Below, one piece after another: positions 1 through 64,000 of a stretch of 64,000 nt of DNA. Numbering within the stretch: position 1 is the stretch's first letter; every line of letters starts with the position of its first letter. Origin of the DNA: Deferrisomatales bacterium (GTDB taxonomy: Bacteria > Desulfobacterota > Deferrisomatia > Deferrisomatales > JARGFW01); contig JARGFW010000001.1 of NCBI GenBank assembly GCA_029211085.1, forward strand, positions 1 to 64,000. Direction: 5' to 3'. The position numbers and the translations under genes were made by a program. The notes under the pieces were generated by a model. That model ran no database searches. It had not been told where the DNA came from and saw nothing but the letters and a program-made list of their open reading frames with translations.

Positions 1-204
1 CACCAAGGAGGCCCCCCGGGGCGAGCGGCGGGGCACCGCGTTGGGCGGGCCTTGTGACCGGTTCGAGAGGAAGGTCGACCGGGGTTGCCGGGCAGGCCTT
101 GCGCGGATGAAACCAGGACCATGCCCCGGAACCAACGGCGGTATCCAGCCTGTGCCGCTGGGTTTCATGCGGTTCCCCGTCTAGCCTCGCGCCAGGATGC
201 GAGG

Positions 205-678
205 CTAGAAGTGCACCCCGTACCCGAGAGTCGGAACCAGGGTGGTCTCGCCGTCCACGTTCATGAAATGCAGGTCGAAGTCGATGCTTCGGTGGCGATC
301 CATACCCCACTCGGCGCCTACTCCGTAGGCGACGAAGGTTCCCCCCACAACGCCGTAGTCATACGGCGCTTCCAGCCACACTGCGGCAACAGACAGCCGC
401 GGACGAACGGCATGGGCCCGACCCAACGGGAAGACGCGGCCCCCGACTGTCGCCACGACTGCCCCGGGCAGCCCGAAACCAGCGTTCAGGGACAGACAGG
501 GTGCGGGGCTGACCTCAATGCCGAGGCCGAGGATGCCATATGGAATTCCGATGCCGCCACCGATCCGGAACAGCCCCACCGGCCCAGGGGAACCCTCCGC
601 GCGCGCGACCGAGCCGGCTGCCAGGGCCACGAGGAGCACCGACAGCCACACCCGGCCTTGACGAACCCGCCCCTCCAT
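205..678 (-). CDS. Putative outer-membrane/beta-barrel-like secreted protein
   Basis: ORF 205..768(-); likely start at MEGRVRQGRVWLSVLLVALAAGSVARA, a typical signal peptide; Gly-rich alternating beta pattern ending in aromatic F (GYGVHF). Confidence 0.5.
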   Translation of the reverse strand: MEGRVRQGRVWLSVLLVALAAGSVARAEGSPGPVGLFRIGGGIGIPYGILGLGIEVSPAPCLSLNAGFGLPGAVVATVGGRVFPLGRAHAVRPRLSVAAVWLEAPYDYGVVGGTFVAYGVGAEWGMDRHRSIDFDLHFMNVDGETTLVPTLGYGVHF

Positions 679-1138
679 GGAGCATGCCTTTCCAACAGGG
701 GCGCCGCACACCCGGGCCTGCCCGTCCGGAACGCGCCTGTCGTTTGTTGTGATGAGGGGAGGGACCACACCCGAGCCTCCCCAGGGGTTGAACCTTCGGG
801 CTCGCGCCGAGGTCCTCGGACATCCCGGCGGCGCCTCTGGTCCGCACCAACGGCCAGGATCTTGGTCGAACGGCCGGCGGCACGGGAATTGAATGTGGTG
901 TGGCGTGGACTGTCAACAGGCTGTGAGGCGTTCCACCAACCGCCGCTGTCCGTCTGCACTGCAGGAATCGAGGCAACTTCATTACCAATTCGGGATCGCC
1001 CCAGAAGATTGCCTTCTGGCTCGGCGCCCCATGCGCCTCCAGGTCGCCATCCATGGAGGTCTTGGGTTGGCGCTCAGACCCGTGTGTCAATCCGCGCCCG
1101 AACGTTTGTGCCCTGGCCCGTCGGGCAGAGCCTCGATT

Positions 1139-2143
1139 TCACAAGAGCAACGCTTGGATGAAACAGCCCGGACCTATCGAGCCTCCACCTATCAGTGGTG
1201 TATTGGGGGCCTGAACCCCGTCCCCGGGCATCTCGACCACCGGCACGTCAACTTCGATGAAGTTGTTCGACCCGTCGGAATCGGCCGTATCCCTGGCTCC
1301 GACGTCGACGGACACGGTCAGGTGCGTTTGCGCCGGCAGATCGATGTTGGAGGTCACTCGAACCCAAGCCGTACTGTCGGCGGCCATGCTGCCGAGGGCG
1401 CAGGACACCTCCAGCAATTGATCCAGTACCTCCTGGCACTGCAGGTCGGCGCAGGTATCGAGGGCTGAGGAACACGGTCCCTGGCTGCTGGATGCGGAAA
1501 GGTAACTGGCCATTCGAAGTTCCTGTACCCCAACCTTTACGGCCACACTCCCTGCGGGAGCTGGGCCGGTGTTGGCGACTTCGATCACCAACTCCGACGG
1601 CAGACCGGAAAAGGTGGCGGTTGGTAGGATCTGGGGGGCCACGATCAGGTCGGCCGAAGCCCGAAATGCAACGATGCTCAAAGATGCGGTCGCAGCATTG
1701 TTGTCCAGGAACAAGTCGGCCGTGGAAGAGACAACCGTAGCGGCGAGGGAGATATCTGCCACGACGTCAGTGACCATGTCGACCGTCACGCCGGCCCGAT
1801 TGCCAGGGGCGTCCGCGCTTACCTGCCCCAACTGGCAGATCAACGTAGATCCGGGCAGACAAACGCCCTGGGTCGGTGTCGCCGCGGCCAGACTCACCTC
1901 CGCCGGCAGGTTGATCTCCACGGTGACGTCTTCCGCGCTGTCGGGCCCCTGGTTGACCAGGTCGAGGGAAAACCGAAGTGCCTGGTCCACCACCACCGGC
2001 ACGGGGGCCGCCGTCACCACCAGCGCTAGATCGGCTTCGGCCGCGGCCGCCGGCAGCCATGCCGCGCTCAAGAGCAAGACGGCCAGGGATAGGCCCCGGA
2101 GCCAGCCGATCGCGGACCGGGGGACCAACCGGGACCTGTGCAT
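1139..2143 (-). CDS. Secreted DUF11/CARDB-like repeat domain protein
   Basis: Signal peptide; 'LVVTAAPVPVVVDQALRFSLDLVNQGPDSAEDVTVEINLP' is typical of DUF11/CARDB Ig-like domains. Confidence 0.65.
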   Translation of the reverse strand: MHRSRLVPRSAIGWLRGLSLAVLLLSAAWLPAAAAEADLALVVTAAPVPVVVDQALRFSLDLVNQGPDSAEDVTVEINLPAEVSLAAATPTQGVCLPGSTLICQLGQVSADAPGNRAGVTVDMVTDVVADISLAATVVSSTADLFLDNNAATASLSIVAFRASADLIVAPQILPTATFSGLPSELVIEVANTGPAPAGSVAVKVGVQELRMASYLSASSSQGPCSSALDTCADLQCQEVLDQLLEVSCALGSMAADSTAWVRVTSNIDLPAQTHLTVSVDVGARDTADSDGSNNFIEVDVPVVEMPGDGVQAPNTPLIGGGSIGPGCFIQALLL

Positions 2144-2594
2144 TGCGCCGTTCTCCTCGCAACCCTGGAATCCAAGCGGCCCCGATGGCGGCCCGAGCTT
2201 TGACTACTGATTCAGTGTATAGGCCTAAAGATGGTTCCCGACAAGAATCATATTAGTATCGTTTGACAGGGGCTGCCGTGTGGACTCAAGCGGCGTGACA
2301 TTCGCTCGGCTTGGTAGGAGGCCCCTGTAGAACCTACACGCAGATCGTGGTGGGTCGCGGACACACATGCACGGGGACATGGGTTTCCCGCCCAGATCGA
2401 GAGTGGTCTCCCAGGAGGGGCCAGGTGAGGTCTCCGTTACCGTGCAAGGGCGGGGGAGGTCGAAGCAGGTGAAGTCGGGCTTCATCAGGCCCGTCCCATC
2501 CCCCGGGTCTCGCCGGTCCCTCGGGTCTGGCGACCCCGCGCTGCGGCCTCCCGTCCCTGGGGGGTGGGCAGCAAGGCTCCTCGGTCCGTGCCGG

Positions 2595-3536
2595 CTAGCC
2601 GGCAGGCGGGGTCTCGGCGAAGGCGCCCCGCACGTGGGCAGGGCTCCGGGGGTCATGCTCGCGGCTGAGCTGGAGCAGGGCCACCCCCAGCAGCACCGCA
2701 CAGGCGCCCACCAGTTGCAGGCCGGCGAAGCCCTCTCCCAGCAGCAGAAACGCCAGCACCCCGGCGGTGATCGGTTCCACGGTGCCGGTGATGCTGGCCC
2801 GGGTGGAGCGCAGATGGTTGACACCCACCAGGTAGAGGCCGAACGGCACGGCGGTGCCGAACACTCCCACGTAGAGCAGCAGGCAAGCCTGGAACAGGGT
2901 CAACGACCGTAGGGAGGGCAAGAACGGGGGGTATCCGAGGTGCAGCGCCACAGCTGCCGCTGCCAGTGCGTAGAACAGCACCGTCCAGGGGTCGTGCCGG
3001 TGCATGCCCCTCTCGCTCAACAGGGAGTAGGCAGCGAAACCGATGGCCGACACAAACCCGGCAACGATGCCCGCGCCGTTCTGCCGCAGCAAGTCCAGGT
3101 CGTTTCCCCCCACCACTAGGTAGCACCCCCCCAGGGCGAACAACAGGGCAGCCACCTTGGGCCAGGTGACCCGTTCGCCCCAGGCCACGAACGCGAACCC
3201 GGCGATCAGCACCGGTGCCATGTACTGCAGCAGGATCGCCGCGGCCACGTGAATATGGTTGATCGCCACGAAGTAGGACACTTGGGTGACGGCCAGCACC
3301 AGGCCCAGCACCGCCAGCGGGGCGACGTCGCGCCAGCGCTGCAGGCAGAAGCGGTAGGGGGCGCGCAGGATAAAGAACCCGGCGAGGGCCGCGACCGCTA
3401 TGAGCAGCCGCAGTTGAACCAGCTGGATGGGGGTGATACCGGTGCCAAACAGGAGCTTGCCGGCAACCCCCGAACCGCCCCACAAAATGGCCGCGGCGAG
3501 CACCGCGGCGTAGCCGCGCAGGGATGGGTCCCGCAT
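2595..3536 (-). CDS. EamA/DMT family transporter
   Basis: Start at MRDPSLRGYAAVLAAAILWGGSGVAGKLLF; ten hydrophobic segments; EamA duplication. The longer ORF extension to 4583 is antisense to the next gene. Confidence 0.85.
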   Translation of the reverse strand: MRDPSLRGYAAVLAAAILWGGSGVAGKLLFGTGITPIQLVQLRLLIAVAALAGFFILRAPYRFCLQRWRDVAPLAVLGLVLAVTQVSYFVAINHIHVAAAILLQYMAPVLIAGFAFVAWGERVTWPKVAALLFALGGCYLVVGGNDLDLLRQNGAGIVAGFVSAIGFAAYSLLSERGMHRHDPWTVLFYALAAAAVALHLGYPPFLPSLRSLTLFQACLLLYVGVFGTAVPFGLYLVGVNHLRSTRASITGTVEPITAGVLAFLLLGEGFAGLQLVGACAVLLGVALLQLSREHDPRSPAHVRGAFAETPPAG

Positions 3537-3659
3537 GGTCGGAGGCTCCTCGATGGGTGCCGTGGGTGCAGAAGCACGGAAGTGTAGCACAGCCGCATCC
3601 GGGGTTGCCCACGGAACGAGGCCTTGTGCGCGGGCCCCGCGACCGGGCACACTGCCCCC

Positions 3660-4574
3660 ATGGAAACCCATCGCCTGCCGGGGACCACGGTCCTCACCCT
3701 GTTGCTGTTGTGCGTTCTGTGGGGCGGCAACCTGGCCGCGATCAAGATCAGCGCCCGGGGGGTCTCCCCGGTGGCGATGGCCGCGCTGCGTTCCCTGGTG
3801 GCAGCCGCCTGTCTGTGGGGCTGGATGCGGTTGCGAGGGGTGCCGGTGGCCCCGGACCGGCGCACCCTGGCCCACGGGGTTGTCGTGGGGTTGCTGTTCG
3901 GCGTCGAGTTCTGCTGCATCTATAGCGGTCTGCGCTTCACCCTGGCGTCCCGCGGCTACGTGTTCCTCTACACCCAGCCGTTCTTCACCGCCCTTGGGGC
4001 TCACTTCCTGCTCCGCGGCGACCGCTTGAGCCCGGCCCGGGTTGCCGGCCTGCTCCTGGCGTTCTTCGGCGTCGCCGTGCTGTTTGCCGGCAACTGGGGG
4101 GAGACCACGGCGCACACCTTGCCCGGGGACCTGCTGCTGTTGCTGGGCGGCGCCCTGTGGGGGGCCACCACTCTGTACATCAAGCGGTTCCTGGTCCACC
4201 GAGCGGTGGCCCTGCAGACCCTGTTCTACCAGCTGGCGTTTTCGGCGCCGATCTTGGTGCTCCTGAGCCTGGTCCTGGAGGACCGCATGTGGCTCGGGGG
4301 CAGCGGCCCGGTGTTCGCCGCGCTGTTCTACCAGTGCATCGTGGTGGCCTTCCTGAGCTACCTGGTGTGGTTCGAGTTGATCCACCGCCACCCGGTGAGC
4401 CTGTTGGCGGCGTTCACCTTCTTCACCCCCGTGTTCGGGGCGTTGATCAGCGGGGTGGCAATCCTCGGGGAGCCGCTCACAGGGACCATGATGGCGTCCC
4501 TGGCGCTGGTGACCGCGGGGATGTTCCTGGTCAACCGCCCCGGCAGGGAAGCGGCGCGAGCGGATGTGCCGTGA
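3660..4574 (+). CDS. EamA/DMT family transporter
   Basis: METHRLPGTTVLTLLLLCVLWGGNLAAIKIS...; divergent from the preceding EamA gene. Confidence 0.87.
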   Translation: METHRLPGTTVLTLLLLCVLWGGNLAAIKISARGVSPVAMAALRSLVAAACLWGWMRLRGVPVAPDRRTLAHGVVVGLLFGVEFCCIYSGLRFTLASRGYVFLYTQPFFTALGAHFLLRGDRLSPARVAGLLLAFFGVAVLFAGNWGETTAHTLPGDLLLLLGGALWGATTLYIKRFLVHRAVALQTLFYQLAFSAPILVLLSLVLEDRMWLGGSGPVFAALFYQCIVVAFLSYLVWFELIHRHPVSLLAAFTFFTPVFGALISGVAILGEPLTGTMMASLALVTAGMFLVNRPGREAARADVP

Positions 4575-4810
4575 CAACCCCACAACTCTACCCCGGCCAG
4601 ACCGTGGTGCCCCACCGCCAGCTGAGTCCGGAGGCCCTGCGCGGGGTGGTGGAGGAGTTCGTGACCCGGGACGGCACCGACTACGGCGATCGCTGGGTGC
4701 CCCTGGAAGACAGGGTCCAACAGGTACTGGACCTGCTGCGGCAGGGAGCGGCGACCCTGCTGTTCGAGCGCGAGACCGGGCGCACCCACCTGGTGGCTGC
4801 CCAGCGCTGA
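4571..4810 (+). CDS. YheU family (UPF0270) protein
   Basis: GTG start overlapping the upstream stop; 'LSPEALRGVVEEFVTRDGTDYGDRWVPLEDRVQQVLDLLRQGAATLLF' matches the YheU pattern '[23 protein letters not shown]'. Confidence 0.8.
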   Translation: MTTPQLYPGQTVVPHRQLSPEALRGVVEEFVTRDGTDYGDRWVPLEDRVQQVLDLLRQGAATLLFERETGRTHLVAAQR

Positions 4811-4880
4811 GGCTGGTCCCGGTCCCCGGTTTGGCCTATCCTTCCCCGCTCTTCCTGCCACCACGAACCGGGAATCCACC

Positions 4881-5174
4881 GTGACCGAACTTACCGGCAA
4901 ACAGAAACGCTACCTCCGCTCCCTGGGTCACCACCTGGAACCCGCGCTGATGATCGGCGCCAACGGGGTCGTCGAGGGGCCGATCGCCGAACTCGACCGC
5001 AGCTTGGCCGTGCACGAACTGGTCAAGGTGCGGGTGGGGCAGGGCTGCGGCCAGGAGAGGAAGGACGTCGCCGCGGCGCTGGCTACCGCCACCGATTCCA
5101 GCGTGGCACAGATCGTGGGCAGGACCGTCCTGTTCTATCGACCCGCCAAGAAGCGCAAGATTCAACTGCCCTAA
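4881..5174 (+). CDS. yhbY: YhbY/CRS1-type RNA-binding ribosome assembly protein
   Basis: 'LTGKQKRYLRSLGHHLEPALMIGANGVVEGPIAELDRSLAVHELVKV', CRM domain. Confidence 0.9.
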   Translation: MTELTGKQKRYLRSLGHHLEPALMIGANGVVEGPIAELDRSLAVHELVKVRVGQGCGQERKDVAAALATATDSSVAQIVGRTVLFYRPAKKRKIQLP

Positions 5175-5220
5175 AGGGCGCCATGGGCGCTGCCGATCGG
5201 GTGTCCCCCAGATCTCCCCG

Positions 5221-7824
5221 TCAGCAGTAGATCCGTACCGTGAGGGTCTCGTGGTCGCGCTCGACGACCTCAAAGCCCATCTTGCGGGCCAGGGACAGCA
5301 TGGCCGTGTTGGTGGCCAGGATCATCCCGTAGATGGTGTCGATGCCCCGGTCCATGGCGATCGCCACGATCTTCTCCATCAGCAGTCGCCCCACGCCGCT
5401 TCCCTGCCAGCCATCGTCCACCACTACGGCGAACTCGTGTTGGCCGTTGTGGGGGTCGTAGGTCAATCGGTTTACACCGATGGTGATCTCCCCCTCCGGT
5501 TGCTCCACCCGGGCAACGATGGCGACCTCTCGGTCGTAGTCGATCTGGGTGAAACGGGCCATCTGCTCAGCACTGATCTCGTTGCGGAAACCGAAGAAGC
5601 GGTTGTACATGGTTTGCGACGACAGGCCGCGCAGGAACGCGTAGTGGCTTTCGCCGTCCTCGGGGCGGATCGGCCGGATCAGCACCGGGGTGCCGTCCTT
5701 GAGGGTTTCCCGGAACTCGTACTGGTTGGGGTACGGAGCCGTAGCCAGGTGGTGGGGGGAGGCGATGCCCCGGTCTTCCAGCACCAGCCGTGATGCCTGG
5801 ACCAGGAACCCGTTCCGGGCCAGGGTCAGGGGGTCGAGCACCAGCTCCCGGATCACCGGGAAATCAACCACCAGCTGCGAGAACCGCACCAAGATCTCCT
5901 CCAGTTGTTCCGCCTCGTCCTCCCGCAGAGCCATGCGCGCGGCCAGCCCGCTGCTGTCGATCAGGCGCCGGGCCAGCAGGCGGTTGAGCGGTGGCAGCAT
6001 CACGGTCTCGTCATCGGGTATCCCGGGCAGCAGGCCGCCGGTTCCCAGGAACAGGTACGGGCCGAACTCCACATCGGTCTGCACCCCCAGCTTCAGCTCG
6101 TAGCGCACGTCGCGCACCATGCGGCGCAGGGTGACGATGGCGCCGTCCCCACCCAGTCGCCGGTATGCTCCCGGCAGCTCGCCCGGGGTCCACACGCTGG
6201 CCGTGCCGGGGCCGGCCGCGAGGCTGACGGCCACCGGGTAGCCCAGTTCACCTCCGGCGGTGGTGACTTCCTGCAGGGTCGCGGCCACCCGGGTGGTGTT
6301 GAGCGGCAGCCCGTAGGCCCCCAACAGGGCCTCCCGGTCCAGGTCGGCGGCCAGGCCGGTACTGCCACGACCCAGGGAGGCCAGCCGCGCGGCGCCCTCC
6401 TCCTGTCGGTAGTTCAGGGTCCGGTCGAAGCGGGGCGGCACGGCGACCACCTTCGCCAGGTTGTCGGCGTACTGCCGGGCATAGCAGTAGGCGGTGGTGG
6501 CTTCTTCCACACTCTGGTAGATCACGTCCCCCTGCCCGATCAGGCGGTGAAGCGTGGCGCTGTGCTCGGCGCTGTGTCTGTGCCATATGTACACCAGTTC
6601 CACGTGGCTCGCGGCCGCCAGGGGCCGCAAACGCTCCGCCACCTGGGCGGGAGAAGAGACCTTGCTCGGGGCCATCACCACCAGCACGGTGTCAACCTCG
6701 CCAGCAGCCAGGAGCAGCTGCAGCACCTGTACGTAGTTCTCGGTGTCCGCGTCGCTGTGGATGCACACCGGGTTGATGCTTCCGCCACAGGTGGTACCAC
6801 AGGGTGACAGGCGTTCCCGCAGGGCAGGGGAGAGATCTGCCAACCGGGCTCCGCGCCGTGCCAGACTGTCGGCCACCAGGACGCCGATGCCGCCGGAGTT
6901 GGTCACCACTCCGAGGCGGTCGCCCCGGGGCAGCGGGCCGCGGCAGAACGCCTCACCGGAGGCGAGCAGTTCGCGGATCGACTCCACCCGGATGATTCCC
7001 GCCCGCCGGAAGGCGGTGTCATACACCCGGTCCTCACCGGAGGGCCGCCCGGTGTGGGTGGCGATCAGCTCCCGCCCCCGGGCACTGCTACCCCCTTTGA
7101 CCGCGACGATGGGTTTGACCCGGGCCGCCGAGCGACAGGCGCTGAGAAACTTCTTCACCGACGCGAGGTTCTCCACGTACAGCAGCAGACAACGCACCTC
7201 GGGCTCCCACGCCAGGTAGTCGATGATGTCGCCGAAGTCGATGTCGAGCAGAGAACCCAGGCTGACCACGTGGCTGAAATCCAGCTGGCGCTCCCGCGCC
7301 ATGTCGAGAATGGTGGAGATCAGCGCGCCGCTCTGGGAAACCAACGCCACCCGCCCGGGACGCGGCTGCACGTCGAACCGGGAGACGTTGATTCCCTCCC
7401 CAGGGGCGATGAGCCCGAAGGAGTTCAGCCCCAGTACGCGGATGCCCGCCGCCCGCGCCGCTCCCGCCACCGCCGCCTCGAGTGCCGCGTCCCCGAGGCT
7501 CCGCCGCTGCTGGGTGGCAACCAGGGTGCGCACCCCCAAAGGTTGGAGGCGCTCCAGCAATCCCGGCATTTCCGCCAGGGGTGTGGTCGATACCACCAGG
7601 TCCAGGTCCGGGGCGAGCCCCTCCAGCGACGAGAGCCAGTGCACCCCCGGGTCCAGATCTGCCGGGCGGGGGGTGCCGTCCAGGTCCACCACGGTGCGTC
7701 CGGCGAGCTCGGAGCGGCACAGGTTCGCCACCAGGGTCCGGTCCCCGGGCGCCGCCGCGCCCAGGCGTGCCACCAGGGCGGCGGTGGTGGGGTGGAACAG
7801 GTGGTCGAGGTTGTGGATGCTCAC
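5221..7824 (-). CDS. Acetyl-CoA synthetase (ADP-forming)-like / GNAT N-acetyltransferase fusion (Pat/YfiQ-type protein acetyltransferase)
   Basis: 867 aa; CoA-binding and succinyl-CoA-synthetase-like domains followed by a C-terminal GNAT 'DDGWQGSGVGRLLMEKIVAIAMDRGIDTIYGMILATNTAMLSLARKMGFEV'. Confidence 0.9.
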   Translation of the reverse strand: MSIHNLDHLFHPTTAALVARLGAAAPGDRTLVANLCRSELAGRTVVDLDGTPRPADLDPGVHWLSSLEGLAPDLDLVVSTTPLAEMPGLLERLQPLGVRTLVATQQRRSLGDAALEAAVAGAARAAGIRVLGLNSFGLIAPGEGINVSRFDVQPRPGRVALVSQSGALISTILDMARERQLDFSHVVSLGSLLDIDFGDIIDYLAWEPEVRCLLLYVENLASVKKFLSACRSAARVKPIVAVKGGSSARGRELIATHTGRPSGEDRVYDTAFRRAGIIRVESIRELLASGEAFCRGPLPRGDRLGVVTNSGGIGVLVADSLARRGARLADLSPALRERLSPCGTTCGGSINPVCIHSDADTENYVQVLQLLLAAGEVDTVLVVMAPSKVSSPAQVAERLRPLAAASHVELVYIWHRHSAEHSATLHRLIGQGDVIYQSVEEATTAYCYARQYADNLAKVVAVPPRFDRTLNYRQEEGAARLASLGRGSTGLAADLDREALLGAYGLPLNTTRVAATLQEVTTAGGELGYPVAVSLAAGPGTASVWTPGELPGAYRRLGGDGAIVTLRRMVRDVRYELKLGVQTDVEFGPYLFLGTGGLLPGIPDDETVMLPPLNRLLARRLIDSSGLAARMALREDEAEQLEEILVRFSQLVVDFPVIRELVLDPLTLARNGFLVQASRLVLEDRGIASPHHLATAPYPNQYEFRETLKDGTPVLIRPIRPEDGESHYAFLRGLSSQTMYNRFFGFRNEISAEQMARFTQIDYDREVAIVARVEQPEGEITIGVNRLTYDPHNGQHEFAVVVDDGWQGSGVGRLLMEKIVAIAMDRGIDTIYGMILATNTAMLSLARKMGFEVVERDHETLTVRIYC

Positions 7825-8341
7825 GGGGTTCGCTCCCTGCCGGGGTGGCGGCGGCCAAGGGGGCAGCCTACCCCAGCTGCGCCCGAAAAGTAGGGGGTCT
7901 GTGGCGCGGAACCTTGACCTCCAGCGAAGCGTCCCCGGTGCAACGGCGGTGGCGGTTCAGCTGCGCCGTGTTCAGGCGGGGGGAAAGGAGGCATGCCCGG
8001 TGAGATTTTCCAGAGTGCAACAGGTGGAGTCAAACCGGCACTGCTGCGCGGACGGGCTCCAGGCCCTGGGACAGAAGATCGCCGTGGGGTGCAAGGTCGA
8101 GGAGGGCAAGGGGGACTTCCTGCTGCCGGCAATCGCTACCGCGAAGCCCTCTCCAACAGGCGCATTCGCGGGGCGTTGTGCACGCCCATCAGGGCATGTG
8201 CCGGCGGCGCATGCAGCGGCTGGAGCCGTTCCGCGGGTTCGGAGGTGCCAATGCCCGCGGCCCCGGATGACACCGCGGTTCGAAAAACGCCCCGCGGATC
8301 ACATCCGTGGACCATCGGGTTCGAACGCTCGGGGAAGCCCC

Positions 8342-8545
8342 TCAGTGCACGCGCTGGTCGGCCCCGTCCCCCAGGGAGAGGAACGTGGCCCGCACGGCAT
8401 CTTCTGCGGCCTGCTCCACCAATCGGCTGTGGAGCTGGTCGATGTAGGCGAGCAGGGAGCGGATGTCGCGAAACATCTGGTAGTCCGACACCCCGCACAC
8501 CACGTCGTCGTACCGCCCGCTGATTTCCTTGAATTTCTGGTCCAT
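8342..8545 (-). CDS. Small conserved-looking hypothetical protein (67 aa)
   Basis: MDQKFKEISGRYDDVVCGVSDYQMFRDIRSLLAYIDQLHSRLVEQAAEDAVRATFLSLGDGADQRVH; AGGAG-type RBS upstream; non-shadow amino-acid composition. Confidence 0.5.
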   Translation of the reverse strand: MDQKFKEISGRYDDVVCGVSDYQMFRDIRSLLAYIDQLHSRLVEQAAEDAVRATFLSLGDGADQRVH

Positions 8546-8699
8546 GGGCCGACTCCTTCCCTGGTGGTGGTTGCCGTCCCATCCCTGGCGTGAACATCCC
8601 GCTGAGAATACCTGTAGAACAGATCGGCGGCGGCGGGGCAGACCATGAGCCGTGAGGGAAGAACTGCGTCGGCCCGGCAGGGTGGAGATGCGGATCGCT

Positions 8700-9986
8700 T
8701 CAGCCCCCCGGCCCCGCGCCGGTGGGGGCACCCCGGTGGCGCGGCCGGCGGCGCCGCTTGCGGCCACTGCCCGGGATTGCGGTGGCCGGGGCATCTTCTC
8801 CGGCCAGGTAGGCTTGCCAGTAGGCCACGGCTTCTGCGGCGGTGCCGCTGGCCTCGGCCCAGACCTGGAAGAACTCCCACGCCTCGGCGAAATCGGGCCG
8901 GCGCACGAACTTGCCCTTGGTGCGATACGCCTTGCCCCGGGCCAGGCGGTAGCAGGACAGCAACAGGTCCTTGGCCTGGTGGCGGATATGGGCGGAGATC
9001 TGGTAGCGCTGGGTGAGGGGGTCGAGGACCCGGGCGACGGCCCGTTGGGCGTCCTCCAGGGTGGCGTTGACGGCCAGCGGGTAGGCGTCGGCCACGGTAG
9101 GCAGAGCCAGGGCCGCCAAGTAGTGGGACTCGTGGGCCGGCGTCCCGTCGCGGCTCACCGCGTCGGCGGCCGCCAACAGGGGGAACAGCCCGTCGGTGAC
9201 CCTCACTTCGGGAAGCAGCGGCGTCAGCAGCCCCAGCCGGTGACACTCGGCCAGGACGGGGGCGAGGATGCCTCGGCGCTGCAGCTCGCGCAGTTCATCG
9301 CGCAGCCGGGCGGGCGACCCCTGGGCGATCAGCTGGGCGTGTTTGCGAATGCCGGCGGCGGTGTTCTTCTCGATGGAAAACTCCAGGCGCGCGGCGAACT
9401 CCACCGCCCGCAGCATGCGCACGGGATCCTCGGGGAAACGCTCGTCGGGGTCGCCGATAAGCCGGATCAGCCCCGCGTCCAGATCGTCGAGCCCGCCGAC
9501 ATAGTCCAGCACCGTGAAATCCGCGATGTCGTAGAACAGGCCGTTGACCGTGAAGTCCCGCCGCTGGGCGTCCTCCTCGGGGGTACCGAACACGTGACCG
9601 CTCAGATCCAGATCCTGGGGGGGGATGCCGTCGGCCTCGTCCCATTTTTCACGACTGCGAAAGGTGCTGACCTCGATGATGTTCTCCGGCTGGCCGCGGC
9701 GCCGGAAGTACACGTGGGCCAGGCGGAAGCGGCGGCCGATCAGGCGGCAGTTGCGGAACAGGCGCCGCACCTCGCTGGGGCGGGCGTCGGTGCCGAGGTC
9801 GAAGTCCTTGGGAGCGTCTCCCAGCAGCAGGTCGCGCACGGCGCCTCCAACCAGGAACGCGAGGTAACCCTCGCGACGCAGGCGCCGCATGATCCACAGG
9901 GCGTCGGGGTCGATCAGGGCGCGGCTGATGGGGTGGTCGGGGCGGGGGAGGACGATAGGGAGGGAGTTTGCTTGTTCTTCTTCCAT
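8700..9986 (-). CDS. pcnB: Poly(A) polymerase / tRNA nucleotidyltransferase family protein
   Basis: 'AFLVGGAVRDLLLGDAPKDFDLGTDARPSEVRRLF' nucleotidyltransferase motif, arginine-rich C-terminus typical of PcnB. Confidence 0.9.
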   Translation of the reverse strand: MEEEQANSLPIVLPRPDHPISRALIDPDALWIMRRLRREGYLAFLVGGAVRDLLLGDAPKDFDLGTDARPSEVRRLFRNCRLIGRRFRLAHVYFRRRGQPENIIEVSTFRSREKWDEADGIPPQDLDLSGHVFGTPEEDAQRRDFTVNGLFYDIADFTVLDYVGGLDDLDAGLIRLIGDPDERFPEDPVRMLRAVEFAARLEFSIEKNTAAGIRKHAQLIAQGSPARLRDELRELQRRGILAPVLAECHRLGLLTPLLPEVRVTDGLFPLLAAADAVSRDGTPAHESHYLAALALPTVADAYPLAVNATLEDAQRAVARVLDPLTQRYQISAHIRHQAKDLLLSCYRLARGKAYRTKGKFVRRPDFAEAWEFFQVWAEASGTAAEAVAYWQAYLAGEDAPATAIPGSGRKRRRRPRHRGAPTGAGPGG

Positions 9987-10122
9987 GACCTCGTTTCACT
10001 TCCTGGGGTGGGTACCACCTTCTAGCACGGCAACCCACCGTTGGGAAGCAAAAACCCTGTTTCGAGGGGTAGAAACCGCCGTCGGGAGGCGGCGGCCGCT
10101 TTCCGAGCCGTTGGTCCGGCCC

Positions 10123-12606
10123 CTACGTCCCCTGCTCGGGGGTCGGCGGCCGGGGTGGTGTGTCGTCCGGCCCGCCACGGGCATCCTTGTCCCTGCCCGG
10201 GGCGCCCTTCCCCCTCCGGCCCCCGTCGCGGTCGCGCAGGCGGCGGTCGATGCGGTTGAGGGCAGCCTCGACGAGACCGTTGACCGTACCCTTCTGCCCG
10301 GGTTTTCCGGCGGGCAGACCGGTGAGCACTTCCATGCCCTGGTCCACGTCGGCCACGGGGTAGATATGGAAGTCGCCGGCTGCCACGGCGTCCACCACCT
10401 CGGGGTGCAGCACCAGGTGTCGCACATTGGCCTCCGGGATGAGCACCCCCTGGCTGCCGGTGAGCCCCACCTCGCGGCAGACCCGGAAGAAACCCTCGAT
10501 CTTCTCGTTCACGCCGCCGATCGCCTGCACCTCGCCGATCTGGTTCATCGACCCGGTGACGGCGATGTCCTGGCGCAAGGGGATGTCGCCGAGCCGCGAC
10601 AACAGTGCGTAGAGTTCGGTGGAGGAAGCGCTGTCCCCGTCGATGCCGGAGTAGGATTGTTCGAACGCCACCGAGGCGGAGAACGCCAGGGGGCGCTTCT
10701 GGCCGAAACGGTTGCGCAGGAACCCGGTAAGGATCAGCACGCCCTTGTCGTGGGTGGAGCCGGAGAGGTTCGCCTCGCGCTCGATGTTGACGATTCCCGC
10801 CGAGCCCATGCCCAGGCTGGCGGTGACCCGGGAGGGTCGGCCGAACGCGTACTCCCCCATGGCCAGTACCGCGAGGCCGTTGACCTGGCCCACCTTGACC
10901 CCCGCCACGTCCAGCAGGATGGTGCCGTCGCGGATCAGCTCCCGCAACTTCTCCTCGACCCGGTTCCAGCGGAAGTACCGGTCCTCCAGGGCTTGCCGCA
11001 CGTGGGCCGCACCCACCACCGGGGCGTCTGCGTCGGCGGCGAAAAACCCGGCCTCGCGCACCAGGTCGTCCAGCTCCTCGAGGATTGCCGAGAGTTTCTG
11101 TTTGTGCTCCACCCGGCGGGCGCCGAAGCGCACCAGGTCGGCCACTGCTGCGCGGTCGAACGGAGGCATCCCCTCGCTGCCGGCGATGTGGGCGATGCGC
11201 TGGGCGTAGGCGAGCACGCCGTCGTCGTCCCGGTCGGTCTCGTACCCGAAGTCGGCCACCACCTTGAAAAGCTCGGCGACCTCTGGATCCCAGTAGCGCA
11301 GCATCTGAAACAGCAGGGGGGTGCCGTACACCACCACCCGGGTGTCCACCGGGATCGGTTCGGGCACCAGGCCCGCCACCGCGAAGAACGACAGCGGTTG
11401 GTAGTTGTCGACTGAGATCAGCCCGCTGCGCAGCACCCGCTTGAGGCTCTTCCACACCAGGGGCTCGGTGATCGCATCCTCCAGGTTGAACACCAGGAAA
11501 CCGCCGGAGGCCTGGAGGATCTTGCCCCCCTTGATGCGGGTGAAGTCGGTGACCAGCTTGCCGGTTTCGTCCACCACCCGCTCCACCGCGCCGAACAGGT
11601 TGCGGTAGGTGGGGCTCTCCTCCACCAGCACCGGCACGCTGTCGGTGTCGCCGTTGTCGACCACCACGTTGACTCGGTACTCCAGGAAACGGTCGACGCC
11701 CCGTACGCCCCCGGCCGCTTCGGACTCCTCGCTTTCCTCTCGAAACCGCTCCAGGACGTCCAGGGTGTGCTCGCGCAGTTCCTTCAGGTACTCCCCGACC
11801 CGCGGGTTGTCGTAGCCCGCGGCTATGGCTTCCACCAGGGGGTCGATGATGCGCCCGGCGTAGAGCCGCACCACCTCCTGCACCTCCTTGCCCATCTGCT
11901 CCACCAGGGTCTTCTGCTTCTTGAACATCTCGCGGGCTTCCTTGCCCAGGGCCTCCTGATTCTCCTCGAACGCCGCCTTCTCCTCGGCGGAGAGGGCTTC
12001 GTACTGGGCCGAGTCCTCGATCGGTTTGCTGTCGATCATCGGCACGAACAGCAGCTGGTTGTGGGGGGTGGGCTGGATGTGGAGGTTCTTCTCCGACGCC
12101 GAGGCCTCGAACGCCTCCTTGAGCGCCTTGCTCTTGGTTTCGTACTTCTTGGAGAGCACCTCCTTTTCGTGCTCGAAGGTCTCCTCGCGGAACGCCTCGG
12201 GGATGCGGCGGCGCAGCTCCGCCACCAGGTCGTCCATGTGCTTGCGCAGGCCCCGGGCCTGACCGGGCTCCAGGCGCACCGCCCGAGGCCGGTCGGGGTC
12301 CCGGAAGTTGAACAGGTAGGCCCAGTCGGGTGGGGTCGGCAGCTTCGGGCGGTGGCTCTTGACCAGGTCGCGCAGCAGGGCCTCCTTGCGGTTGCCGGTG
12401 AGCCCCACCACGAACACGTTGTAGCCGGGGGCGCGCATGCGCACCCCCAGGCGGATGGAGCGCAGGGCGCGCTCCTGGCCCAGGGGACTGCGCAGGGGGG
12501 CTACGTCGGCGGTGGTATCGAATCGAAACTGCCGGGGGTCGATGGCGGGGCCCAGTTCCTGCGCCCCCAGCTCCCGCGGCTGCGGCTGCGGCGTCTTGGG
12601 CGTCAT
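10123..12606 (-). CDS. Lon-like ATP-binding protease (AAA_32/LonB-type)
   Basis: Start MTPKTPQPQPRELGAQEL...; 'YNVFVVGLTGNRKEALLRDLVK', LRSGLISVDNYQPLSFFAVAGLVPEPIPVDTRVVVYG, and protease Ser region 'GIDGDSASSTELYALLSRLGDIPLRQDIAVTGSMNQIGEVQAIGGVNEKIEGFF'. Confidence 0.9.
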   Translation of the reverse strand: MTPKTPQPQPRELGAQELGPAIDPRQFRFDTTADVAPLRSPLGQERALRSIRLGVRMRAPGYNVFVVGLTGNRKEALLRDLVKSHRPKLPTPPDWAYLFNFRDPDRPRAVRLEPGQARGLRKHMDDLVAELRRRIPEAFREETFEHEKEVLSKKYETKSKALKEAFEASASEKNLHIQPTPHNQLLFVPMIDSKPIEDSAQYEALSAEEKAAFEENQEALGKEAREMFKKQKTLVEQMGKEVQEVVRLYAGRIIDPLVEAIAAGYDNPRVGEYLKELREHTLDVLERFREESEESEAAGGVRGVDRFLEYRVNVVVDNGDTDSVPVLVEESPTYRNLFGAVERVVDETGKLVTDFTRIKGGKILQASGGFLVFNLEDAITEPLVWKSLKRVLRSGLISVDNYQPLSFFAVAGLVPEPIPVDTRVVVYGTPLLFQMLRYWDPEVAELFKVVADFGYETDRDDDGVLAYAQRIAHIAGSEGMPPFDRAAVADLVRFGARRVEHKQKLSAILEELDDLVREAGFFAADADAPVVGAAHVRQALEDRYFRWNRVEEKLRELIRDGTILLDVAGVKVGQVNGLAVLAMGEYAFGRPSRVTASLGMGSAGIVNIEREANLSGSTHDKGVLILTGFLRNRFGQKRPLAFSASVAFEQSYSGIDGDSASSTELYALLSRLGDIPLRQDIAVTGSMNQIGEVQAIGGVNEKIEGFFRVCREVGLTGSQGVLIPEANVRHLVLHPEVVDAVAAGDFHIYPVADVDQGMEVLTGLPAGKPGQKGTVNGLVEAALNRIDRRLRDRDGGRRGKGAPGRDKDARGGPDDTPPRPPTPEQGT

Positions 12607-13010
12607 CTCATCCCTCCTGGCGAGCGGCGGGGAATCTCCACGGTGAGCACCCCGTCCGCGCACGTGGCCCGCAGCCCGGCGGCGTCGGCGTCGGCTGGCA
12701 GGCGCAGGGAGCGGGCGAAGCGGCCGTAGCGCAGCTCCTCCAGCAGACCCCGGGTGTGGGGGCCGCGGCCGCGGCGCTGGCGCTGCCCTTCGATGTGCAG
12801 CACCCCGGCCTGGGCCACGACGTTGACCTCCTCGGCAGGGACCCCGGGCAGCTCCAGCTCCACCCGATAGCGGTCCGGCTCGGCGGTCACGTCCACCGGC
12901 GGGCACAGGCACGCCACCGTTCGGGTGCCGCCCCAGGCGGTGTGCACCAGGTGGTCGAACAGTCGGTCGACTTCATACCGGAGGGAACCGGAAAACGGGT
13001 CGCGCTTCAT
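12603..13010 (-). CDS. Hsp20/alpha-crystallin family small heat-shock protein
   Basis: 'YRVELELPGVPAEEVNVVAQAGVLHIEGQRQRRGRG...FARSLRLPADADAAGLRATCADGVLTVEIPR'; ATGA overlap with the Lon-like gene. Confidence 0.87.
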   Translation of the reverse strand: MKRDPFSGSLRYEVDRLFDHLVHTAWGGTRTVACLCPPVDVTAEPDRYRVELELPGVPAEEVNVVAQAGVLHIEGQRQRRGRGPHTRGLLEELRYGRFARSLRLPADADAAGLRATCADGVLTVEIPRRSPGGMR

Positions 13011-13144
13011 GCGGATGCTCCTGAATCGAGTCACGGCTGCCTGGAAAACATAACCCCACCCATGGGGGGCGTCAAAAGACCTTCGGTGGCGGCTTGCCGC
13101 GCTCCGCGGCTTTCAGTAGGCTTCCGGGTACGCGAAGGAGGGCC

Positions 13145-14527
13145 ATGGGCACCTGGGAGATCTGGAGCATCATCGCCTCCCACCTGGGAGACATCCTCTC
13201 GGTGGGACTGGTGCTCGCCATCCTGTCCGGCAAGAAGGAGGCCCGGGCCACCCTGGGGTGGGTGCTGCTGGTGCTGTTCCTGCCCTACGTGGGCGCGTTG
13301 CTGTACCTGGTGTTCGGACGTCTGCCGTTTCCTTTCCCCGAGCGCAAACCTGCCGAGCCCCCCTACTGTCCCTTGCCCCCCGAGGGGCTCCCCCCCGCGA
13401 TGGAGCGCAGTGCCAAGCTGTTGGCCCAGAGCCCGGTGCCGTGCCGGACCCTGGAGTTGCTTCCCGGGGCGGCCCATAAGTATCGGGCCCTGGAGCGGGA
13501 TCTCGCCGGCGCCCGCCGCCGCATCCTGATGAGCTACTACGTGTTCCGTCACGACCGCACCGGTCGCCGCTTCCTGGACCTGCTGGCGCGCAAGGCGGCC
13601 GAGGGGGTGGAGGTGCGGCTGCTCTACGACGGCTGGGGAGCGTTCGGGCTGGGACTGCCCTGGGTGCTGCGGCCGTACCTGCGCAGCGGCCTGCTGGCGC
13701 GGCCGTTCCACCCGGTGTCGGACCCGATGCAGATGTCGCGCATCAACTTTCGCAACCACCGCAAGGTGGTGGTGGTCGACGGCGGAATCGCCTACACCGG
13801 CTCCATCAACATCGGCGACGAGTACCTGGGACGCCACCCCCGCTTCGGCATCTGGAAGGATGCCCATGCGCGGCTGGAGGGAGCGGCAGCCCAGGCCCTG
13901 GAGGAGGTGTTCCGGGCCGACTGGGTGCTGGCGGGTGGAGATGTATTCGACCCCAGCCCGCTGCCCGTGGAGCCCGGGCGAGAGTGGGTGCAGGTGATCT
14001 CGTCGGGGCCCAACGAGGGGGAGGACAGCGTGTTGCCGCTGTTGTTCGCCCAGTTCGCCGCCGCCCGGAACAGCATCGACATCCTCACCCCGTATCTGAT
14101 GCCGGACTACGGCTTGGTGACCGCCCTGCGCATCGCCGCCCGCCAGGGGGTGGCGGTGCGGATCTTGGTGCCAGGCAAGAGCAACCACCCCCTGGTGGCG
14201 GCCGCGGGGCGCTCCTACTACGAGGAGCTGCTGGAGGGCGGGGTGCAGATGTTCGAGCTGACCGGCGGCATGCTCCACGCCAAGGGGGTGCTGATCGACG
14301 GCCACTGGGCGATGGTGGGCTCCACCAACCTGGACAACCGGTCATTCCGCCTCAACTTCGAGATCAATCTGGCGACCTCCAGCGTGGCGTTCTGTACCGA
14401 CCTGGGCCGTCTGTTCGATAGCTGGCTCGGAGGGGCCCAACCGATCACCGCCTCAGCCTTGGCCGCCCGGCCCCTGAGCCGCCGCTTGGTGGAAGGGGCT
14501 TGCCGCACCCTGTCCCCCGTCCTGTAG
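13145..14527 (+). CDS. cls: Cardiolipin synthase (phospholipase D family)
   Basis: N-terminal TM pair, two HKD motifs ('NHRKVVVVDGGIAYTGSIN', 'LHAKGVLIDGHWAMVGSTNLDNRSF'). Confidence 0.92.
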   Translation: MGTWEIWSIIASHLGDILSVGLVLAILSGKKEARATLGWVLLVLFLPYVGALLYLVFGRLPFPFPERKPAEPPYCPLPPEGLPPAMERSAKLLAQSPVPCRTLELLPGAAHKYRALERDLAGARRRILMSYYVFRHDRTGRRFLDLLARKAAEGVEVRLLYDGWGAFGLGLPWVLRPYLRSGLLARPFHPVSDPMQMSRINFRNHRKVVVVDGGIAYTGSINIGDEYLGRHPRFGIWKDAHARLEGAAAQALEEVFRADWVLAGGDVFDPSPLPVEPGREWVQVISSGPNEGEDSVLPLLFAQFAAARNSIDILTPYLMPDYGLVTALRIAARQGVAVRILVPGKSNHPLVAAAGRSYYEELLEGGVQMFELTGGMLHAKGVLIDGHWAMVGSTNLDNRSFRLNFEINLATSSVAFCTDLGRLFDSWLGGAQPITASALAARPLSRRLVEGACRTLSPVL

Positions 14528-14591
14528 AATCGGTGGATGGAGGCTTTTCCCGAGAATCGTTTCTGCCACCCCGTCGAGAGGAAGATCCAAC

Positions 14592-15389
14592 ATGTTCCGA
14601 CGCTTTGCGCTGCTCGCTTTCGTGCCCACTGCCCTGCTGCTCACCCCGCGGGTCGTCCCCGCCTCGATGTCCCCGGGGTGCGCCGACAAGCCCTGCGCGG
14701 AGTGCCACACCCTGGACCGGGCCGAGGCGGAGAAACTGCTGCTGGGCCTCGTGGACCGCGTGGTGGCGGTGCGCAACGGCGCCGTACCGGGCTTCTATGA
14801 GCTGGATCTGGAGAAGGGCGGCCGCAAGCTGCCGGTGTACCTGCACTACTCCAAGCGCTACCTGGTCACCGGTGACGTGGTGGACCTCAAGACCCAGCAG
14901 AGCCTGACCAACGAGCGCATGATCGACCTCAACCGGGTGGACGTGGCTACCATCCCCCTGGACGACGCGGTGGTGATCGGCGACCCGAACGCGGCGGTGA
15001 AGATCATCGTGTTCGACGACCCGGAGTGCCCGTTTTGCCAGAAGATCCACCCGGAGATGAAGGCGGTGGTGGCGCAGCGCCCGGATGTGGCGTTCTGGAT
15101 CAAACTGCTGCCGTTGAAGATTCACCCCAACGCCCGCAAGAAAGCCGAGGCGATCATCTGCGCCAAATCAGCCCAGATGTTGGAGGACAGCCTGGCCGGC
15201 AAGGAGCTGCCCGAGCCATCCTGCGAAACCGATCAGGTCGACAAGAACGAACGGGAGGCGAGCCGCCTCGGGGTGCGCTCCACTCCCACCCTGATTCTCC
15301 CCGACGGCCGGGTGATGCCGGGCTATAAACCCGCCGCGAAGATCCTGGGGCTGCTTGCCGAGGGAAAGGGGGAGCAGGCGAAGAAGTAG
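14592..15389 (+). CDS. DsbC-like disulfide isomerase/thioredoxin-fold protein with N-terminal CxxCH motif
   Basis: Signal peptide; 'CADKPCAECHTL'; DsbC fold 'VKIIVFDDPECPFCQKIHPEMK... RLGVRSTPTLILPDGRVMPGYKP'. Confidence 0.85.
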   Translation: MFRRFALLAFVPTALLLTPRVVPASMSPGCADKPCAECHTLDRAEAEKLLLGLVDRVVAVRNGAVPGFYELDLEKGGRKLPVYLHYSKRYLVTGDVVDLKTQQSLTNERMIDLNRVDVATIPLDDAVVIGDPNAAVKIIVFDDPECPFCQKIHPEMKAVVAQRPDVAFWIKLLPLKIHPNARKKAEAIICAKSAQMLEDSLAGKELPEPSCETDQVDKNEREASRLGVRSTPTLILPDGRVMPGYKPAAKILGLLAEGKGEQAKK

Positions 15390-15393
15390 CTTT

Positions 15394-16284
15394 CTACCGC
15401 AGCTCCAGTTCCAGCCCCAACCAGAAATAGTCGGCGTCTTCGGGCCGCACCTCGACCTGCTGAAATGCGTCGGGCAGCTTCGGCACCAGCACCTGCATCG
15501 GCACTGCCGAGCGCTGGGACACCCGGGCGGGGATGCCCCCCTTCCAGGCGTGGCCGCGGCCGGCCACCACCGCCACGGTCATCCCCGGGTTCTCGTCCAG
15601 ATACGCCAACAGGTGGATCGCCATCACCGTGTCCCACAGGAGCTGGGCTTCGCAAAAGTTGGTGAACGCCGGCCCACCGGTGCCGTGCATGCCCATGGCC
15701 CGGCGGATGAAGGCTTCGTACTCCTCGTCCACCACGCACTGCACCGTCGGCACTTGCTGCAACTGCTCCGGGCCCAGGGAACCGAAGCCGCGGCGCGCCA
15801 CCTGCTGCACCAACTCCGGAGACAGGTTCAGACCCACCAGGGGAATGCGGTGCTCCCGGGCGTACAGCAACATGTCGCTGTAGAGTGCCCACGGAAAGTT
15901 CCAGTTGGCGTAGTACACCGATAAGAACTCCTCCAAGGGCAGCGTTCCCTCCACCCAGCGGTCCAGGGCCTGCTGATCGTCGGCCCGGAACATCTCCATC
16001 CCCACTGCCACCGGGTGGCCGGCCTCGTGCAGAGCGCGGATCACCGCGAGCTGGGCGCGGTGGTGGGCCGGCTGGTCGTGGAACTCCCCCAGGAACAGCA
16101 GCCGGGCCGCGGCCAGTGCCGGGAGGGCTTCGTCCAGCGCCAGTTCCCGACCGTCGGAGACCCGCAGCAAGCGCTCTGGCCCGGGGGCCGGTAGCCGCCG
16201 CCAGGTGATCGCGGCATGGATGGCCAACAGCGCCAGGCCCAGGGCCAAGGCGATGCGGGTGCGCCGGGTCAAGGGCTCAGCCAC
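15394..16284 (-). CDS. ChaN family (haem-binding, DUF399) protein
   Basis: 'LLFLGEFHDQPAHHRAQLAVIRALHEAGHPVAVGMEMFRADDQQALDRWVEG' typical ChaN signature. Confidence 0.85.
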   Translation of the reverse strand: MAEPLTRRTRIALALGLALLAIHAAITWRRLPAPGPERLLRVSDGRELALDEALPALAAARLLFLGEFHDQPAHHRAQLAVIRALHEAGHPVAVGMEMFRADDQQALDRWVEGTLPLEEFLSVYYANWNFPWALYSDMLLYAREHRIPLVGLNLSPELVQQVARRGFGSLGPEQLQQVPTVQCVVDEEYEAFIRRAMGMHGTGGPAFTNFCEAQLLWDTVMAIHLLAYLDENPGMTVAVVAGRGHAWKGGIPARVSQRSAVPMQVLVPKLPDAFQQVEVRPEDADYFWLGLELELR

Positions 16285-16436
16285 TGGCAGAGCCGGGCGA
16301 TACCCCAGGTGAGGCCATAGAACAGGGCTGTCCAGAACAGCACATGTCCGAGCTTGCCGAGGCGGGTCGCGGGTGCCCAGCGGCTGCCGCGGGGTTCCGT
16401 TGCCGCCGGATCGTTCTGCGGGAGCGGGCCGCTCAT
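16269..16436 (-). CDS. Small single-TM hypothetical protein (55 aa)
   Basis: MSGPLPQNDPAATEPRGSRWAPATRLGKLGHVLFWTALFYGLTWGIARLCQWLSP; ATGA overlap with the upstream kinase, overlaps the ChaN start. Confidence 0.5.
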   Translation of the reverse strand: MSGPLPQNDPAATEPRGSRWAPATRLGKLGHVLFWTALFYGLTWGIARLCQWLSP

Positions 16437-17377
16437 GGGTTTCCTTTGGGGATTGGGCTTGGCGAGTGCTCTTGGTCCACGGTCACCAGGGGCAGCTCCA
16501 GGGAGAACTCGGCGCCGCCCCCCGGGAGATTGCGGGCCGTCACCCCACCCCGGTGCAGGCTGGCCACTTCGCGGCAGATGAACAGGCCCAGACCGGCGCC
16601 GCGATCCTCGGAACGGCGCCGACGCCCCTGGGTAAGACGCTCGAACAGCTGCGGAAGGGCTTTGGGGTCGATGCCGGGGCCGGAGTCGCGCACCCGGAAG
16701 CACAACCGTCCCTCCTCGCGGCTCACCACCACCTCCACACGCCCCCCTTCAGGGGTAATGCGCACCGCGTTCTGCACCAGGTTGCCGAGGGCCTGGGCGA
16801 TGCGGTCCGGGTCGAACACCGCCGACACCGGGCAGCCCGGATCAACCCGGGACTCCAACGCGACTCCGCGCTGGCGGGCGGCTTCGCGCTGGAAGCTGAG
16901 CACGTCGCCCATAAACCCTTTTAGCTCCACGGCCGCGGGGCGAATGGACAGACGCCCCTCCTCCAGGCGTCGGGCGGTGCGCAGATCCTCCACCAGCCGG
17001 TTCATCTGCTGGGCCGCCTGGCGGATGCGATCCACATACTCCCGCTGCTTGTCGGCCAGGCCAAAGCGCTCGGCACTGAGTTGGAGCAACTGCACGAAGC
17101 CCTGGATCGCGACCAGTGGCGTGCGCAGATCGTGGGCCACGGTGCTGAGCAGCTCGTCCTTCTCCGCCTGCAGCTCGGTCAGGTGCTGGTGTCGCTGGCG
17201 CAGCGCCGCACCCAGTGCCCGCAGCCGCTCCGGACCCGGGATGGTCTGGGCCCCGGGAACACCCTCCCCCAGGGCCTCCTCCAGTTCCACCAGTGCCTGT
17301 AACCAATCGGTTTCGCCCACCTCGGACGCCCTCCTCGCCACCCCGGGGTTTCTGCCCTCCGCGGCCCACCCTAACAA
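16433..17377 (-). CDS. Soluble sensor histidine kinase
   Basis: 'ELLSTVAHDLRTPLVAIQGFVQLLQ' H-box, N/G boxes 'NLVQNAVRITPEGGRV', 'RVRDSGPGIDPKALPQLFERL', 'GAGLGLFICREV'; no obvious TM. Confidence 0.9.
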   Translation of the reverse strand: MLGWAAEGRNPGVARRASEVGETDWLQALVELEEALGEGVPGAQTIPGPERLRALGAALRQRHQHLTELQAEKDELLSTVAHDLRTPLVAIQGFVQLLQLSAERFGLADKQREYVDRIRQAAQQMNRLVEDLRTARRLEEGRLSIRPAAVELKGFMGDVLSFQREAARQRGVALESRVDPGCPVSAVFDPDRIAQALGNLVQNAVRITPEGGRVEVVVSREEGRLCFRVRDSGPGIDPKALPQLFERLTQGRRRRSEDRGAGLGLFICREVASLHRGGVTARNLPGGGAEFSLELPLVTVDQEHSPSPIPKGNP

Positions 17378-17497
17378 AGCCCGGGACTTTGTGAAGGGGA
17401 AAACAGCAGAGTGCCCCCGGGTGGCCCGGAACTGCTACACTCCCGGCCCGAGATCCACCCGCCAAGCGGTTTCGGCGGCAGCGACGGAAGGGGAAAG

Positions 17498-18991
17498 ATG
17501 GCCAAGATCTTGATGTTGCAGGGCACGGGGTCCGACGTGGGGAAAAGTATACTGGTGGCCGGCCTGTGCCGGGTGCTGCGCGACGACGGGGTGCGGGTCG
17601 CTCCGTTCAAGCCACAGAACATGGCGCTCAACTCGTACATCACCGCCGACGGTGGTGAGATGGGCCGGGCCCAGGTGGTGCAGGCCGAAGCCGCCGGGGT
17701 TGCCCCCCATGTGGACATGAACCCGGTGCTGCTCAAACCCACCACTGACGTGGGTGCCCAGGTGATCCTGCAGGGCCGGGTCCACGGCAACATGAAAGCC
17801 CTGGAGTACCACGCATTCAAGAAGATCGCCAGGGACACCGTCTTCGACAGCTTCCATCGCCTGGCCGGCCAGTACGACGTGGTGCTGGTGGAGGGGGCGG
17901 GGAGTCCGGCGGAGATCAACCTGCGTGAGGGAGACATCGCCAACATGGGCTTCGCCGTGGAGGCGGAGTGTCCGGTGCTGCTGGTAGGAGATATCAACAA
18001 GGGGGGGGTGTTCGCCTCCCTGGTGGGTACCCTGGAGCTGATTGCGCCGGAGGAGGCAGAACTGGTCAAGGGCTTCATCATCAACAAGTTCCGCGGCGAC
18101 GCCAGCCTGCTGGACTCGGCCTACCAGCAGATCAGCGCCCGCACCGGCAAGCCGTTTTTGGGCACCGTGCCGTGGTTCCGGGACATCTTTCTGCAGGAGG
18201 AGGACGGCATCCACACCGATGTGGTCGCTGCTCGCAGCGGCGGTCGCCAGGTGCGGGTTGCGGTGGTGGTGCCCAACCGTATCAGCAACTTCACCGACTT
18301 CGATCCGCTGATCGGCGAAGCGGGGGTGCATCTGGAGTTCGTACGCCCCCCCCAGGAGCTGGGCCCCGTCGACATCGTGATCCTGCCCGGATCGAAGAAC
18401 ACCATCGACGACCTGGACGCCCTACACGCCTCGGGCCTGGCTGCCGAGATCCTCGACGCCCGGCGGCGGGGAGCACTGGTGGTGGGGGTTTGCGGCGGCT
18501 ACCAGATGCTGGGCCGCCTGGTGCGCGACCCCCACCGGGTGGAGAGCTCCCGGGAAGAGACCCGCGGGCTGGGACTGTTGGATGTGGTCACGGTAATGGA
18601 ACCCGACAAGGTCACCACCCAGACCCGGGGCCGGGTGCAGCCCGGCGCATTGTCTTGGTGTCCCGCCGGCGAAGAGCTGGAAGGCTACGAGATCCACATG
18701 GGCCGCACCACCCTGGGCCCGGCGGCGCGGCCCCTGCTCACCCTGGAGCGCCGCTCCGGCGGGGAGCCACACCCCGACGGGGCGGTGAGCGACGACGGCC
18801 GTGTGCTGGGCACCTACTTGCACGGCCTGTTCGACAACGACGGCTTCCGCCACGCCCTGCTCGCCCCGTTTCGCGACCCGGGCGCCGTGACGGCATCGTT
18901 CGCCGAGCGCAAGGAGGGGGGCTACAACAAGTTGGCCGAGCTGCTCCGCGGCTGCCTTGACCTGGAAGGGATCTATCGGATCCTCGGGTAG
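17498..18991 (+). CDS. cobQ: Cobyric acid synthase
   Basis: 'MAKILMLQGTGSDVGKSILVAGLCRVLRDDGVRVAPFKPQNMALNSYIT'; GATase 'VVGVCGGYQMLG', C-terminal 'GTYLHGLFDNDGFR'. Confidence 0.95.
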   Translation: MAKILMLQGTGSDVGKSILVAGLCRVLRDDGVRVAPFKPQNMALNSYITADGGEMGRAQVVQAEAAGVAPHVDMNPVLLKPTTDVGAQVILQGRVHGNMKALEYHAFKKIARDTVFDSFHRLAGQYDVVLVEGAGSPAEINLREGDIANMGFAVEAECPVLLVGDINKGGVFASLVGTLELIAPEEAELVKGFIINKFRGDASLLDSAYQQISARTGKPFLGTVPWFRDIFLQEEDGIHTDVVAARSGGRQVRVAVVVPNRISNFTDFDPLIGEAGVHLEFVRPPQELGPVDIVILPGSKNTIDDLDALHASGLAAEILDARRRGALVVGVCGGYQMLGRLVRDPHRVESSREETRGLGLLDVVTVMEPDKVTTQTRGRVQPGALSWCPAGEELEGYEIHMGRTTLGPAARPLLTLERRSGGEPHPDGAVSDDGRVLGTYLHGLFDNDGFRHALLAPFRDPGAVTASFAERKEGGYNKLAELLRGCLDLEGIYRILG

Positions 18992-19036
18992 GCGTCGGGC
19001 ATCGACTTCACCGAATGCTTGGGGCAGGATAGGCCC

Positions 19037-19525
19037 ATGACTGAGACGCGGCAAAGGGGAGCGAGCCGGGGGATCGGAGGGGCCGGCGTTGGCAGCCCGG
19101 AGCCCGCTTTGCGCTGGGCGCGCAGGGGTCCGGTTGCGCCGGTACGCGGAGCGCGCCCCCGCCGCCGGGCCGGGCAAGCGTCGCCGGAGTTGCCAGAAGG
19201 GCGGGTGCATTGTCGGGCTTGCGGAGCTCCGATCACCTCCGAAGCCTATCTGTTGGCCGTGGAAGGACAAGAGGTGCACGACCGCACCAACCCCTTCGGC
19301 GTGGCGTTTACCTTTGGTTGCTTCACCGAAGCCCCGGGGGCGGAGCCGGTGGGAGAAGCGACGACCAGGCACAGCTGGTTCGCGGGGCAGGCCTGGCGAC
19401 TGGCCCTGTGCCGGGCCTGCGGCATCCACCTGGGCTGGCAGTTCGAAGGAGATGCTCCGGGGTTCTTCGGCTTGATCCTGGACCGTCTGACCACTTGCTG
19501 CAGCACGGCGGGGGAGGGCGCCTAG
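19037..19525 (+). CDS. CULT-domain (cereblon-like, thalidomide-binding fold) protein
   Basis: 'CRACGAPIT...HSWFAGQAWRLALCRACGIHLGWQFEG...FFGLILDRLT' retains the two CxxC Zn ligands and three cage Trp of human CRBN '[26 protein letters not shown]' and bacterial CULT proteins. ATG start chosen over TTG at 19019. Confidence 0.88.
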   Translation: MTETRQRGASRGIGGAGVGSPEPALRWARRGPVAPVRGARPRRRAGQASPELPEGRVHCRACGAPITSEAYLLAVEGQEVHDRTNPFGVAFTFGCFTEAPGAEPVGEATTRHSWFAGQAWRLALCRACGIHLGWQFEGDAPGFFGLILDRLTTCCSTAGEGA

Positions 19526-20362
19526 ATGGCCGTGCGCCACCCCGCGCCTTGGGACGGGGTCCTTTCTACCCACTCTCCCGCAGCTGTGGACCCGGAGCCC
19601 CCGCCCCAGCGCATGAGCTTTTACCCAACTCTGCCGATCCCCCTGGGGTTGAGTACCACGCTCACCCCTCCCCACCCCTGCGCCTACCTGGCCGGCCGCA
19701 CCAGCGTCAGTCGGGGTTTTCGCTGCGGGCAGGTGCCGGACTGGTCGTACCAGACCCTGATGGACGCCGGTTTTCGGCGCTCCGGAGATGTGTTCTACCA
19801 GATGCTCTGCAGCCACTGCCGACGCTGTGTGCCCCTGCGGGTGCCGGTGGCCCGGTTTTGCCGCAGCCGCAGCCAGCGCCGGGTGTGGCGCCGCAACCAA
19901 GATCTGCGGGTCAGCTATGGCCCGCCGGTGGCCACCACCGAGAAGCACCAGCTGTACTGCCGCTACCTGGAAGCGCGCCACGACGGCAGCATGAGCGGGA
20001 GCTGGCAAGAGATGGAGGCGTTCCTGTTCCGCTCCCCCACCGAAACCCTGGAGGTGTGCTACCGGGACCCGTCAGGGCAACTGCTGGGGGTGGGCATCTG
20101 CGACCTGACCGGCACGGCCCTGAGCACGGTGTACTTCTTTTTCGAACCCACCGCCTACCGGCGCGGGTTGGGGACCTTCAGCAGCCTCACCGAGATCGAG
20201 GTGGCTCGCAAGCTGGGCCTGAAGTTCTACTACCTGGGATACTGGGTATCGGGCTGTCCGCGCATGGAGTACAAGAGCGCGCTGCGACCTGCCGAAGGCC
20301 TGTGCACCGACGGTCGCTGGCGACCCCTGGTCGCGGCGGCACCGGTCGACGGGAAACGCTGA
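19526..20362 (+). CDS. bpt: Aspartate/glutamate leucyltransferase / arginyltransferase family (N-degron aminoacyl-tRNA-protein transferase, Bpt/Ate)
   Basis: 'CAYLAGRTSVSRGFRCGQVPDWSYQTLMDAGFRRSGDVFYQMLCSHCRRCVPLRVPVARF' and 'YYLGYWVSGCPRMEYKSALRP' are Ate/Bpt hallmarks. Start codon immediately follows the upstream TAG. Confidence 0.92.
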   Translation: MAVRHPAPWDGVLSTHSPAAVDPEPPPQRMSFYPTLPIPLGLSTTLTPPHPCAYLAGRTSVSRGFRCGQVPDWSYQTLMDAGFRRSGDVFYQMLCSHCRRCVPLRVPVARFCRSRSQRRVWRRNQDLRVSYGPPVATTEKHQLYCRYLEARHDGSMSGSWQEMEAFLFRSPTETLEVCYRDPSGQLLGVGICDLTGTALSTVYFFFEPTAYRRGLGTFSSLTEIEVARKLGLKFYYLGYWVSGCPRMEYKSALRPAEGLCTDGRWRPLVAAAPVDGKR

Positions 20363-20364
20363 GG

Positions 20365-20622
20365 GTGGAGATCCGTGCCGGTGAGATTTACACCCTGGTG
20401 GTACGCTTTCCCTGGGGAGAGCGCCGCCAGGGGCGAGTTGAGGCCTTGGCCCGGGACGCCGACGGCACCGTGCGCTGGTGCCGCTGCGAGCAACTGGGGG
20501 TGGAGCCGTACCTGGACAACCCGATGGCGGAGGAGGAGTACTGGATGTCCGGCTGGGTGGGCGGCGGTTGTGACGTAATCGCTGTGCTCTCGGTGCCCGG
20601 GGCCGCCGCCCCCGAGCCCTGA
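20365..20622 (+). CDS. Small hypothetical protein (85 aa), third gene of the CULT-bpt cluster
   Basis: GTG start 2 nt after the bpt stop; VEIRAGEIYTLVVRFPWGERRQGRVEALARDADGTVRWCRCEQLGVEPYLDNPMAEEEYWMSGWVGGGCDVIAVLSVPG. Confidence 0.5.
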   Translation: MEIRAGEIYTLVVRFPWGERRQGRVEALARDADGTVRWCRCEQLGVEPYLDNPMAEEEYWMSGWVGGGCDVIAVLSVPGAAAPEP

Positions 20623-20786
20623 CCCCACGCCTCTACCGCTCCGACAAGGCAGCACTCACGATCTTCTAATCAAAAACTAAGTATTTTCTCAGCGGAGTGG
20701 TGTATCCTTCTCAACTGCTCAGCGCTTGGCCCCTCTCCGAAGAGGGTACAGGCATTCCAATCACACTGTGCGAAAGGAGCACTCCC

Positions 20787-21587
20787 GTGAAACATACCCT
20801 CCCCTTGGCGGCCCTGGTTGTAGCCGCCGGTCTGGCCCTGTGGGGCTGCAACAAGGAAGAAGCCCCCGTCACCGAAAACGTCCCGGCCGCCGCTCCGGTG
20901 GCGAGCGCCCCTGCACCCCAGCCCGCCGCCCCCGGCGGATACACCGGCAAGGTGCTGGAGACCATGGACGCCAGCGGCTACACCTATGTACAGGTGGACA
21001 CCGGCAGCGAGAAGATCTGGGCGGCGGCTCCCAAGTTCGCCGTGGCGGTGGGTGACGAGGTGACCGTGCCACCGTCGGCGCCGATGGCCAACTACCACAG
21101 CAAAACCCTCGACCGGACGTTCGACGTGGTGTACTTCGCCGGCTCCATCTACCCCGCCGGCAGTGCGCCGAGCCCCGCCTCGGCGATGCCCGCCGGCATG
21201 GGCGCCGACGGCGCAATGCCCGCCGGCCATCCGGGCGGCCAGGTCGCCCCGGCTGCCACGGACGTGGACCTCACCGGGATCGCCAAGGCAGAAGGCGGCA
21301 ACACGGTGGGTGAGTTGCTCGGCGCCACGGCGACGTTCGGTGGCAAGGAGGTGGTGCTGCGCGGCAAGGTTGTGAAGTACAACAGCGGCATCATGGGCAA
21401 GAACTGGCTGCATGTGCAGGATGGCACCGGAGAGGCCGGCGCCAACGACCTGACCGTCACCACCCAGGCCGCCGCCCAGGTCGGCGACACCGTGCTGGTC
21501 AAAGGCATCGCCGTCATCGACAAGGACTTCGGCTACGGCTACAAGTACGCGTTCATCATCGAAGACGCCCAGGTGACCGTGGAGTAG
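20787..21587 (+). CDS. Lipoprotein with OB-fold-like (NrfJ-related) domains
   Basis: GTG start with AAAGGAG RBS; lipobox 'LALWGC'; 'GYTGKVLETMDASGYTYVQVDTGSEKIWAAAPKF' and 'GKNWLHVQDGTG'. Confidence 0.65.
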   Translation: MKHTLPLAALVVAAGLALWGCNKEEAPVTENVPAAAPVASAPAPQPAAPGGYTGKVLETMDASGYTYVQVDTGSEKIWAAAPKFAVAVGDEVTVPPSAPMANYHSKTLDRTFDVVYFAGSIYPAGSAPSPASAMPAGMGADGAMPAGHPGGQVAPAATDVDLTGIAKAEGGNTVGELLGATATFGGKEVVLRGKVVKYNSGIMGKNWLHVQDGTGEAGANDLTVTTQAAAQVGDTVLVKGIAVIDKDFGYGYKYAFIIEDAQVTVE

Positions 21588-21619
21588 CGTCAACCGCTTC
21601 TCTCGGATCAACCGAGCAT

Positions 21620-21661
21620 AGACAGCAAATGGGCCCGCGCATGCGGGCCCTTTTGCTGTCT
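21620..21661. terminator. Strong (bidirectional) Rho-independent terminator
   Basis: agacagcaaatgggcccgc-gcat-gcgggcccttttgctgtct: ~19-bp arms with one mismatch, U-tract on both strands. Confidence 0.85.
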
Positions 21662-21762
21662 AGAGCCATGCCCGAGGCAACACACCCCGGCACGGAGCTA
21701 GATGGGCAATGGTCTGCAGGTCAGAACTCACGCAATGGGTAGCGCTGCCAGGTCGGACCGGT

Positions 21763-22065
21763 TCATGGAGGGTTCCGAGTCCGTCCAGGATGCCCAAAGG
21801 CTTCCTCCAGGAACTTCCGCGCCGTCGGTACACCCCCGTTTTCCCCGCACGCCTCGGCCAGTTGCAGTCCCTGGGCGAACGTCTCTCTTACCTTTTCAGG
21901 GTCATTTGCCTGCCAGTACGCGTCTCCCAGGCAGCCCGTAACACCCACCTCGGGAAATTTGTACGCCGTGGCTCGCATCATCGCAACCGTCCGTGCCAGC
22001 GTCGCGATGGCAGCTTCCGGCTCTTCGGCAGATCGGTGTGCCCGACCTCTGTCGCCCGGGAACAC
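21763..22065 (-). pseudogene. TPR-like protein fragment
   Basis: 'EEPEAAIATLARTVAMMRATAYKFPEVGVTGCLGDAYWQANDPEKVRETFAQGLQLAEACGENGG' looks like part of a tetratricopeptide protein; no extended ORF around it. Confidence 0.35.
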
Positions 22066-22369
22066 CCGCAGCTCAGCGCGCGTGACCGGGGGTAATGACC
22101 CTTACGTGGTTACGCGGAGGCCCCCCGCACCTCCACGGGATCGAAGATCGCACGAATCCCGAACCGTGGCGGCAGAGTCCACACGAAAGGGAAACCGCCT
22201 CGCCGCCGGCGCAGGGTTGCCGAGGTCGACCGGGCGAAAATATGGGCTTTTGGGGCCGTTGTTCTTGGCAGGGGCACACGCGGGACGCTGCGGCGGGTGC
22301 AGGCTGGAGCTATCGGTCTGAGCAACTGAATCCGGCGTGCGGCCCGTGCAGACACGGCATGCGGCTACC

Positions 22370-23242
22370 CTACCCCTCCGACAGCTTCTCCATGCGCTTC
22401 CACTGGGCATCCACCTCCTTCTGGATGCGCTCCAGGTCCCCCGGTGACAGGTGTTTGAAGCGCCCTTGCAGCTTGTAGTACTCGTCCACCAAGTAGCCCA
22501 CCGGGCGTTGATTGAGGGTGTAGCGCACCCCGTCTTCCACTTCGTAGAGCGGGAAACTGTTGCACTGCACCGCCATACGCGCCAGTTTCACGCTGATCTC
22601 GCTGGGCACCTTCCAACCGGTGGGACAGGGGGCGTAGATGTGCAGGAACTTGGTGCCGCGGATGCGGGCGGCCTTCTGCACCTTGTGCACCAGATCCTCC
22701 GGGTAGGCGATGGAGGCGGTGGCCGCGTAGGGGATGCGGTGGGCCGCGAGAATCTGGATGATGTCCTTCTTGCGCGTCTGTTTGGGGCGGGAGGTGGGGG
22801 TGGTGGTGGTCCAGGTGCCCCGTGGGGTGGCACCGGAGCTCTGCACCCCGGTGTTCATGTACGCCTCGTTGTCGTAGCAGACGTAGAGGATGTCCTCGTC
22901 GCGCTCGGCGGCGCCAGAGAGGGACTGAAGGCCGATGTCGAAGGTGCCGCCGTCACCGGCCCACGCCACCACGGTGGTCTCGTCGTCGCCCTTGGCGGCC
23001 AGGGCCCGGCGCACCCCACTGGCCACCGCCCCGGCGGTCTCGAACGGCACGTGGAGGACCGGCACCTCCAGGGCGGTGTTTGGGTAGGGGCCGCCGATGA
23101 TCGACCAGCAGCACGCCGGGATCACCACGATCACCCGCTCGCCGAGGCCCTTGAGCAGGAACCGCATGGCGATGACCGCCCCGCAACCCGGACACGCAAG
23201 GTGCCCGGAGTAGACCCGTTCTGAGTGTGGCAGTTCAATCAT
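22370..23242 (-). CDS. porB: 2-oxoacid (pyruvate):ferredoxin oxidoreductase beta subunit
   Basis: 'CPGCGAVIAMRFLLKGLGERVIVVIPACCWSIIGG', TPP motif 'WAGDGGTFDIGLQSLSGAAERDEDILYVCYDNEAYMNTGVQSS'. Confidence 0.92.
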   Translation of the reverse strand: MIELPHSERVYSGHLACPGCGAVIAMRFLLKGLGERVIVVIPACCWSIIGGPYPNTALEVPVLHVPFETAGAVASGVRRALAAKGDDETTVVAWAGDGGTFDIGLQSLSGAAERDEDILYVCYDNEAYMNTGVQSSGATPRGTWTTTTPTSRPKQTRKKDIIQILAAHRIPYAATASIAYPEDLVHKVQKAARIRGTKFLHIYAPCPTGWKVPSEISVKLARMAVQCNSFPLYEVEDGVRYTLNQRPVGYLVDEYYKLQGRFKHLSPGDLERIQKEVDAQWKRMEKLSEG

Positions 23243-24414
23243 GGCGCTTTCCCGGTTTCCTTCAGATCCACCCACAGCAGGTCTCCCGGGGGCTCGTCCC
23301 CCAGGGCCCGCTCCACCACGGAGCAGATGATGGCTGGAGTGATGTCCCGACCCCCCAGCCCGGCCACGAAGGGGTACACCACGGGACGCTGCTCGAGACT
23401 CGACAAGGCCGAGCGTATCTCCTGGGCGAAGATGCCCCCGGCGCCGAAGGAAAGATCCCGGTCGATCACTGCGACCCGCCGGTAGGGGCCCAGCAGGCGG
23501 CGCACCTCGTCTTGGGGGAAGGGCCGGAACAGTTTCAGCTTCACCAGGTCGAACGGGGTGCCGGCAGCCGCCGCTTGCGCCTGGGTGGCGCGGGCGGTGC
23601 TGGTGGTGGTGCCGGTTGTCACCAGGGCCAGGGGCGCCTGCTCCCCCGGCCGCGTGGGCACCCGCTCGCAAGCTCCGTAGGAGCGACCGAAACGCTCACC
23701 GTATTCGCGGTCGATGACCCCATACTCCTCCAGCGCCTTCTCCATGGCCCGCTGCATCTTGTGGCGGAACTCGGTGTACACGTCCGGGGCAGACAACTGG
23801 TTGAACGCCCGGGGGTCGGTCGGGTCGAGCACGTGGTCGGGCTGCCAGGGGGGCAGGAACGCGTCCACCGCGGCCTGCTCCGGAAGATCCACGGGCTCGT
23901 AGGTGTGGCTGAGGAAGAATGCGTCCAGATTCACCATCATCGGCAGCCGCACCCGTTCCGCCAGTTTGAACGACATCAGGGTTGTGTCCACCACCTCCTG
24001 CACGTCCTCGCAGTACACCTGCATCCAGCCGGTGTCCCGCTGGGCTAGGCTGTCGGTCTGGTCGGCCCAGATGTTCCATCCGGGGCCCAGCGCCCGGTTG
24101 ACGTTGGCCATGACGATGGGCAACCGGGAACCGGCGGCCCAGTGCAGCACCTCGTGCATCAGCACCAGACCCTGGCTCGAGGTGGCCGTGAACGCCCGCA
24201 CCCCGGTTGCGGACGCCCCGATCACCGCCGCCATGGCCGAGTGCTCGCTTTCTACCTGGATGTACTGGGCGTCCATGGTGCCGTCGGCCACCATCTCGGC
24301 CAGCAGTTCCGCCACGTGGGTAGCCGGCGTGATCGGGTACGCTCCGATCACCTTCACCCGCGCGAGCCGAACCGCCCAGCTCACCGCGTGGGCGCCCTCC
24401 ATCACCCGCTTCAT
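23239..24414 (-). CDS. porA: 2-oxoacid (pyruvate):ferredoxin oxidoreductase alpha subunit
   Basis: 'VKVIGAYPITPATHVAELLAEMVADGTMDAQYIQVESEHSAMAAVIGASATGVRAFTATSSQGL'. Confidence 0.93.
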   Translation of the reverse strand: MKRVMEGAHAVSWAVRLARVKVIGAYPITPATHVAELLAEMVADGTMDAQYIQVESEHSAMAAVIGASATGVRAFTATSSQGLVLMHEVLHWAAGSRLPIVMANVNRALGPGWNIWADQTDSLAQRDTGWMQVYCEDVQEVVDTTLMSFKLAERVRLPMMVNLDAFFLSHTYEPVDLPEQAAVDAFLPPWQPDHVLDPTDPRAFNQLSAPDVYTEFRHKMQRAMEKALEEYGVIDREYGERFGRSYGACERVPTRPGEQAPLALVTTGTTTSTARATQAQAAAAGTPFDLVKLKLFRPFPQDEVRRLLGPYRRVAVIDRDLSFGAGGIFAQEIRSALSSLEQRPVVYPFVAGLGGRDITPAIICSVVERALGDEPPGDLLWVDLKETGKAP

Positions 24415-26156
24415 CGCGGCTCCTCCTCCAGCACCATGGCGTTGCGCGGGCACTCCACCACGCACACCCCGCAACCCTTGCAGTAGTCGTAGTTGATGTC
24501 GCGCTCGCCCTCCCGGAGGTCGCGCAGCACCGACATGTCGGGGCAGAACAGGAAGCAGTTGTCGCACTGATCGCACAGGCCGCAGTGGAAGCAGCGCTCG
24601 GCGGCACGGGCCGCCATCGACTCGGACATGCGCAGGCGGATCTCGTCGAACCCTTCGACCCGCTCCTCCAGGGTCATGCGCGGCTCGGGACTGCGGGCCG
24701 CGTAGGCGAAGTACGTGGTGGCCAGCTCGTCGTAGCCCACCACGTGCTGCTGCCGGCCGCTGCGGTCGCCCCCGGCTGCCCGGTTGAGGGAGAACCCCCC
24801 CTGGTTTCCCACGCTGGCCTGGCGCCAACGGTCCCCAACCTCTTGACCTTCCAGCAGGGCGCCGATGACGAACGCGGCTTCCTTGCCCGAGGCCACGGCG
24901 TTGACCACGGTGCGGCGCTGCGCCACGAGATCACCGCCCAGGAACACCGGCGGCCGCTCGGCCCACACGCCCTCGGGCACCACCCGGCGCAGGTGCAGTC
25001 CCGCCGGCTGCAGGGCGCCGTCACCCCGCAACAGCCCCGCCACGGCCGGGTCGGGTGCGGTCCCCGTGGCGGCGTATACCGCCGACACCCGGACCTCCAG
25101 GGGTGCCCCTGCCGCCGGCACGACCCGGGCGCGCTCCCCCTCGGGCGTAACGGTCACCTGCATGGCCTGCAGGCTGAGCTTCAGGGTTCCGTCGGCCAGC
25201 TTCTCCACCCCCACCGGGGCCAGCAGGGGCTGCAAGCGCACGCCCTCTTCCCGGGCCTCGCGGAGCTCCCCTTCCCAGGCCGGCATGTCCTCCACCCGCC
25301 GCCGGTAGTACACGGTGGGGGCGGCTCCCAGCCGCACCAGGGCCCGCGCCACGTCCAGGGCCGTGTTGCCGCCGCCGAGCACCGCCACCGGGCCTTCCAC
25401 CCGGGGGGTGTCACCGCGGCGCAGGGCCTCCAGCAGGGCCAGGCCATCGTCCATCTCCGCCTCCCCGCTCACCCGCAGCGGGCGTGGCTGCCAGGCGCCC
25501 ACGGCCACGAACACCGCGTCGTACCCCGCCAGATCCTCCCACCTCAGGGTCTCCCCCAGGCGCCGTCCCGGGTGAAACGCCACCCCCTCGCCCAGGGCGA
25601 GGGCCAGTTCCCAGCGCAGTAGGGACAGGGGCAGGCGGTAGCCGGGGATCGCGTAGCGCAGCAGGCCTCCTGGTTCCTCCCGGGCATCGTAGAGATCCAC
25701 CTCGTGCCCGCCCCGCCCCAGGAAGTGGGCCGCGGTGATCCCCGCGGGCCCGGCGCCCACCACCGCCACCCTCTTGCCGCTGGGAGCGGAGTCGGCCACC
25801 GGGGACAGGGCGTCGGCGCGCCGCGCCCGGTCGGCCAGGAAGCGTTCGATGGCGTTGATCGCCACCGGTTCGTCGTACTCGCCCCGGTTGCACGCCGCCT
25901 CGCACGGGTGGAAACACACGCAGCCACAGACGCCGGTGAGGGGATTTTCCTCCCGCAGCCGCAGCCACGCCTGCTCGAAGTCGCCCCGGCCGGCCAGCAA
26001 CTGCGCCCGGGCGATGTCCGCGCCCGCCGGGCACGCCTCGGCGCAGGGCGCGGTCTTGTCCTGGTAACGGGGTCGCAGGAAGCGCCACGAACCGGTCTTG
26101 TTGACCAGCATGGTCCCCGAGGAGCGCACCATCTCGGGCCCGGGGGAGGTCGTCAT
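24411..26156 (-). CDS. GltD-like FAD/NAD(P)-dependent oxidoreductase fused to C-terminal 2x[4Fe-4S] (PorD-like) domain
   Basis: 'CAEACPAGADIARAQ', 'CGCVCFHPCEAACNRGE', 'VAVVGAGPAGITAAHFLGRGGHEVDLYD', C-terminal 'CFHCGLCDQCDNCFLFCPD...YCKGCGVCVVECPRNAM'. Confidence 0.9.
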   Translation of the reverse strand: MTTSPGPEMVRSSGTMLVNKTGSWRFLRPRYQDKTAPCAEACPAGADIARAQLLAGRGDFEQAWLRLREENPLTGVCGCVCFHPCEAACNRGEYDEPVAINAIERFLADRARRADALSPVADSAPSGKRVAVVGAGPAGITAAHFLGRGGHEVDLYDAREEPGGLLRYAIPGYRLPLSLLRWELALALGEGVAFHPGRRLGETLRWEDLAGYDAVFVAVGAWQPRPLRVSGEAEMDDGLALLEALRRGDTPRVEGPVAVLGGGNTALDVARALVRLGAAPTVYYRRRVEDMPAWEGELREAREEGVRLQPLLAPVGVEKLADGTLKLSLQAMQVTVTPEGERARVVPAAGAPLEVRVSAVYAATGTAPDPAVAGLLRGDGALQPAGLHLRRVVPEGVWAERPPVFLGGDLVAQRRTVVNAVASGKEAAFVIGALLEGQEVGDRWRQASVGNQGGFSLNRAAGGDRSGRQQHVVGYDELATTYFAYAARSPEPRMTLEERVEGFDEIRLRMSESMAARAAERCFHCGLCDQCDNCFLFCPDMSVLRDLREGERDINYDYCKGCGVCVVECPRNAMVLEEEPR

Positions 26157-26722
26157 GGGGCCACCTCCTCTGCCATGACCACCCGCTCGAACGCCTCCCG
26201 GGCAGCCTCGACGTTCGCCTGGTGGTGGGACGGCACTTCCTCGCGGATCGCCTCGCACACGGCATCCAGGGAGACGACCCCGGTGGCCCGGGCAAACGCT
26301 CCCAGGATGGCGGTGTTGACGATGGGGTGGGTGCGGGACCCCAGGCGGTGCGCCTGGGCGATGCGGCTCGCGTCCACGGCGCACAACCGGTACCCGGCGA
26401 ACTGCCCGGCAAAGCTCTCCGGAGCCTTGTCGGAGTTGAGCAGCAAGGTGCCCCCTCGCTTCAGGCCCCGGGTGACCTCGACCACCTGGATCAGGGTCGG
26501 ATCCAGCACCACCACATGGTCCGGCTGGTACACGTTAGTGCGCAGCAGCACCTTCTGTGCATCGACCCGGATGTAGGCCTCCACCGGCGCCCCGCGGCGC
26601 TCCACCCCGAACGCGGGAAACGCCTGGACGTGTTGGTCTTCCTTGAAACAGGCCACCGCCAGGATGGTGGAGGCGACTACCGCCCCCTGACCGCCGCGGC
26701 CGTGAAAGCGGATCTCGATCAC
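26153..26722 (-). CDS. porC: 2-oxoacid (pyruvate):ferredoxin oxidoreductase gamma subunit
   Basis: GTG start; '[51 protein letters not shown]'. Confidence 0.92.
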
Positions 26723-26726
26723 CGCC

Positions 26727-27329
26727 TCACCCCTTTCCTCCGGTGAACACCGTGTGCATCGCCGTGGCCGGCGCCTGGCCCAGGCTGCGGAACGCATGGG
26801 GCACCTGGCAGTTGAAGTACAGGCAGTCGCCCGGGTTCAAGGTGATCCGGCGATCGGGGGTGCGAAACTCCACCTCCCCCTCCATCACGTACACACACTC
26901 CTCCCCGTCGTGGCTGTAGAACTGCATGTCCTCCCGGGTCATGAGGTCGTAGGTGACCATCAAGGGCTGCATCGATTTGTCGGGCTTGTGGATCTCCAGA
27001 GACTGGTACTGGTAGCCGGGACCGCCGCGGCCGTGGTGGGGCCGCTGGGAGAACTTCTCCCGGTCCTCCACTCGGGTCACGGCCACGTCCTGTTCCAGTT
27101 CCCCCTCCTGGATCAGGAACGAGATGGACACCTCCAGGGCCGACGAGATCTTCATGAGCGCCGCCACCGGAGGCTCCCCCTCACCGCGTTCGATCAGCGA
27201 CAGATCTTCCTTGGACAGCCCTGTCTTCCCCGCCAGGTCCTGCAGGGTGTACTGGCGTTTCTTGCGAAGCCCGCGGATCTTGGCCCCGATGCCGACCTGC
27301 CGGCCCTCGGCTGGTGTGCTCCCGCTCAT
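26727..27329 (-). CDS. XRE-family regulator with C-terminal cupin
   Basis: HTH 'IGAKIRGLRKKRQYTLQDLAGKTGLSKEDLSLIERGEGEPPVAALMKIS' and cupin 'GEECVYVMEGEVEFRTPDRRITLNPGDCLYFNCQVPHAFRSLG'. Confidence 0.92.
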   Translation of the reverse strand: MSGSTPAEGRQVGIGAKIRGLRKKRQYTLQDLAGKTGLSKEDLSLIERGEGEPPVAALMKISSALEVSISFLIQEGELEQDVAVTRVEDREKFSQRPHHGRGGPGYQYQSLEIHKPDKSMQPLMVTYDLMTREDMQFYSHDGEECVYVMEGEVEFRTPDRRITLNPGDCLYFNCQVPHAFRSLGQAPATAMHTVFTGGKG

Positions 27330-27495
27330 GTTCCTCGTCTCCTCGCTTCCTGTGGACTCGGCCTCCCGCCCGTCGGGTGCCAGTGTGCCACGCCGCCGGC
27401 CATCGGCAAGGGGACCAACGCCGGCATTGCCATCGGCACCATATGCCGTACATTGGCAGGGTCAAAAGGGGGTTCCGGGAACCGGGAGGTGCACC

Positions 27496-27927
27496 ATGCA
27501 AGAACTTCGCTTTCGCAAGATCCTGTTGCCCGTGGACGGTTCCGAGGCATCCGCCAGGGCGGCCGAGGTGGCCGGCGGAATGGCCTTGGCGTCGGGGGGA
27601 GAACTGCTGCTGCTGCACAGCCACAAGCACATCGCCGACTTCATCGGCGAGCCCTACTACCAGCACCTGCTGGATCGCCTACGGAGCGAAACCCGCGCCC
27701 TGCTGGCACCCTACCGCGAGCGCCTGGACGCCGCGGGGGTGCCTTACGACGAGCGGGTTATGGACGGCGACCCGGCCCAGGACATCTGCACCGTCGCCCA
27801 GGTGGAAGACTGCGACCTCGTCGTTATGGGGCGCCACGGCGCCGCCGGGGTGGCCGGCCTGTTGCTGGGCAGCGTGAGCCACAAGGTCGCGGGTCGCGCC
27901 CCGTGTCCGGTGCTGACGGTGCGGTGA
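27496..27927 (+). CDS. Universal stress protein (UspA family)
   Basis: 'RKILLPVDGSEASARAAEVAGGMALASGGELLLLH...DLVVMGRHGAAGVAGLLLGSVSHKVAGRAPCPVLTVR'. Confidence 0.93.
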   Translation: MQELRFRKILLPVDGSEASARAAEVAGGMALASGGELLLLHSHKHIADFIGEPYYQHLLDRLRSETRALLAPYRERLDAAGVPYDERVMDGDPAQDICTVAQVEDCDLVVMGRHGAAGVAGLLLGSVSHKVAGRAPCPVLTVR

Positions 27928-28156
27928 CGTACCGCCGTCCGGCATGGGGCAGGGGGATGAAAGAGGCGATGCGCCTGGCCATTGCTCCGGATTCTCCACG
28001 GCTTGTGGAGCAAGAGCTCGGGGGTGCTTCGCGTCTTGCGCGGCGCTTCAGCATAGGCATCCGTGTCCGTTGAGAAGGAAATCTTTTTGACGGTTCTGTG
28101 CTCCACTGATAGATGGCAGCGGGAGGGCTGTAAGGGCTCTGGCTGCCCTCCCCACC

Positions 28157-28786
28157 TTGGAGGAAACCATGCTTGCCTTTTCCCGCGGGACCCTAGTCAC
28201 CATGCTGCTGGGCGTGATCGCGCTGTCCATCCCGTCCCCCGGAAACACGGGAGATGCGGGTCTGGAAGACTGTATCTACGATGTTGGAAAACTGTCAGCA
28301 AGGGATAGTCAGGCAACGCTGAAGGTTGGTGAATCCGCACCTGAGTTCAGTTTGCCTGAGCTTTCCGGGGAGAGCGTTTCGCTCAGCAAGTTTCGTGGCA
28401 AGAAGAACGTGGTGATCTCCTTTGTCCCCGCTGCGTGGACCCCCGTGTGTTCGGCGCAGTGGCCCCAATACAACGATGCTCGAAAGGTTTTTGAAGAGCA
28501 TGACGCTGTCCTGCTCGGTGTGACCGTCGACAACATCCCAACCCTTTATGCGTGGACAAAGCAGCTGAGCGCAGACGGCGCCGGATTCTGGTTTCCCGTT
28601 CTCTCTGACTTCTACCCACACGGTGCCGTGAGCGAGCGGTATGGGGTGCTGCGTTCCAACGGCACCAGCGAGCGAGCGTTGTTCGTGATCGACAAGGAAG
28701 GGGTGATCCGCTACCTGGAGGTGATGGATATAAACCGCCTCCCCCATTTCGCCCGTATCGAGAAAGCACTCGCTGGCCTCCATTGA
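28157..28786 (+). CDS. Peroxiredoxin (AhpC/TSA family) with N-terminal signal/TM
   Basis: 'LKVGESAPEFSLPELSGESVSLSKFRGKKNVVISFVPAAWTPVCSAQWPQYND'. Confidence 0.88.
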   Translation: MEETMLAFSRGTLVTMLLGVIALSIPSPGNTGDAGLEDCIYDVGKLSARDSQATLKVGESAPEFSLPELSGESVSLSKFRGKKNVVISFVPAAWTPVCSAQWPQYNDARKVFEEHDAVLLGVTVDNIPTLYAWTKQLSADGAGFWFPVLSDFYPHGAVSERYGVLRSNGTSERALFVIDKEGVIRYLEVMDINRLPHFARIEKALAGLH

Positions 28787-28897
28787 GCACTCCCGTACAC
28801 ACTCTCTCAGTACCCCGATTCAGCAATGGCCGCAGAGGGATTGTGAAGCACGCTTTTCCAACCCCCACCGAACGCAGTGGAAAGACAGATAGACAGG

Positions 28898-28999
28898 TTG
28901 GGCCGCCAAGGCGCCGCCGGGGTCACCGGACGGTTGCCGGGCAGCGTGAGCCACAAGGTATCGGGGCGCACCCCGTGTACGGTGCTGACAGTGCGGTAA
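28898..28999 (+). pseudogene. Universal stress protein 3'-end relic
   Basis: Translates LGRQGAAGVTGRLPGSVSHKVSGRTPCTVLTVR*, near-identical in pattern to the C-terminus of the intact USP at 27825-27927; similarity continues ~35 nt past the stop. Confidence 0.85.
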
Positions 29000-29113
29000 A
29001 CGACTGCCGTCCGACGTGGGCCAGGGGGAGAGGGAGTGGGAGGCCACTTCCCCAAGCTGAGGACCACGTGCGCCCGGGCCCACGGGAATCGGTCTGGCTC
29101 CACGGAGACCAGG

Positions 29114-29668
29114 TCAGTCCATCCAGCCCTTTCCGATCGCCGTGAACGGCAGCTCCAGGCCCAGTTCCGGAACCTGTTGAGCCACCCAGGCGGTGAAGGT
29201 GTTGCTGTTGGGGCCGGGCCACACCCTGTAGGTGTCCGCCCACGGGTAACTCCGTGCGGCAGAGTCCACCGCCTCGATCAGACCGTCGACACCTTCTCCC
29301 CGGCGGTCCAGCAGCAGTTCAGGGCGCTCGCCAAACCAGTAACGGTCCGGGTGGTCTCGCGCGATCCGCACCACCGCCAGCCCGCGCCGTTTCCGCCAGC
29401 CGATCACCTCGTAGACCGTGTACTCCCGCTCATCGGTGTGCTTGGTGGCGATCCAGGTGTGGACCGCGAACCAGCCGCGCCACCCGTAGGCCGGCGCTCC
29501 GTAGACCTGCAGCACAGCTTCCGAAATCCTTTGGGGGTCCGGTGCGATCCCCGCCGGCTCACGGCTGGCTGTTCGCCAGTCGCTGGAGTTGCAGGCGCAG
29601 GTGAGCAGGGCGACCACGATCACCACGCCAAACCTACAGCCCCCTGATCTCCACCACCTCTCGGGCAT
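29114..29668 (-). CDS. DUF3750-like lipoprotein/secreted protein, possibly C-terminally truncated
   Basis: 'VYGAPAYGWRGWFAVHTWIATKHTDEREYTVYEVIGWRKR...SYPWADTYRVWPGPNSNTFTAWVAQQVPELGLELPFTAIGKGWMD'; lipobox-like 'LLTCAC'. Confidence 0.7.
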   Translation of the reverse strand: MPERWWRSGGCRFGVVIVVALLTCACNSSDWRTASREPAGIAPDPQRISEAVLQVYGAPAYGWRGWFAVHTWIATKHTDEREYTVYEVIGWRKRRGLAVVRIARDHPDRYWFGERPELLLDRRGEGVDGLIEAVDSAARSYPWADTYRVWPGPNSNTFTAWVAQQVPELGLELPFTAIGKGWMD

Positions 29669-29942
29669 TCCCGACAGCATCTGTGCCTCCAGTTCGTGTT
29701 TTTTGATTCGAGCGCTCAACAATGGTAGCAACGCCTGGCGGCGTTGTCATACCAGGGCAAGCCGATCGCCTGGGAGAAGAACGCCACCCGGCGGAAAGGG
29801 ACCAGGATGCACAGGCCATGGGGAGTGGGTCTGGCAGTGTACGACCGACAAACGCATCGGAGAGGACACGAGTATCGGCGCTGCAACCGGAAGAGTACCT
29901 CAGGCAGAGGTGAGAGATGGAATGCAGATCACGACGTACAAC

Positions 29943-30091
29943 ATGGCGAAGCTCCACTTGCGCAGAATACAGCTACCAACGGACCTGGCTCCAAGGCATC
30001 TTTCCGCGCGGCCGAAGCGGCCGGCTGGCAGGCCCTGGCGTACAGCGGGGAAGTGCGGGGGCACGTCCCGTGTCCGGCGCTGAAGCTGCGG
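29943..30091 (+). pseudogene. Universal stress protein relic with internal deletion and frameshift
   Basis: MAKLHLRRIQLPTD / GSKASFRAAEAAGWQALAYSGE / VRGHVPCPALKLR aligns to MQELRFRKILLPVD-GSEASARAAEVAGGMALASGGE...VAGRAPCPVLTVR. Confidence 0.75.
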
Positions 30092-30579
30092 TGCGCACGG
30101 AACCGGGGCGACGATCGGCACCCCCTGGGACCCCGGCGGTTATCGGGTGCCGGCTTGACCCTTCACCTGCGCGGGAGGTAAGACTAGCGGCGTTGGGCTG
30201 GCCCATGGACCACAGGTGGAAAATGCCTCAGCCGGAGGGAAGACAACCGCGCCGCCGCCCTCTCGTCAATGGGGTGCACCTCGCTGACGGCAGCACCCGG
30301 CCGCAGGTTTCCATGGGCCCGCCACCGTAACGCGGAGCGAGGCAGTGCTCGCAGGATCGGGTCCGACAATCGCCCGCGAAATGCCTGCACGCTGCCTGTC
30401 TTGGCTGCTGCTGCACGCAGGAGGCGCCTTGCAGTATCCTGCAAACGGGTATCCGCGCAGACAGGGCACTCGACCCCGTCGGCGCTGAAGTTGCACGGCC
30501 TCCCGAATGCTGATGGCAGGAGTTCTTTGGGTCATGGCAACCGAGCAGCGTGCACCCTTGCGGGGTGAAGAAGGATCCC

Positions 30580-31389
30580 ATGCGCCTTAGAGGCTCCCTG
30601 GCAGTGTTCGCTGTGCTGCTCTCCATCGGCATCTTCGGGTTCATGTCCGTGGAGAACTTTTCGCTGATAGATGCGATCTATTTTTCCATCGTGACCATGG
30701 CAACCGTTGGATACGGAGACATCCACCCGCAGACCGACATCGGCAAGCTGCTGGCCCTGATCATCATCGTAGGTGGTGTCGGAACCTTTCTGGGGGTGAT
30801 CGCCAGCATTACGGATGTGTTGGTCAATCGCCGAGAGGAGACGCGCAGACGCCAGAAGCTCGACATGGTCACGGGTCTGTTCTTCAGCGAAATGGGGAAT
30901 GAACTGCTGAAACGCTTCACCCATATGGACCCGGAAACGGAAACGCTCCACCACATTCTCGAGATTTCGTCGGAATGGAAGAGTCGGGACTTCGAAAAGG
31001 CTCGCAAGGCCCTGAGGAAGTACCACCTTGTCGTGGATTCCCGCCGTGGAGATATGCCCGCGCTGAGGGACTATCTGCAGCAGAAGGCAGAGTTGCTCTT
31101 ACGATTGATCGAAAACCCCGCGATTCAGGAACATGAGAACTTCACGGATCTGCTCCACGCGGTCTTCCATCTGCGCGACGAATTGATGCATCGCAAGGGT
31201 TTGCCGGCGTTGGCGGACGCCGACCGGAAACATCTTGAAGGAGACGTTGCGAGAATCTACAAGCTGTTGATCTTCGAGTGGTTGCGATACATGCAGTATC
31301 TGAAGGGAAGTTACGGGTACCTCTTTTCTTTGGCGCAGCGCACGAACCCGTTCGATCCGGAGGCAGATGCCGCCGTCGAAGAACCTTGA
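30580..31389 (+). CDS. Two-TM potassium channel family protein with helical cytosolic C-terminus
   Basis: Selectivity filter 'TMATVGYGD' between two hydrophobic helices. Confidence 0.88.
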   Translation: MRLRGSLAVFAVLLSIGIFGFMSVENFSLIDAIYFSIVTMATVGYGDIHPQTDIGKLLALIIIVGGVGTFLGVIASITDVLVNRREETRRRQKLDMVTGLFFSEMGNELLKRFTHMDPETETLHHILEISSEWKSRDFEKARKALRKYHLVVDSRRGDMPALRDYLQQKAELLLRLIENPAIQEHENFTDLLHAVFHLRDELMHRKGLPALADADRKHLEGDVARIYKLLIFEWLRYMQYLKGSYGYLFSLAQRTNPFDPEADAAVEEP

Positions 31390-31583
31390 GGGGCGGCCGT
31401 ACATCGGCTGTCGACCCGACCGGTTCCCTCTGACGCGGATACTTGACCGTCACGGTCATCGCGTAGCCGTCCACCCGAGCTTCCCCAGAATCCCTCCCAA
31501 GTGCAACAACCGATCTTGCAGGCCCCACCAAATCCACCCGCCGGACTCCCCGTAAGGCCCCGCCCCCGCTTGCCCGGAGTTGC

Positions 31584-32252
31584 TCACTCGAACTGGCCCC
31601 TGAACGCCGCCATCTCCTCCCGCAGCCCGCGCAGTTCCTGTCGCAGCTCGGCCACCTCCTGCTCCAGGTGCTCGATCCGCTGGTCCTCTGCCCGCACCTG
31701 GAGGGTGGCGGCTTCGGGGGTGACGTCTGGCGCCGGGGGCGTGAGTTCGGGCTCTCCGCTCAGCAGGTGGGCGTAGCGGTGCTCCTTGCGCCCGGGCTGG
31801 CGCGGCAGCTTCGCCACCAGGGGCGGTTCCATCCCCAGCAGCTCTGCCAGCACCTCCTCCACAGCGGCCAGGTCGGCGAAGCGGCACATGCGGTCGGCCC
31901 GGGCACGCAGCTCCCCGAGGGTCTGGGGGCCGCGCAGCAGCAGTTCGGCGAGCACCGCTACCTCGGGGGGTTCCAGAAGCAGCTTGCCGGGCAGGGTGTG
32001 CATGTACTTGGGCACCCGACCCCCGGTGTCGTCCAGCACCGCCAACCCCAGGGAACGCAGCCGGTCCAGACCGCGAACCACGTCCGTGTCCTCCAGGGTC
32101 AAGACCGGGTCGCGGTTGGTCTTCTGGTTGCAGGCGTTGGTCAACGCGTTCAGGGAGAGGGGGTAGTACTCGGGTGTGGTGAACTCCTTCTCCACCAGAC
32201 ACCCCAGCACCCGCATCTCCACACCGGTGAGGGTGGGCAGTTCCTGTGCCAT
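31584..32252 (-). CDS. YceH family (DUF480) protein
   Basis: 'LTGVEMRVLGCLVEKEFTTPEYYPLSLNALTNACNQKTNRDPVLTLED'. Confidence 0.93.
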   Translation of the reverse strand: MAQELPTLTGVEMRVLGCLVEKEFTTPEYYPLSLNALTNACNQKTNRDPVLTLEDTDVVRGLDRLRSLGLAVLDDTGGRVPKYMHTLPGKLLLEPPEVAVLAELLLRGPQTLGELRARADRMCRFADLAAVEEVLAELLGMEPPLVAKLPRQPGRKEHRYAHLLSGEPELTPPAPDVTPEAATLQVRAEDQRIEHLEQEVAELRQELRGLREEMAAFRGQFE

Positions 32253-32367
32253 CGGCGATCTTCCTTTCGACTCCCAGCTGTGGCGCGCCGGTGAAGGTCC
32301 TTGTGGTCGGCGTCCCCACACAGTACAACCGACAGCGGATGCAAACCAATACCAGGGAGGCCCGCAG

Positions 32368-33258
32368 ATGACACAAGCAGCGACCGGCGATCACCTGGTC
32401 CGTGGCCTGGTGGAGGGGATCAACGCCCGCGTCGTGGCCTGTGTGACCACGGAACTGGTGCACGAGGCCTGCCGGCTGCAGGGGACCCTGCCCAGCGCCA
32501 CGGTGGCACTGGGCAGGGCGCTGTCGGCGGCTGCGCTGATGGTGGCCCTGCTCAAGGACAAGCAGCGGGTGTCCCTGAAGTTCGAGGGCAGCGGGCCCCT
32601 GCGCAAGGTGATCGCGGAGGCCGACGCCGACGGGGCGGTGCGGGGCACGGTGGGGGACCCCCAAATTGACCTGCCCCGCAGTGGCGACGGCATCGCCGTG
32701 GCGCCGGCCCTGGGCCGGGCAGGGTTCCTCACCGTGCGTAAAGACCTGGGTCTCAAGCAACCCTACAGCGGGACCGTGCAACTGTGGAACAGCGAGATCG
32801 CCGCCGACCTGGCCTACTACTTCACCGAGTCCGAACAGCTGCCCTCGGCGGTGGGGCTTGGGGTGTTCCTGGATGGAAAAGGGGGGGTGGCCGCGGCCGG
32901 GGGATTCCTGCTCCAGGCCCTCCCACCGTCCGACCCCGAGGCCGTCGAGGCCCTGGCCCACCACGCAGATGCAGCCCCGCCCCTGTCTGAGCTGCTGCTA
33001 CAGGGCATGGACGCAAAGCAACTGCTGGCACAGATCCTCGGCGCCCTGCCGTTCCGGGTGCTGGAACGGCGCCCCCTGCGCTTCCGGTGTTCCTGTAGCC
33101 GCGAGCGGGTGGAACAGGCCCTGGTTTCCCTGGGACCGGAGCAGCTGGGGGAGATGATTGCCGCGGGCGAAGACGGCGACATCGGGTGTGAGTTCTGCAG
33201 ACGACACTATGTGATCGCCGCTGCGGACTTGGCGCGGCTGCTGCACCGGCGCCACTAG
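32368..33258 (+). CDS. hslO: Redox-regulated chaperone Hsp33
   Basis: 'LGRALSAAALMVALLKDKQRVSLKFEGSGPLRKVIAEADADGAVRG' and C-terminal CxC/CxxC 'CSCSRERVEQAL...GCEFCRRHY'. Confidence 0.93.
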   Translation: MTQAATGDHLVRGLVEGINARVVACVTTELVHEACRLQGTLPSATVALGRALSAAALMVALLKDKQRVSLKFEGSGPLRKVIAEADADGAVRGTVGDPQIDLPRSGDGIAVAPALGRAGFLTVRKDLGLKQPYSGTVQLWNSEIAADLAYYFTESEQLPSAVGLGVFLDGKGGVAAAGGFLLQALPPSDPEAVEALAHHADAAPPLSELLLQGMDAKQLLAQILGALPFRVLERRPLRFRCSCSRERVEQALVSLGPEQLGEMIAAGEDGDIGCEFCRRHYVIAAADLARLLHRRH

Positions 33259-33412
33259 CAGGCTGCTGAAAAACCACTTTGGACCGCCCAGAGTTGCTCG
33301 AATGCGTCCACATACTTGCCAGAAAATCCAGTCCGAGTGTTTTTCTGCAAGATCTGGTAACAGGTTTCACTCCGCGAGAGGTGGTTCCCGGACTTTTTCA
33401 GCAGCCTGCTAG
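33255..33412. repeat. MITE-like element with perfect 19-bp terminal inverted repeats
   Basis: ctagcaggctgctgaaaaa (33255-33273) and tttttcagcagcctgctag (33394-33412); no ORF between; left end provides the hslO TAG stop. Confidence 0.75.
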
Positions 33413-33540
33413 CGTGGGAACTGGTTGACGGCCCCCCGCGCGGATTGCGCGTAAGGACCGTGAGGGACGTCCGACCAACCCTCGAACGACAAAAGCTCAG
33501 AAACCCCGACAGCCGGCCGGTACCGCGGAAAGGATTTTCG

Positions 33541-34260
33541 ATGCCCGGAGGGACAGAACAGGCAACTCCCAAGTCGGGAAACAGCCGCTGGAGGCTGGTG
33601 GTGTTCGCTGTGGCGGTGGTCGCCGTGCTGGCGGCGGCCCGGTATCTCAACGCGCAGGAGCTTCTGACCCGGGCCCTGGGCTGGATCGAGGCCCAGGGTG
33701 CACTGGGTGCGGCGGTGTTCGTGGGCCTCTACGTACTGGCCTGCGTGTTCCTCATCCCGGGCTCGGTGCTTACCCTGGGGGCCGGCGCTGTGTACGGGGT
33801 GTTGCAGGGCTCCCTGTTGGTGTCGCTGGCGTCCACCCTGGGTGCCACGGCGGCGTTCCTGGTGGGGCGCTACCTGGCCCGGGATTGGGTGGCCCGCAAG
33901 ATCGCGGGCAACGAGAAGTTCGGCGCCATCGACGAGGGGGTGGCCCGGGAAGGCTGGAAGATCGTCGGCCTCACCCGCCTCTCCCCGGTGTTCCCGTTCA
34001 ACCTGCTCAACTACGCCTACGGCCTCACCCGGGTGAGCCTGCGCGCTTACCTGTTGGCCTCCTGGATCGGCATGATGCCCGGCACGCTGCTGTATGTGTA
34101 CCTGGGTTCCCTGGCCGGCAGCCTGGCCACCCTGGGCAGCGGCGGGGGCGAGCGCTCCCCGGCCCAGTGGGCCCTGTACGTGGTGGGCCTGGCCGCCACC
34201 CTGGCAGTGACCGTGTACATCACCCGCATCGCCAAGACGGCCTTGGCGAAGAAGGTGTAA
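33541..34260 (+). CDS. TVP38/TMEM64 family (DedA-like/VTT) membrane protein
   Basis: 'FLIPGSVLTLGAGAVYGVLQGSLLVSLASTLGATAAFLVGRYLAR...VGLTRLSPVFPFNLLNYAYGLTRV'. Confidence 0.9.
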   Translation: MPGGTEQATPKSGNSRWRLVVFAVAVVAVLAAARYLNAQELLTRALGWIEAQGALGAAVFVGLYVLACVFLIPGSVLTLGAGAVYGVLQGSLLVSLASTLGATAAFLVGRYLARDWVARKIAGNEKFGAIDEGVAREGWKIVGLTRLSPVFPFNLLNYAYGLTRVSLRAYLLASWIGMMPGTLLYVYLGSLAGSLATLGSGGGERSPAQWALYVVGLAATLAVTVYITRIAKTALAKKV

Positions 34261-34330
34261 CGAAAAGCAAAGGCAAAGAAATGGTTTTGCCCTTCGCCGA
34301 ATGAACTTCTCGGCAGTCAGGAGACGCACC

Positions 34331-35818
34331 ATGGCCAGCTACGACTACGATATCGGCATCCTGGGGGGCGGCGCGGCGGGCCTCACGGTGGCCTCGGGCG
34401 CCGCCCAGTTCGGCGCCAAGACCCTGCTGATCGAGAAGGCGGACCGGCTCGGTGGGGACTGCCTGCACTTCGGCTGTGTGCCGTCGAAGACCCTGATCCG
34501 CTCGGCAGGGGTGTGGGCCCAAGCGCGCCGGGCGGTGGAGTTTGGGCTGCCGGCCCTGGCCCTGCCAACCGTGGATCTGGGGGCGGTGATGGACCGGGTG
34601 GCCGGGGTAATCGCACAGATCCAGGACCACGACTCCCCGGAGCGGTTCTGCAAACTGGGTGCGGCGGTGCGCTTCGGAACGCCGGTGTTTGCCGATGACC
34701 ACGTGGTGGAGGTTGACGGCGAACGGATCTCGGCCCGCACCTGGGTGGTGGCCACCGGCTCGGGCCCGGCCCTGCCGCCCGTGCCGGGCCTGGGGTCGGT
34801 CGCCCACTGGACCAACGAGAACGTGTTCCAGCAGCGCAGCTTGCCGGAGCGGCTGTTGGTGCTGGGCGGTGGGCCGATCGGCCTGGAGCTGGCCCAGGCG
34901 TTCGCGCGCCTCGGCTCCCGGGTCACCGTGGTGGAGTTCCTCGACCAGATCCTGGGCCCCGAGGACGCAGACCTGGCCGCGGTGGTCCGGGCCCGGCTGG
35001 AGGCCGAGGGGGTCACGGTGCGCACCGCCACCAAGGCGGTGCGGGCCGCCCAGTCCGGCACGACCGTGCGGCTGACCGTGGCCCCGGCCCAGGGACACGG
35101 TGGGGAGCAGGTGCTCGAGGCCGACGCCCTGCTGGTGGCCACCGGACGCAAGCCCAACGTGGAAGGGCTGGGGTTGGAAAACGCCGGGGTGGAGTACGGC
35201 CCCCGGGGGGTGCCCGCTGACGCTCGCCTGCGCACCAACGTCAAACACATCTACGCCTGTGGGGACGTCAACGGGAAGCTGCCGTTCACCCACGTGGCGG
35301 GCTACGAGGGCGGCATCGCGCTGACCAACGCCGTGCTGCACCTGCCCCGCAAGGCCGACTACACAAAGGTGCCGTGGTGTACCTACACCGACCCCGAGGT
35401 GGCCAGCGTGGGCCTCAACGAGAAGCGTGCCCGCGAACAGGGAGTGGAGTGCCGGGTGCTCACTGAGGCCTTCGCCGACAACGACCGTGCCCTGGCCGAA
35501 GCTGAATCGGCAGGCAAGATCAAGGTTCTGGTGGACCTCAAGGGGAAGGTGCTCGGCGCCCAGATCGCCGGCGCTCACGCCGGGGAACTGATCCACGAGT
35601 GGATCGCCGCGTTCAACGGCGGGGTGAAGCTCTCCACCCTGGCGGGGGCGATCCACATCTATCCCACCCTGGCCGAGATCTCCAAGCGGGCGGCGGGTTC
35701 CTACTTCTCGGAGAAGCTGTTCGGCGACCGCACCAAGAGCGTGCTGCGGCTGCTGTTCCACCTCAAGGGGCGCGCCTGCCAACCGGACGGTGAGGGTGCA
35801 CCCGGCGAGCCAATTTAA
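34331..35818 (+). CDS. FAD-dependent pyridine nucleotide-disulfide oxidoreductase (mercuric reductase/lipoamide dehydrogenase-like)
   Basis: 'IGILGGGAAGLTVASGAAQFGAKTLLIEKADRLGGDCLHFGCVPSKTLI'; follows the TVP38 gene, a common pairing. Confidence 0.9.
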   Translation: MASYDYDIGILGGGAAGLTVASGAAQFGAKTLLIEKADRLGGDCLHFGCVPSKTLIRSAGVWAQARRAVEFGLPALALPTVDLGAVMDRVAGVIAQIQDHDSPERFCKLGAAVRFGTPVFADDHVVEVDGERISARTWVVATGSGPALPPVPGLGSVAHWTNENVFQQRSLPERLLVLGGGPIGLELAQAFARLGSRVTVVEFLDQILGPEDADLAAVVRARLEAEGVTVRTATKAVRAAQSGTTVRLTVAPAQGHGGEQVLEADALLVATGRKPNVEGLGLENAGVEYGPRGVPADARLRTNVKHIYACGDVNGKLPFTHVAGYEGGIALTNAVLHLPRKADYTKVPWCTYTDPEVASVGLNEKRAREQGVECRVLTEAFADNDRALAEAESAGKIKVLVDLKGKVLGAQIAGAHAGELIHEWIAAFNGGVKLSTLAGAIHIYPTLAEISKRAAGSYFSEKLFGDRTKSVLRLLFHLKGRACQPDGEGAPGEPI

Positions 35819-35918
35819 ATCCGTTCAAGACTCATCCCGCAGGCATTTGGAGCCGATGTAGGTGGTTGTCCCCTGCAACGGGAGACACGACCCAGACATC
35901 GACATCCGGAGGCCCACC

Positions 35919-37442
35919 ATGACCATCTCAGCCCGCATGAGCCTGTTCCTCGCCGTGATCTTTCTCGGGGTGGCGGGCGGGTCGGGGTTGTCCGTGTACC
36001 GCACCCTGGACCTGCTGCATGACACTCGGGTGATCAACCAGACCGGCGTCCTGCAGGGGGCGACCCAACGGCTGGTCAAACTGGAGCTGCAGGGCCAACC
36101 CCAGGGCGAGCTGCGCGGAACCCTCGATGCCCTGCTGACCGGCCTGCTCGAGGGGAGCACCGCCCTCGATTTGCCGGCGGCTCGGGACCCTGAGTTCCGG
36201 GAGAAACTGGAGGCGGTGGGCGTGGCCTGGACCGAGCTGAAGCGTGGCGTCGAGCAGGCGCGCGGCGATCCGTCCCTGCGCCCGGGGGTGCTCGCGGCCA
36301 GCGAAGCGTACTTCCGGAAGACCAACGCCGCCGTCGTCGCCGCCGAAGCCCTCGCCCGGAGCAAGGTAACGCAGTCGACCCTGATCATCACGGGCGGCAC
36401 GCTGCTTGTGCTGATCATTCTCGCGGCGGTGTGGTACACCCTGAACTCCCGGGTGGCCCGACCCATCGCTACGATCTCCCGCCGCCTGGCGGAAGTGGCC
36501 CAGGGGGATCTGACGGTGAACGTACCCGGCGGCGGCCAGGACGAGATCGGCGAGCTCGTGCGGGCGGCGAACTCGACCATCGAGAGCGTACGTCAAATGG
36601 TGACCGAGGCCAGCACCGCGAGCCTGGAGATGGCCTCGGTGGCCGAGGAGATGTCCGCATCGACCATCCACATCGCGAAGAGCAACGATCACGTTTCCGC
36701 CCGGGTAGGGGATGTCGCCACCGCGGCGGAGCAGATGAACGCCACCGTCGCCGACACGGCTCGCAATACCGCCGAGGTCGACCGAGCGGCGGTCCGAGCG
36801 CGGACCGTGGCCACCGAGGGCGCCACCGTCATCGCCCAGACCGTGCAGGCGGTGCAGGAGATTGCCCAGGTGGTGGAACAGGCGGCGGTGACCGTGCGCT
36901 CCCTCGGCGACGAGTCGGAGAAGATCGGGGTGGTGATCCAGGTGATCGAGGACATCGCCGACCAGACCAACCTGCTGGCACTCAACGCTGCCATTGAAGC
37001 GGCGCGGGCCGGGGAACACGGACGGGGGTTTGCGGTGGTGGCCGACGAGGTGCGCAAGCTCGCCGAGAAGACCGTCACGGCGACCAAGGAGATCTCCAAG
37101 ACCATAGCGGCAATCCAGGGAGAGAGCGGCCGTGTCGCGGCAGCCATCGACGACGGCATGCAGTCGGTCAGCCGCGGCCGAGAACTGGGGGCCAGGGCCG
37201 GGGTGGCGATCCGTGACATCGAGACGGAGGTCGGGCGAGCCACCGAGCAGACCCGTCAGATCGCTACCGCCACCGAGCAGCTGGCGGCCACGACCCGCGA
37301 TGTCAGCTCCAATTTGGAGGAAATCGCCCAAGCCGTGCAGGCCAACTCCTCCGCAACCTCAGAACTGGCACACACGGCCGAATCGGTGGCCCTGCGGGCC
37401 GAGGAGTTGAAGGCACTGACCCGGCGGTTCCGGATCGACTGA
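35919..37442 (+). CDS. Methyl-accepting chemotaxis protein
   Basis: Two TMs, HAMP, and hairpin '[43 protein letters not shown]'. Confidence 0.94.
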
Positions 37443-37598
37443 TCTCTCGGGCCGCCCCGACGGCAACCGTTGGCGCCCCGTTGGGGGTTTCCCCGCGGCC
37501 GGCGCCTGCAGGCGGTTTCCCGTGCGCGGATTCCTCCGGTACCATAGGCGTATGGCCCAGCGCAGACCGAATCCAGGGCGACTCAAGACAAGACCTTG

Positions 37599-38318
37599 AT
37601 GTCCGACTCCACAGCCAACGCCAGCGACCGCATCCTCATCCCGAACCGGCGCCTGCTGGTGCCCTACGCCGCGCCGTACTTCGCCTACGTAGCTCTAGGC
37701 TCGCTGCTGGGCGACCACCTCGCCGTGGAGTGGGTCTACGGCTTGCGTCTGGCATTGGTGCCCGCCCTCCTGTGGTGGGGCCGGCGCTGGTACCCTCCCG
37801 TCACCGGACCGCGCAACCCCTGGGGTTCGGCCGCGGTGGGGGCCGCGACGGGCCTGGTGGCCATCGGCGCGTGGATCACCCTGCTGACCCCGTTTGCCTC
37901 AAACGACGTCGCGGCCTGGGACCCCACGACGTTCATCCTGCGTCTGCTGGCTGCGGGGTTCGTGGTGCCGGTGTTCGAGGAGTTGTTCGCGCGGGGCTAC
38001 GTGCTGCGGCTCGCCTACCAGTGGGACGCCCTACGCCGCGAGGGGGAGCACCAGGCCCTGGCCGCGGCCCTGGATGAACACACGGTTTCCGACGTCGCTC
38101 CGGGCGCCTGGAGCGGCTGGGCGGTGGCGATCTCCACCCTGGTGTTCGCTGCCGGACACAACCCTTCGGAGTGGCCTGCGGCGGTGGTCTACGGGCTGTT
38201 CATGGCGTGGCTGTGGATCACGCGCCGGGATCTGCTCTCCTGCATCGTGGCTCACGCGGTGTCCAATCTGGCCCTGGGGGGATACGTGCTCGCCACCGGC
38301 GCGTGGGGCTTGTGGTAG
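37599..38318 (+). CDS. CPBP-family intramembrane (glutamic) metalloprotease
   Basis: 'VVPVFEELFARGYVLRL', later 'FAAGHNPSEWPAAVVYGLFMAWLW' and 'CIVAHAVSN'. Confidence 0.85.
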   Translation: MSDSTANASDRILIPNRRLLVPYAAPYFAYVALGSLLGDHLAVEWVYGLRLALVPALLWWGRRWYPPVTGPRNPWGSAAVGAATGLVAIGAWITLLTPFASNDVAAWDPTTFILRLLAAGFVVPVFEELFARGYVLRLAYQWDALRREGEHQALAAALDEHTVSDVAPGAWSGWAVAISTLVFAAGHNPSEWPAAVVYGLFMAWLWITRRDLLSCIVAHAVSNLALGGYVLATGAWGLW

Positions 38319-38369
38319 GGGGCCTTCGTCGCCCGTCCCCCATCCACCTCTGCGGAAAGGCGGTATCCC

Positions 38370-39185
38370 ATGCTGCGCCGGGTTCTTCTCCTTTGCATCA
38401 CCCTCTCCCTGGCCGTCCCCGCCCTGGGGGCCCCCAAGCCCGACCTCTGGCCTCGCTGGCAGGCCCACAACCCGGCTAACACGGCGCGGGTGGACCACGC
38501 CAACTGGCAGGGGTTCCTCACCACCTACCTGAACGCCGACCACCCCTCGGGAATCTACCGGGTGCGCTACGCCCAGGTCAGCGATGTGGATCGCCGGGCC
38601 CTCGGCGAGTACCTGGGCGCCCTGCAGGCCACCCCCGTCTCCACCCTGAACCGGTCGGAGCAGAAGGCCTACTGGATCAACCTGTACAACGCCGCCACGG
38701 TGTGGGAGATCCTCGAACACTACCCGGTGCAGAGCATCCGGGAGATCAGGTCAGGATGGTTCAGCGCCGGTCCCTGGGACAGGAAGCTCGTCACCGTGGA
38801 GGGGGAGAAAATGAGCCTCAACGACATCGAACACCGGGTTCTGCGTCCGATCTTCGCCGACAACCGGGTGCATTACGCCGTCAACTGCGCCAGTCTCGGC
38901 TGCCCCAACCTCCAGCCCGCGCCGTTCACGGCGGCCAACACCGAGGCCCTGTTGGAGCGCGCCGCCCGGGCCTACGTCAACCACCCCCGGGGTGCCCGGC
39001 TCGAGGGCGGCTCGCTCCACCTGTCGAGCATCTACGACTGGTTCCAGGTGGACTTTGGCGAATCCAGAACTGGAGTACTCGACCATCTGCGTCGATACGC
39101 AGAAGGAGCCCTGGCCGCACGCCTGACCCACGCCCTCGGGGTGCCGGCGTTCGAGTACGGCTATGACTGGGCCCTCAACGAGTAG
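38370..39185 (+). CDS. DUF547 domain-containing secreted protein
   Basis: 'EQKAYWINLYNAATVWEILEHYPVQSIREI...VHYAVNCASLGCPNLQPAPF'. Confidence 0.88.
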   Translation: MLRRVLLLCITLSLAVPALGAPKPDLWPRWQAHNPANTARVDHANWQGFLTTYLNADHPSGIYRVRYAQVSDVDRRALGEYLGALQATPVSTLNRSEQKAYWINLYNAATVWEILEHYPVQSIREIRSGWFSAGPWDRKLVTVEGEKMSLNDIEHRVLRPIFADNRVHYAVNCASLGCPNLQPAPFTAANTEALLERAARAYVNHPRGARLEGGSLHLSSIYDWFQVDFGESRTGVLDHLRRYAEGALAARLTHALGVPAFEYGYDWALNE

Positions 39186-39359
39186 TTCGTGCCGGGTGCG
39201 CCGCCCCGCCATCGCCCTCGGCTGCGGTGCAGGGGCCCCCTCCGGCACCCCGCTCGCAGGAAAAAGAGGGGGCGTGAAGGCTCGTGGTCTGCGTGTTACC
39301 ATGACACAAATGGTCAGCAATCGGGTCGACGAGAAACACCTCCGGCAGAAGGGTGAAAC

Positions 39360-39689
39360 ATGAAGCGGACAGGGTTGCTCCTGGCCACCGTGCTGGTGGC
39401 GAGCGCGGCGGCATTTGCCGGTCAGAGCCTTACCCCCACCAATTACGGCGAGATGGAACCCGTCGTGTTCAACCACACGGCACACGCCGGGAGGGGGGAT
39501 TGCGCCACCTGCCACCACACCAAGACCCAGGAGCACCGCTGCGGGTATTGCCACAAAGCGGAGGCGACCGAAGGCGTTCCGTCCCTGGAGGACGCGGCCC
39601 ACCGGGAGGGCGCCGGCAAGTGCTGGGCCTGTCACCTCAAGGAGAAAGCGAAACAGGCCCTGGACTGCGAGGACTGCCACAGCGGCTGA
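39360..39689 (+). CDS. Tetraheme c3-like periplasmic cytochrome c
   Basis: Signal peptide and four CxxCH motifs: CATCH, CGYCH, CWACH, CEDCH. Confidence 0.9.
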
Positions 39690-40105
39690 CGCAGAACCAC
39701 CCCTCCAAGGCACCCCGCGCGAAGCGGGATCGACCCGCGACCCTCCCGTCCAGAGCAGCAGGCCCGCTCCACACCGACCGGTGCCCGTCCGGCAAGACGT
39801 GGGGAAGCAGCGGTCCATCCCCCCGGTGGCGGTGCCCCTCCACCGGCTGCGCGCCGCGGCACCGGCGACGCTGCGGGTGGGCGGCGAAACCCGGACCCTC
39901 ACCCTGGGTCCAAGCTACCGGCACCCTCTCCGCCCGGGTTGAACACGGCCCGACCCTAGTCCCGGTAGTCACCTGCTGGGTGGCGTGGCAAGCCTTGTAC
40001 CCGGGCACGCAACGGGCGAGCCCGCGCCTTGATCCCAGGCTCCGGTTGTGGCGCCCCGGCGTCCGGGCTAGGATGGGGCCTACCGTCCACCTGCAGGCAG
40101 GTCCC

Positions 40106-40957
40106 ATGACCCGTTCGCCTCCCAACCGTCGCCCCTCCCCGCTGAACCACCTGGACCTGGGGCGGGACACCGGCTATCCGGACCGCTATGATCCGGCACT
40201 GTTGCAGGGCGTTCCCCGCAGCCTCAACCGGGATGACCTCGGGCTCACCGGGGCGCTGCCGTTCCACGGCGCCGATGCCTGGACGGCGTTCGAGCTCTCC
40301 TGGCTCGACCCGCGCGGCAAGCCACAAGTGGCGATCGGGCAGTTCGTGTTTCCCTGCACCAGCCCACAGCTGGTGGAGTCCAAGTCCCTGAAGTTGTACC
40401 TGAACGGCTTCAACCAGGTGCGCCTGCGCTCCGCTGGTGCAGTGCAGGAGCGCATCACGGAGGACCTGACCGCGTGTGCCGGGGCAGGGGTAACGGTGGA
40501 ACTGCTGCTGCCGAACGAGTGGCATCGGGAGGGCATCGCGAGCCTGCCCGGGGAGTGCATCGATGATCTGCCCGTCGCGATCGATGTGTATGGCCTGAAT
40601 CCGGAGCTCCTCGACGGGGCGGCCTCCGGGCCGGTGGTCACCGAGACCCTGCACAGCAACCTGCTCAAGTCCAACTGCCTAGTCACCAACCAGCCGGACT
40701 GGGGCAGTGTGCTGATCCGCTACCGCGGCTCGCGGATAAGCCGGGAGGCGTTGCTGCGCTACCTGATCTCCTACCGCCAGCACAGCGAGTTCCACGAGCA
40801 GTGCGTGGAGCGCGTGTTCTGTGACATCATGCACCACTGCCGGCCCACGCAGCTCACCGTGTACGCCCGCTACACCCGCCGAGGCGGTCTCGACATCAAC
40901 CCATTCCGCAGCAACTTCGAGACCCCGCCTGGAAATGCACGGCTGGCGCGGCAGTAG
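40106..40957 (+). CDS. queF: NADPH-dependent 7-cyano-7-deazaguanine reductase (bimodular)
   Basis: '[43 protein letters not shown]' and '[20 protein letters not shown]...[14 protein letters not shown]'. Confidence 0.94.
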
Positions 40958-41151
40958 CGGGGGGTGGTGACGGGGTCGGGAAAGAGCATGGGCAATAGAT
41001 GTGGAATTGGCCACTGGCTCTCGGTCGATTGCCCGGGACCGTTCCGCGTTGCTAGAATCCCGCGAACCATTCTCCACGCGCGGCGGGCACCGGGTACGGT
41101 CCGGAGCTTGCCCCTGGCTTGACCCCTCATCGTGTCTTTTCGAGGCCCCTC

Positions 41152-42330
41152 TTGACGGAACTCCTCCTCACCCTGTCGTGGCGCGACGTCGCCGACATCC
41201 TCCTCGCCAGCACCCTGTTCTGGGGCGCCATCCTATGGTTGCGGCGCACCCGCGCCCTGCCGGCGTTCCTCGGCCTGGCCATCCTGGGAGCAGTATACCT
41301 GGGGGCGTGGCAGCTCGGCCTGCAGCTTACCGCACGGATCTTCCAGGGATTTTCGGCCGTCCTGTTGGTGCTGGTGGTGGTGGTGTTCCAGGAGGATCTG
41401 CGCCGACTGCTGGAGCGCATCGGCTCCTGGGGAATGCGCCGCCGGGCGCCGCCCCGGGGAACCAGCGCGGCCGCCGCCCTGGTGCGGGTGGTCACCCGCC
41501 TGACCCAGACCCGCACGGGGGCGCTGGTGGTGCTGCCCGGGCGCGAGCCCCTGGAGCGACACCTGGAGGGCGGGCTGCCCCTCGGTGGGCAGCTCACCGA
41601 GCCACTGCTGTTGAGCCTGTTCGACGCCTCCTCGCCAGGGCACGACGGGGCGGTGGTGGTGATGGGAGACCGGGTGACCCGGTTCGCGCTGCGCCTGCCT
41701 CTTTCCACCGATCAGGACCAGCTGCAGGATGTGGGGACCCGGCACGCCGCCGCCCTGGGGCTGTCGGAACGCAGCGATGCCCTGGTGATCGTGGTCTCCG
41801 AGGAGCGCGGGGAGGTCTCGGTGGCGCGGGCAGGGGTTCTCACCCGCCTGGCCGGCGCGCAGGATCTGCCCGCAGTGCTCGCCGCGTTCCAGGACGAGGT
41901 GACCCCCGCACCGGGGCAACGGCGCTCGCCCTGGCAGGTGCTGAACCACCAGTGGCGGCCGGCGCTCCTCGCGGTGGGGCTCTCCCTGCTGCTCTGGGGC
42001 CTGCAGGGGCCAGGGTCAACGGTCGTGGAGGCCGAACGGGAAGCCGCGGTGATGGTGTCCAACCTGCCGGCGGAGTTCAACTTGGAGTCGATCACCCCCG
42101 AACGGGTGACCGTGGTCCTGCGCGGCTCCCAGCGGCGGGTGCTGCTGGCGCCCGCCGAACTGCTCCCGGTGCGGGTGGACGCCGTCCTGGCCCAGCTCGG
42201 CCGGCGCACCTTCCAGCTCGACCCCAACGAGGTGGAGGCCCCCCGGGGTACGGAGGTGGTGGCCGTGCGGCCCTCCACGGTCAAACTCTCCCTGCAACCC
42301 ACCTCGAAAGGGGCACCGCGGACCCCCTGA
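41152..42330 (+). CDS. Membrane DAC (diadenylate cyclase, CdaA-like) domain fused to YbbR-like domain
   Basis: 'LFDASSPGHDGAVVVMGDRVTRFALRLPLS...VGTRHAAALGLSERSDALVIVVSEERGEVSVARAG' followed by YbbR-like beta region; TTG start (41152 or 41119). Confidence 0.82.
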   Translation: MTELLLTLSWRDVADILLASTLFWGAILWLRRTRALPAFLGLAILGAVYLGAWQLGLQLTARIFQGFSAVLLVLVVVVFQEDLRRLLERIGSWGMRRRAPPRGTSAAAALVRVVTRLTQTRTGALVVLPGREPLERHLEGGLPLGGQLTEPLLLSLFDASSPGHDGAVVVMGDRVTRFALRLPLSTDQDQLQDVGTRHAAALGLSERSDALVIVVSEERGEVSVARAGVLTRLAGAQDLPAVLAAFQDEVTPAPGQRRSPWQVLNHQWRPALLAVGLSLLLWGLQGPGSTVVEAEREAAVMVSNLPAEFNLESITPERVTVVLRGSQRRVLLAPAELLPVRVDAVLAQLGRRTFQLDPNEVEAPRGTEVVAVRPSTVKLSLQPTSKGAPRTP

Positions 42331-42343
42331 GGTCCGCCGTGAT

Positions 42344-42574
42344 CTACACGAGCAACTTTGCGAGCTCCGCCGGCTTCGGCACCTTGCCCGCTATCTTGAT
42401 CGCTCCGTCCACGGCCAGTGCCGGAGTGACCATGACGCCCCGCTTCATCAACTCGGCCAGGTCGGTTACGTGGGTTACCTCGGCCTGGATGCCGGCCTGG
42501 GACACCGCCTCCTTCGCCGCCTCGTAGAGCTTGTTGCACTTGGCGCAGCCGGTTCCGAGCACTTCGATCTTCAT
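42344..42574 (-). CDS. Small thioredoxin-family redox disulfide protein
   Basis: 'MKIEVLGTGCAKCNKLYEAAKEAVSQAGIQAEVTHVTDLAELMKRGVMVTPALAVDGAIKIAGKVP'. Confidence 0.92.
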   Translation of the reverse strand: MKIEVLGTGCAKCNKLYEAAKEAVSQAGIQAEVTHVTDLAELMKRGVMVTPALAVDGAIKIAGKVPKPAELAKLLV

Positions 42575-42598
42575 CTCGAGCCTCCTCGTTCCGTCATT

Positions 42599-43303
42599 CT
42601 AGGTTGCGCTCCACAGCACGAACAGTCCGACCCCGGCGATGAGCGCGCCCGCCAGCGTCTTGAAGGCTCTGTTCACCCTCTCCAGCCCCCTCGACTGCAC
42701 CAGATCCTTCGCCACCCCCACGCTGGTGCCGGCGAGAGCGATGAGCAGGCAGTGGCCCACGGCGTAGGTCCACAACAGCGCCAGGCCGTACACCATGTTG
42801 CCCTTGGCCGCGATGAAGGTGAGGACCACCACCAGGATGGGGGCGGCGCACGGCGCGGAGATCAGGCCAAACAGCAAGCCCAGGGTGAACGCGCCGATCA
42901 ACCCGGCGTGTTTTGGCCGGTAGCGGGCCAGGCTTTCGGGCACCGAAAAGGTCCACAGATCCCACAGGTGGGCGGCCATGGCCAGGCACACCGCGGCGAT
43001 CACCCACGGCCAGAGCTCCCCCACATCGCCAAACAGGCGCCCCAGGGTGATGGCGATAACCCCCATGGCGGTGAAGCTCACCGCCAGCCCGAACACGAAC
43101 ACCAGGGAGAAGCCCAGGCTGCGCCTCCAACCCGACACCCCCGCGTAGCCGCCGACAAAACCGATGACCAGGGGGATCATGGCCAACACACAGGGGCTCG
43201 CCGCGGTGAGAGCCCCACCCACGAACACCGCGGCAAACGCCAGCCAGGGGTTGGTCTGGATGTAGACTTGGGCATTACCGAGGAATGCATCGAGACCGGG
43301 CAT
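42599..43303 (-). CDS. Cytochrome c biogenesis / DsbD-like membrane protein CcdA
   Basis: 'AASPCVLAMIPLVIGFVGGY...LLFGLISAPCAAPILVVVLTFIA', six TM. Confidence 0.9.
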   Translation of the reverse strand: MPGLDAFLGNAQVYIQTNPWLAFAAVFVGGALTAASPCVLAMIPLVIGFVGGYAGVSGWRRSLGFSLVFVFGLAVSFTAMGVIAITLGRLFGDVGELWPWVIAAVCLAMAAHLWDLWTFSVPESLARYRPKHAGLIGAFTLGLLFGLISAPCAAPILVVVLTFIAAKGNMVYGLALLWTYAVGHCLLIALAGTSVGVAKDLVQSRGLERVNRAFKTLAGALIAGVGLFVLWSAT

Positions 43304-43304
43304 G

Positions 43305-44495
43305 TCAGCCTCCGGCGACGGTTAGATGGGGGAACAGGGCGCCGAAGATCATCCCGGCAGCCGTCGACAGCAGCACCACGTAGACAACGAACGCGGCGGT
43401 CTTCCGGGTGCCCAGCACGCTGCGGATCACCAGCATGTTGGGCAGCGACAACGCCGGTCCCGCGAGGAGGAGGGCCAGGGCCGGTCCGCTGCCCATGCCG
43501 CTGCCCACCAGGCCCTGGAGGATCGGCACTTCGGTGAGGGTCGCGAAATACATCAGCGCCCCGGCCACGGAGGCGAACAGGTTTGCCCCCAGCGAGTTGC
43601 CCCCCACCCACTCGGCCACCCAGGTGCTGGGGACCAGCCCCGCGTCGCGGCCCGGCATGCCCAGCAGGAAGCCGGCGACCAGCACCCCGGCGAACAGCAG
43701 GGGCAGGATCTGCTTGGCAAACCCCCAGGTGGACTCCATCCACTCGCCCACCTCGTCGCGGGAGAACCACGCCCACACCATGCCCAGGGTGCCCAGCAGA
43801 CCGGCGCCGGCCAGCCACCACTTGACCTCGAACACCGCGCTGGCCCAACCCACCGGCTCCCGGGGCTTGCCCCAGGCGCCGAACACCAGCACAGCGACCA
43901 TGGCCAGCAGGTACACGGCGTTCTTCCACAGGGGTCGGGCCGGCGCATCCTCGGGAACGGCGGCGAACTGGGCCTGGCGCTCGGCTTCCGAGGTGCGGAA
44001 GGTGAACGCCATGGCGAGGCCTAGGGCGTAGGCGAACACCACCGCTCCCACGGCCCGAGCAATGCCCAACTCGGGGCCCAGTACCTTGGCGGTGAGCACG
44101 ATGGCCAACACGTTGATCGCGGGTCCGGAGTAGAGGAACGCCGTGGCCGGGCCGATGCCCGCCCCCCGGGCATAGATGCCGGCGAACAGGGGCAGCACGG
44201 TACAGGAACACACCGCCAGCACGGTGCCCGACACCGCTGCCACGGTGTAGGCCACCAGCCGTTTGGCCTCGGCCCCGAGGTACTTGAGCACCGCACCCTG
44301 GCTGACGAACACTGCAATCGCCCCGGCGATGAAGAACGCGGGGACCAGACAGGTGAGCACGTGGGCCCGGGCGTAGTCCTGGAGCATGAAGAACGCTTCG
44401 AGGATCGCCGACTGCACCCGGGGGTGGTCCACCGGCAGGTAGTAGGCGGCCAGGAACACTCCGACGATCAGCAGTAGAACTCTGCGCTCGCTCAT
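43305..44495 (-). CDS. Permease (ArsP/UPF0718-like)
   Basis: 'FFIAGAIAVFVSQGAVLKYLGAEAKRLVAYTVAAVSGTVLAVCSCTVLPLFAGIYARGAGIGPATAFLYSGPAINVLAIVLT'. Confidence 0.88.
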   Translation of the reverse strand: MSERRVLLLIVGVFLAAYYLPVDHPRVQSAILEAFFMLQDYARAHVLTCLVPAFFIAGAIAVFVSQGAVLKYLGAEAKRLVAYTVAAVSGTVLAVCSCTVLPLFAGIYARGAGIGPATAFLYSGPAINVLAIVLTAKVLGPELGIARAVGAVVFAYALGLAMAFTFRTSEAERQAQFAAVPEDAPARPLWKNAVYLLAMVAVLVFGAWGKPREPVGWASAVFEVKWWLAGAGLLGTLGMVWAWFSRDEVGEWMESTWGFAKQILPLLFAGVLVAGFLLGMPGRDAGLVPSTWVAEWVGGNSLGANLFASVAGALMYFATLTEVPILQGLVGSGMGSGPALALLLAGPALSLPNMLVIRSVLGTRKTAAFVVYVVLLSTAAGMIFGALFPHLTVAGG

Positions 44496-44499
44496 CGGT

Positions 44500-44895
44500 T
44501 CAGCCCCCCGCCGCTGCGCCCAGGAGGCCGGCCTTGCGCAACTGGGCTTCCAACTGGGCCGGGTCCAGGTACCCGACGTGGCGGAACATCTCGCTGCCGG
44601 CTCGGTCGAAGAACAGCACCGTGGGGACCAGCAGCACCCCGTACTGACCGGCCATCTCCTCTTCCCTGCCGATGTGCACGAAGCGGAACGTCATCTCGCC
44701 TCGGACCGTGGGCTCCAGGGCGTCGAATGCCTGGCCTTGCCGGATGCACTGCAGGCAGCGCTCCAGGCCGAAGCGCACGATCAGGGGTTTGCCCGATTCC
44801 CGGGCGGCATCCTCCAGGGGGCCCGCGTGGGCGAGCGCAGCCAAGGCCAGACCGGCGGCGAGAGTCAGTGCGAAGATGCGCAGCGCGTGGTGCAT
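44500..44895 (-). CDS. Secreted thioredoxin-like protein
   Basis: Signal peptide; 'FGLERCLQCIRQGQAFDALEP...QYGVLLVPTVLFFDRAGSEMFRHVGYLDPAQLEAQLRKAG'. Confidence 0.82.
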   Translation of the reverse strand: MHHALRIFALTLAAGLALAALAHAGPLEDAARESGKPLIVRFGLERCLQCIRQGQAFDALEPTVRGEMTFRFVHIGREEEMAGQYGVLLVPTVLFFDRAGSEMFRHVGYLDPAQLEAQLRKAGLLGAAAGG

Positions 44896-44915
44896 GGGCC
44901 CTCTCCCGGCGGCGC

Positions 44916-45710
44916 TCATGCGCCGCGCACGACGGAAACGATCATCCAGGCAGAGATCGCGATCATCAGTACCCCGAACGCCCGCTTCAGGGAGCGCTTG
45001 TCCACCGCCAGGGAGACCCGGGGACCGAGTTGCGCGCCGACGAAGCCCGCGGCGGCCAGGGGGAGCGTCAGCCCCGGGTCGAAGTGGCCCGCCAGGCCGT
45101 GTCCCAGAAACCCGGTGAGCGCCGTGAGGCCGATCATCGCGGAACTGGAACCCACCGCCACCTTCAAGGGGATGCGGCATACGAATACCATGAGCGGCAC
45201 CTTCAAGATGCCGCCGCCGATGCCGAGCATTCCGGCAAAGAAACCGGCCACCGCCATCAGGGGCTCGGCCACCAGCCAGTTGACCGTGTATGACTCACCA
45301 TTCAGGCTGCGGGTCCAGTAGGCCCGGCCGCGCCGGGGTGGCCCTTTTTGTTCGACCAACGGGCGCAGCATGAAGAACGCGGCGACCACGACGACGCACG
45401 CGAAGACGAGCTTGCCCGCTTGCGCCGGCACGTACTGGGAGAGGTACCCGCCCAGCAAGGCGCCCAGGTTGGTGGCCGGTTCCACCAGCAGCACCAGTTT
45501 CCAGTCCACGAACCCGGCACGATGGAAGATCAGCAAGGACGAGAGGGAGACGGCCATGATCACCGCCTGACTCGTTGCGGCGGCCTGGTGGAAAGGAACA
45601 CTGGCCGCCAGCAGGAGCGGCACGTAGAACGCCCCGCCCCCCTGGCCCAGCGCCGAAAAGGCGACGGCGACCCCGAAAAAGATCGCCACCAGAACCAGGG
45701 TCGTGGTCAC
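44916..45710 (-). CDS. TauE/SafE family sulfite/anion exporter
   Basis: Multi-TM; 'GMLGIGGGILKVPLMVFVCRIPLKVAVGSSSAMIGLTALTG'. Confidence 0.9.
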   Translation of the reverse strand: MTTTLVLVAIFFGVAVAFSALGQGGGAFYVPLLLAASVPFHQAAATSQAVIMAVSLSSLLIFHRAGFVDWKLVLLVEPATNLGALLGGYLSQYVPAQAGKLVFACVVVVAAFFMLRPLVEQKGPPRRGRAYWTRSLNGESYTVNWLVAEPLMAVAGFFAGMLGIGGGILKVPLMVFVCRIPLKVAVGSSSAMIGLTALTGFLGHGLAGHFDPGLTLPLAAAGFVGAQLGPRVSLAVDKRSLKRAFGVLMIAISAWMIVSVVRGA

Positions 45711-45713
45711 CGG

Positions 45714-46178
45714 CTATTCCACCCCCATCTTCGCCAGCACCGCCAGGACCTGATCCTCGGGGAGGTAGCCTTCGTGGCGGAAGAACTCGGTGCCATCCGC
45801 GCGCAGGAACACCTGGGTGGGAATCAGCCGCACGCCGTACTGACCGGCGACGGCGGGAATCTTGCGGACGTCGTGGAAGGTCACCTCGACCCGGTCGGGA
45901 AATTTCTCCCGCACCGCCTGCATCACCGGCTTCATCGCCTCGCAGGGTTTGCAGCCCTCGCCGCCCAACTCTAGGAACACCACCTTCCCGCCCGCCGCAA
46001 GGGGGGGCAAGGGCGCGGGCCGCTCGACGGCGGGAGGGGCGATGGGTTGTTGGCTCCCGCTCGAGATGGCGGGGGCGAGCCCGAGCCGTAGACCACCGGC
46101 AACGACTGCCACCGCAGCCATCCCCAGGAAGGTCTTCCTCACGGCCGCCCCTCCCGGCGGGTGCGGTGTTGCTGCCAC
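45714..46178 (-). CDS. Secreted thioredoxin-like protein
   Basis: 'VVFLELGGEGCKPCEAMKPVMQAVREKFPDRVEVTFHDVRKIPAVAGQYGVRLIPTQVFLRADGTEFFRHEGYLPEDQVLAVLAKMG'. Confidence 0.87.
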   Translation of the reverse strand: MAATPHPPGGAAVRKTFLGMAAVAVVAGGLRLGLAPAISSGSQQPIAPPAVERPAPLPPLAAGGKVVFLELGGEGCKPCEAMKPVMQAVREKFPDRVEVTFHDVRKIPAVAGQYGVRLIPTQVFLRADGTEFFRHEGYLPEDQVLAVLAKMGVE

Positions 46179-46549
46179 ACAGCCGCCAGTTGGTCTTCGG
46201 TGAAGAAGCTGTCGAAGCGGGCGATCTCCGCGCCGGCCCCATCGAACAACAGCACCACCGGCAGGGTCACCGCACGGTAGGTCTTGCCGGCGTCCGGATC
46301 CTTCGCCAGGTCGACGCGCTCATAGCGCAAGCCCTCCCCGCTGCCACCCAGGAAGTTCAGCACCTCCTGCTCTCCTGCGACGCACAGATTGCGCACACAT
46401 TCGCAGGCGTCGCTCTGGGTTACGAAGACCAGGGACTCGCTTCCCTTCGGGGCGATGGTCTCGGCCGATGCAACGACGGGGACCAGCAGCATCGCGCACA
46501 GTGCCGCCAGGAGCAGGAAGCGGATACCCAGGGTTCGGGGCTTGCACAT
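46139..46549 (-). CDS. Secreted thioredoxin-like protein with atypical CxCxxxxC
   Basis: Signal peptide; 'DACECVRNLCVAGEQEVLNFLGGSGEGLRYERVDLAKDPDAGKTYRAVTLPVVLLFDGAGAEIARFDSFFTEDQLAAVW'. Confidence 0.7.
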   Translation of the reverse strand: MCKPRTLGIRFLLLAALCAMLLVPVVASAETIAPKGSESLVFVTQSDACECVRNLCVAGEQEVLNFLGGSGEGLRYERVDLAKDPDAGKTYRAVTLPVVLLFDGAGAEIARFDSFFTEDQLAAVWQQHRTRREGRP

Positions 46550-46599
46550 GACTGCTACCTCCATTGATAACGAAGAGCTTATGACCGGACGGCCGACGC

Positions 46600-46911
46600 T
46601 CAACCCACAGCACGCATTCTTGCGCGGTGTTCCCGGCGCACCATTTCGTCCACCAGCTCCAGGATCTCGTACACCCGGGTGTCCACCACCCGATAGAAGG
46701 TCATGGTGCCCTCCTGGCGGGACTCCAGGATGCCAGCGGCCTTCATCGTCGCCAGGTGTTTGGAGGTGTTGGGCTGGCTGCCCTCCAGCTCGGGGCAGAT
46801 CCGGCACACGCACTCCTCCCCCCGGCGCAGGAGCTCCAGGATGGCGATGCGGGTGGGGTGGGCGATGGCCTTCAGGATCTCGGCACGGCGGGGCTCTGCG
46901 GAAGCGTCCAT
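46600..46911 (-). CDS. arsR: ArsR/SmtB family transcriptional regulator
   Basis: 'ILKAIAHPTRIAILELLRRGEECVCRICPELEGSQPNTSKHLATMKAAGILESRQEGTMTFYRV'. Confidence 0.92.
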   Translation of the reverse strand: MDASAEPRRAEILKAIAHPTRIAILELLRRGEECVCRICPELEGSQPNTSKHLATMKAAGILESRQEGTMTFYRVVDTRVYEILELVDEMVRREHRARMRAVG

Positions 46912-47052
46912 GGGCTCCTCCGGTTCAGTTGATAACGGGATAGTAATAGAGGTACTTCCGAATGGCAAGCTGGAATTACCCACTATATGCGCAGGCAACG
47001 AATCTATATTCAGCGGTCACTGCCGTCTCATCCCTATTTACAAATACGGAAG

Positions 47053-47080
47053 TTGACATTCCTGGTGCGCGCGGATAGGG
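47053..47080 (+). promoter_or_regulatory. Candidate promoter of the arsR-arsC-acr3 operon
   Basis: TTGACA at 47053-47058 with weak -10 (ATAGGG) after 16 nt, within an AT-rich divergent intergenic region. Confidence 0.35.
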
Positions 47081-47114
47081 TCACAAATCGCCACCAAGCG
47101 ATATGGAGGGCCGT

Positions 47115-47468
47115 ATGAAGACCTTGGCCGGTTTGCTCAAATCCACTGCCGACGAATCGCGGCTGCGCATCCTGTTCCTGCTGGAAGCAGGGGAGTTGTG
47201 CGTGTGCGATATCCAGGAGGTGTTGGGGCTCGCCCAGTCCACGGTGAGCCGGCACCTGCAGGTGCTGGAGGAAGCGGGGCTGATCCAGGCGCGCCGTCAG
47301 GGCCTGTGGAAATACTACCGGTTCTGCGAACTACCCCGGCCCGCCGCCCAGGCACTGCTGGGCCTGGTGCGCCAGGAGGGGGCGAGGCTGCCGGAGGCTG
47401 CCGAGGTGCGGGTGAAGTTGGAGGCCGTGGCCACCCGCGGCACCTGCGGCGCCGCCGTGGCCGTGTAG
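47115..47468 (+). CDS. arsR: ArsR/SmtB family transcriptional regulator
   Basis: 'STADESRLRILFLLEAGELCVCDIQEVLGLAQSTVSRHLQVLEEAGLIQARRQGLWKYYRF'. Confidence 0.93.
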   Translation: MKTLAGLLKSTADESRLRILFLLEAGELCVCDIQEVLGLAQSTVSRHLQVLEEAGLIQARRQGLWKYYRFCELPRPAAQALLGLVRQEGARLPEAAEVRVKLEAVATRGTCGAAVAV

Positions 47469-47478
47469 GGCAGTGCAG

Positions 47479-47901
47479 ATGAAGCAGCGGGTGCTGTTCC
47501 TGTGCACCGGCAACTCTTGCCGCAGCCAGATGGCCCACGGCTGGCTGGCTCACCTGGCCGGCGACCGCTACGCCGTGTACTCGGCGGGCCTTGAAACCCA
47601 CGGCGTCAACCCCCGGGCGGTGCAGGTGATGGCCGAAGCCGGTGTGGACATCTCCCGTTACACCTGCAACGCGGTGCGTGAATACCTGGCCGAGAGCTTC
47701 GACCTGCTGGTCACGGTGTGCGGCGGGGCCAAGGAAGCGTGCCCCCTGTTCGCCGGTGAGGTGAAAGAGCGCCTGCACTGGCCGTTCGACGATCCGGCGG
47801 GTGCGACGGGGAGCGAAGAGGAGATCCTGGCGGTGTTCCGCCGGGTGCGCGACGCGATCCGCCAGCGGATCGAGACCTTTTTGGAGGAGGATGCGGCATG
47901 A
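47479..47901 (+). CDS. arsC: Arsenate reductase (LMW-phosphatase/thioredoxin-type)
   Basis: '[56 protein letters not shown]...[12 protein letters not shown]'. Confidence 0.94.
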
Positions 47902-48968
47902 GCGGCCTTTCCAAGCAGCTGTCCTTCGTGGACCGCTATCTCACCCTGTGGATCTTCCTGGCGATGTTCCTCGGCGTGGGAAGCGGCTACTTCTTTCCGG
48001 GCGTCAAGGACGGGATCAACTTCTTCCAGGTGGGCACCACGAACATCCCCATCGCCGTGGGGCTCATCTTGATGATGTACCCGCCCCTGGCCAAGGTGCG
48101 CTACGAGGAACTGCCCCAGGTGTTCCGCAACACCAAGGTGTTGGGGCTGTCCCTGGTACAGAACTGGGTGGTGGGACCGGTGCTGATGTTCGCCCTGGCG
48201 GTGACCGTGCTGGGCGACTACCACGAGTACATGGTGGGGCTGATCCTCATCGGCCTAGCCCGCTGCATCGCCATGGTCATCGTGTGGAACGACCTGGCCA
48301 AAGGCGACACCGAGTACTGCGCCGGGCTGGTGGCGTTCAACTCCATCTTCCAGGTGCTGTTTTTTTCGGTGTACGCCTGGTTCTTCATCACCTGGCTGCC
48401 GCCGAAGCTGGGCATCGCCGGAGCCACCGTGGACATCACCATCGGCCAGATCGCCGAGAGCGTGTTCATCTACCTGGGCATCCCGTTCCTGGCGGGCATG
48501 TTGTCCCGCTTCCTGGGCCTGAAACTCAAGGGCCGGGAGTGGTACGAGACCAAGTTCATCCCCCGGATCAGCCCCCTCACCTTGATCGCCCTGCTGTTCA
48601 CGATCCTGGTCATGTTCAGCCTCAAGGGCGAGGTGATCGTCGCCCTGCCGTTCGACGTGGTGCGCATTGCGATACCGCTCACCATCTACTTCCTGGTGAT
48701 GTTCTTCGTGTCGTTCTGGATGAGCCGCAAGGTGGGCGCCACCTACGGCCAGACCGTGACCCTGTCGTTCACTGCCGCGTCCAACAACTTCGAACTGGCC
48801 ATCGCCGTGGCGGTGGCGGTGTTCGGCATCGACTCCGGGGAGGCGTTCGCCGCGGTGATCGGGCCCCTGGTGGAGGTGCCGGTGCTGATCAGCCTGGTCA
48901 ACGTGGCCCTGCGCTTCCGGGGCAGGTACTTCCCCGGTGAGAGTCGGGTCGCAGGGGCCAGGTGTTGA
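47898..48968 (+). CDS. acr3: ACR3-family arsenite efflux transporter
   Basis: '[52 protein letters not shown]...[23 protein letters not shown]'. Confidence 0.95.
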
Positions 48969-49055
48969 TCCGGGTCAAGGCAGGGGAGTCGCCGGCGCGA
49001 TAGGGTCGGGTAGTGTGACATCCGATTCCAGACCCCCGGCACCCCACACCCGACC

Positions 49056-50366
49056 ATGACCCAGCCCTCCTCCTCGCCGGCTTTGCGCCCACACCCCACC
49101 AAGCTGTTCGTGGAGACCACCACCCGCTGCAACCTGCGCTGCGCCATGTGCGTGAAGCAGACCGCGGACCACGGGGTGATGGAGGGAGACCTCGCTCCCG
49201 AGACCTTTGCGAGGCTGGCCCCGGCGTTTCCCCACCTGGAAGCCCTGGTGCTGTCCGGCACTGGCGAGCCCCTGCTGCACCCCCAGCTCGGGTCGTTCAT
49301 CCGCACGGCAAAGACGGCCATGCCCCCCGGCAGTTGGGTGGGGTTCCAGAGCAACGGGCTGCTCCTGGACGAGGCGCGGGCGGCCGACCTGGTGGACGCA
49401 GGGCTCGATCGGGTGTGCCTGTCGGTGGACGCGGTGACGCCGGGCACCTTCGCCCGTCTGCGCGAGGGCGGCGAGGTGGGGGCGGTGGACCGGGCCCTGG
49501 CGGCGCTAGCGAGCGCCGAGAGTCGCAACGGCCATCGAGTGGACAAGGGGGTGGAGTTCGTCGCCATGCGCGACAACGTGGCGGAGCTGCCGGACGTGGT
49601 CCGTTGGGCGGCCCGGCGGGGAGCGAGCTTCGCCCTGGTGACCCAGGTGCTGCCCTACGACGAGGGCCTCGTGGCCCAGGCCGCCTACGACCCCAACACC
49701 GACCGGGCCGTGGGGTTCTTCCAGCCCTGGCAGAAGCGGGCCGCGGCTGAAGGGATCGACCTGGACCGCTACTTCCCGGTGCTGTGGAAGTACACGAAGA
49801 CCCCCGAAGAGGAACGCATCATCGCGTTCGTGGAGGAGATGAAGGCGGCCGCCCACCGCCAGGAGATCTTCGTCAACGTCCAGAAGATCCTGGCCCGGGA
49901 CCACGGATGGCTTCAGCGGGTAGAGGAGATCTTCGGCGCGGCGGCCGAGGTGGCTCGGCAGGAGGGGTTGGACCTGCAACTCCCCGAGGTGGTTCCCGCA
50001 GGCGAGCGCACCTGCGCGTTCATCGAAGAGGGGGGCGCGTTCATCAGCTGGGACGGCAAGGTGCACCCCTGCTACTTCCTGTGGCACGGCTACCGGTGTT
50101 TCATCAACGGCCGCGAGAAGTTCGTGCGCCCCAAGGTGTTCGGAGACCTGGCCGAACGGGCCCTGTTGGACATCTGGGGAGATGCCGCATACACGGCGTT
50201 CCGCGCCAGCGTGCTGGGCTACGACTACCCGTTCTGCTCCGACTGCAACCTGGCCAAGTGTTGTGACTACGTGACGGCCGAGGAGTTCGAGCAGGACTGC
50301 TACATCAACCACGAGCCCTGCGGCGACTGCCTGTGGTGCAAAGGGGTGTTCCAGTGCCTGCGGTGA
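49056..50366 (+). CDS. Radical SAM/SPASM domain protein with Cys-rich C-terminus
   Basis: 'VETTTRCNLRCAMCVKQ' (CxxxCxxC), 'LSGTGEPLLHP', SPASM-like 'CDYPFCSDCNLAKCCDYVTAEEFEQDCYINHEPCGDCLWCKGVFQCL'. Confidence 0.9.
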   Translation: MTQPSSSPALRPHPTKLFVETTTRCNLRCAMCVKQTADHGVMEGDLAPETFARLAPAFPHLEALVLSGTGEPLLHPQLGSFIRTAKTAMPPGSWVGFQSNGLLLDEARAADLVDAGLDRVCLSVDAVTPGTFARLREGGEVGAVDRALAALASAESRNGHRVDKGVEFVAMRDNVAELPDVVRWAARRGASFALVTQVLPYDEGLVAQAAYDPNTDRAVGFFQPWQKRAAAEGIDLDRYFPVLWKYTKTPEEERIIAFVEEMKAAAHRQEIFVNVQKILARDHGWLQRVEEIFGAAAEVARQEGLDLQLPEVVPAGERTCAFIEEGGAFISWDGKVHPCYFLWHGYRCFINGREKFVRPKVFGDLAERALLDIWGDAAYTAFRASVLGYDYPFCSDCNLAKCCDYVTAEEFEQDCYINHEPCGDCLWCKGVFQCLR

Positions 50367-50376
50367 AGGCGGGCGG

Positions 50377-51270
50377 CTACTCTGCCTCCAGATACTCCCG
50401 CATCCCTTGCAGTGCGTTTCCCGTGAAATAGCTCTCGCGCGCCTGGATGTCGGGGGCCAGGGTGCGCCGGCGCGCGAACATCGGGTCGGTCGCGAGCAGT
50501 TCGGCCACCACCGCCTCGTGCCACGGCGCGGAACCGGCTTCCAGGTGGCGGCGGGCCACCGCTACCCAGTGGTCCAACTGGTCGCGGGCGGCGGCGAAGA
50601 ACGGCGCGGGATCCTCCACCCGGCCCCGGTGGCCCAGGCACACGCTGTGCGCGGGAACAGCCGAGGCCGCTTCGAGGGAGGCGCGGCTCACCTCATACTG
50701 GAACCGCGGCGGGGTGGCCGGGCGCCGGTACGGCCCTTCCGGGGTGTCGAGGCCGATGCCGGCGACCTCCCCGGCGAACAGCACGCCGCCGACCTGGTAA
50801 CACAGGTGGTGGGCGGCGTGTCCGGGGGTGTCGATGGCCACCACGGTGAGTCCGCCCATCCTGCTGTTCTCTGCAAATCCAATCCGGTCCTCCGGCACCG
50901 GGGCGATGGGGCCGTAGGCCTCGGCGACCTTTCCGAGCAACTTGCGGGAGCCCCGCCAGAGTTTCTCCGGGTCCACCAGGTGGGGGATGCCCTTGGAGTG
51001 GCACAGGGCGCGGGCGGCAGGGAACCGCTCCAAAAGCAGGCCCGCGCCGCCGGCGTGGTCGATGTGGATGTGGGTCAGGAGTACGCCGTCCAGCCGTCGC
51101 ACCCCCTGGGCGGCCAGGGCGTCGAGCAGTACCGGGATGGTCGAAGCCGGGCCGGGGTCCACCACCAGGGCGCTGTCCGGCCCGCGGACGATCCAGGCAC
51201 CGATGAACTCCCGGAACCCTTCGAGGGCCGGTTGGTCCAGATCGACGAGGGTGAGCTCGACGGCGGGCAT
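50377..51270 (-). CDS. MBL-fold metallo-hydrolase
   Basis: 'VLLTHIHIDHAGGAGLLLERFP', 'IDTPGHAAHHLCYQ', 'FAGEVAG'. Confidence 0.92.
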   Translation of the reverse strand: MPAVELTLVDLDQPALEGFREFIGAWIVRGPDSALVVDPGPASTIPVLLDALAAQGVRRLDGVLLTHIHIDHAGGAGLLLERFPAARALCHSKGIPHLVDPEKLWRGSRKLLGKVAEAYGPIAPVPEDRIGFAENSRMGGLTVVAIDTPGHAAHHLCYQVGGVLFAGEVAGIGLDTPEGPYRRPATPPRFQYEVSRASLEAASAVPAHSVCLGHRGRVEDPAPFFAAARDQLDHWVAVARRHLEAGSAPWHEAVVAELLATDPMFARRRTLAPDIQARESYFTGNALQGMREYLEAE

Positions 51271-51400
51271 GGAATCTCCGGTGCGGGGAGCGGCAATCCG
51301 GACTCTAGGCAGCGGGGCCGGCGGTGTCAATCCGCGACGACCACGGTCCCCGCCCCCTTCGGCTGCGTTCCACGGCATGTGGCGGGGCCTGGAGCGCGGA

Positions 51401-52228
51401 CTACCGGAACGCCGGGACGGTGGTCGGCAGGGCTGGAGAGACGCTGCAGCCCAGCCGGGTTTCCAGGTACGCCAGGAGTTCCGGGGAGAGCTGGGTGAAC
51501 TCGAGGCCCATCCCCATCTCCCCGGCGGAGGTCCGCAACCAGCGCACCACCCCCTGGGCCTGGGCCGGGCCGAAGGTGGCGCTGACGATCATCCGTAGGG
51601 GGGTACCGGGGGGCTGCAACTGGTCGGTGCGCAGGAACACCCCGCCGGACGACAGGTTCTCCAGGGTGGCCCGGGTGCCGCCGGGGAGAAGGAACGCAAG
51701 GCACTCCACGGTCAACCGGCCCTGCCGGCGCCGTTCCTCCCTCTCTTCCTCTCCGGGGCAGGGGCGCAACCGCGGCCCGGCACGCGCGGACGACTCCCAG
51801 GCTTTTCCGAGGGCGTGCGGCGGGGAGTCCCCTGGCGGTCCAGCCGCCGCGGTCGCCGCGCCCCCCGGCGGGCAGGCCGAGCCGCGGGGCAGCAACGGCA
51901 GCGGTGGCCGCCGCAGGACGATCTGCTCGGCCGCCTCGTCCTTGCAGGTCTGGAGCATCGTCAGCAGGGAGGAGGGCAGCGGGGTGATCTCTGCCAGCCG
52001 GCGCTCCTCGTAGGGCATCAGCCGCGCCACCGATTCGATCGCCACGTCGCACAGGGCGAGTTGGAACTCCGGATCCTTGGCGTGGCGCACGTGGTCCAGG
52101 GCCTGGCGCACGTGCGCCAGTTTCACCGCGATCTCCTCCTGGATCCCTTGGCGGCAGGCGCGGCAAAGCCCCGCGGCGTCCGTGCGCACGGCCCAACCCC
52201 GCTGGGAACAATACCTGCACCTCGCCAC
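51401..52228 (-). CDS. PilZ-domain protein with N-terminal zinc-finger-like CxxC pair
   Basis: 'VARCRYCSQRGWAVRTDAAGLCRACRQGI' plus C-terminal PilZ-like 'LENLSSGGVFLRTDQLQPPGTPLRMIVSATFG...GMGLEFTQLSPE'. Confidence 0.7.
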   Translation of the reverse strand: MARCRYCSQRGWAVRTDAAGLCRACRQGIQEEIAVKLAHVRQALDHVRHAKDPEFQLALCDVAIESVARLMPYEERRLAEITPLPSSLLTMLQTCKDEAAEQIVLRRPPLPLLPRGSACPPGGAATAAAGPPGDSPPHALGKAWESSARAGPRLRPCPGEEEREERRRQGRLTVECLAFLLPGGTRATLENLSSGGVFLRTDQLQPPGTPLRMIVSATFGPAQAQGVVRWLRTSAGEMGMGLEFTQLSPELLAYLETRLGCSVSPALPTTVPAFR

Positions 52229-52535
52229 GTGCTCGCCTCCGCTTCGATGGTTCCCCGACCGGTGCACCGCCAAGCACCGGAGAGCTGCTCCGGTACTGAT
52301 CGGCAAGAACCAGGCACAGGCTGATTTTGGCAGCGGTATCCCGCAAGCGGCTAGCCGGCGGCGCCCTCTCGCTGCCGACCCTGTTGACCGGAGGCGGCAG
52401 CAACCCTATCCTGCCGGGGCGCTCTCCCACCGGCGGCAGCGCCTGGGTGGGTGGGGGGCACACGGCCGGCCCACCGCCGCCAAGCCCGGGGCTGACCGAC
52501 GGGGGGACGGGGGTGACACGGAGGCACACCTCTCG

Positions 52536-53417
52536 ATGACGACCGCCCATTTCCTGCGCCGAGTTGCCGGAGCGGCGCTTTGGCTGGCGGCCCTGGCGCC
52601 GGCCTACGCTGCCGAACCCGCGCCGACGGTGCGGTTCACCGTGATCCCCCGCTACAACCCCCTGCTGATGGTCCAGTCCTACCAGCCCATCATGGATTAC
52701 CTCAGCGCCCGCACCCCCTACCACTTCGAGCTCAAACTAGCCCGGGACTACGCGGAGGCGGTGCGCCTGCTGGCAGACCGCGAAGTCGATCTGGCCAGCC
52801 TGGGGGGTGTCACCTTCATCAAGGCGTACCGCACCTTCGGCGCCGTGCCCCTGGTGCGGCCGCGCAACGCCGCGGGCCAGGCCCACTACCGCAGCGTTGT
52901 CATCGTGCGGGCCGACAGCGACATCCGGTCCCTGGAGGATCTGCGCGGACGCAGTTTCGCGTTCGGCTCCCACCACTCCACCTCCGGCAACCTGGTGCCC
53001 CGCACCTACCTGTTCCGCCACGGCATCGGCCTGGACGACCTGGGTTGGTACAAAAACCTGGGCAAGCACGACTCGGTGGCCAAGGCGGTGCTCAAGGGCA
53101 ACGTCGATGCGGGAGCCGTGAAGGACGTGATCGCCGAGCGCTACCGGGAGCACGGACTGCGCTTCCTGGCCGAGTCCGACCCGATCCCGGCGGTACCCAT
53201 CGTGGCCCATCCGGAGACCCCCGAGGGGGTGCGCCGGGCCGTGACCCGGGCCCTGCTGGCCCTGGATCCGGTGGATGCGGAGCAACAGCGGATGATGGCT
53301 TCCTGGGATCCAGAGTTCCGCCACGGCTTCGTGCCCGCCACCCTGGAGGACTACCGCCCGATCGTGGAGATGCTGGACGCCGTGGGCAACGGTTGCGGCG
53401 AGGGCTGTCACCGGTGA
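52536..53417 (+). CDS. PhnD-like phosphate/phosphonate-type periplasmic substrate-binding protein
   Basis: 'VRFTVIPRYNPLLMVQSYQPIMDYLSARTPYHFELKLARDYAEAVRLLADREVDLASLGGVTFIKAY'. Confidence 0.88.
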   Translation: MTTAHFLRRVAGAALWLAALAPAYAAEPAPTVRFTVIPRYNPLLMVQSYQPIMDYLSARTPYHFELKLARDYAEAVRLLADREVDLASLGGVTFIKAYRTFGAVPLVRPRNAAGQAHYRSVVIVRADSDIRSLEDLRGRSFAFGSHHSTSGNLVPRTYLFRHGIGLDDLGWYKNLGKHDSVAKAVLKGNVDAGAVKDVIAERYREHGLRFLAESDPIPAVPIVAHPETPEGVRRAVTRALLALDPVDAEQQRMMASWDPEFRHGFVPATLEDYRPIVEMLDAVGNGCGEGCHR

Positions 53418-54883
53418 GACAGCCCCTCCACGCGCGGCTCGGCATCGCCGTCAAGTTTTCGGTGTTGGCCACCCTGTTGGCGCTGCTCACCACCGCCGTG
53501 TGGGGTAGCTGGGTGTGGCAGCGGGAGCGCAGCCTGCTGGAAACCCAACTGCGCCAGAAGGGCCGCATCCTGCTCTCCTCCATGGCCATTCCGTTCATCA
53601 ACGCCCTGCTCTACGAAGAGCTTGGGATCGTGGAGGAAGGGGGCCTGCTCGACAACTTCATCGCCGAGATCATGGGCCAGAGCGAGGTGGCGCCGGTGTA
53701 CGCCATGGTGCTGGATCCCAACGGGGTGGTGCTGGCCCACAACGATTTCGCCGAGTACCGTCGGGTGTACGACGACCCGTTCAGCCGCGCGACCCTGAAG
53801 GCGGCGGAGTTCAGCATCACTCCGACCCAGCGCGGTGAAGAGCCGATCTGGGATCTGGCCCAGCCGCTGGCGGTGCACGGCCGACACTGGGGCGTGTTGC
53901 GGGTGGGCCTCTCCCTGGAACCCCTCAACCACTCCTTGGCGCAGTTGGCACGCCAGCTTGCGGTGTTCGGCGCCGCGTACACGGCGCTGGCCATGGCGTT
54001 GTCCATCCTCATCGGAACCCGGCTGGCGCGGCCCCTGCTACAGCTCGGCGAGAACATGGAGTCGGTGGGCGGCGAGTTGCCCGAACCGGGCCCCCCGTCC
54101 CAACGCAAGGACGAGATCGGCGACCTGGAGCGGGCGTTCAGCGCCATGGTCGAGCGCCTGCAGCGCAGCGAGGCCGAGCGCCGCGCCGCGGTGGACCGGC
54201 TGATCGAGGACGAGCGCCTGGTAGCGGTGGGGGAGACCGTGGCCGGGGTAGCCCACGAGGTGAACAACCCCCTGGCGGCCATGGAGGGCGCGGTGTACCG
54301 CCTGGAGCAGGGCGCCGACGCGGAAGACGGGCGCTACCTGCGGATCCTCAAAGACGGGTTGGAACGCATCTCGCGGGTGATGGGGCAACTCCTGGACCTG
54401 TCGCGCTCTGGTGAACTGCAGTTGGCCCAGGTGGATCTCCCCCAGTTCTGCCGCGACACCGAGCTGTTCGCCAAGGTGGCCGTGAAGAAGAACGCGCGGT
54501 TCGTCCCCAGTCGCGAAGTGCCCGCCCTGCGGGTGGGCCTGGATCGGATCAAGATACACCAGGTGCTGCTGAACCTGTTCGTCAACGCCTCGGACGCCGC
54601 CGGCGCGGGTGGCACGGTGCAGTTCGCGTGCGCCGTGGACGCCGCGACCCTGCGCTTCACGGTCTGCGATGATGGCCCCGGGGTTCCCAGGGAGATCGCC
54701 GAGCAGATTTTCGAGCCGTTTTTCACCACCAAGCCAGCGGGCCAGGGCAGCGGCATGGGCCTGTCGGTTTCCCGACGCATCGCCGAGAACCACGGCGGCA
54801 GCCTCACCCTGGAGCCCTGTTCCCAGGGCGCCTGTTTCCTGTTGATCCTGCCCCTCCGCATCGGCGCCGCGGTGGTGGGGTAG
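53414..54883 (+). CDS. Membrane sensor histidine kinase (HAMP-containing)
   Basis: GTG start overlapping the PhnD-like stop (GTGA); 'VAGVAHEVNNPLAAMEGAVYRLEQ', 'CDDGPGVPREIAEQIFEPFFTTKPAGQGSGMGLSVSRRIAENHGG'. Confidence 0.92.
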   Translation: MRQPLHARLGIAVKFSVLATLLALLTTAVWGSWVWQRERSLLETQLRQKGRILLSSMAIPFINALLYEELGIVEEGGLLDNFIAEIMGQSEVAPVYAMVLDPNGVVLAHNDFAEYRRVYDDPFSRATLKAAEFSITPTQRGEEPIWDLAQPLAVHGRHWGVLRVGLSLEPLNHSLAQLARQLAVFGAAYTALAMALSILIGTRLARPLLQLGENMESVGGELPEPGPPSQRKDEIGDLERAFSAMVERLQRSEAERRAAVDRLIEDERLVAVGETVAGVAHEVNNPLAAMEGAVYRLEQGADAEDGRYLRILKDGLERISRVMGQLLDLSRSGELQLAQVDLPQFCRDTELFAKVAVKKNARFVPSREVPALRVGLDRIKIHQVLLNLFVNASDAAGAGGTVQFACAVDAATLRFTVCDDGPGVPREIAEQIFEPFFTTKPAGQGSGMGLSVSRRIAENHGGSLTLEPCSQGACFLLILPLRIGAAVVG

Positions 54884-54908
54884 CCACCGTGCGAAGAGGC
54901 CTTTTCCC

Positions 54909-55340
54909 ATGACCCTGGTGGAGTTCTTCGAGGTCCGCGGGCCGCGCTGGCAGTCGGTGCTGTGCGCCCAGGTGGAACAGGCGGTCGCGGCTGGCGAGCG
55001 GGTCTATCTGTTGGCCGACGGTGAGGCCGGGGCGCGCCACTTCGACGAACTGCTGTGGACCTTCCGAGACGACAGCTTCGTGCCCCACGCCCTCTGGCAG
55101 GGGGAGACCGCGGTGCCCGAGCCGGTGGCGGTGGGCTGGCAGGAGGGCAACCCCAACGACGCCCACGTTCTGGTGCTCGCTCGACCGACGGTGCCCGAGC
55201 GGATCGACGGCTTCGCCCGGGTGATCGACCTGGCGCCGGTGGACCTGCCGGAGCTGCGCGAAGACGCCCGGGCCCGGTTCCGGGAGTTCCAGAGCCGCGG
55301 CCTGCGGCCCACGTTCCATCGGGCGCCCCCTTCCCCCTGA
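54909..55340 (+). CDS. holC: DNA polymerase III chi subunit
   Basis: 'VEFFEVRGPRWQSVLCAQVEQAVAAGERVYLLADGEAGARHFDELLWTFRDDSFVPHAL'. Confidence 0.85.
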   Translation: MTLVEFFEVRGPRWQSVLCAQVEQAVAAGERVYLLADGEAGARHFDELLWTFRDDSFVPHALWQGETAVPEPVAVGWQEGNPNDAHVLVLARPTVPERIDGFARVIDLAPVDLPELREDARARFREFQSRGLRPTFHRAPPSP

Positions 55341-55389
55341 CTGCCCCCGGCGCTGCCGAGGCTCTTTTTCCGATCCCTTGCCCAGGACA

Positions 55390-55742
55390 TGCCCCCCACG
55401 AGCCCCGGGCCAGCCGTTCGGCGAAGGAGAACGGTTTGGCCAGGTAGTCGTCTCCCCCCCGGCGCAATCCCTCCACCCGTTCATCCACCGAGGCAACGCG
55501 CTAAGAATGAGTACCGGGGTCCGCACGCCCTGGGCGCGCCTCTGCTCGATGAGCGACAAGCCGTCCCGGCCCGGCAGCAGGATATCGACCGCTGCCGCTT
55601 CGTAGACTGGGTGGAGGGCCATTTCGAGCCCGGTTGCACCGTCGGCGGCCCGATCGACCACGGAGCCAGCCTGTTCGAGCCCGCGGGACACGAACGCAAG
55701 AAGCTGGGGGTCGTCCTCGACAACGAGGATCTTCGTCCACGA
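55390..55742 (-). pseudogene. Frameshifted, effector-less response-regulator receiver domain
   Basis: Frame 1 'TKILVVEDDPQLLAFVSRGLEQAGSVVDRAADGATGLEMALHPVYEAAAVDILLPGRDGLSLIEQRRAQGVRTPVLILSAL' continues in another frame as 'VDERVEGLRRGGDDYLAKPFSFAERLAR'. Confidence 0.85.
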
Positions 55743-56024
55743 TCCCCCGATGAGAGGTTCTACTCCGTGGCCAAAGATACCGCGCCGGTTCGGCGGTCTC
55801 TCCTTTTCCCTCCGGGAAGGGGGCACGGGTCTTCCCTCACCTGCCGGTGTGGAACCGGCTACAGCGCCGCGCGCGACGAGGAACCCGGGCTCCGGACTCG
55901 GCAAGGCCCCTCTCCCCGCGCAACTTCTAATTCCCGATTAATCCCCGCTTCATCTTCCGGTGCCATGGTGGGGCGCTGCCGGTTCCGCGACCGTTGGGAG
56001 CCAACCTGCCGGCCGGAGGAGACC

Positions 56025-56960
56025 ATGATCCAAGCGCAGAACCTGACCAAGCGGTTCGGGGAGATCCGGGCCCTGGACGGGGTGTCGTTCCACGTGGAGA
56101 AGGGAGAGATCGTCGGCCTGCTGGGGCCCAACGGCGCCGGCAAGAGCACGGCGATGAAGATCCTCACCTGCTTCATGTCGCCCTCGGCGGGCACCGCCAC
56201 GGTGGCCGGCCACGAAATCTTCGACGCACCCCTGGCGGTGAAGCGCCAGGTGGGCTACCTGCCCGAGAACCCGCCCCTGTACCCCGAGCTGACGGTGGAC
56301 GAGTACCTGGAATATGCCGGCCGCCTCAAGGGCTTGGGGGGAATGGCACTGCGCACTGCCAAGGGCGCGGTGCAGGAGCGCTGCGGACTGGCCGCGATGG
56401 GGAGGCGGCGCATCGGCAACCTGTCCAAGGGCTACCGGCAGCGGGTGGGTCTGGCCCAGGCACTGATCCACAACCCGCCGGTGCTGATCCTCGACGAGCC
56501 CACCGTAGGTCTGGACCCGGCGCAGATCTTGGAGATCCGCACCCTGATCCAGGAACTGGCCGCCGACCACACCGTGGTGCTCTCCACCCACATCCTCCCC
56601 GAGGTCACCGCCACCTGTCAGCGCATCGTGATCATCAACGACGGCCGCATCGTGGCCGTCGATACCTACCAGAACCTCTCCGAGCAGATGGACAGCAGCC
56701 GACAGGTGAGGCTGCGGGTGGCCCGGCCGGATCCGCAACTGGCGGCCCGGCTGCTGGCCCTGGACGGAGTGCTGGCGGTGTACACCGAAGCCGACGGCGG
56801 CTACCGGGTGGAGTCGGGCCGCGAGCGCGACCTGCGGGAGGAGGTGGCCCGGGTGGCTGTGGAGAGCGGCGCCGGCTTGCTGGAGCTCGCCGGAGTAGCG
56901 GTGAGCCTGGAGGAGGTGTTTCTGCGGCTCACCACCGTGGAGAGGGAGGCCGCCGCATGA
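56025..56960 (+). CDS. ABC transporter ATP-binding protein (Gld/Nos-type)
   Basis: 'GLLGPNGAGKSTAMKILTCFMSPSAGTATVAGHEIF', Walker B 'VLILDEPTVGLDPAQ'. Confidence 0.94.
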   Translation: MIQAQNLTKRFGEIRALDGVSFHVEKGEIVGLLGPNGAGKSTAMKILTCFMSPSAGTATVAGHEIFDAPLAVKRQVGYLPENPPLYPELTVDEYLEYAGRLKGLGGMALRTAKGAVQERCGLAAMGRRRIGNLSKGYRQRVGLAQALIHNPPVLILDEPTVGLDPAQILEIRTLIQELAADHTVVLSTHILPEVTATCQRIVIINDGRIVAVDTYQNLSEQMDSSRQVRLRVARPDPQLAARLLALDGVLAVYTEADGGYRVESGRERDLREEVARVAVESGAGLLELAGVAVSLEEVFLRLTTVEREAAA

Positions 56961-57721
56961 CGGTCACACTCACCATCGCGGCCAAGGAACTGCGCTCGTA
57001 CCTGCTTTCGCCGGTGGCGTGGGTGGTGGCCACGGTGTTCCTGGGGGTCACCGGGCTGCTGTTCTACAACCTGGTGAACTGGTACAGCCTGCAGAGCTTC
57101 CAGATGATGCAGCTCCCGGGTGCCGGGAGCGAGCTCAACGTGAACCGGCTGGTGTTCGAGCCGGTCTTCCACAACGTGGCGGTGACCCTGCTGCTGCTGG
57201 TGCCGATCGTCACGATGCGCCTGCTGGCCGAGGAGCGGAGGAGCGGAACCCTGCAGCTGCTGTTCACTTCGCCGGTGCGGTTGGGGGAAGTGGTGCTGGG
57301 CAAGTACCTGGCGGTGGTGCTGCTGCTTGCGGGCATCCTGCTGCTGACCCTGTACATGCCGCTGTTGGTATGGAGTTACGGCACCCTGGAGTGGGGCCCG
57401 ATCGGGTCGGCGTATCTGGGTCTGGTGTTGTTGATGGCGGCGTTTGCCGCGTGCGGGCTGTTCGCCTCCAGCGTCACCGAGAGCCAGATCGTCGCCGCGG
57501 TGCTCACTTTCGGCCTGCTGCTGGGGTTCTGGATGCTGGGCTGGGCCGGCCAGGGGGGGGGAGGCGTCGGTGCGGTGCTGGAGCAGTTGTCGGTGATCTC
57601 CCATCTCGACGGCTTCCTGCGCGGGGTGGTGGAGACCCGCGACGTGGTCTACTACCTGTCGGTGTGCGCCTTCGGGCTGTTCCTGACCCATCGCGTGCTC
57701 GAATCGAGCCGCTGGAAGTGA
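56957..57721 (+). CDS. ABC transporter permease (GldF-like)
   Basis: 'LTIAAKELRSYLLSPVAWVVATVFLGVTGLLFYNLV...MRLLAEERRSGTLQLLFTSPVRLGEVVLGKYLA'; ATGA overlap. Confidence 0.9.
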   Translation: MTVTLTIAAKELRSYLLSPVAWVVATVFLGVTGLLFYNLVNWYSLQSFQMMQLPGAGSELNVNRLVFEPVFHNVAVTLLLLVPIVTMRLLAEERRSGTLQLLFTSPVRLGEVVLGKYLAVVLLLAGILLLTLYMPLLVWSYGTLEWGPIGSAYLGLVLLMAAFAACGLFASSVTESQIVAAVLTFGLLLGFWMLGWAGQGGGGVGAVLEQLSVISHLDGFLRGVVETRDVVYYLSVCAFGLFLTHRVLESSRWK

Positions 57722-57726
57722 CCCGC

Positions 57727-59274
57727 ATGTCGGCCAACCCCCCTGCCTCGCGGACCATGGCCCCGCGCAACAAACTGGCCGGACTGCTCGGTGTCCTGCT
57801 GGTGCTGGCGGCGCTGTTCGCCACTGCCTACTATCCGGCACAAGGGGCGTTGGCCTGGATCCTGGGTGGGCTGGGAGCGGCGGCGATCGGCCACTTCCTC
57901 TATCGGGAGCGACCCAATCTGCGGCGCGGCGCCGGCAGTCGCGGCGCGAGGCACGGCGCCAACGCGGCGGTGATCACCGCCGCGTGTTTGGGCACTCTGG
58001 CGCTGCTCAACGTCCTGGCGGTGCGCCACAACGGCACCTGGGACCTCACTGGGGACCGGCGCTTCACCCTCTCCGAACAGACCCGCAAGGTGCTGCGGGA
58101 GTTGGAGCAGGAGGTGAAGGTCACGGCGTTCTTTGCCGAGGGCACCGAAGAACAGGCGCAGATCAAGAGCCGCCTGGAGCAGTATCGGGAGCAAAACGCC
58201 CGGTTCCGCCTGACCCTGGTGGATCCGGACCGCAATCCGGCCCTGGCGCGCCGGTATGGAATCCGCACCTACGGAACCACGGTGTTCGAGAGCGCGGAGC
58301 AGAGTTTCCGCACCCACGAGCTCTCCGAAGAGGCCCTCACCAACGCCCTGATACGGGTGACCCGGGAGGGCAAAAAGACCGTGCGCTTCCTCTCCGGTCA
58401 CGGCGAGCACGGCCTGGAGGACACCCAACGCGGCGGCTACTCCGCGGCGCAGCAGGCCTTGACCGACCAAGGCTTCGCGGTTGGGGAGTCGTTGCTGCTG
58501 CGCGACGGCGCCGTTCCGGAGGGGTGTGCCGTGCTGGTGGTGGGCGGCCCCACCAAGCCCCTGCTGGAACCGGAACTGGCCGCGCTGCGCAGCTACCTGA
58601 ACCAGGGCGGGCAACTGGTGCTGCTGCTCGACCCGGGGACGGAGACCGGGCTGGAAGCGCTCGCCGCAGAATGGGGGGCCGTGTTGCGACCCGATGTGAT
58701 CGTCGACCCCATGAGCCGGCTGTTTGGAGGCAGCTACACCACGCCGATCCTCACCGACTACCCGGCCCACGCACTGACCCGGGGCTTCGAGCTGGCCACC
58801 TTCCTGCCCCTGGCCCGGAGCATCGAACTGGCCGCGGTGGCACCAGACGGCATAGCCACCCACCCCCTGGCCCGCACCACCCCCCAGTCCTGGGGAGAGA
58901 CCGATCTGAACAACGCCGAGGCATCCTTCGACCCCACGGTCGACTTCAAGGGGCCACTCACCGCAGCGGCGCTGTTGGAACGCACGGCCGGTGAGGGCGG
59001 TACGGGGGCGCGCATCCTGTTGGTGGGGGACTCGGACTTCGCCGACAACGGGAACTTCCGTCTTTCGGGCAACGGCGACCTGCTCCTGAACGCCGTGAGC
59101 TACTTGGCCCGGGAAGAGGATCTGGTCGCTATCCGGCCCCGGGACACCAAACCCTCGCCCTTGGTGCTGACCCGCGCCCAGGGCGCCACCCTCCTCTACA
59201 GCAGCGTGGTGCTCGCACCCCTGGTGCTGATCCTTAGCGGCCTCATGATCTGGTGGAAGCGGCGGAACCTGTAA
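57727..59274 (+). CDS. GldG-like ABC-type auxiliary transport protein
   Basis: 'TWDLTGDRRFTLSEQTRKVLRELEQEVKVTAFFAEGTEEQ...VRFLSGHGEHGLED'. Confidence 0.88.
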   Translation: MSANPPASRTMAPRNKLAGLLGVLLVLAALFATAYYPAQGALAWILGGLGAAAIGHFLYRERPNLRRGAGSRGARHGANAAVITAACLGTLALLNVLAVRHNGTWDLTGDRRFTLSEQTRKVLRELEQEVKVTAFFAEGTEEQAQIKSRLEQYREQNARFRLTLVDPDRNPALARRYGIRTYGTTVFESAEQSFRTHELSEEALTNALIRVTREGKKTVRFLSGHGEHGLEDTQRGGYSAAQQALTDQGFAVGESLLLRDGAVPEGCAVLVVGGPTKPLLEPELAALRSYLNQGGQLVLLLDPGTETGLEALAAEWGAVLRPDVIVDPMSRLFGGSYTTPILTDYPAHALTRGFELATFLPLARSIELAAVAPDGIATHPLARTTPQSWGETDLNNAEASFDPTVDFKGPLTAAALLERTAGEGGTGARILLVGDSDFADNGNFRLSGNGDLLLNAVSYLAREEDLVAIRPRDTKPSPLVLTRAQGATLLYSSVVLAPLVLILSGLMIWWKRRNL

Positions 59275-59343
59275 AGCTGGAAGGCTAGGAAGCCGGGAAG
59301 CCGAAACCTTGAACATCGAACGTGGAACCTCGAACCCCGTCCC

Positions 59344-60273
59344 ATGAAATTCAAAGCCACCTGCGGTTTTCTCGCCGTGTTCGCCACCCTGGCCGCGTAC
59401 CTATTCCTGGTGGACGAGCCCAGACAACAGGCCCGGCAGCACCAGCTGGAACGCCGGGGTCTGGTCCTGCCCGAACTGGAACCCGGGGCCGTGACCGCGG
59501 TCACGCTGCACAGCGCCAAGGGCACCGTGCGGGTGGAGCGTGGGGAAGGGGATGTCTGGAACGTGACCGCGCCGGTGCCGGACCGGGGCAACACCAACCG
59601 GGTGCGCTCCCTGCTGGCCGACATCGGCACCCTCAGGGCCGAGCGCGCGGTGGCGGGGGCCGATGCCAACCTGGAGCCGTACGGACTGGTCGATCCGGAG
59701 CTGCTGGTGGCCCTGGAGGGACCCGCCCTATCCCTGGCGGTGGGCGGCGTGACCCCTGCGGGCGATGCCCGCTACCTGCGCGCCGGGAACGGTCCGGTGC
59801 TGGTGGTGAAGAGCCAGCAGGTGACCTCCCTGTTGCTCGATCCCGACGCCCTGCGGCGCCGCAAACCATTGCTGGTGGGTGCCTGGCCAGTGCGCGGAGT
59901 GGAGGTGATTCGGGGCCAGGAATCCCGGTCGTACGACCAGATCGGCGGCGTCTGGAGGCGTGGAGGAGAAGCGCTGGAGACCGCGGAGGGGGCTGCCCTG
60001 CAAGCCCTGGTGACAGTCCTGGAGACCACCGCCGCCGACCAGGTCATCGACGCGCCGGACGCTGCCGCCTACGGTCTGGAGCCCATGGCCATCAAGCTGG
60101 CCGTTGCGCTGGACGGGGGTTCCCGCCAGGAGATCGCGCTCGGCCAGTTGGGGTCGCAGCGCTACGCCCGGGCGGGGGACGGTACCGGCCCGGTGTACGC
60201 CTTGCCGATAGCGTTCGGGGAGACGTTGGAGGCGCTGCTGTCAGCACCGGAAACCACCGCACCGGGCCGCTGA
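59344..60273 (+). CDS. DUF4340 domain-containing protein
   Basis: Position after gldG-like gene; 'VTAVTLHSAKGTVRVERGEGDVWNVTAPVPDRGNTNRVRSLLADIGTLRAERAV'. Confidence 0.82.
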   Translation: MKFKATCGFLAVFATLAAYLFLVDEPRQQARQHQLERRGLVLPELEPGAVTAVTLHSAKGTVRVERGEGDVWNVTAPVPDRGNTNRVRSLLADIGTLRAERAVAGADANLEPYGLVDPELLVALEGPALSLAVGGVTPAGDARYLRAGNGPVLVVKSQQVTSLLLDPDALRRRKPLLVGAWPVRGVEVIRGQESRSYDQIGGVWRRGGEALETAEGAALQALVTVLETTAADQVIDAPDAAAYGLEPMAIKLAVALDGGSRQEIALGQLGSQRYARAGDGTGPVYALPIAFGETLEALLSAPETTAPGR

Positions 60274-60435
60274 CCCACGAGCCCTTGTCTCGCCCCGGCG
60301 AAGGGCACCATCGCGGGCGGGTCTACCAGGAACAGCGTGAAGGCCAGGACGGAAATCCCTCTGGCCACCGTGTGCGGGGGGTGACCGCCCGGCCCCACCT
60401 GTGCGCTTCGGTCCCGGTCGTGTATAACACGGGTC

Positions 60436-61254
60436 ATGATCGGGGAAAGAGAACCACACGGAGCGCAGCCGGCCGCCCCCGGCCGGGTATTCCTGGGGCT
60501 GGACCTGGGAACCTGCTGGTGCCGGGGCGCAGCCGTCGATCGAGCCGGCGGTCTTTTGTGGCACGGGCAACACCCCACCGGGACCGACTACCGGGCCGCC
60601 GGCCGCACCCTGGCTGACCAGTTGGCAGTACAGCCGCGGGGGCCGGTGGCCAACCCCGCCGTGGTGACCGGCGAGGGTCGGCACCACGCCGGGCCGGAGC
60701 TGCAGCGCCGCACCGAGATCTCGTGTCTCGCCCGCGCCGCCCACCATTGGTTCCCCCAGGACCTGGATGTGTTGGCCGTGGGGGGCCGCGGCTGCGTCGC
60801 GGTGCGGGTGACGGCCGCAGGGCGGGTGCAGCACTTCCTGCAGCAGCGCCGCTGCGCCGCCGCCACCGGCTTCTTCCTGGAGGAGCTGGCCCGGCGCCTG
60901 GCGCTGGCACCCCGGGAGCTGGGCGACCTGGCCGCGTCGGGCGCCCCGACCGCGCGGCTGGAGGCGGAGTGCGGCCTGTTCGCGGTCGCCGAGGCGACGG
61001 AGCGCGTACGGGGGGGGGAGCCCCTGGCCGACTTGTGCCGGGCGGCGCTGGTCGCCGTGACCGAACGCCTGTTGGAACAGGGCCCCCTGGGGAAGTTCGT
61101 GGTGCTGGCCGGGGGGGTCCCCGAGCACTTCCCCCTCCTCGGTCCCCTGCTGGCGGACGCCACCGGGGCCCGGGTAGTGATTCCACCCCATGCCGGCAGC
61201 GTTGGCGCCCTCGGCGCGGCGCTGATCGCCCGCGACGCCGTGGGATCCCCGTAG
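60436..61254 (+). CDS. Divergent BadF/BcrA/HgdC-type ASKHA ATPase (acyl-CoA dehydratase activase-like)
   Basis: 'VFLGLDLGTCWCRGAAVDRAG', 'RRCAAATGFFLEELARRL' (cf. KCAAGTGRFLE), 'AECGLFAVAEATERV' (cf. CTVFAESEVI), 'VVLAGGVPEHFPLLGPL'. Confidence 0.75.
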   Translation: MIGEREPHGAQPAAPGRVFLGLDLGTCWCRGAAVDRAGGLLWHGQHPTGTDYRAAGRTLADQLAVQPRGPVANPAVVTGEGRHHAGPELQRRTEISCLARAAHHWFPQDLDVLAVGGRGCVAVRVTAAGRVQHFLQQRRCAAATGFFLEELARRLALAPRELGDLAASGAPTARLEAECGLFAVAEATERVRGGEPLADLCRAALVAVTERLLEQGPLGKFVVLAGGVPEHFPLLGPLLADATGARVVIPPHAGSVGALGAALIARDAVGSP

Positions 61255-61305
61255 CAACCCATCCACCGCCAGCGGCGTAGGGTTGCCGCGCCGTGGGTCT
61301 CCCCG

Positions 61306-61333
61306 TTGACACCCGCCTGGCCTCCGGTATGCT
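61306..61333 (+). promoter_or_regulatory. sigma70-like promoter upstream of citrate synthase
   Basis: TTGACA (61306-61311) - 16 nt - TATGCT (61328-61333). Confidence 0.55.
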
Positions 61334-61393
61334 GTCAGCCACCCACAAAAACAAGAGCATTTCGGTTCGCTTTACGGAACGAGGAGGAACCCA

Positions 61394-62583
61394 TGGCCGG
61401 TGAGGTGTGTTTTCCCAGGGTGAAGAACGTGGGGCTGCGGGGCATCCCAGTGGCCGACACCAAGGTCAGTTACATCGACGGCGCCAAAGGGGAGCTGCAG
61501 TACCGCGGTTTCAAGATCCAGGATCTTGCGCAGTACTCCACCTTCACCGAGGTGATCCACCTGCTGCTCTACGGTGAGCTGCCCGGCAAGACTCAGCTGG
61601 AGCCCCTCTCCCGGCGGCTGGCCGCCGCTCGGGCGGTGCCGGAGGCGGTGATCGCGTCCCTGCGCCACCATCCCAAACACGCCTCTCCCATGGACGTTCT
61701 GCAGGGAGCGGTGCCGTTCCTGGCCGGCCACGACGCCGACCTCGTGCTCACCGACAAGGCCGCCGTGCAGCGCCAATCCGAGCGCCTCATCGCCCGGCTG
61801 CCCACCGTGGTGGCGGCCTGGGAGCGCATCCGCACCGGCCAGCCGGTGCTGGCGCCCAAGGCGGAGCTGGGGCATGCGGCGAACTTCCTGTACATGCTCA
61901 CCGGGAAGGAACCGTCGGAGAAGGCCGCCCACATCTTCGACGTGTGCCTGGTGCTGCACGCCGATCACACCTTCAACGCCTCCACCTTCGCCGCCCGGGA
62001 GGTGGCCAGCACCCGCGCGCACCTGTATGCCTCGGTGGCGGCAGGGGTCGGGGCCCTCTCCGGCGAGCTCCACGGCGGGGCCAACACCCAGGTGATGGCG
62101 ATGCTGCAGCAGATCGACGGAGTGGACGACGCGGCGCGCTTCGTGCGCGCCCGTCTGGACGCTGGGGAGCGGGTGATGGGCATGGGCCATGCGGTATACA
62201 CGACCCTGGACCCCCGGGCCGCGATCCTCAAGGAACTGGCCCTGGGCCTGGATACCGCCGACAGCACCTGGGTGGAGATCGCAGAGCGGGTGCGGGAGAC
62301 CACCCAGGAGGAGTTCCGCAAGCGCAAGGGCAAGGACATCTACCCCAACGTCGACTTCTACTCCGCCGCCGTGTACTACCAGCTCGGCATCGCCCCCGAT
62401 CAGTTCACCCCGGTGTTCGCCCTCGGCCGCATCGCCGGCTGGTGCGCCCACGTGGTGGAGGAGAAGTTTGCCGAGGCCCAGGAGAAGCCGGAGCTGTACC
62501 GGCCCCAGGCCGAGTACATCGGCGACTACTGTGGCCCCCAGGGCTGCGCCTTCGTGCCCCTGGGAGAGCGCGGGGGGGCGTGA
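61394..62583 (+). CDS. gltA: Citrate synthase
   Basis: 'VSYIDGAKGELQYRGFKIQDLA', 'LHADHTFNASTFAAREVASTRAHLYASVAAGVGALSGELHGGANTQVM', 'RVMGMGHAVY'. Confidence 0.93.
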
Positions 62584-62816
62584 AGCCGGCAACCGGCCCA
62601 CAGAGACAAAGGACGCAAGCGCTTGGGGGCGGGAGGGAAAGACGCACCCTGGGTTCGTTGCGCCCTTGGGATTCTAGCCACTCGCGAATATCGGTCCTGT
62701 CCATGGGAAGCGCTGCTGCTCCTCCGCGGCTGGGGCGCCGCGGGCTGGCTGATACGAGAACAGTGCACGGGATCTTCTTTCGGGAAGACGGACTGTATAG
62801 CCGCGTGGAGAGACAG

Positions 62817-62841
62817 CCCCTGAGCCGCAGGGGCTCAGGGG
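62817..62841 (+). terminator. Hairpin in citrate synthase-icd intergenic region (possible terminator)
   Basis: cccctgagcc-gcagg-ggctcagggg then TTT: 10-bp perfect stem. Confidence 0.5.
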
Positions 62842-62923
62842 TTTCATCCTGTCCATCCCGTTCATGCTGTCAAAGGGAGGGTTCTAGGCTTTCGCCACGG
62901 TCCCTCCGCAGGAGGACACCGTG

Positions 62924-64000
<1,077 letters not shown>

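Follow-up and report, generated by a model that had tools for sequence, protein, structure and literature searches.

Does the DNA downstream of an intact universal stress protein (usp) gene in a Deferrisomatales bacterium hold decayed copies of that gene and, if so, how many and of what origin? The window, a stretch of 64,000 nucleotides covering positions 1 to 64,000 of contig JARGFW010000001.1, comes from a genome assembled in 470 contigs with 8.5% estimated contamination. A sequence-only reading of the locus had proposed an intact usp, two relics and a possible fourth remnant, produced by repeated tandem duplication and decay or by domain-level recombination. The features on which the question turns are as follows.

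27496..27927, plus strand: intact usp gene encoding 143 aa; Pfam PF00582 (Usp), 7.5e-33.
28169..28786, plus strand: peroxiredoxin (AhpC/TSA) gene between usp and relic 1; PF00578, 9e-34.
28899..29029, plus strand: relic 1, a usp copy reduced to its 3' end (codons 111-143 and stop) with about 26-30 nt of downstream flank; 84% identity to 27827-27957.
29114..29731, minus strand: complete DUF3750 gene between the relics; PF12570, 6e-50, profile positions 2-128 of 128.
29933..30093, plus strand: relic 2, in which the start region and first 37 codons of usp are joined to its final 12 codons; it has a 2-nt insertion near 29985, lacks about 283 nt internally and has lost the stop.

The intact gene is what it had been taken to be. 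Its product aligned with essentially the whole Usp profile (2-141 of 141) at 114.5 bits, against a curated cut-off of 24, and thus carries the full-length domain of this single-domain family. The motif G-2X-G-9X-G(S) is present in the sequence as GRHG...GS, and GC3 of the gene is 86%. Blastn of 27400-30600 against the window returned significant similarity to this gene for two relics, and no background segment scored as high. Relic 1 matched 27827-27957 with 84% identity over 131 nt (E 4e-35), and the match continued beyond the usp stop codon into flanking DNA, as the sequence-only reading had noticed. Its local score was 89, compared with a maximum of 23 among 1509 background segments of the window, and its z score against dinucleotide shuffles was about 50. 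Codons 1-110 are missing from this copy. The remainder carries 15 substitutions in 34 codons, distributed 5/3/7 over codon positions 1, 2 and 3; the stop has changed from TGA to TAA, and GC is 71.8% versus 77.1% in the source stretch.

Relic 2 has a more complex structure, and the proposed joining of an N-terminus to a C-terminus by internal deletion and frameshift agrees with the alignments. Blastn paired 29987-30041 with 27538-27592 (74.5% identity) and 30058-30093 with 27891-27926 (83%). Gapped alignment widened the front part to 29933-30056 against 27486-27607, with the 2-nt insertion, such that homology begins about 10 nt upstream of the ATG; from the start-codon region through codon 37, identity to intact usp is 66%. 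Scores of the front and tail were 38 and 24, compared with background maxima of 23 and 21 among window segments, and z scores against dinucleotide shuffles were about 18 and 7, respectively. The terminal TGA has become TGC.

Both relics therefore show homology to an intact parent well above chance together with disabling lesions, namely truncation in relic 1 and insertion, deletion and a lost stop in relic 2. Their Pfam matches are partial, fall at the ends of the Usp profile, and reach 21.2 and 17.5 bits against the cut-off of 24; the match of relic 1 spans profile positions 109-141 (E 4.6e-4). Relative to family PF00582, both lack most of the domain and are unable to encode a USP. Judged from these lesions, the relics are very likely functionless, with the intact usp doing the work. 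Relic 1 does keep an open frame across the conserved GxxG-9X-GS motif, which could be read as a sign that the fragments still act, for instance as RNA or in the form of short peptides. Such retained function is highly improbable, as relic 1 is without its first 110 codons and has suffered L-to-R and L-to-P changes within the motif spacer, and relic 2 is frameshifted and has no stop. Bacterial pseudogenes derived from redundant gene duplicates are a known class, and the locus shares with them truncation, frameshift, internal deletion, stop loss and an intact parent nearby. It is an instance of ordinary duplication followed by decay, peculiar only in that a single parent has two such copies of unequal age next to it.

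A fourth copy near 30440-30500 did not withstand comparison with the intact gene. The segment scored 10 against usp, a value equalled or exceeded by 229 of 300 shuffles and 1311 of 1511 background segments, and a Pfam scan of it gave no match. Against the tail of relic 2 there was a marginal 34-column gapped match ranking 4-15 of 2016 depending on scoring, a rank uncorrected for the stretch having been picked by eye. The segment is consequently rejected as a usp remnant with respect to the intact gene and relic 1, and is marginal and unproven with respect to the relic 2 tail. The approximately 450 bp directly downstream of relic 2 (30094-30550) contain no recognizable gene and may be further eroded sequence. 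In a search of the genome for more relics with 27480-30580 as query, the only match outside the query was 66 nt long and fell within a different, likewise intact usp on contig C46.

Where did the two copies come from? When each relic was compared with every usp locus fetched, whether from this genome or from relatives, its best match other than itself was the adjacent intact gene. Relic 1 is identical to it at 25 of 32 residues, versus 17 of 32 for the nearest orthologue (in genome G006); for the relic 2 front the corresponding values are 22 of 37 and 13 of 37. The relics share with the intact gene 8 and 11 residues that differ in G006. Of 15 gene-relic differences at which one of the two matches G006, 14 have the G006 residue in the intact gene, so that change fell on the relic by 14 to 1. 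This polarity, along with the closest relationship to the adjacent gene, suggests that both relics are copies made in this lineage and carry derived changes. Judged by sequence, then, they look like lineage-specific copies of the neighboring usp. Repeated duplication and decay is thus supported for two copies but not for a fourth, and there is no evidence that domain-level recombination produced the relics.

The copies differ in their divergence from the parent. By the NG86 method, dS and dN were 0.24 and 0.11 for relic 1 and 1.1 and 0.30 for the relic 2 front, estimates that are rough given alignments of 32-48 codons and a dS near 1 that approaches saturation. The inequality in dS suggests two duplications of different age. 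The excess of silent changes in relic 2 further suggests that it diverged as a working paralogue under constraint before decaying, with the proviso that the intact gene's own branch accounts for part of this constraint. Unequal ages, and the foreign-looking genes nearby, might also be expected if one or both fragments were xenologues received by horizontal transfer from the usp of a related strain rather than duplicated in place. We consider this unlikely, since no usp locus fetched is closer to either fragment than the adjacent gene, which is nearby and shares their strand.

The genes interspersed with the relics were correctly recognized as peroxiredoxin and DUF3750 genes by the sequence-only reading, and Pfam matches identify both; the suspicion that the latter is truncated is at odds with coverage of its whole profile. 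The peroxiredoxin gene has a GC of 57.8% and a GC3 of 68%, compared with a window GC of 68%. Its matches within the order fall below 40% identity, and closer homologues occur in 103 of 395 phylum genomes sampled (about a quarter), the best at 65-66% identity. None of the best homologues elsewhere has a usp like this one within 1.5 kb on either side. Low GC and the absence of a close homologue in the order suggest that the gene was probably acquired horizontally and inserted between usp and relic 1. A K+-channel-like gene (Ion_trans_2) at 30580-31389 has a GC of 55% versus 68% for the window and was possibly acquired too.

The position of this GC-poor, apparently foreign gene exactly between the paired 131-bp segments (27827-27957 and 28899-29029) raises an alternative origin for relic 1, in which the pair is the footprint of site-specific integration at the usp 3' end and a peroxiredoxin-bearing element left a duplicated gene end. 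The repeat does span the end of a gene, and gene 3' ends often serve as attachment sites. This origin is nonetheless quite unlikely. Peroxiredoxin is the only known Pfam domain between the repeats, and the approximately 940 bp separating them hold no other recognizable gene and are too short to accommodate an integrase as well. Moreover, an att core of 131 bp at 84% identity would be unusually long and diverged, and relic 2, lying outside the repeats, would require a separate duplication anyway.

In their present arrangement the copies do not form a tandem array, in which copies would be adjacent and head-to-tail with no genes between them. The peroxiredoxin and DUF3750 genes, which are unrelated and one of which is on the opposite strand, separate them, so that a tandem origin is presumptive; the copies would have to have been adjacent at first. 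The relatives returned for comparison are no closer than the same order. Four of these have usp orthologues at 43-54% identity, none flanked by the window's neighbors but set in other neighborhoods, and relatives of the order showed neither a second close copy of this usp nor a piece of one. When the relic region was searched in 59 relatives, matches were confined to the DUF3750 part, and a plasmid search likewise gave DUF3750 only among the matches listed. A usp search of named genomes found only distant usp genes (28-40% identity), mostly of haloarchaea.

Collectively, we favor with good confidence a history of serial local duplication of usp in which the copies turned into pseudogenes and eroded, with gene gain in between. 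The homology of the relics, their extent and lesions, their closest paralogue and the direction of change were directly established; the succession of events would have run as follows. Extra usp copies at this locus would have arisen in the lineage through two or more duplications that differ in age, and would have been inactivated once redundant. Relic 2, the older copy, would first have diverged while protein-level constraint still held, and would afterwards have suffered the loss of its middle, a frameshift and the loss of its stop. Relic 1, the younger, would have had its first three quarters removed or replaced, leaving the 3' end and flank. The GC-poor peroxiredoxin gene would later have been placed between intact usp and relic 1, probably by insertion.

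It is also conceivable, although very unlikely, that small foreign genes (the peroxiredoxin and perhaps also the K+ channel) repeatedly land at the 3' end of usp by recombining with usp fragments; the relics would then be scars of gene gain and not of decay alone. The main use of these results lies in annotation, where the two fragments are best labeled as parts of pseudogenes, and peroxiredoxin and DUF3750 as intact genes. With two fragment ages beside one parent, the locus provides a small, clean example of the stepwise loss of redundant stress-protein copies.
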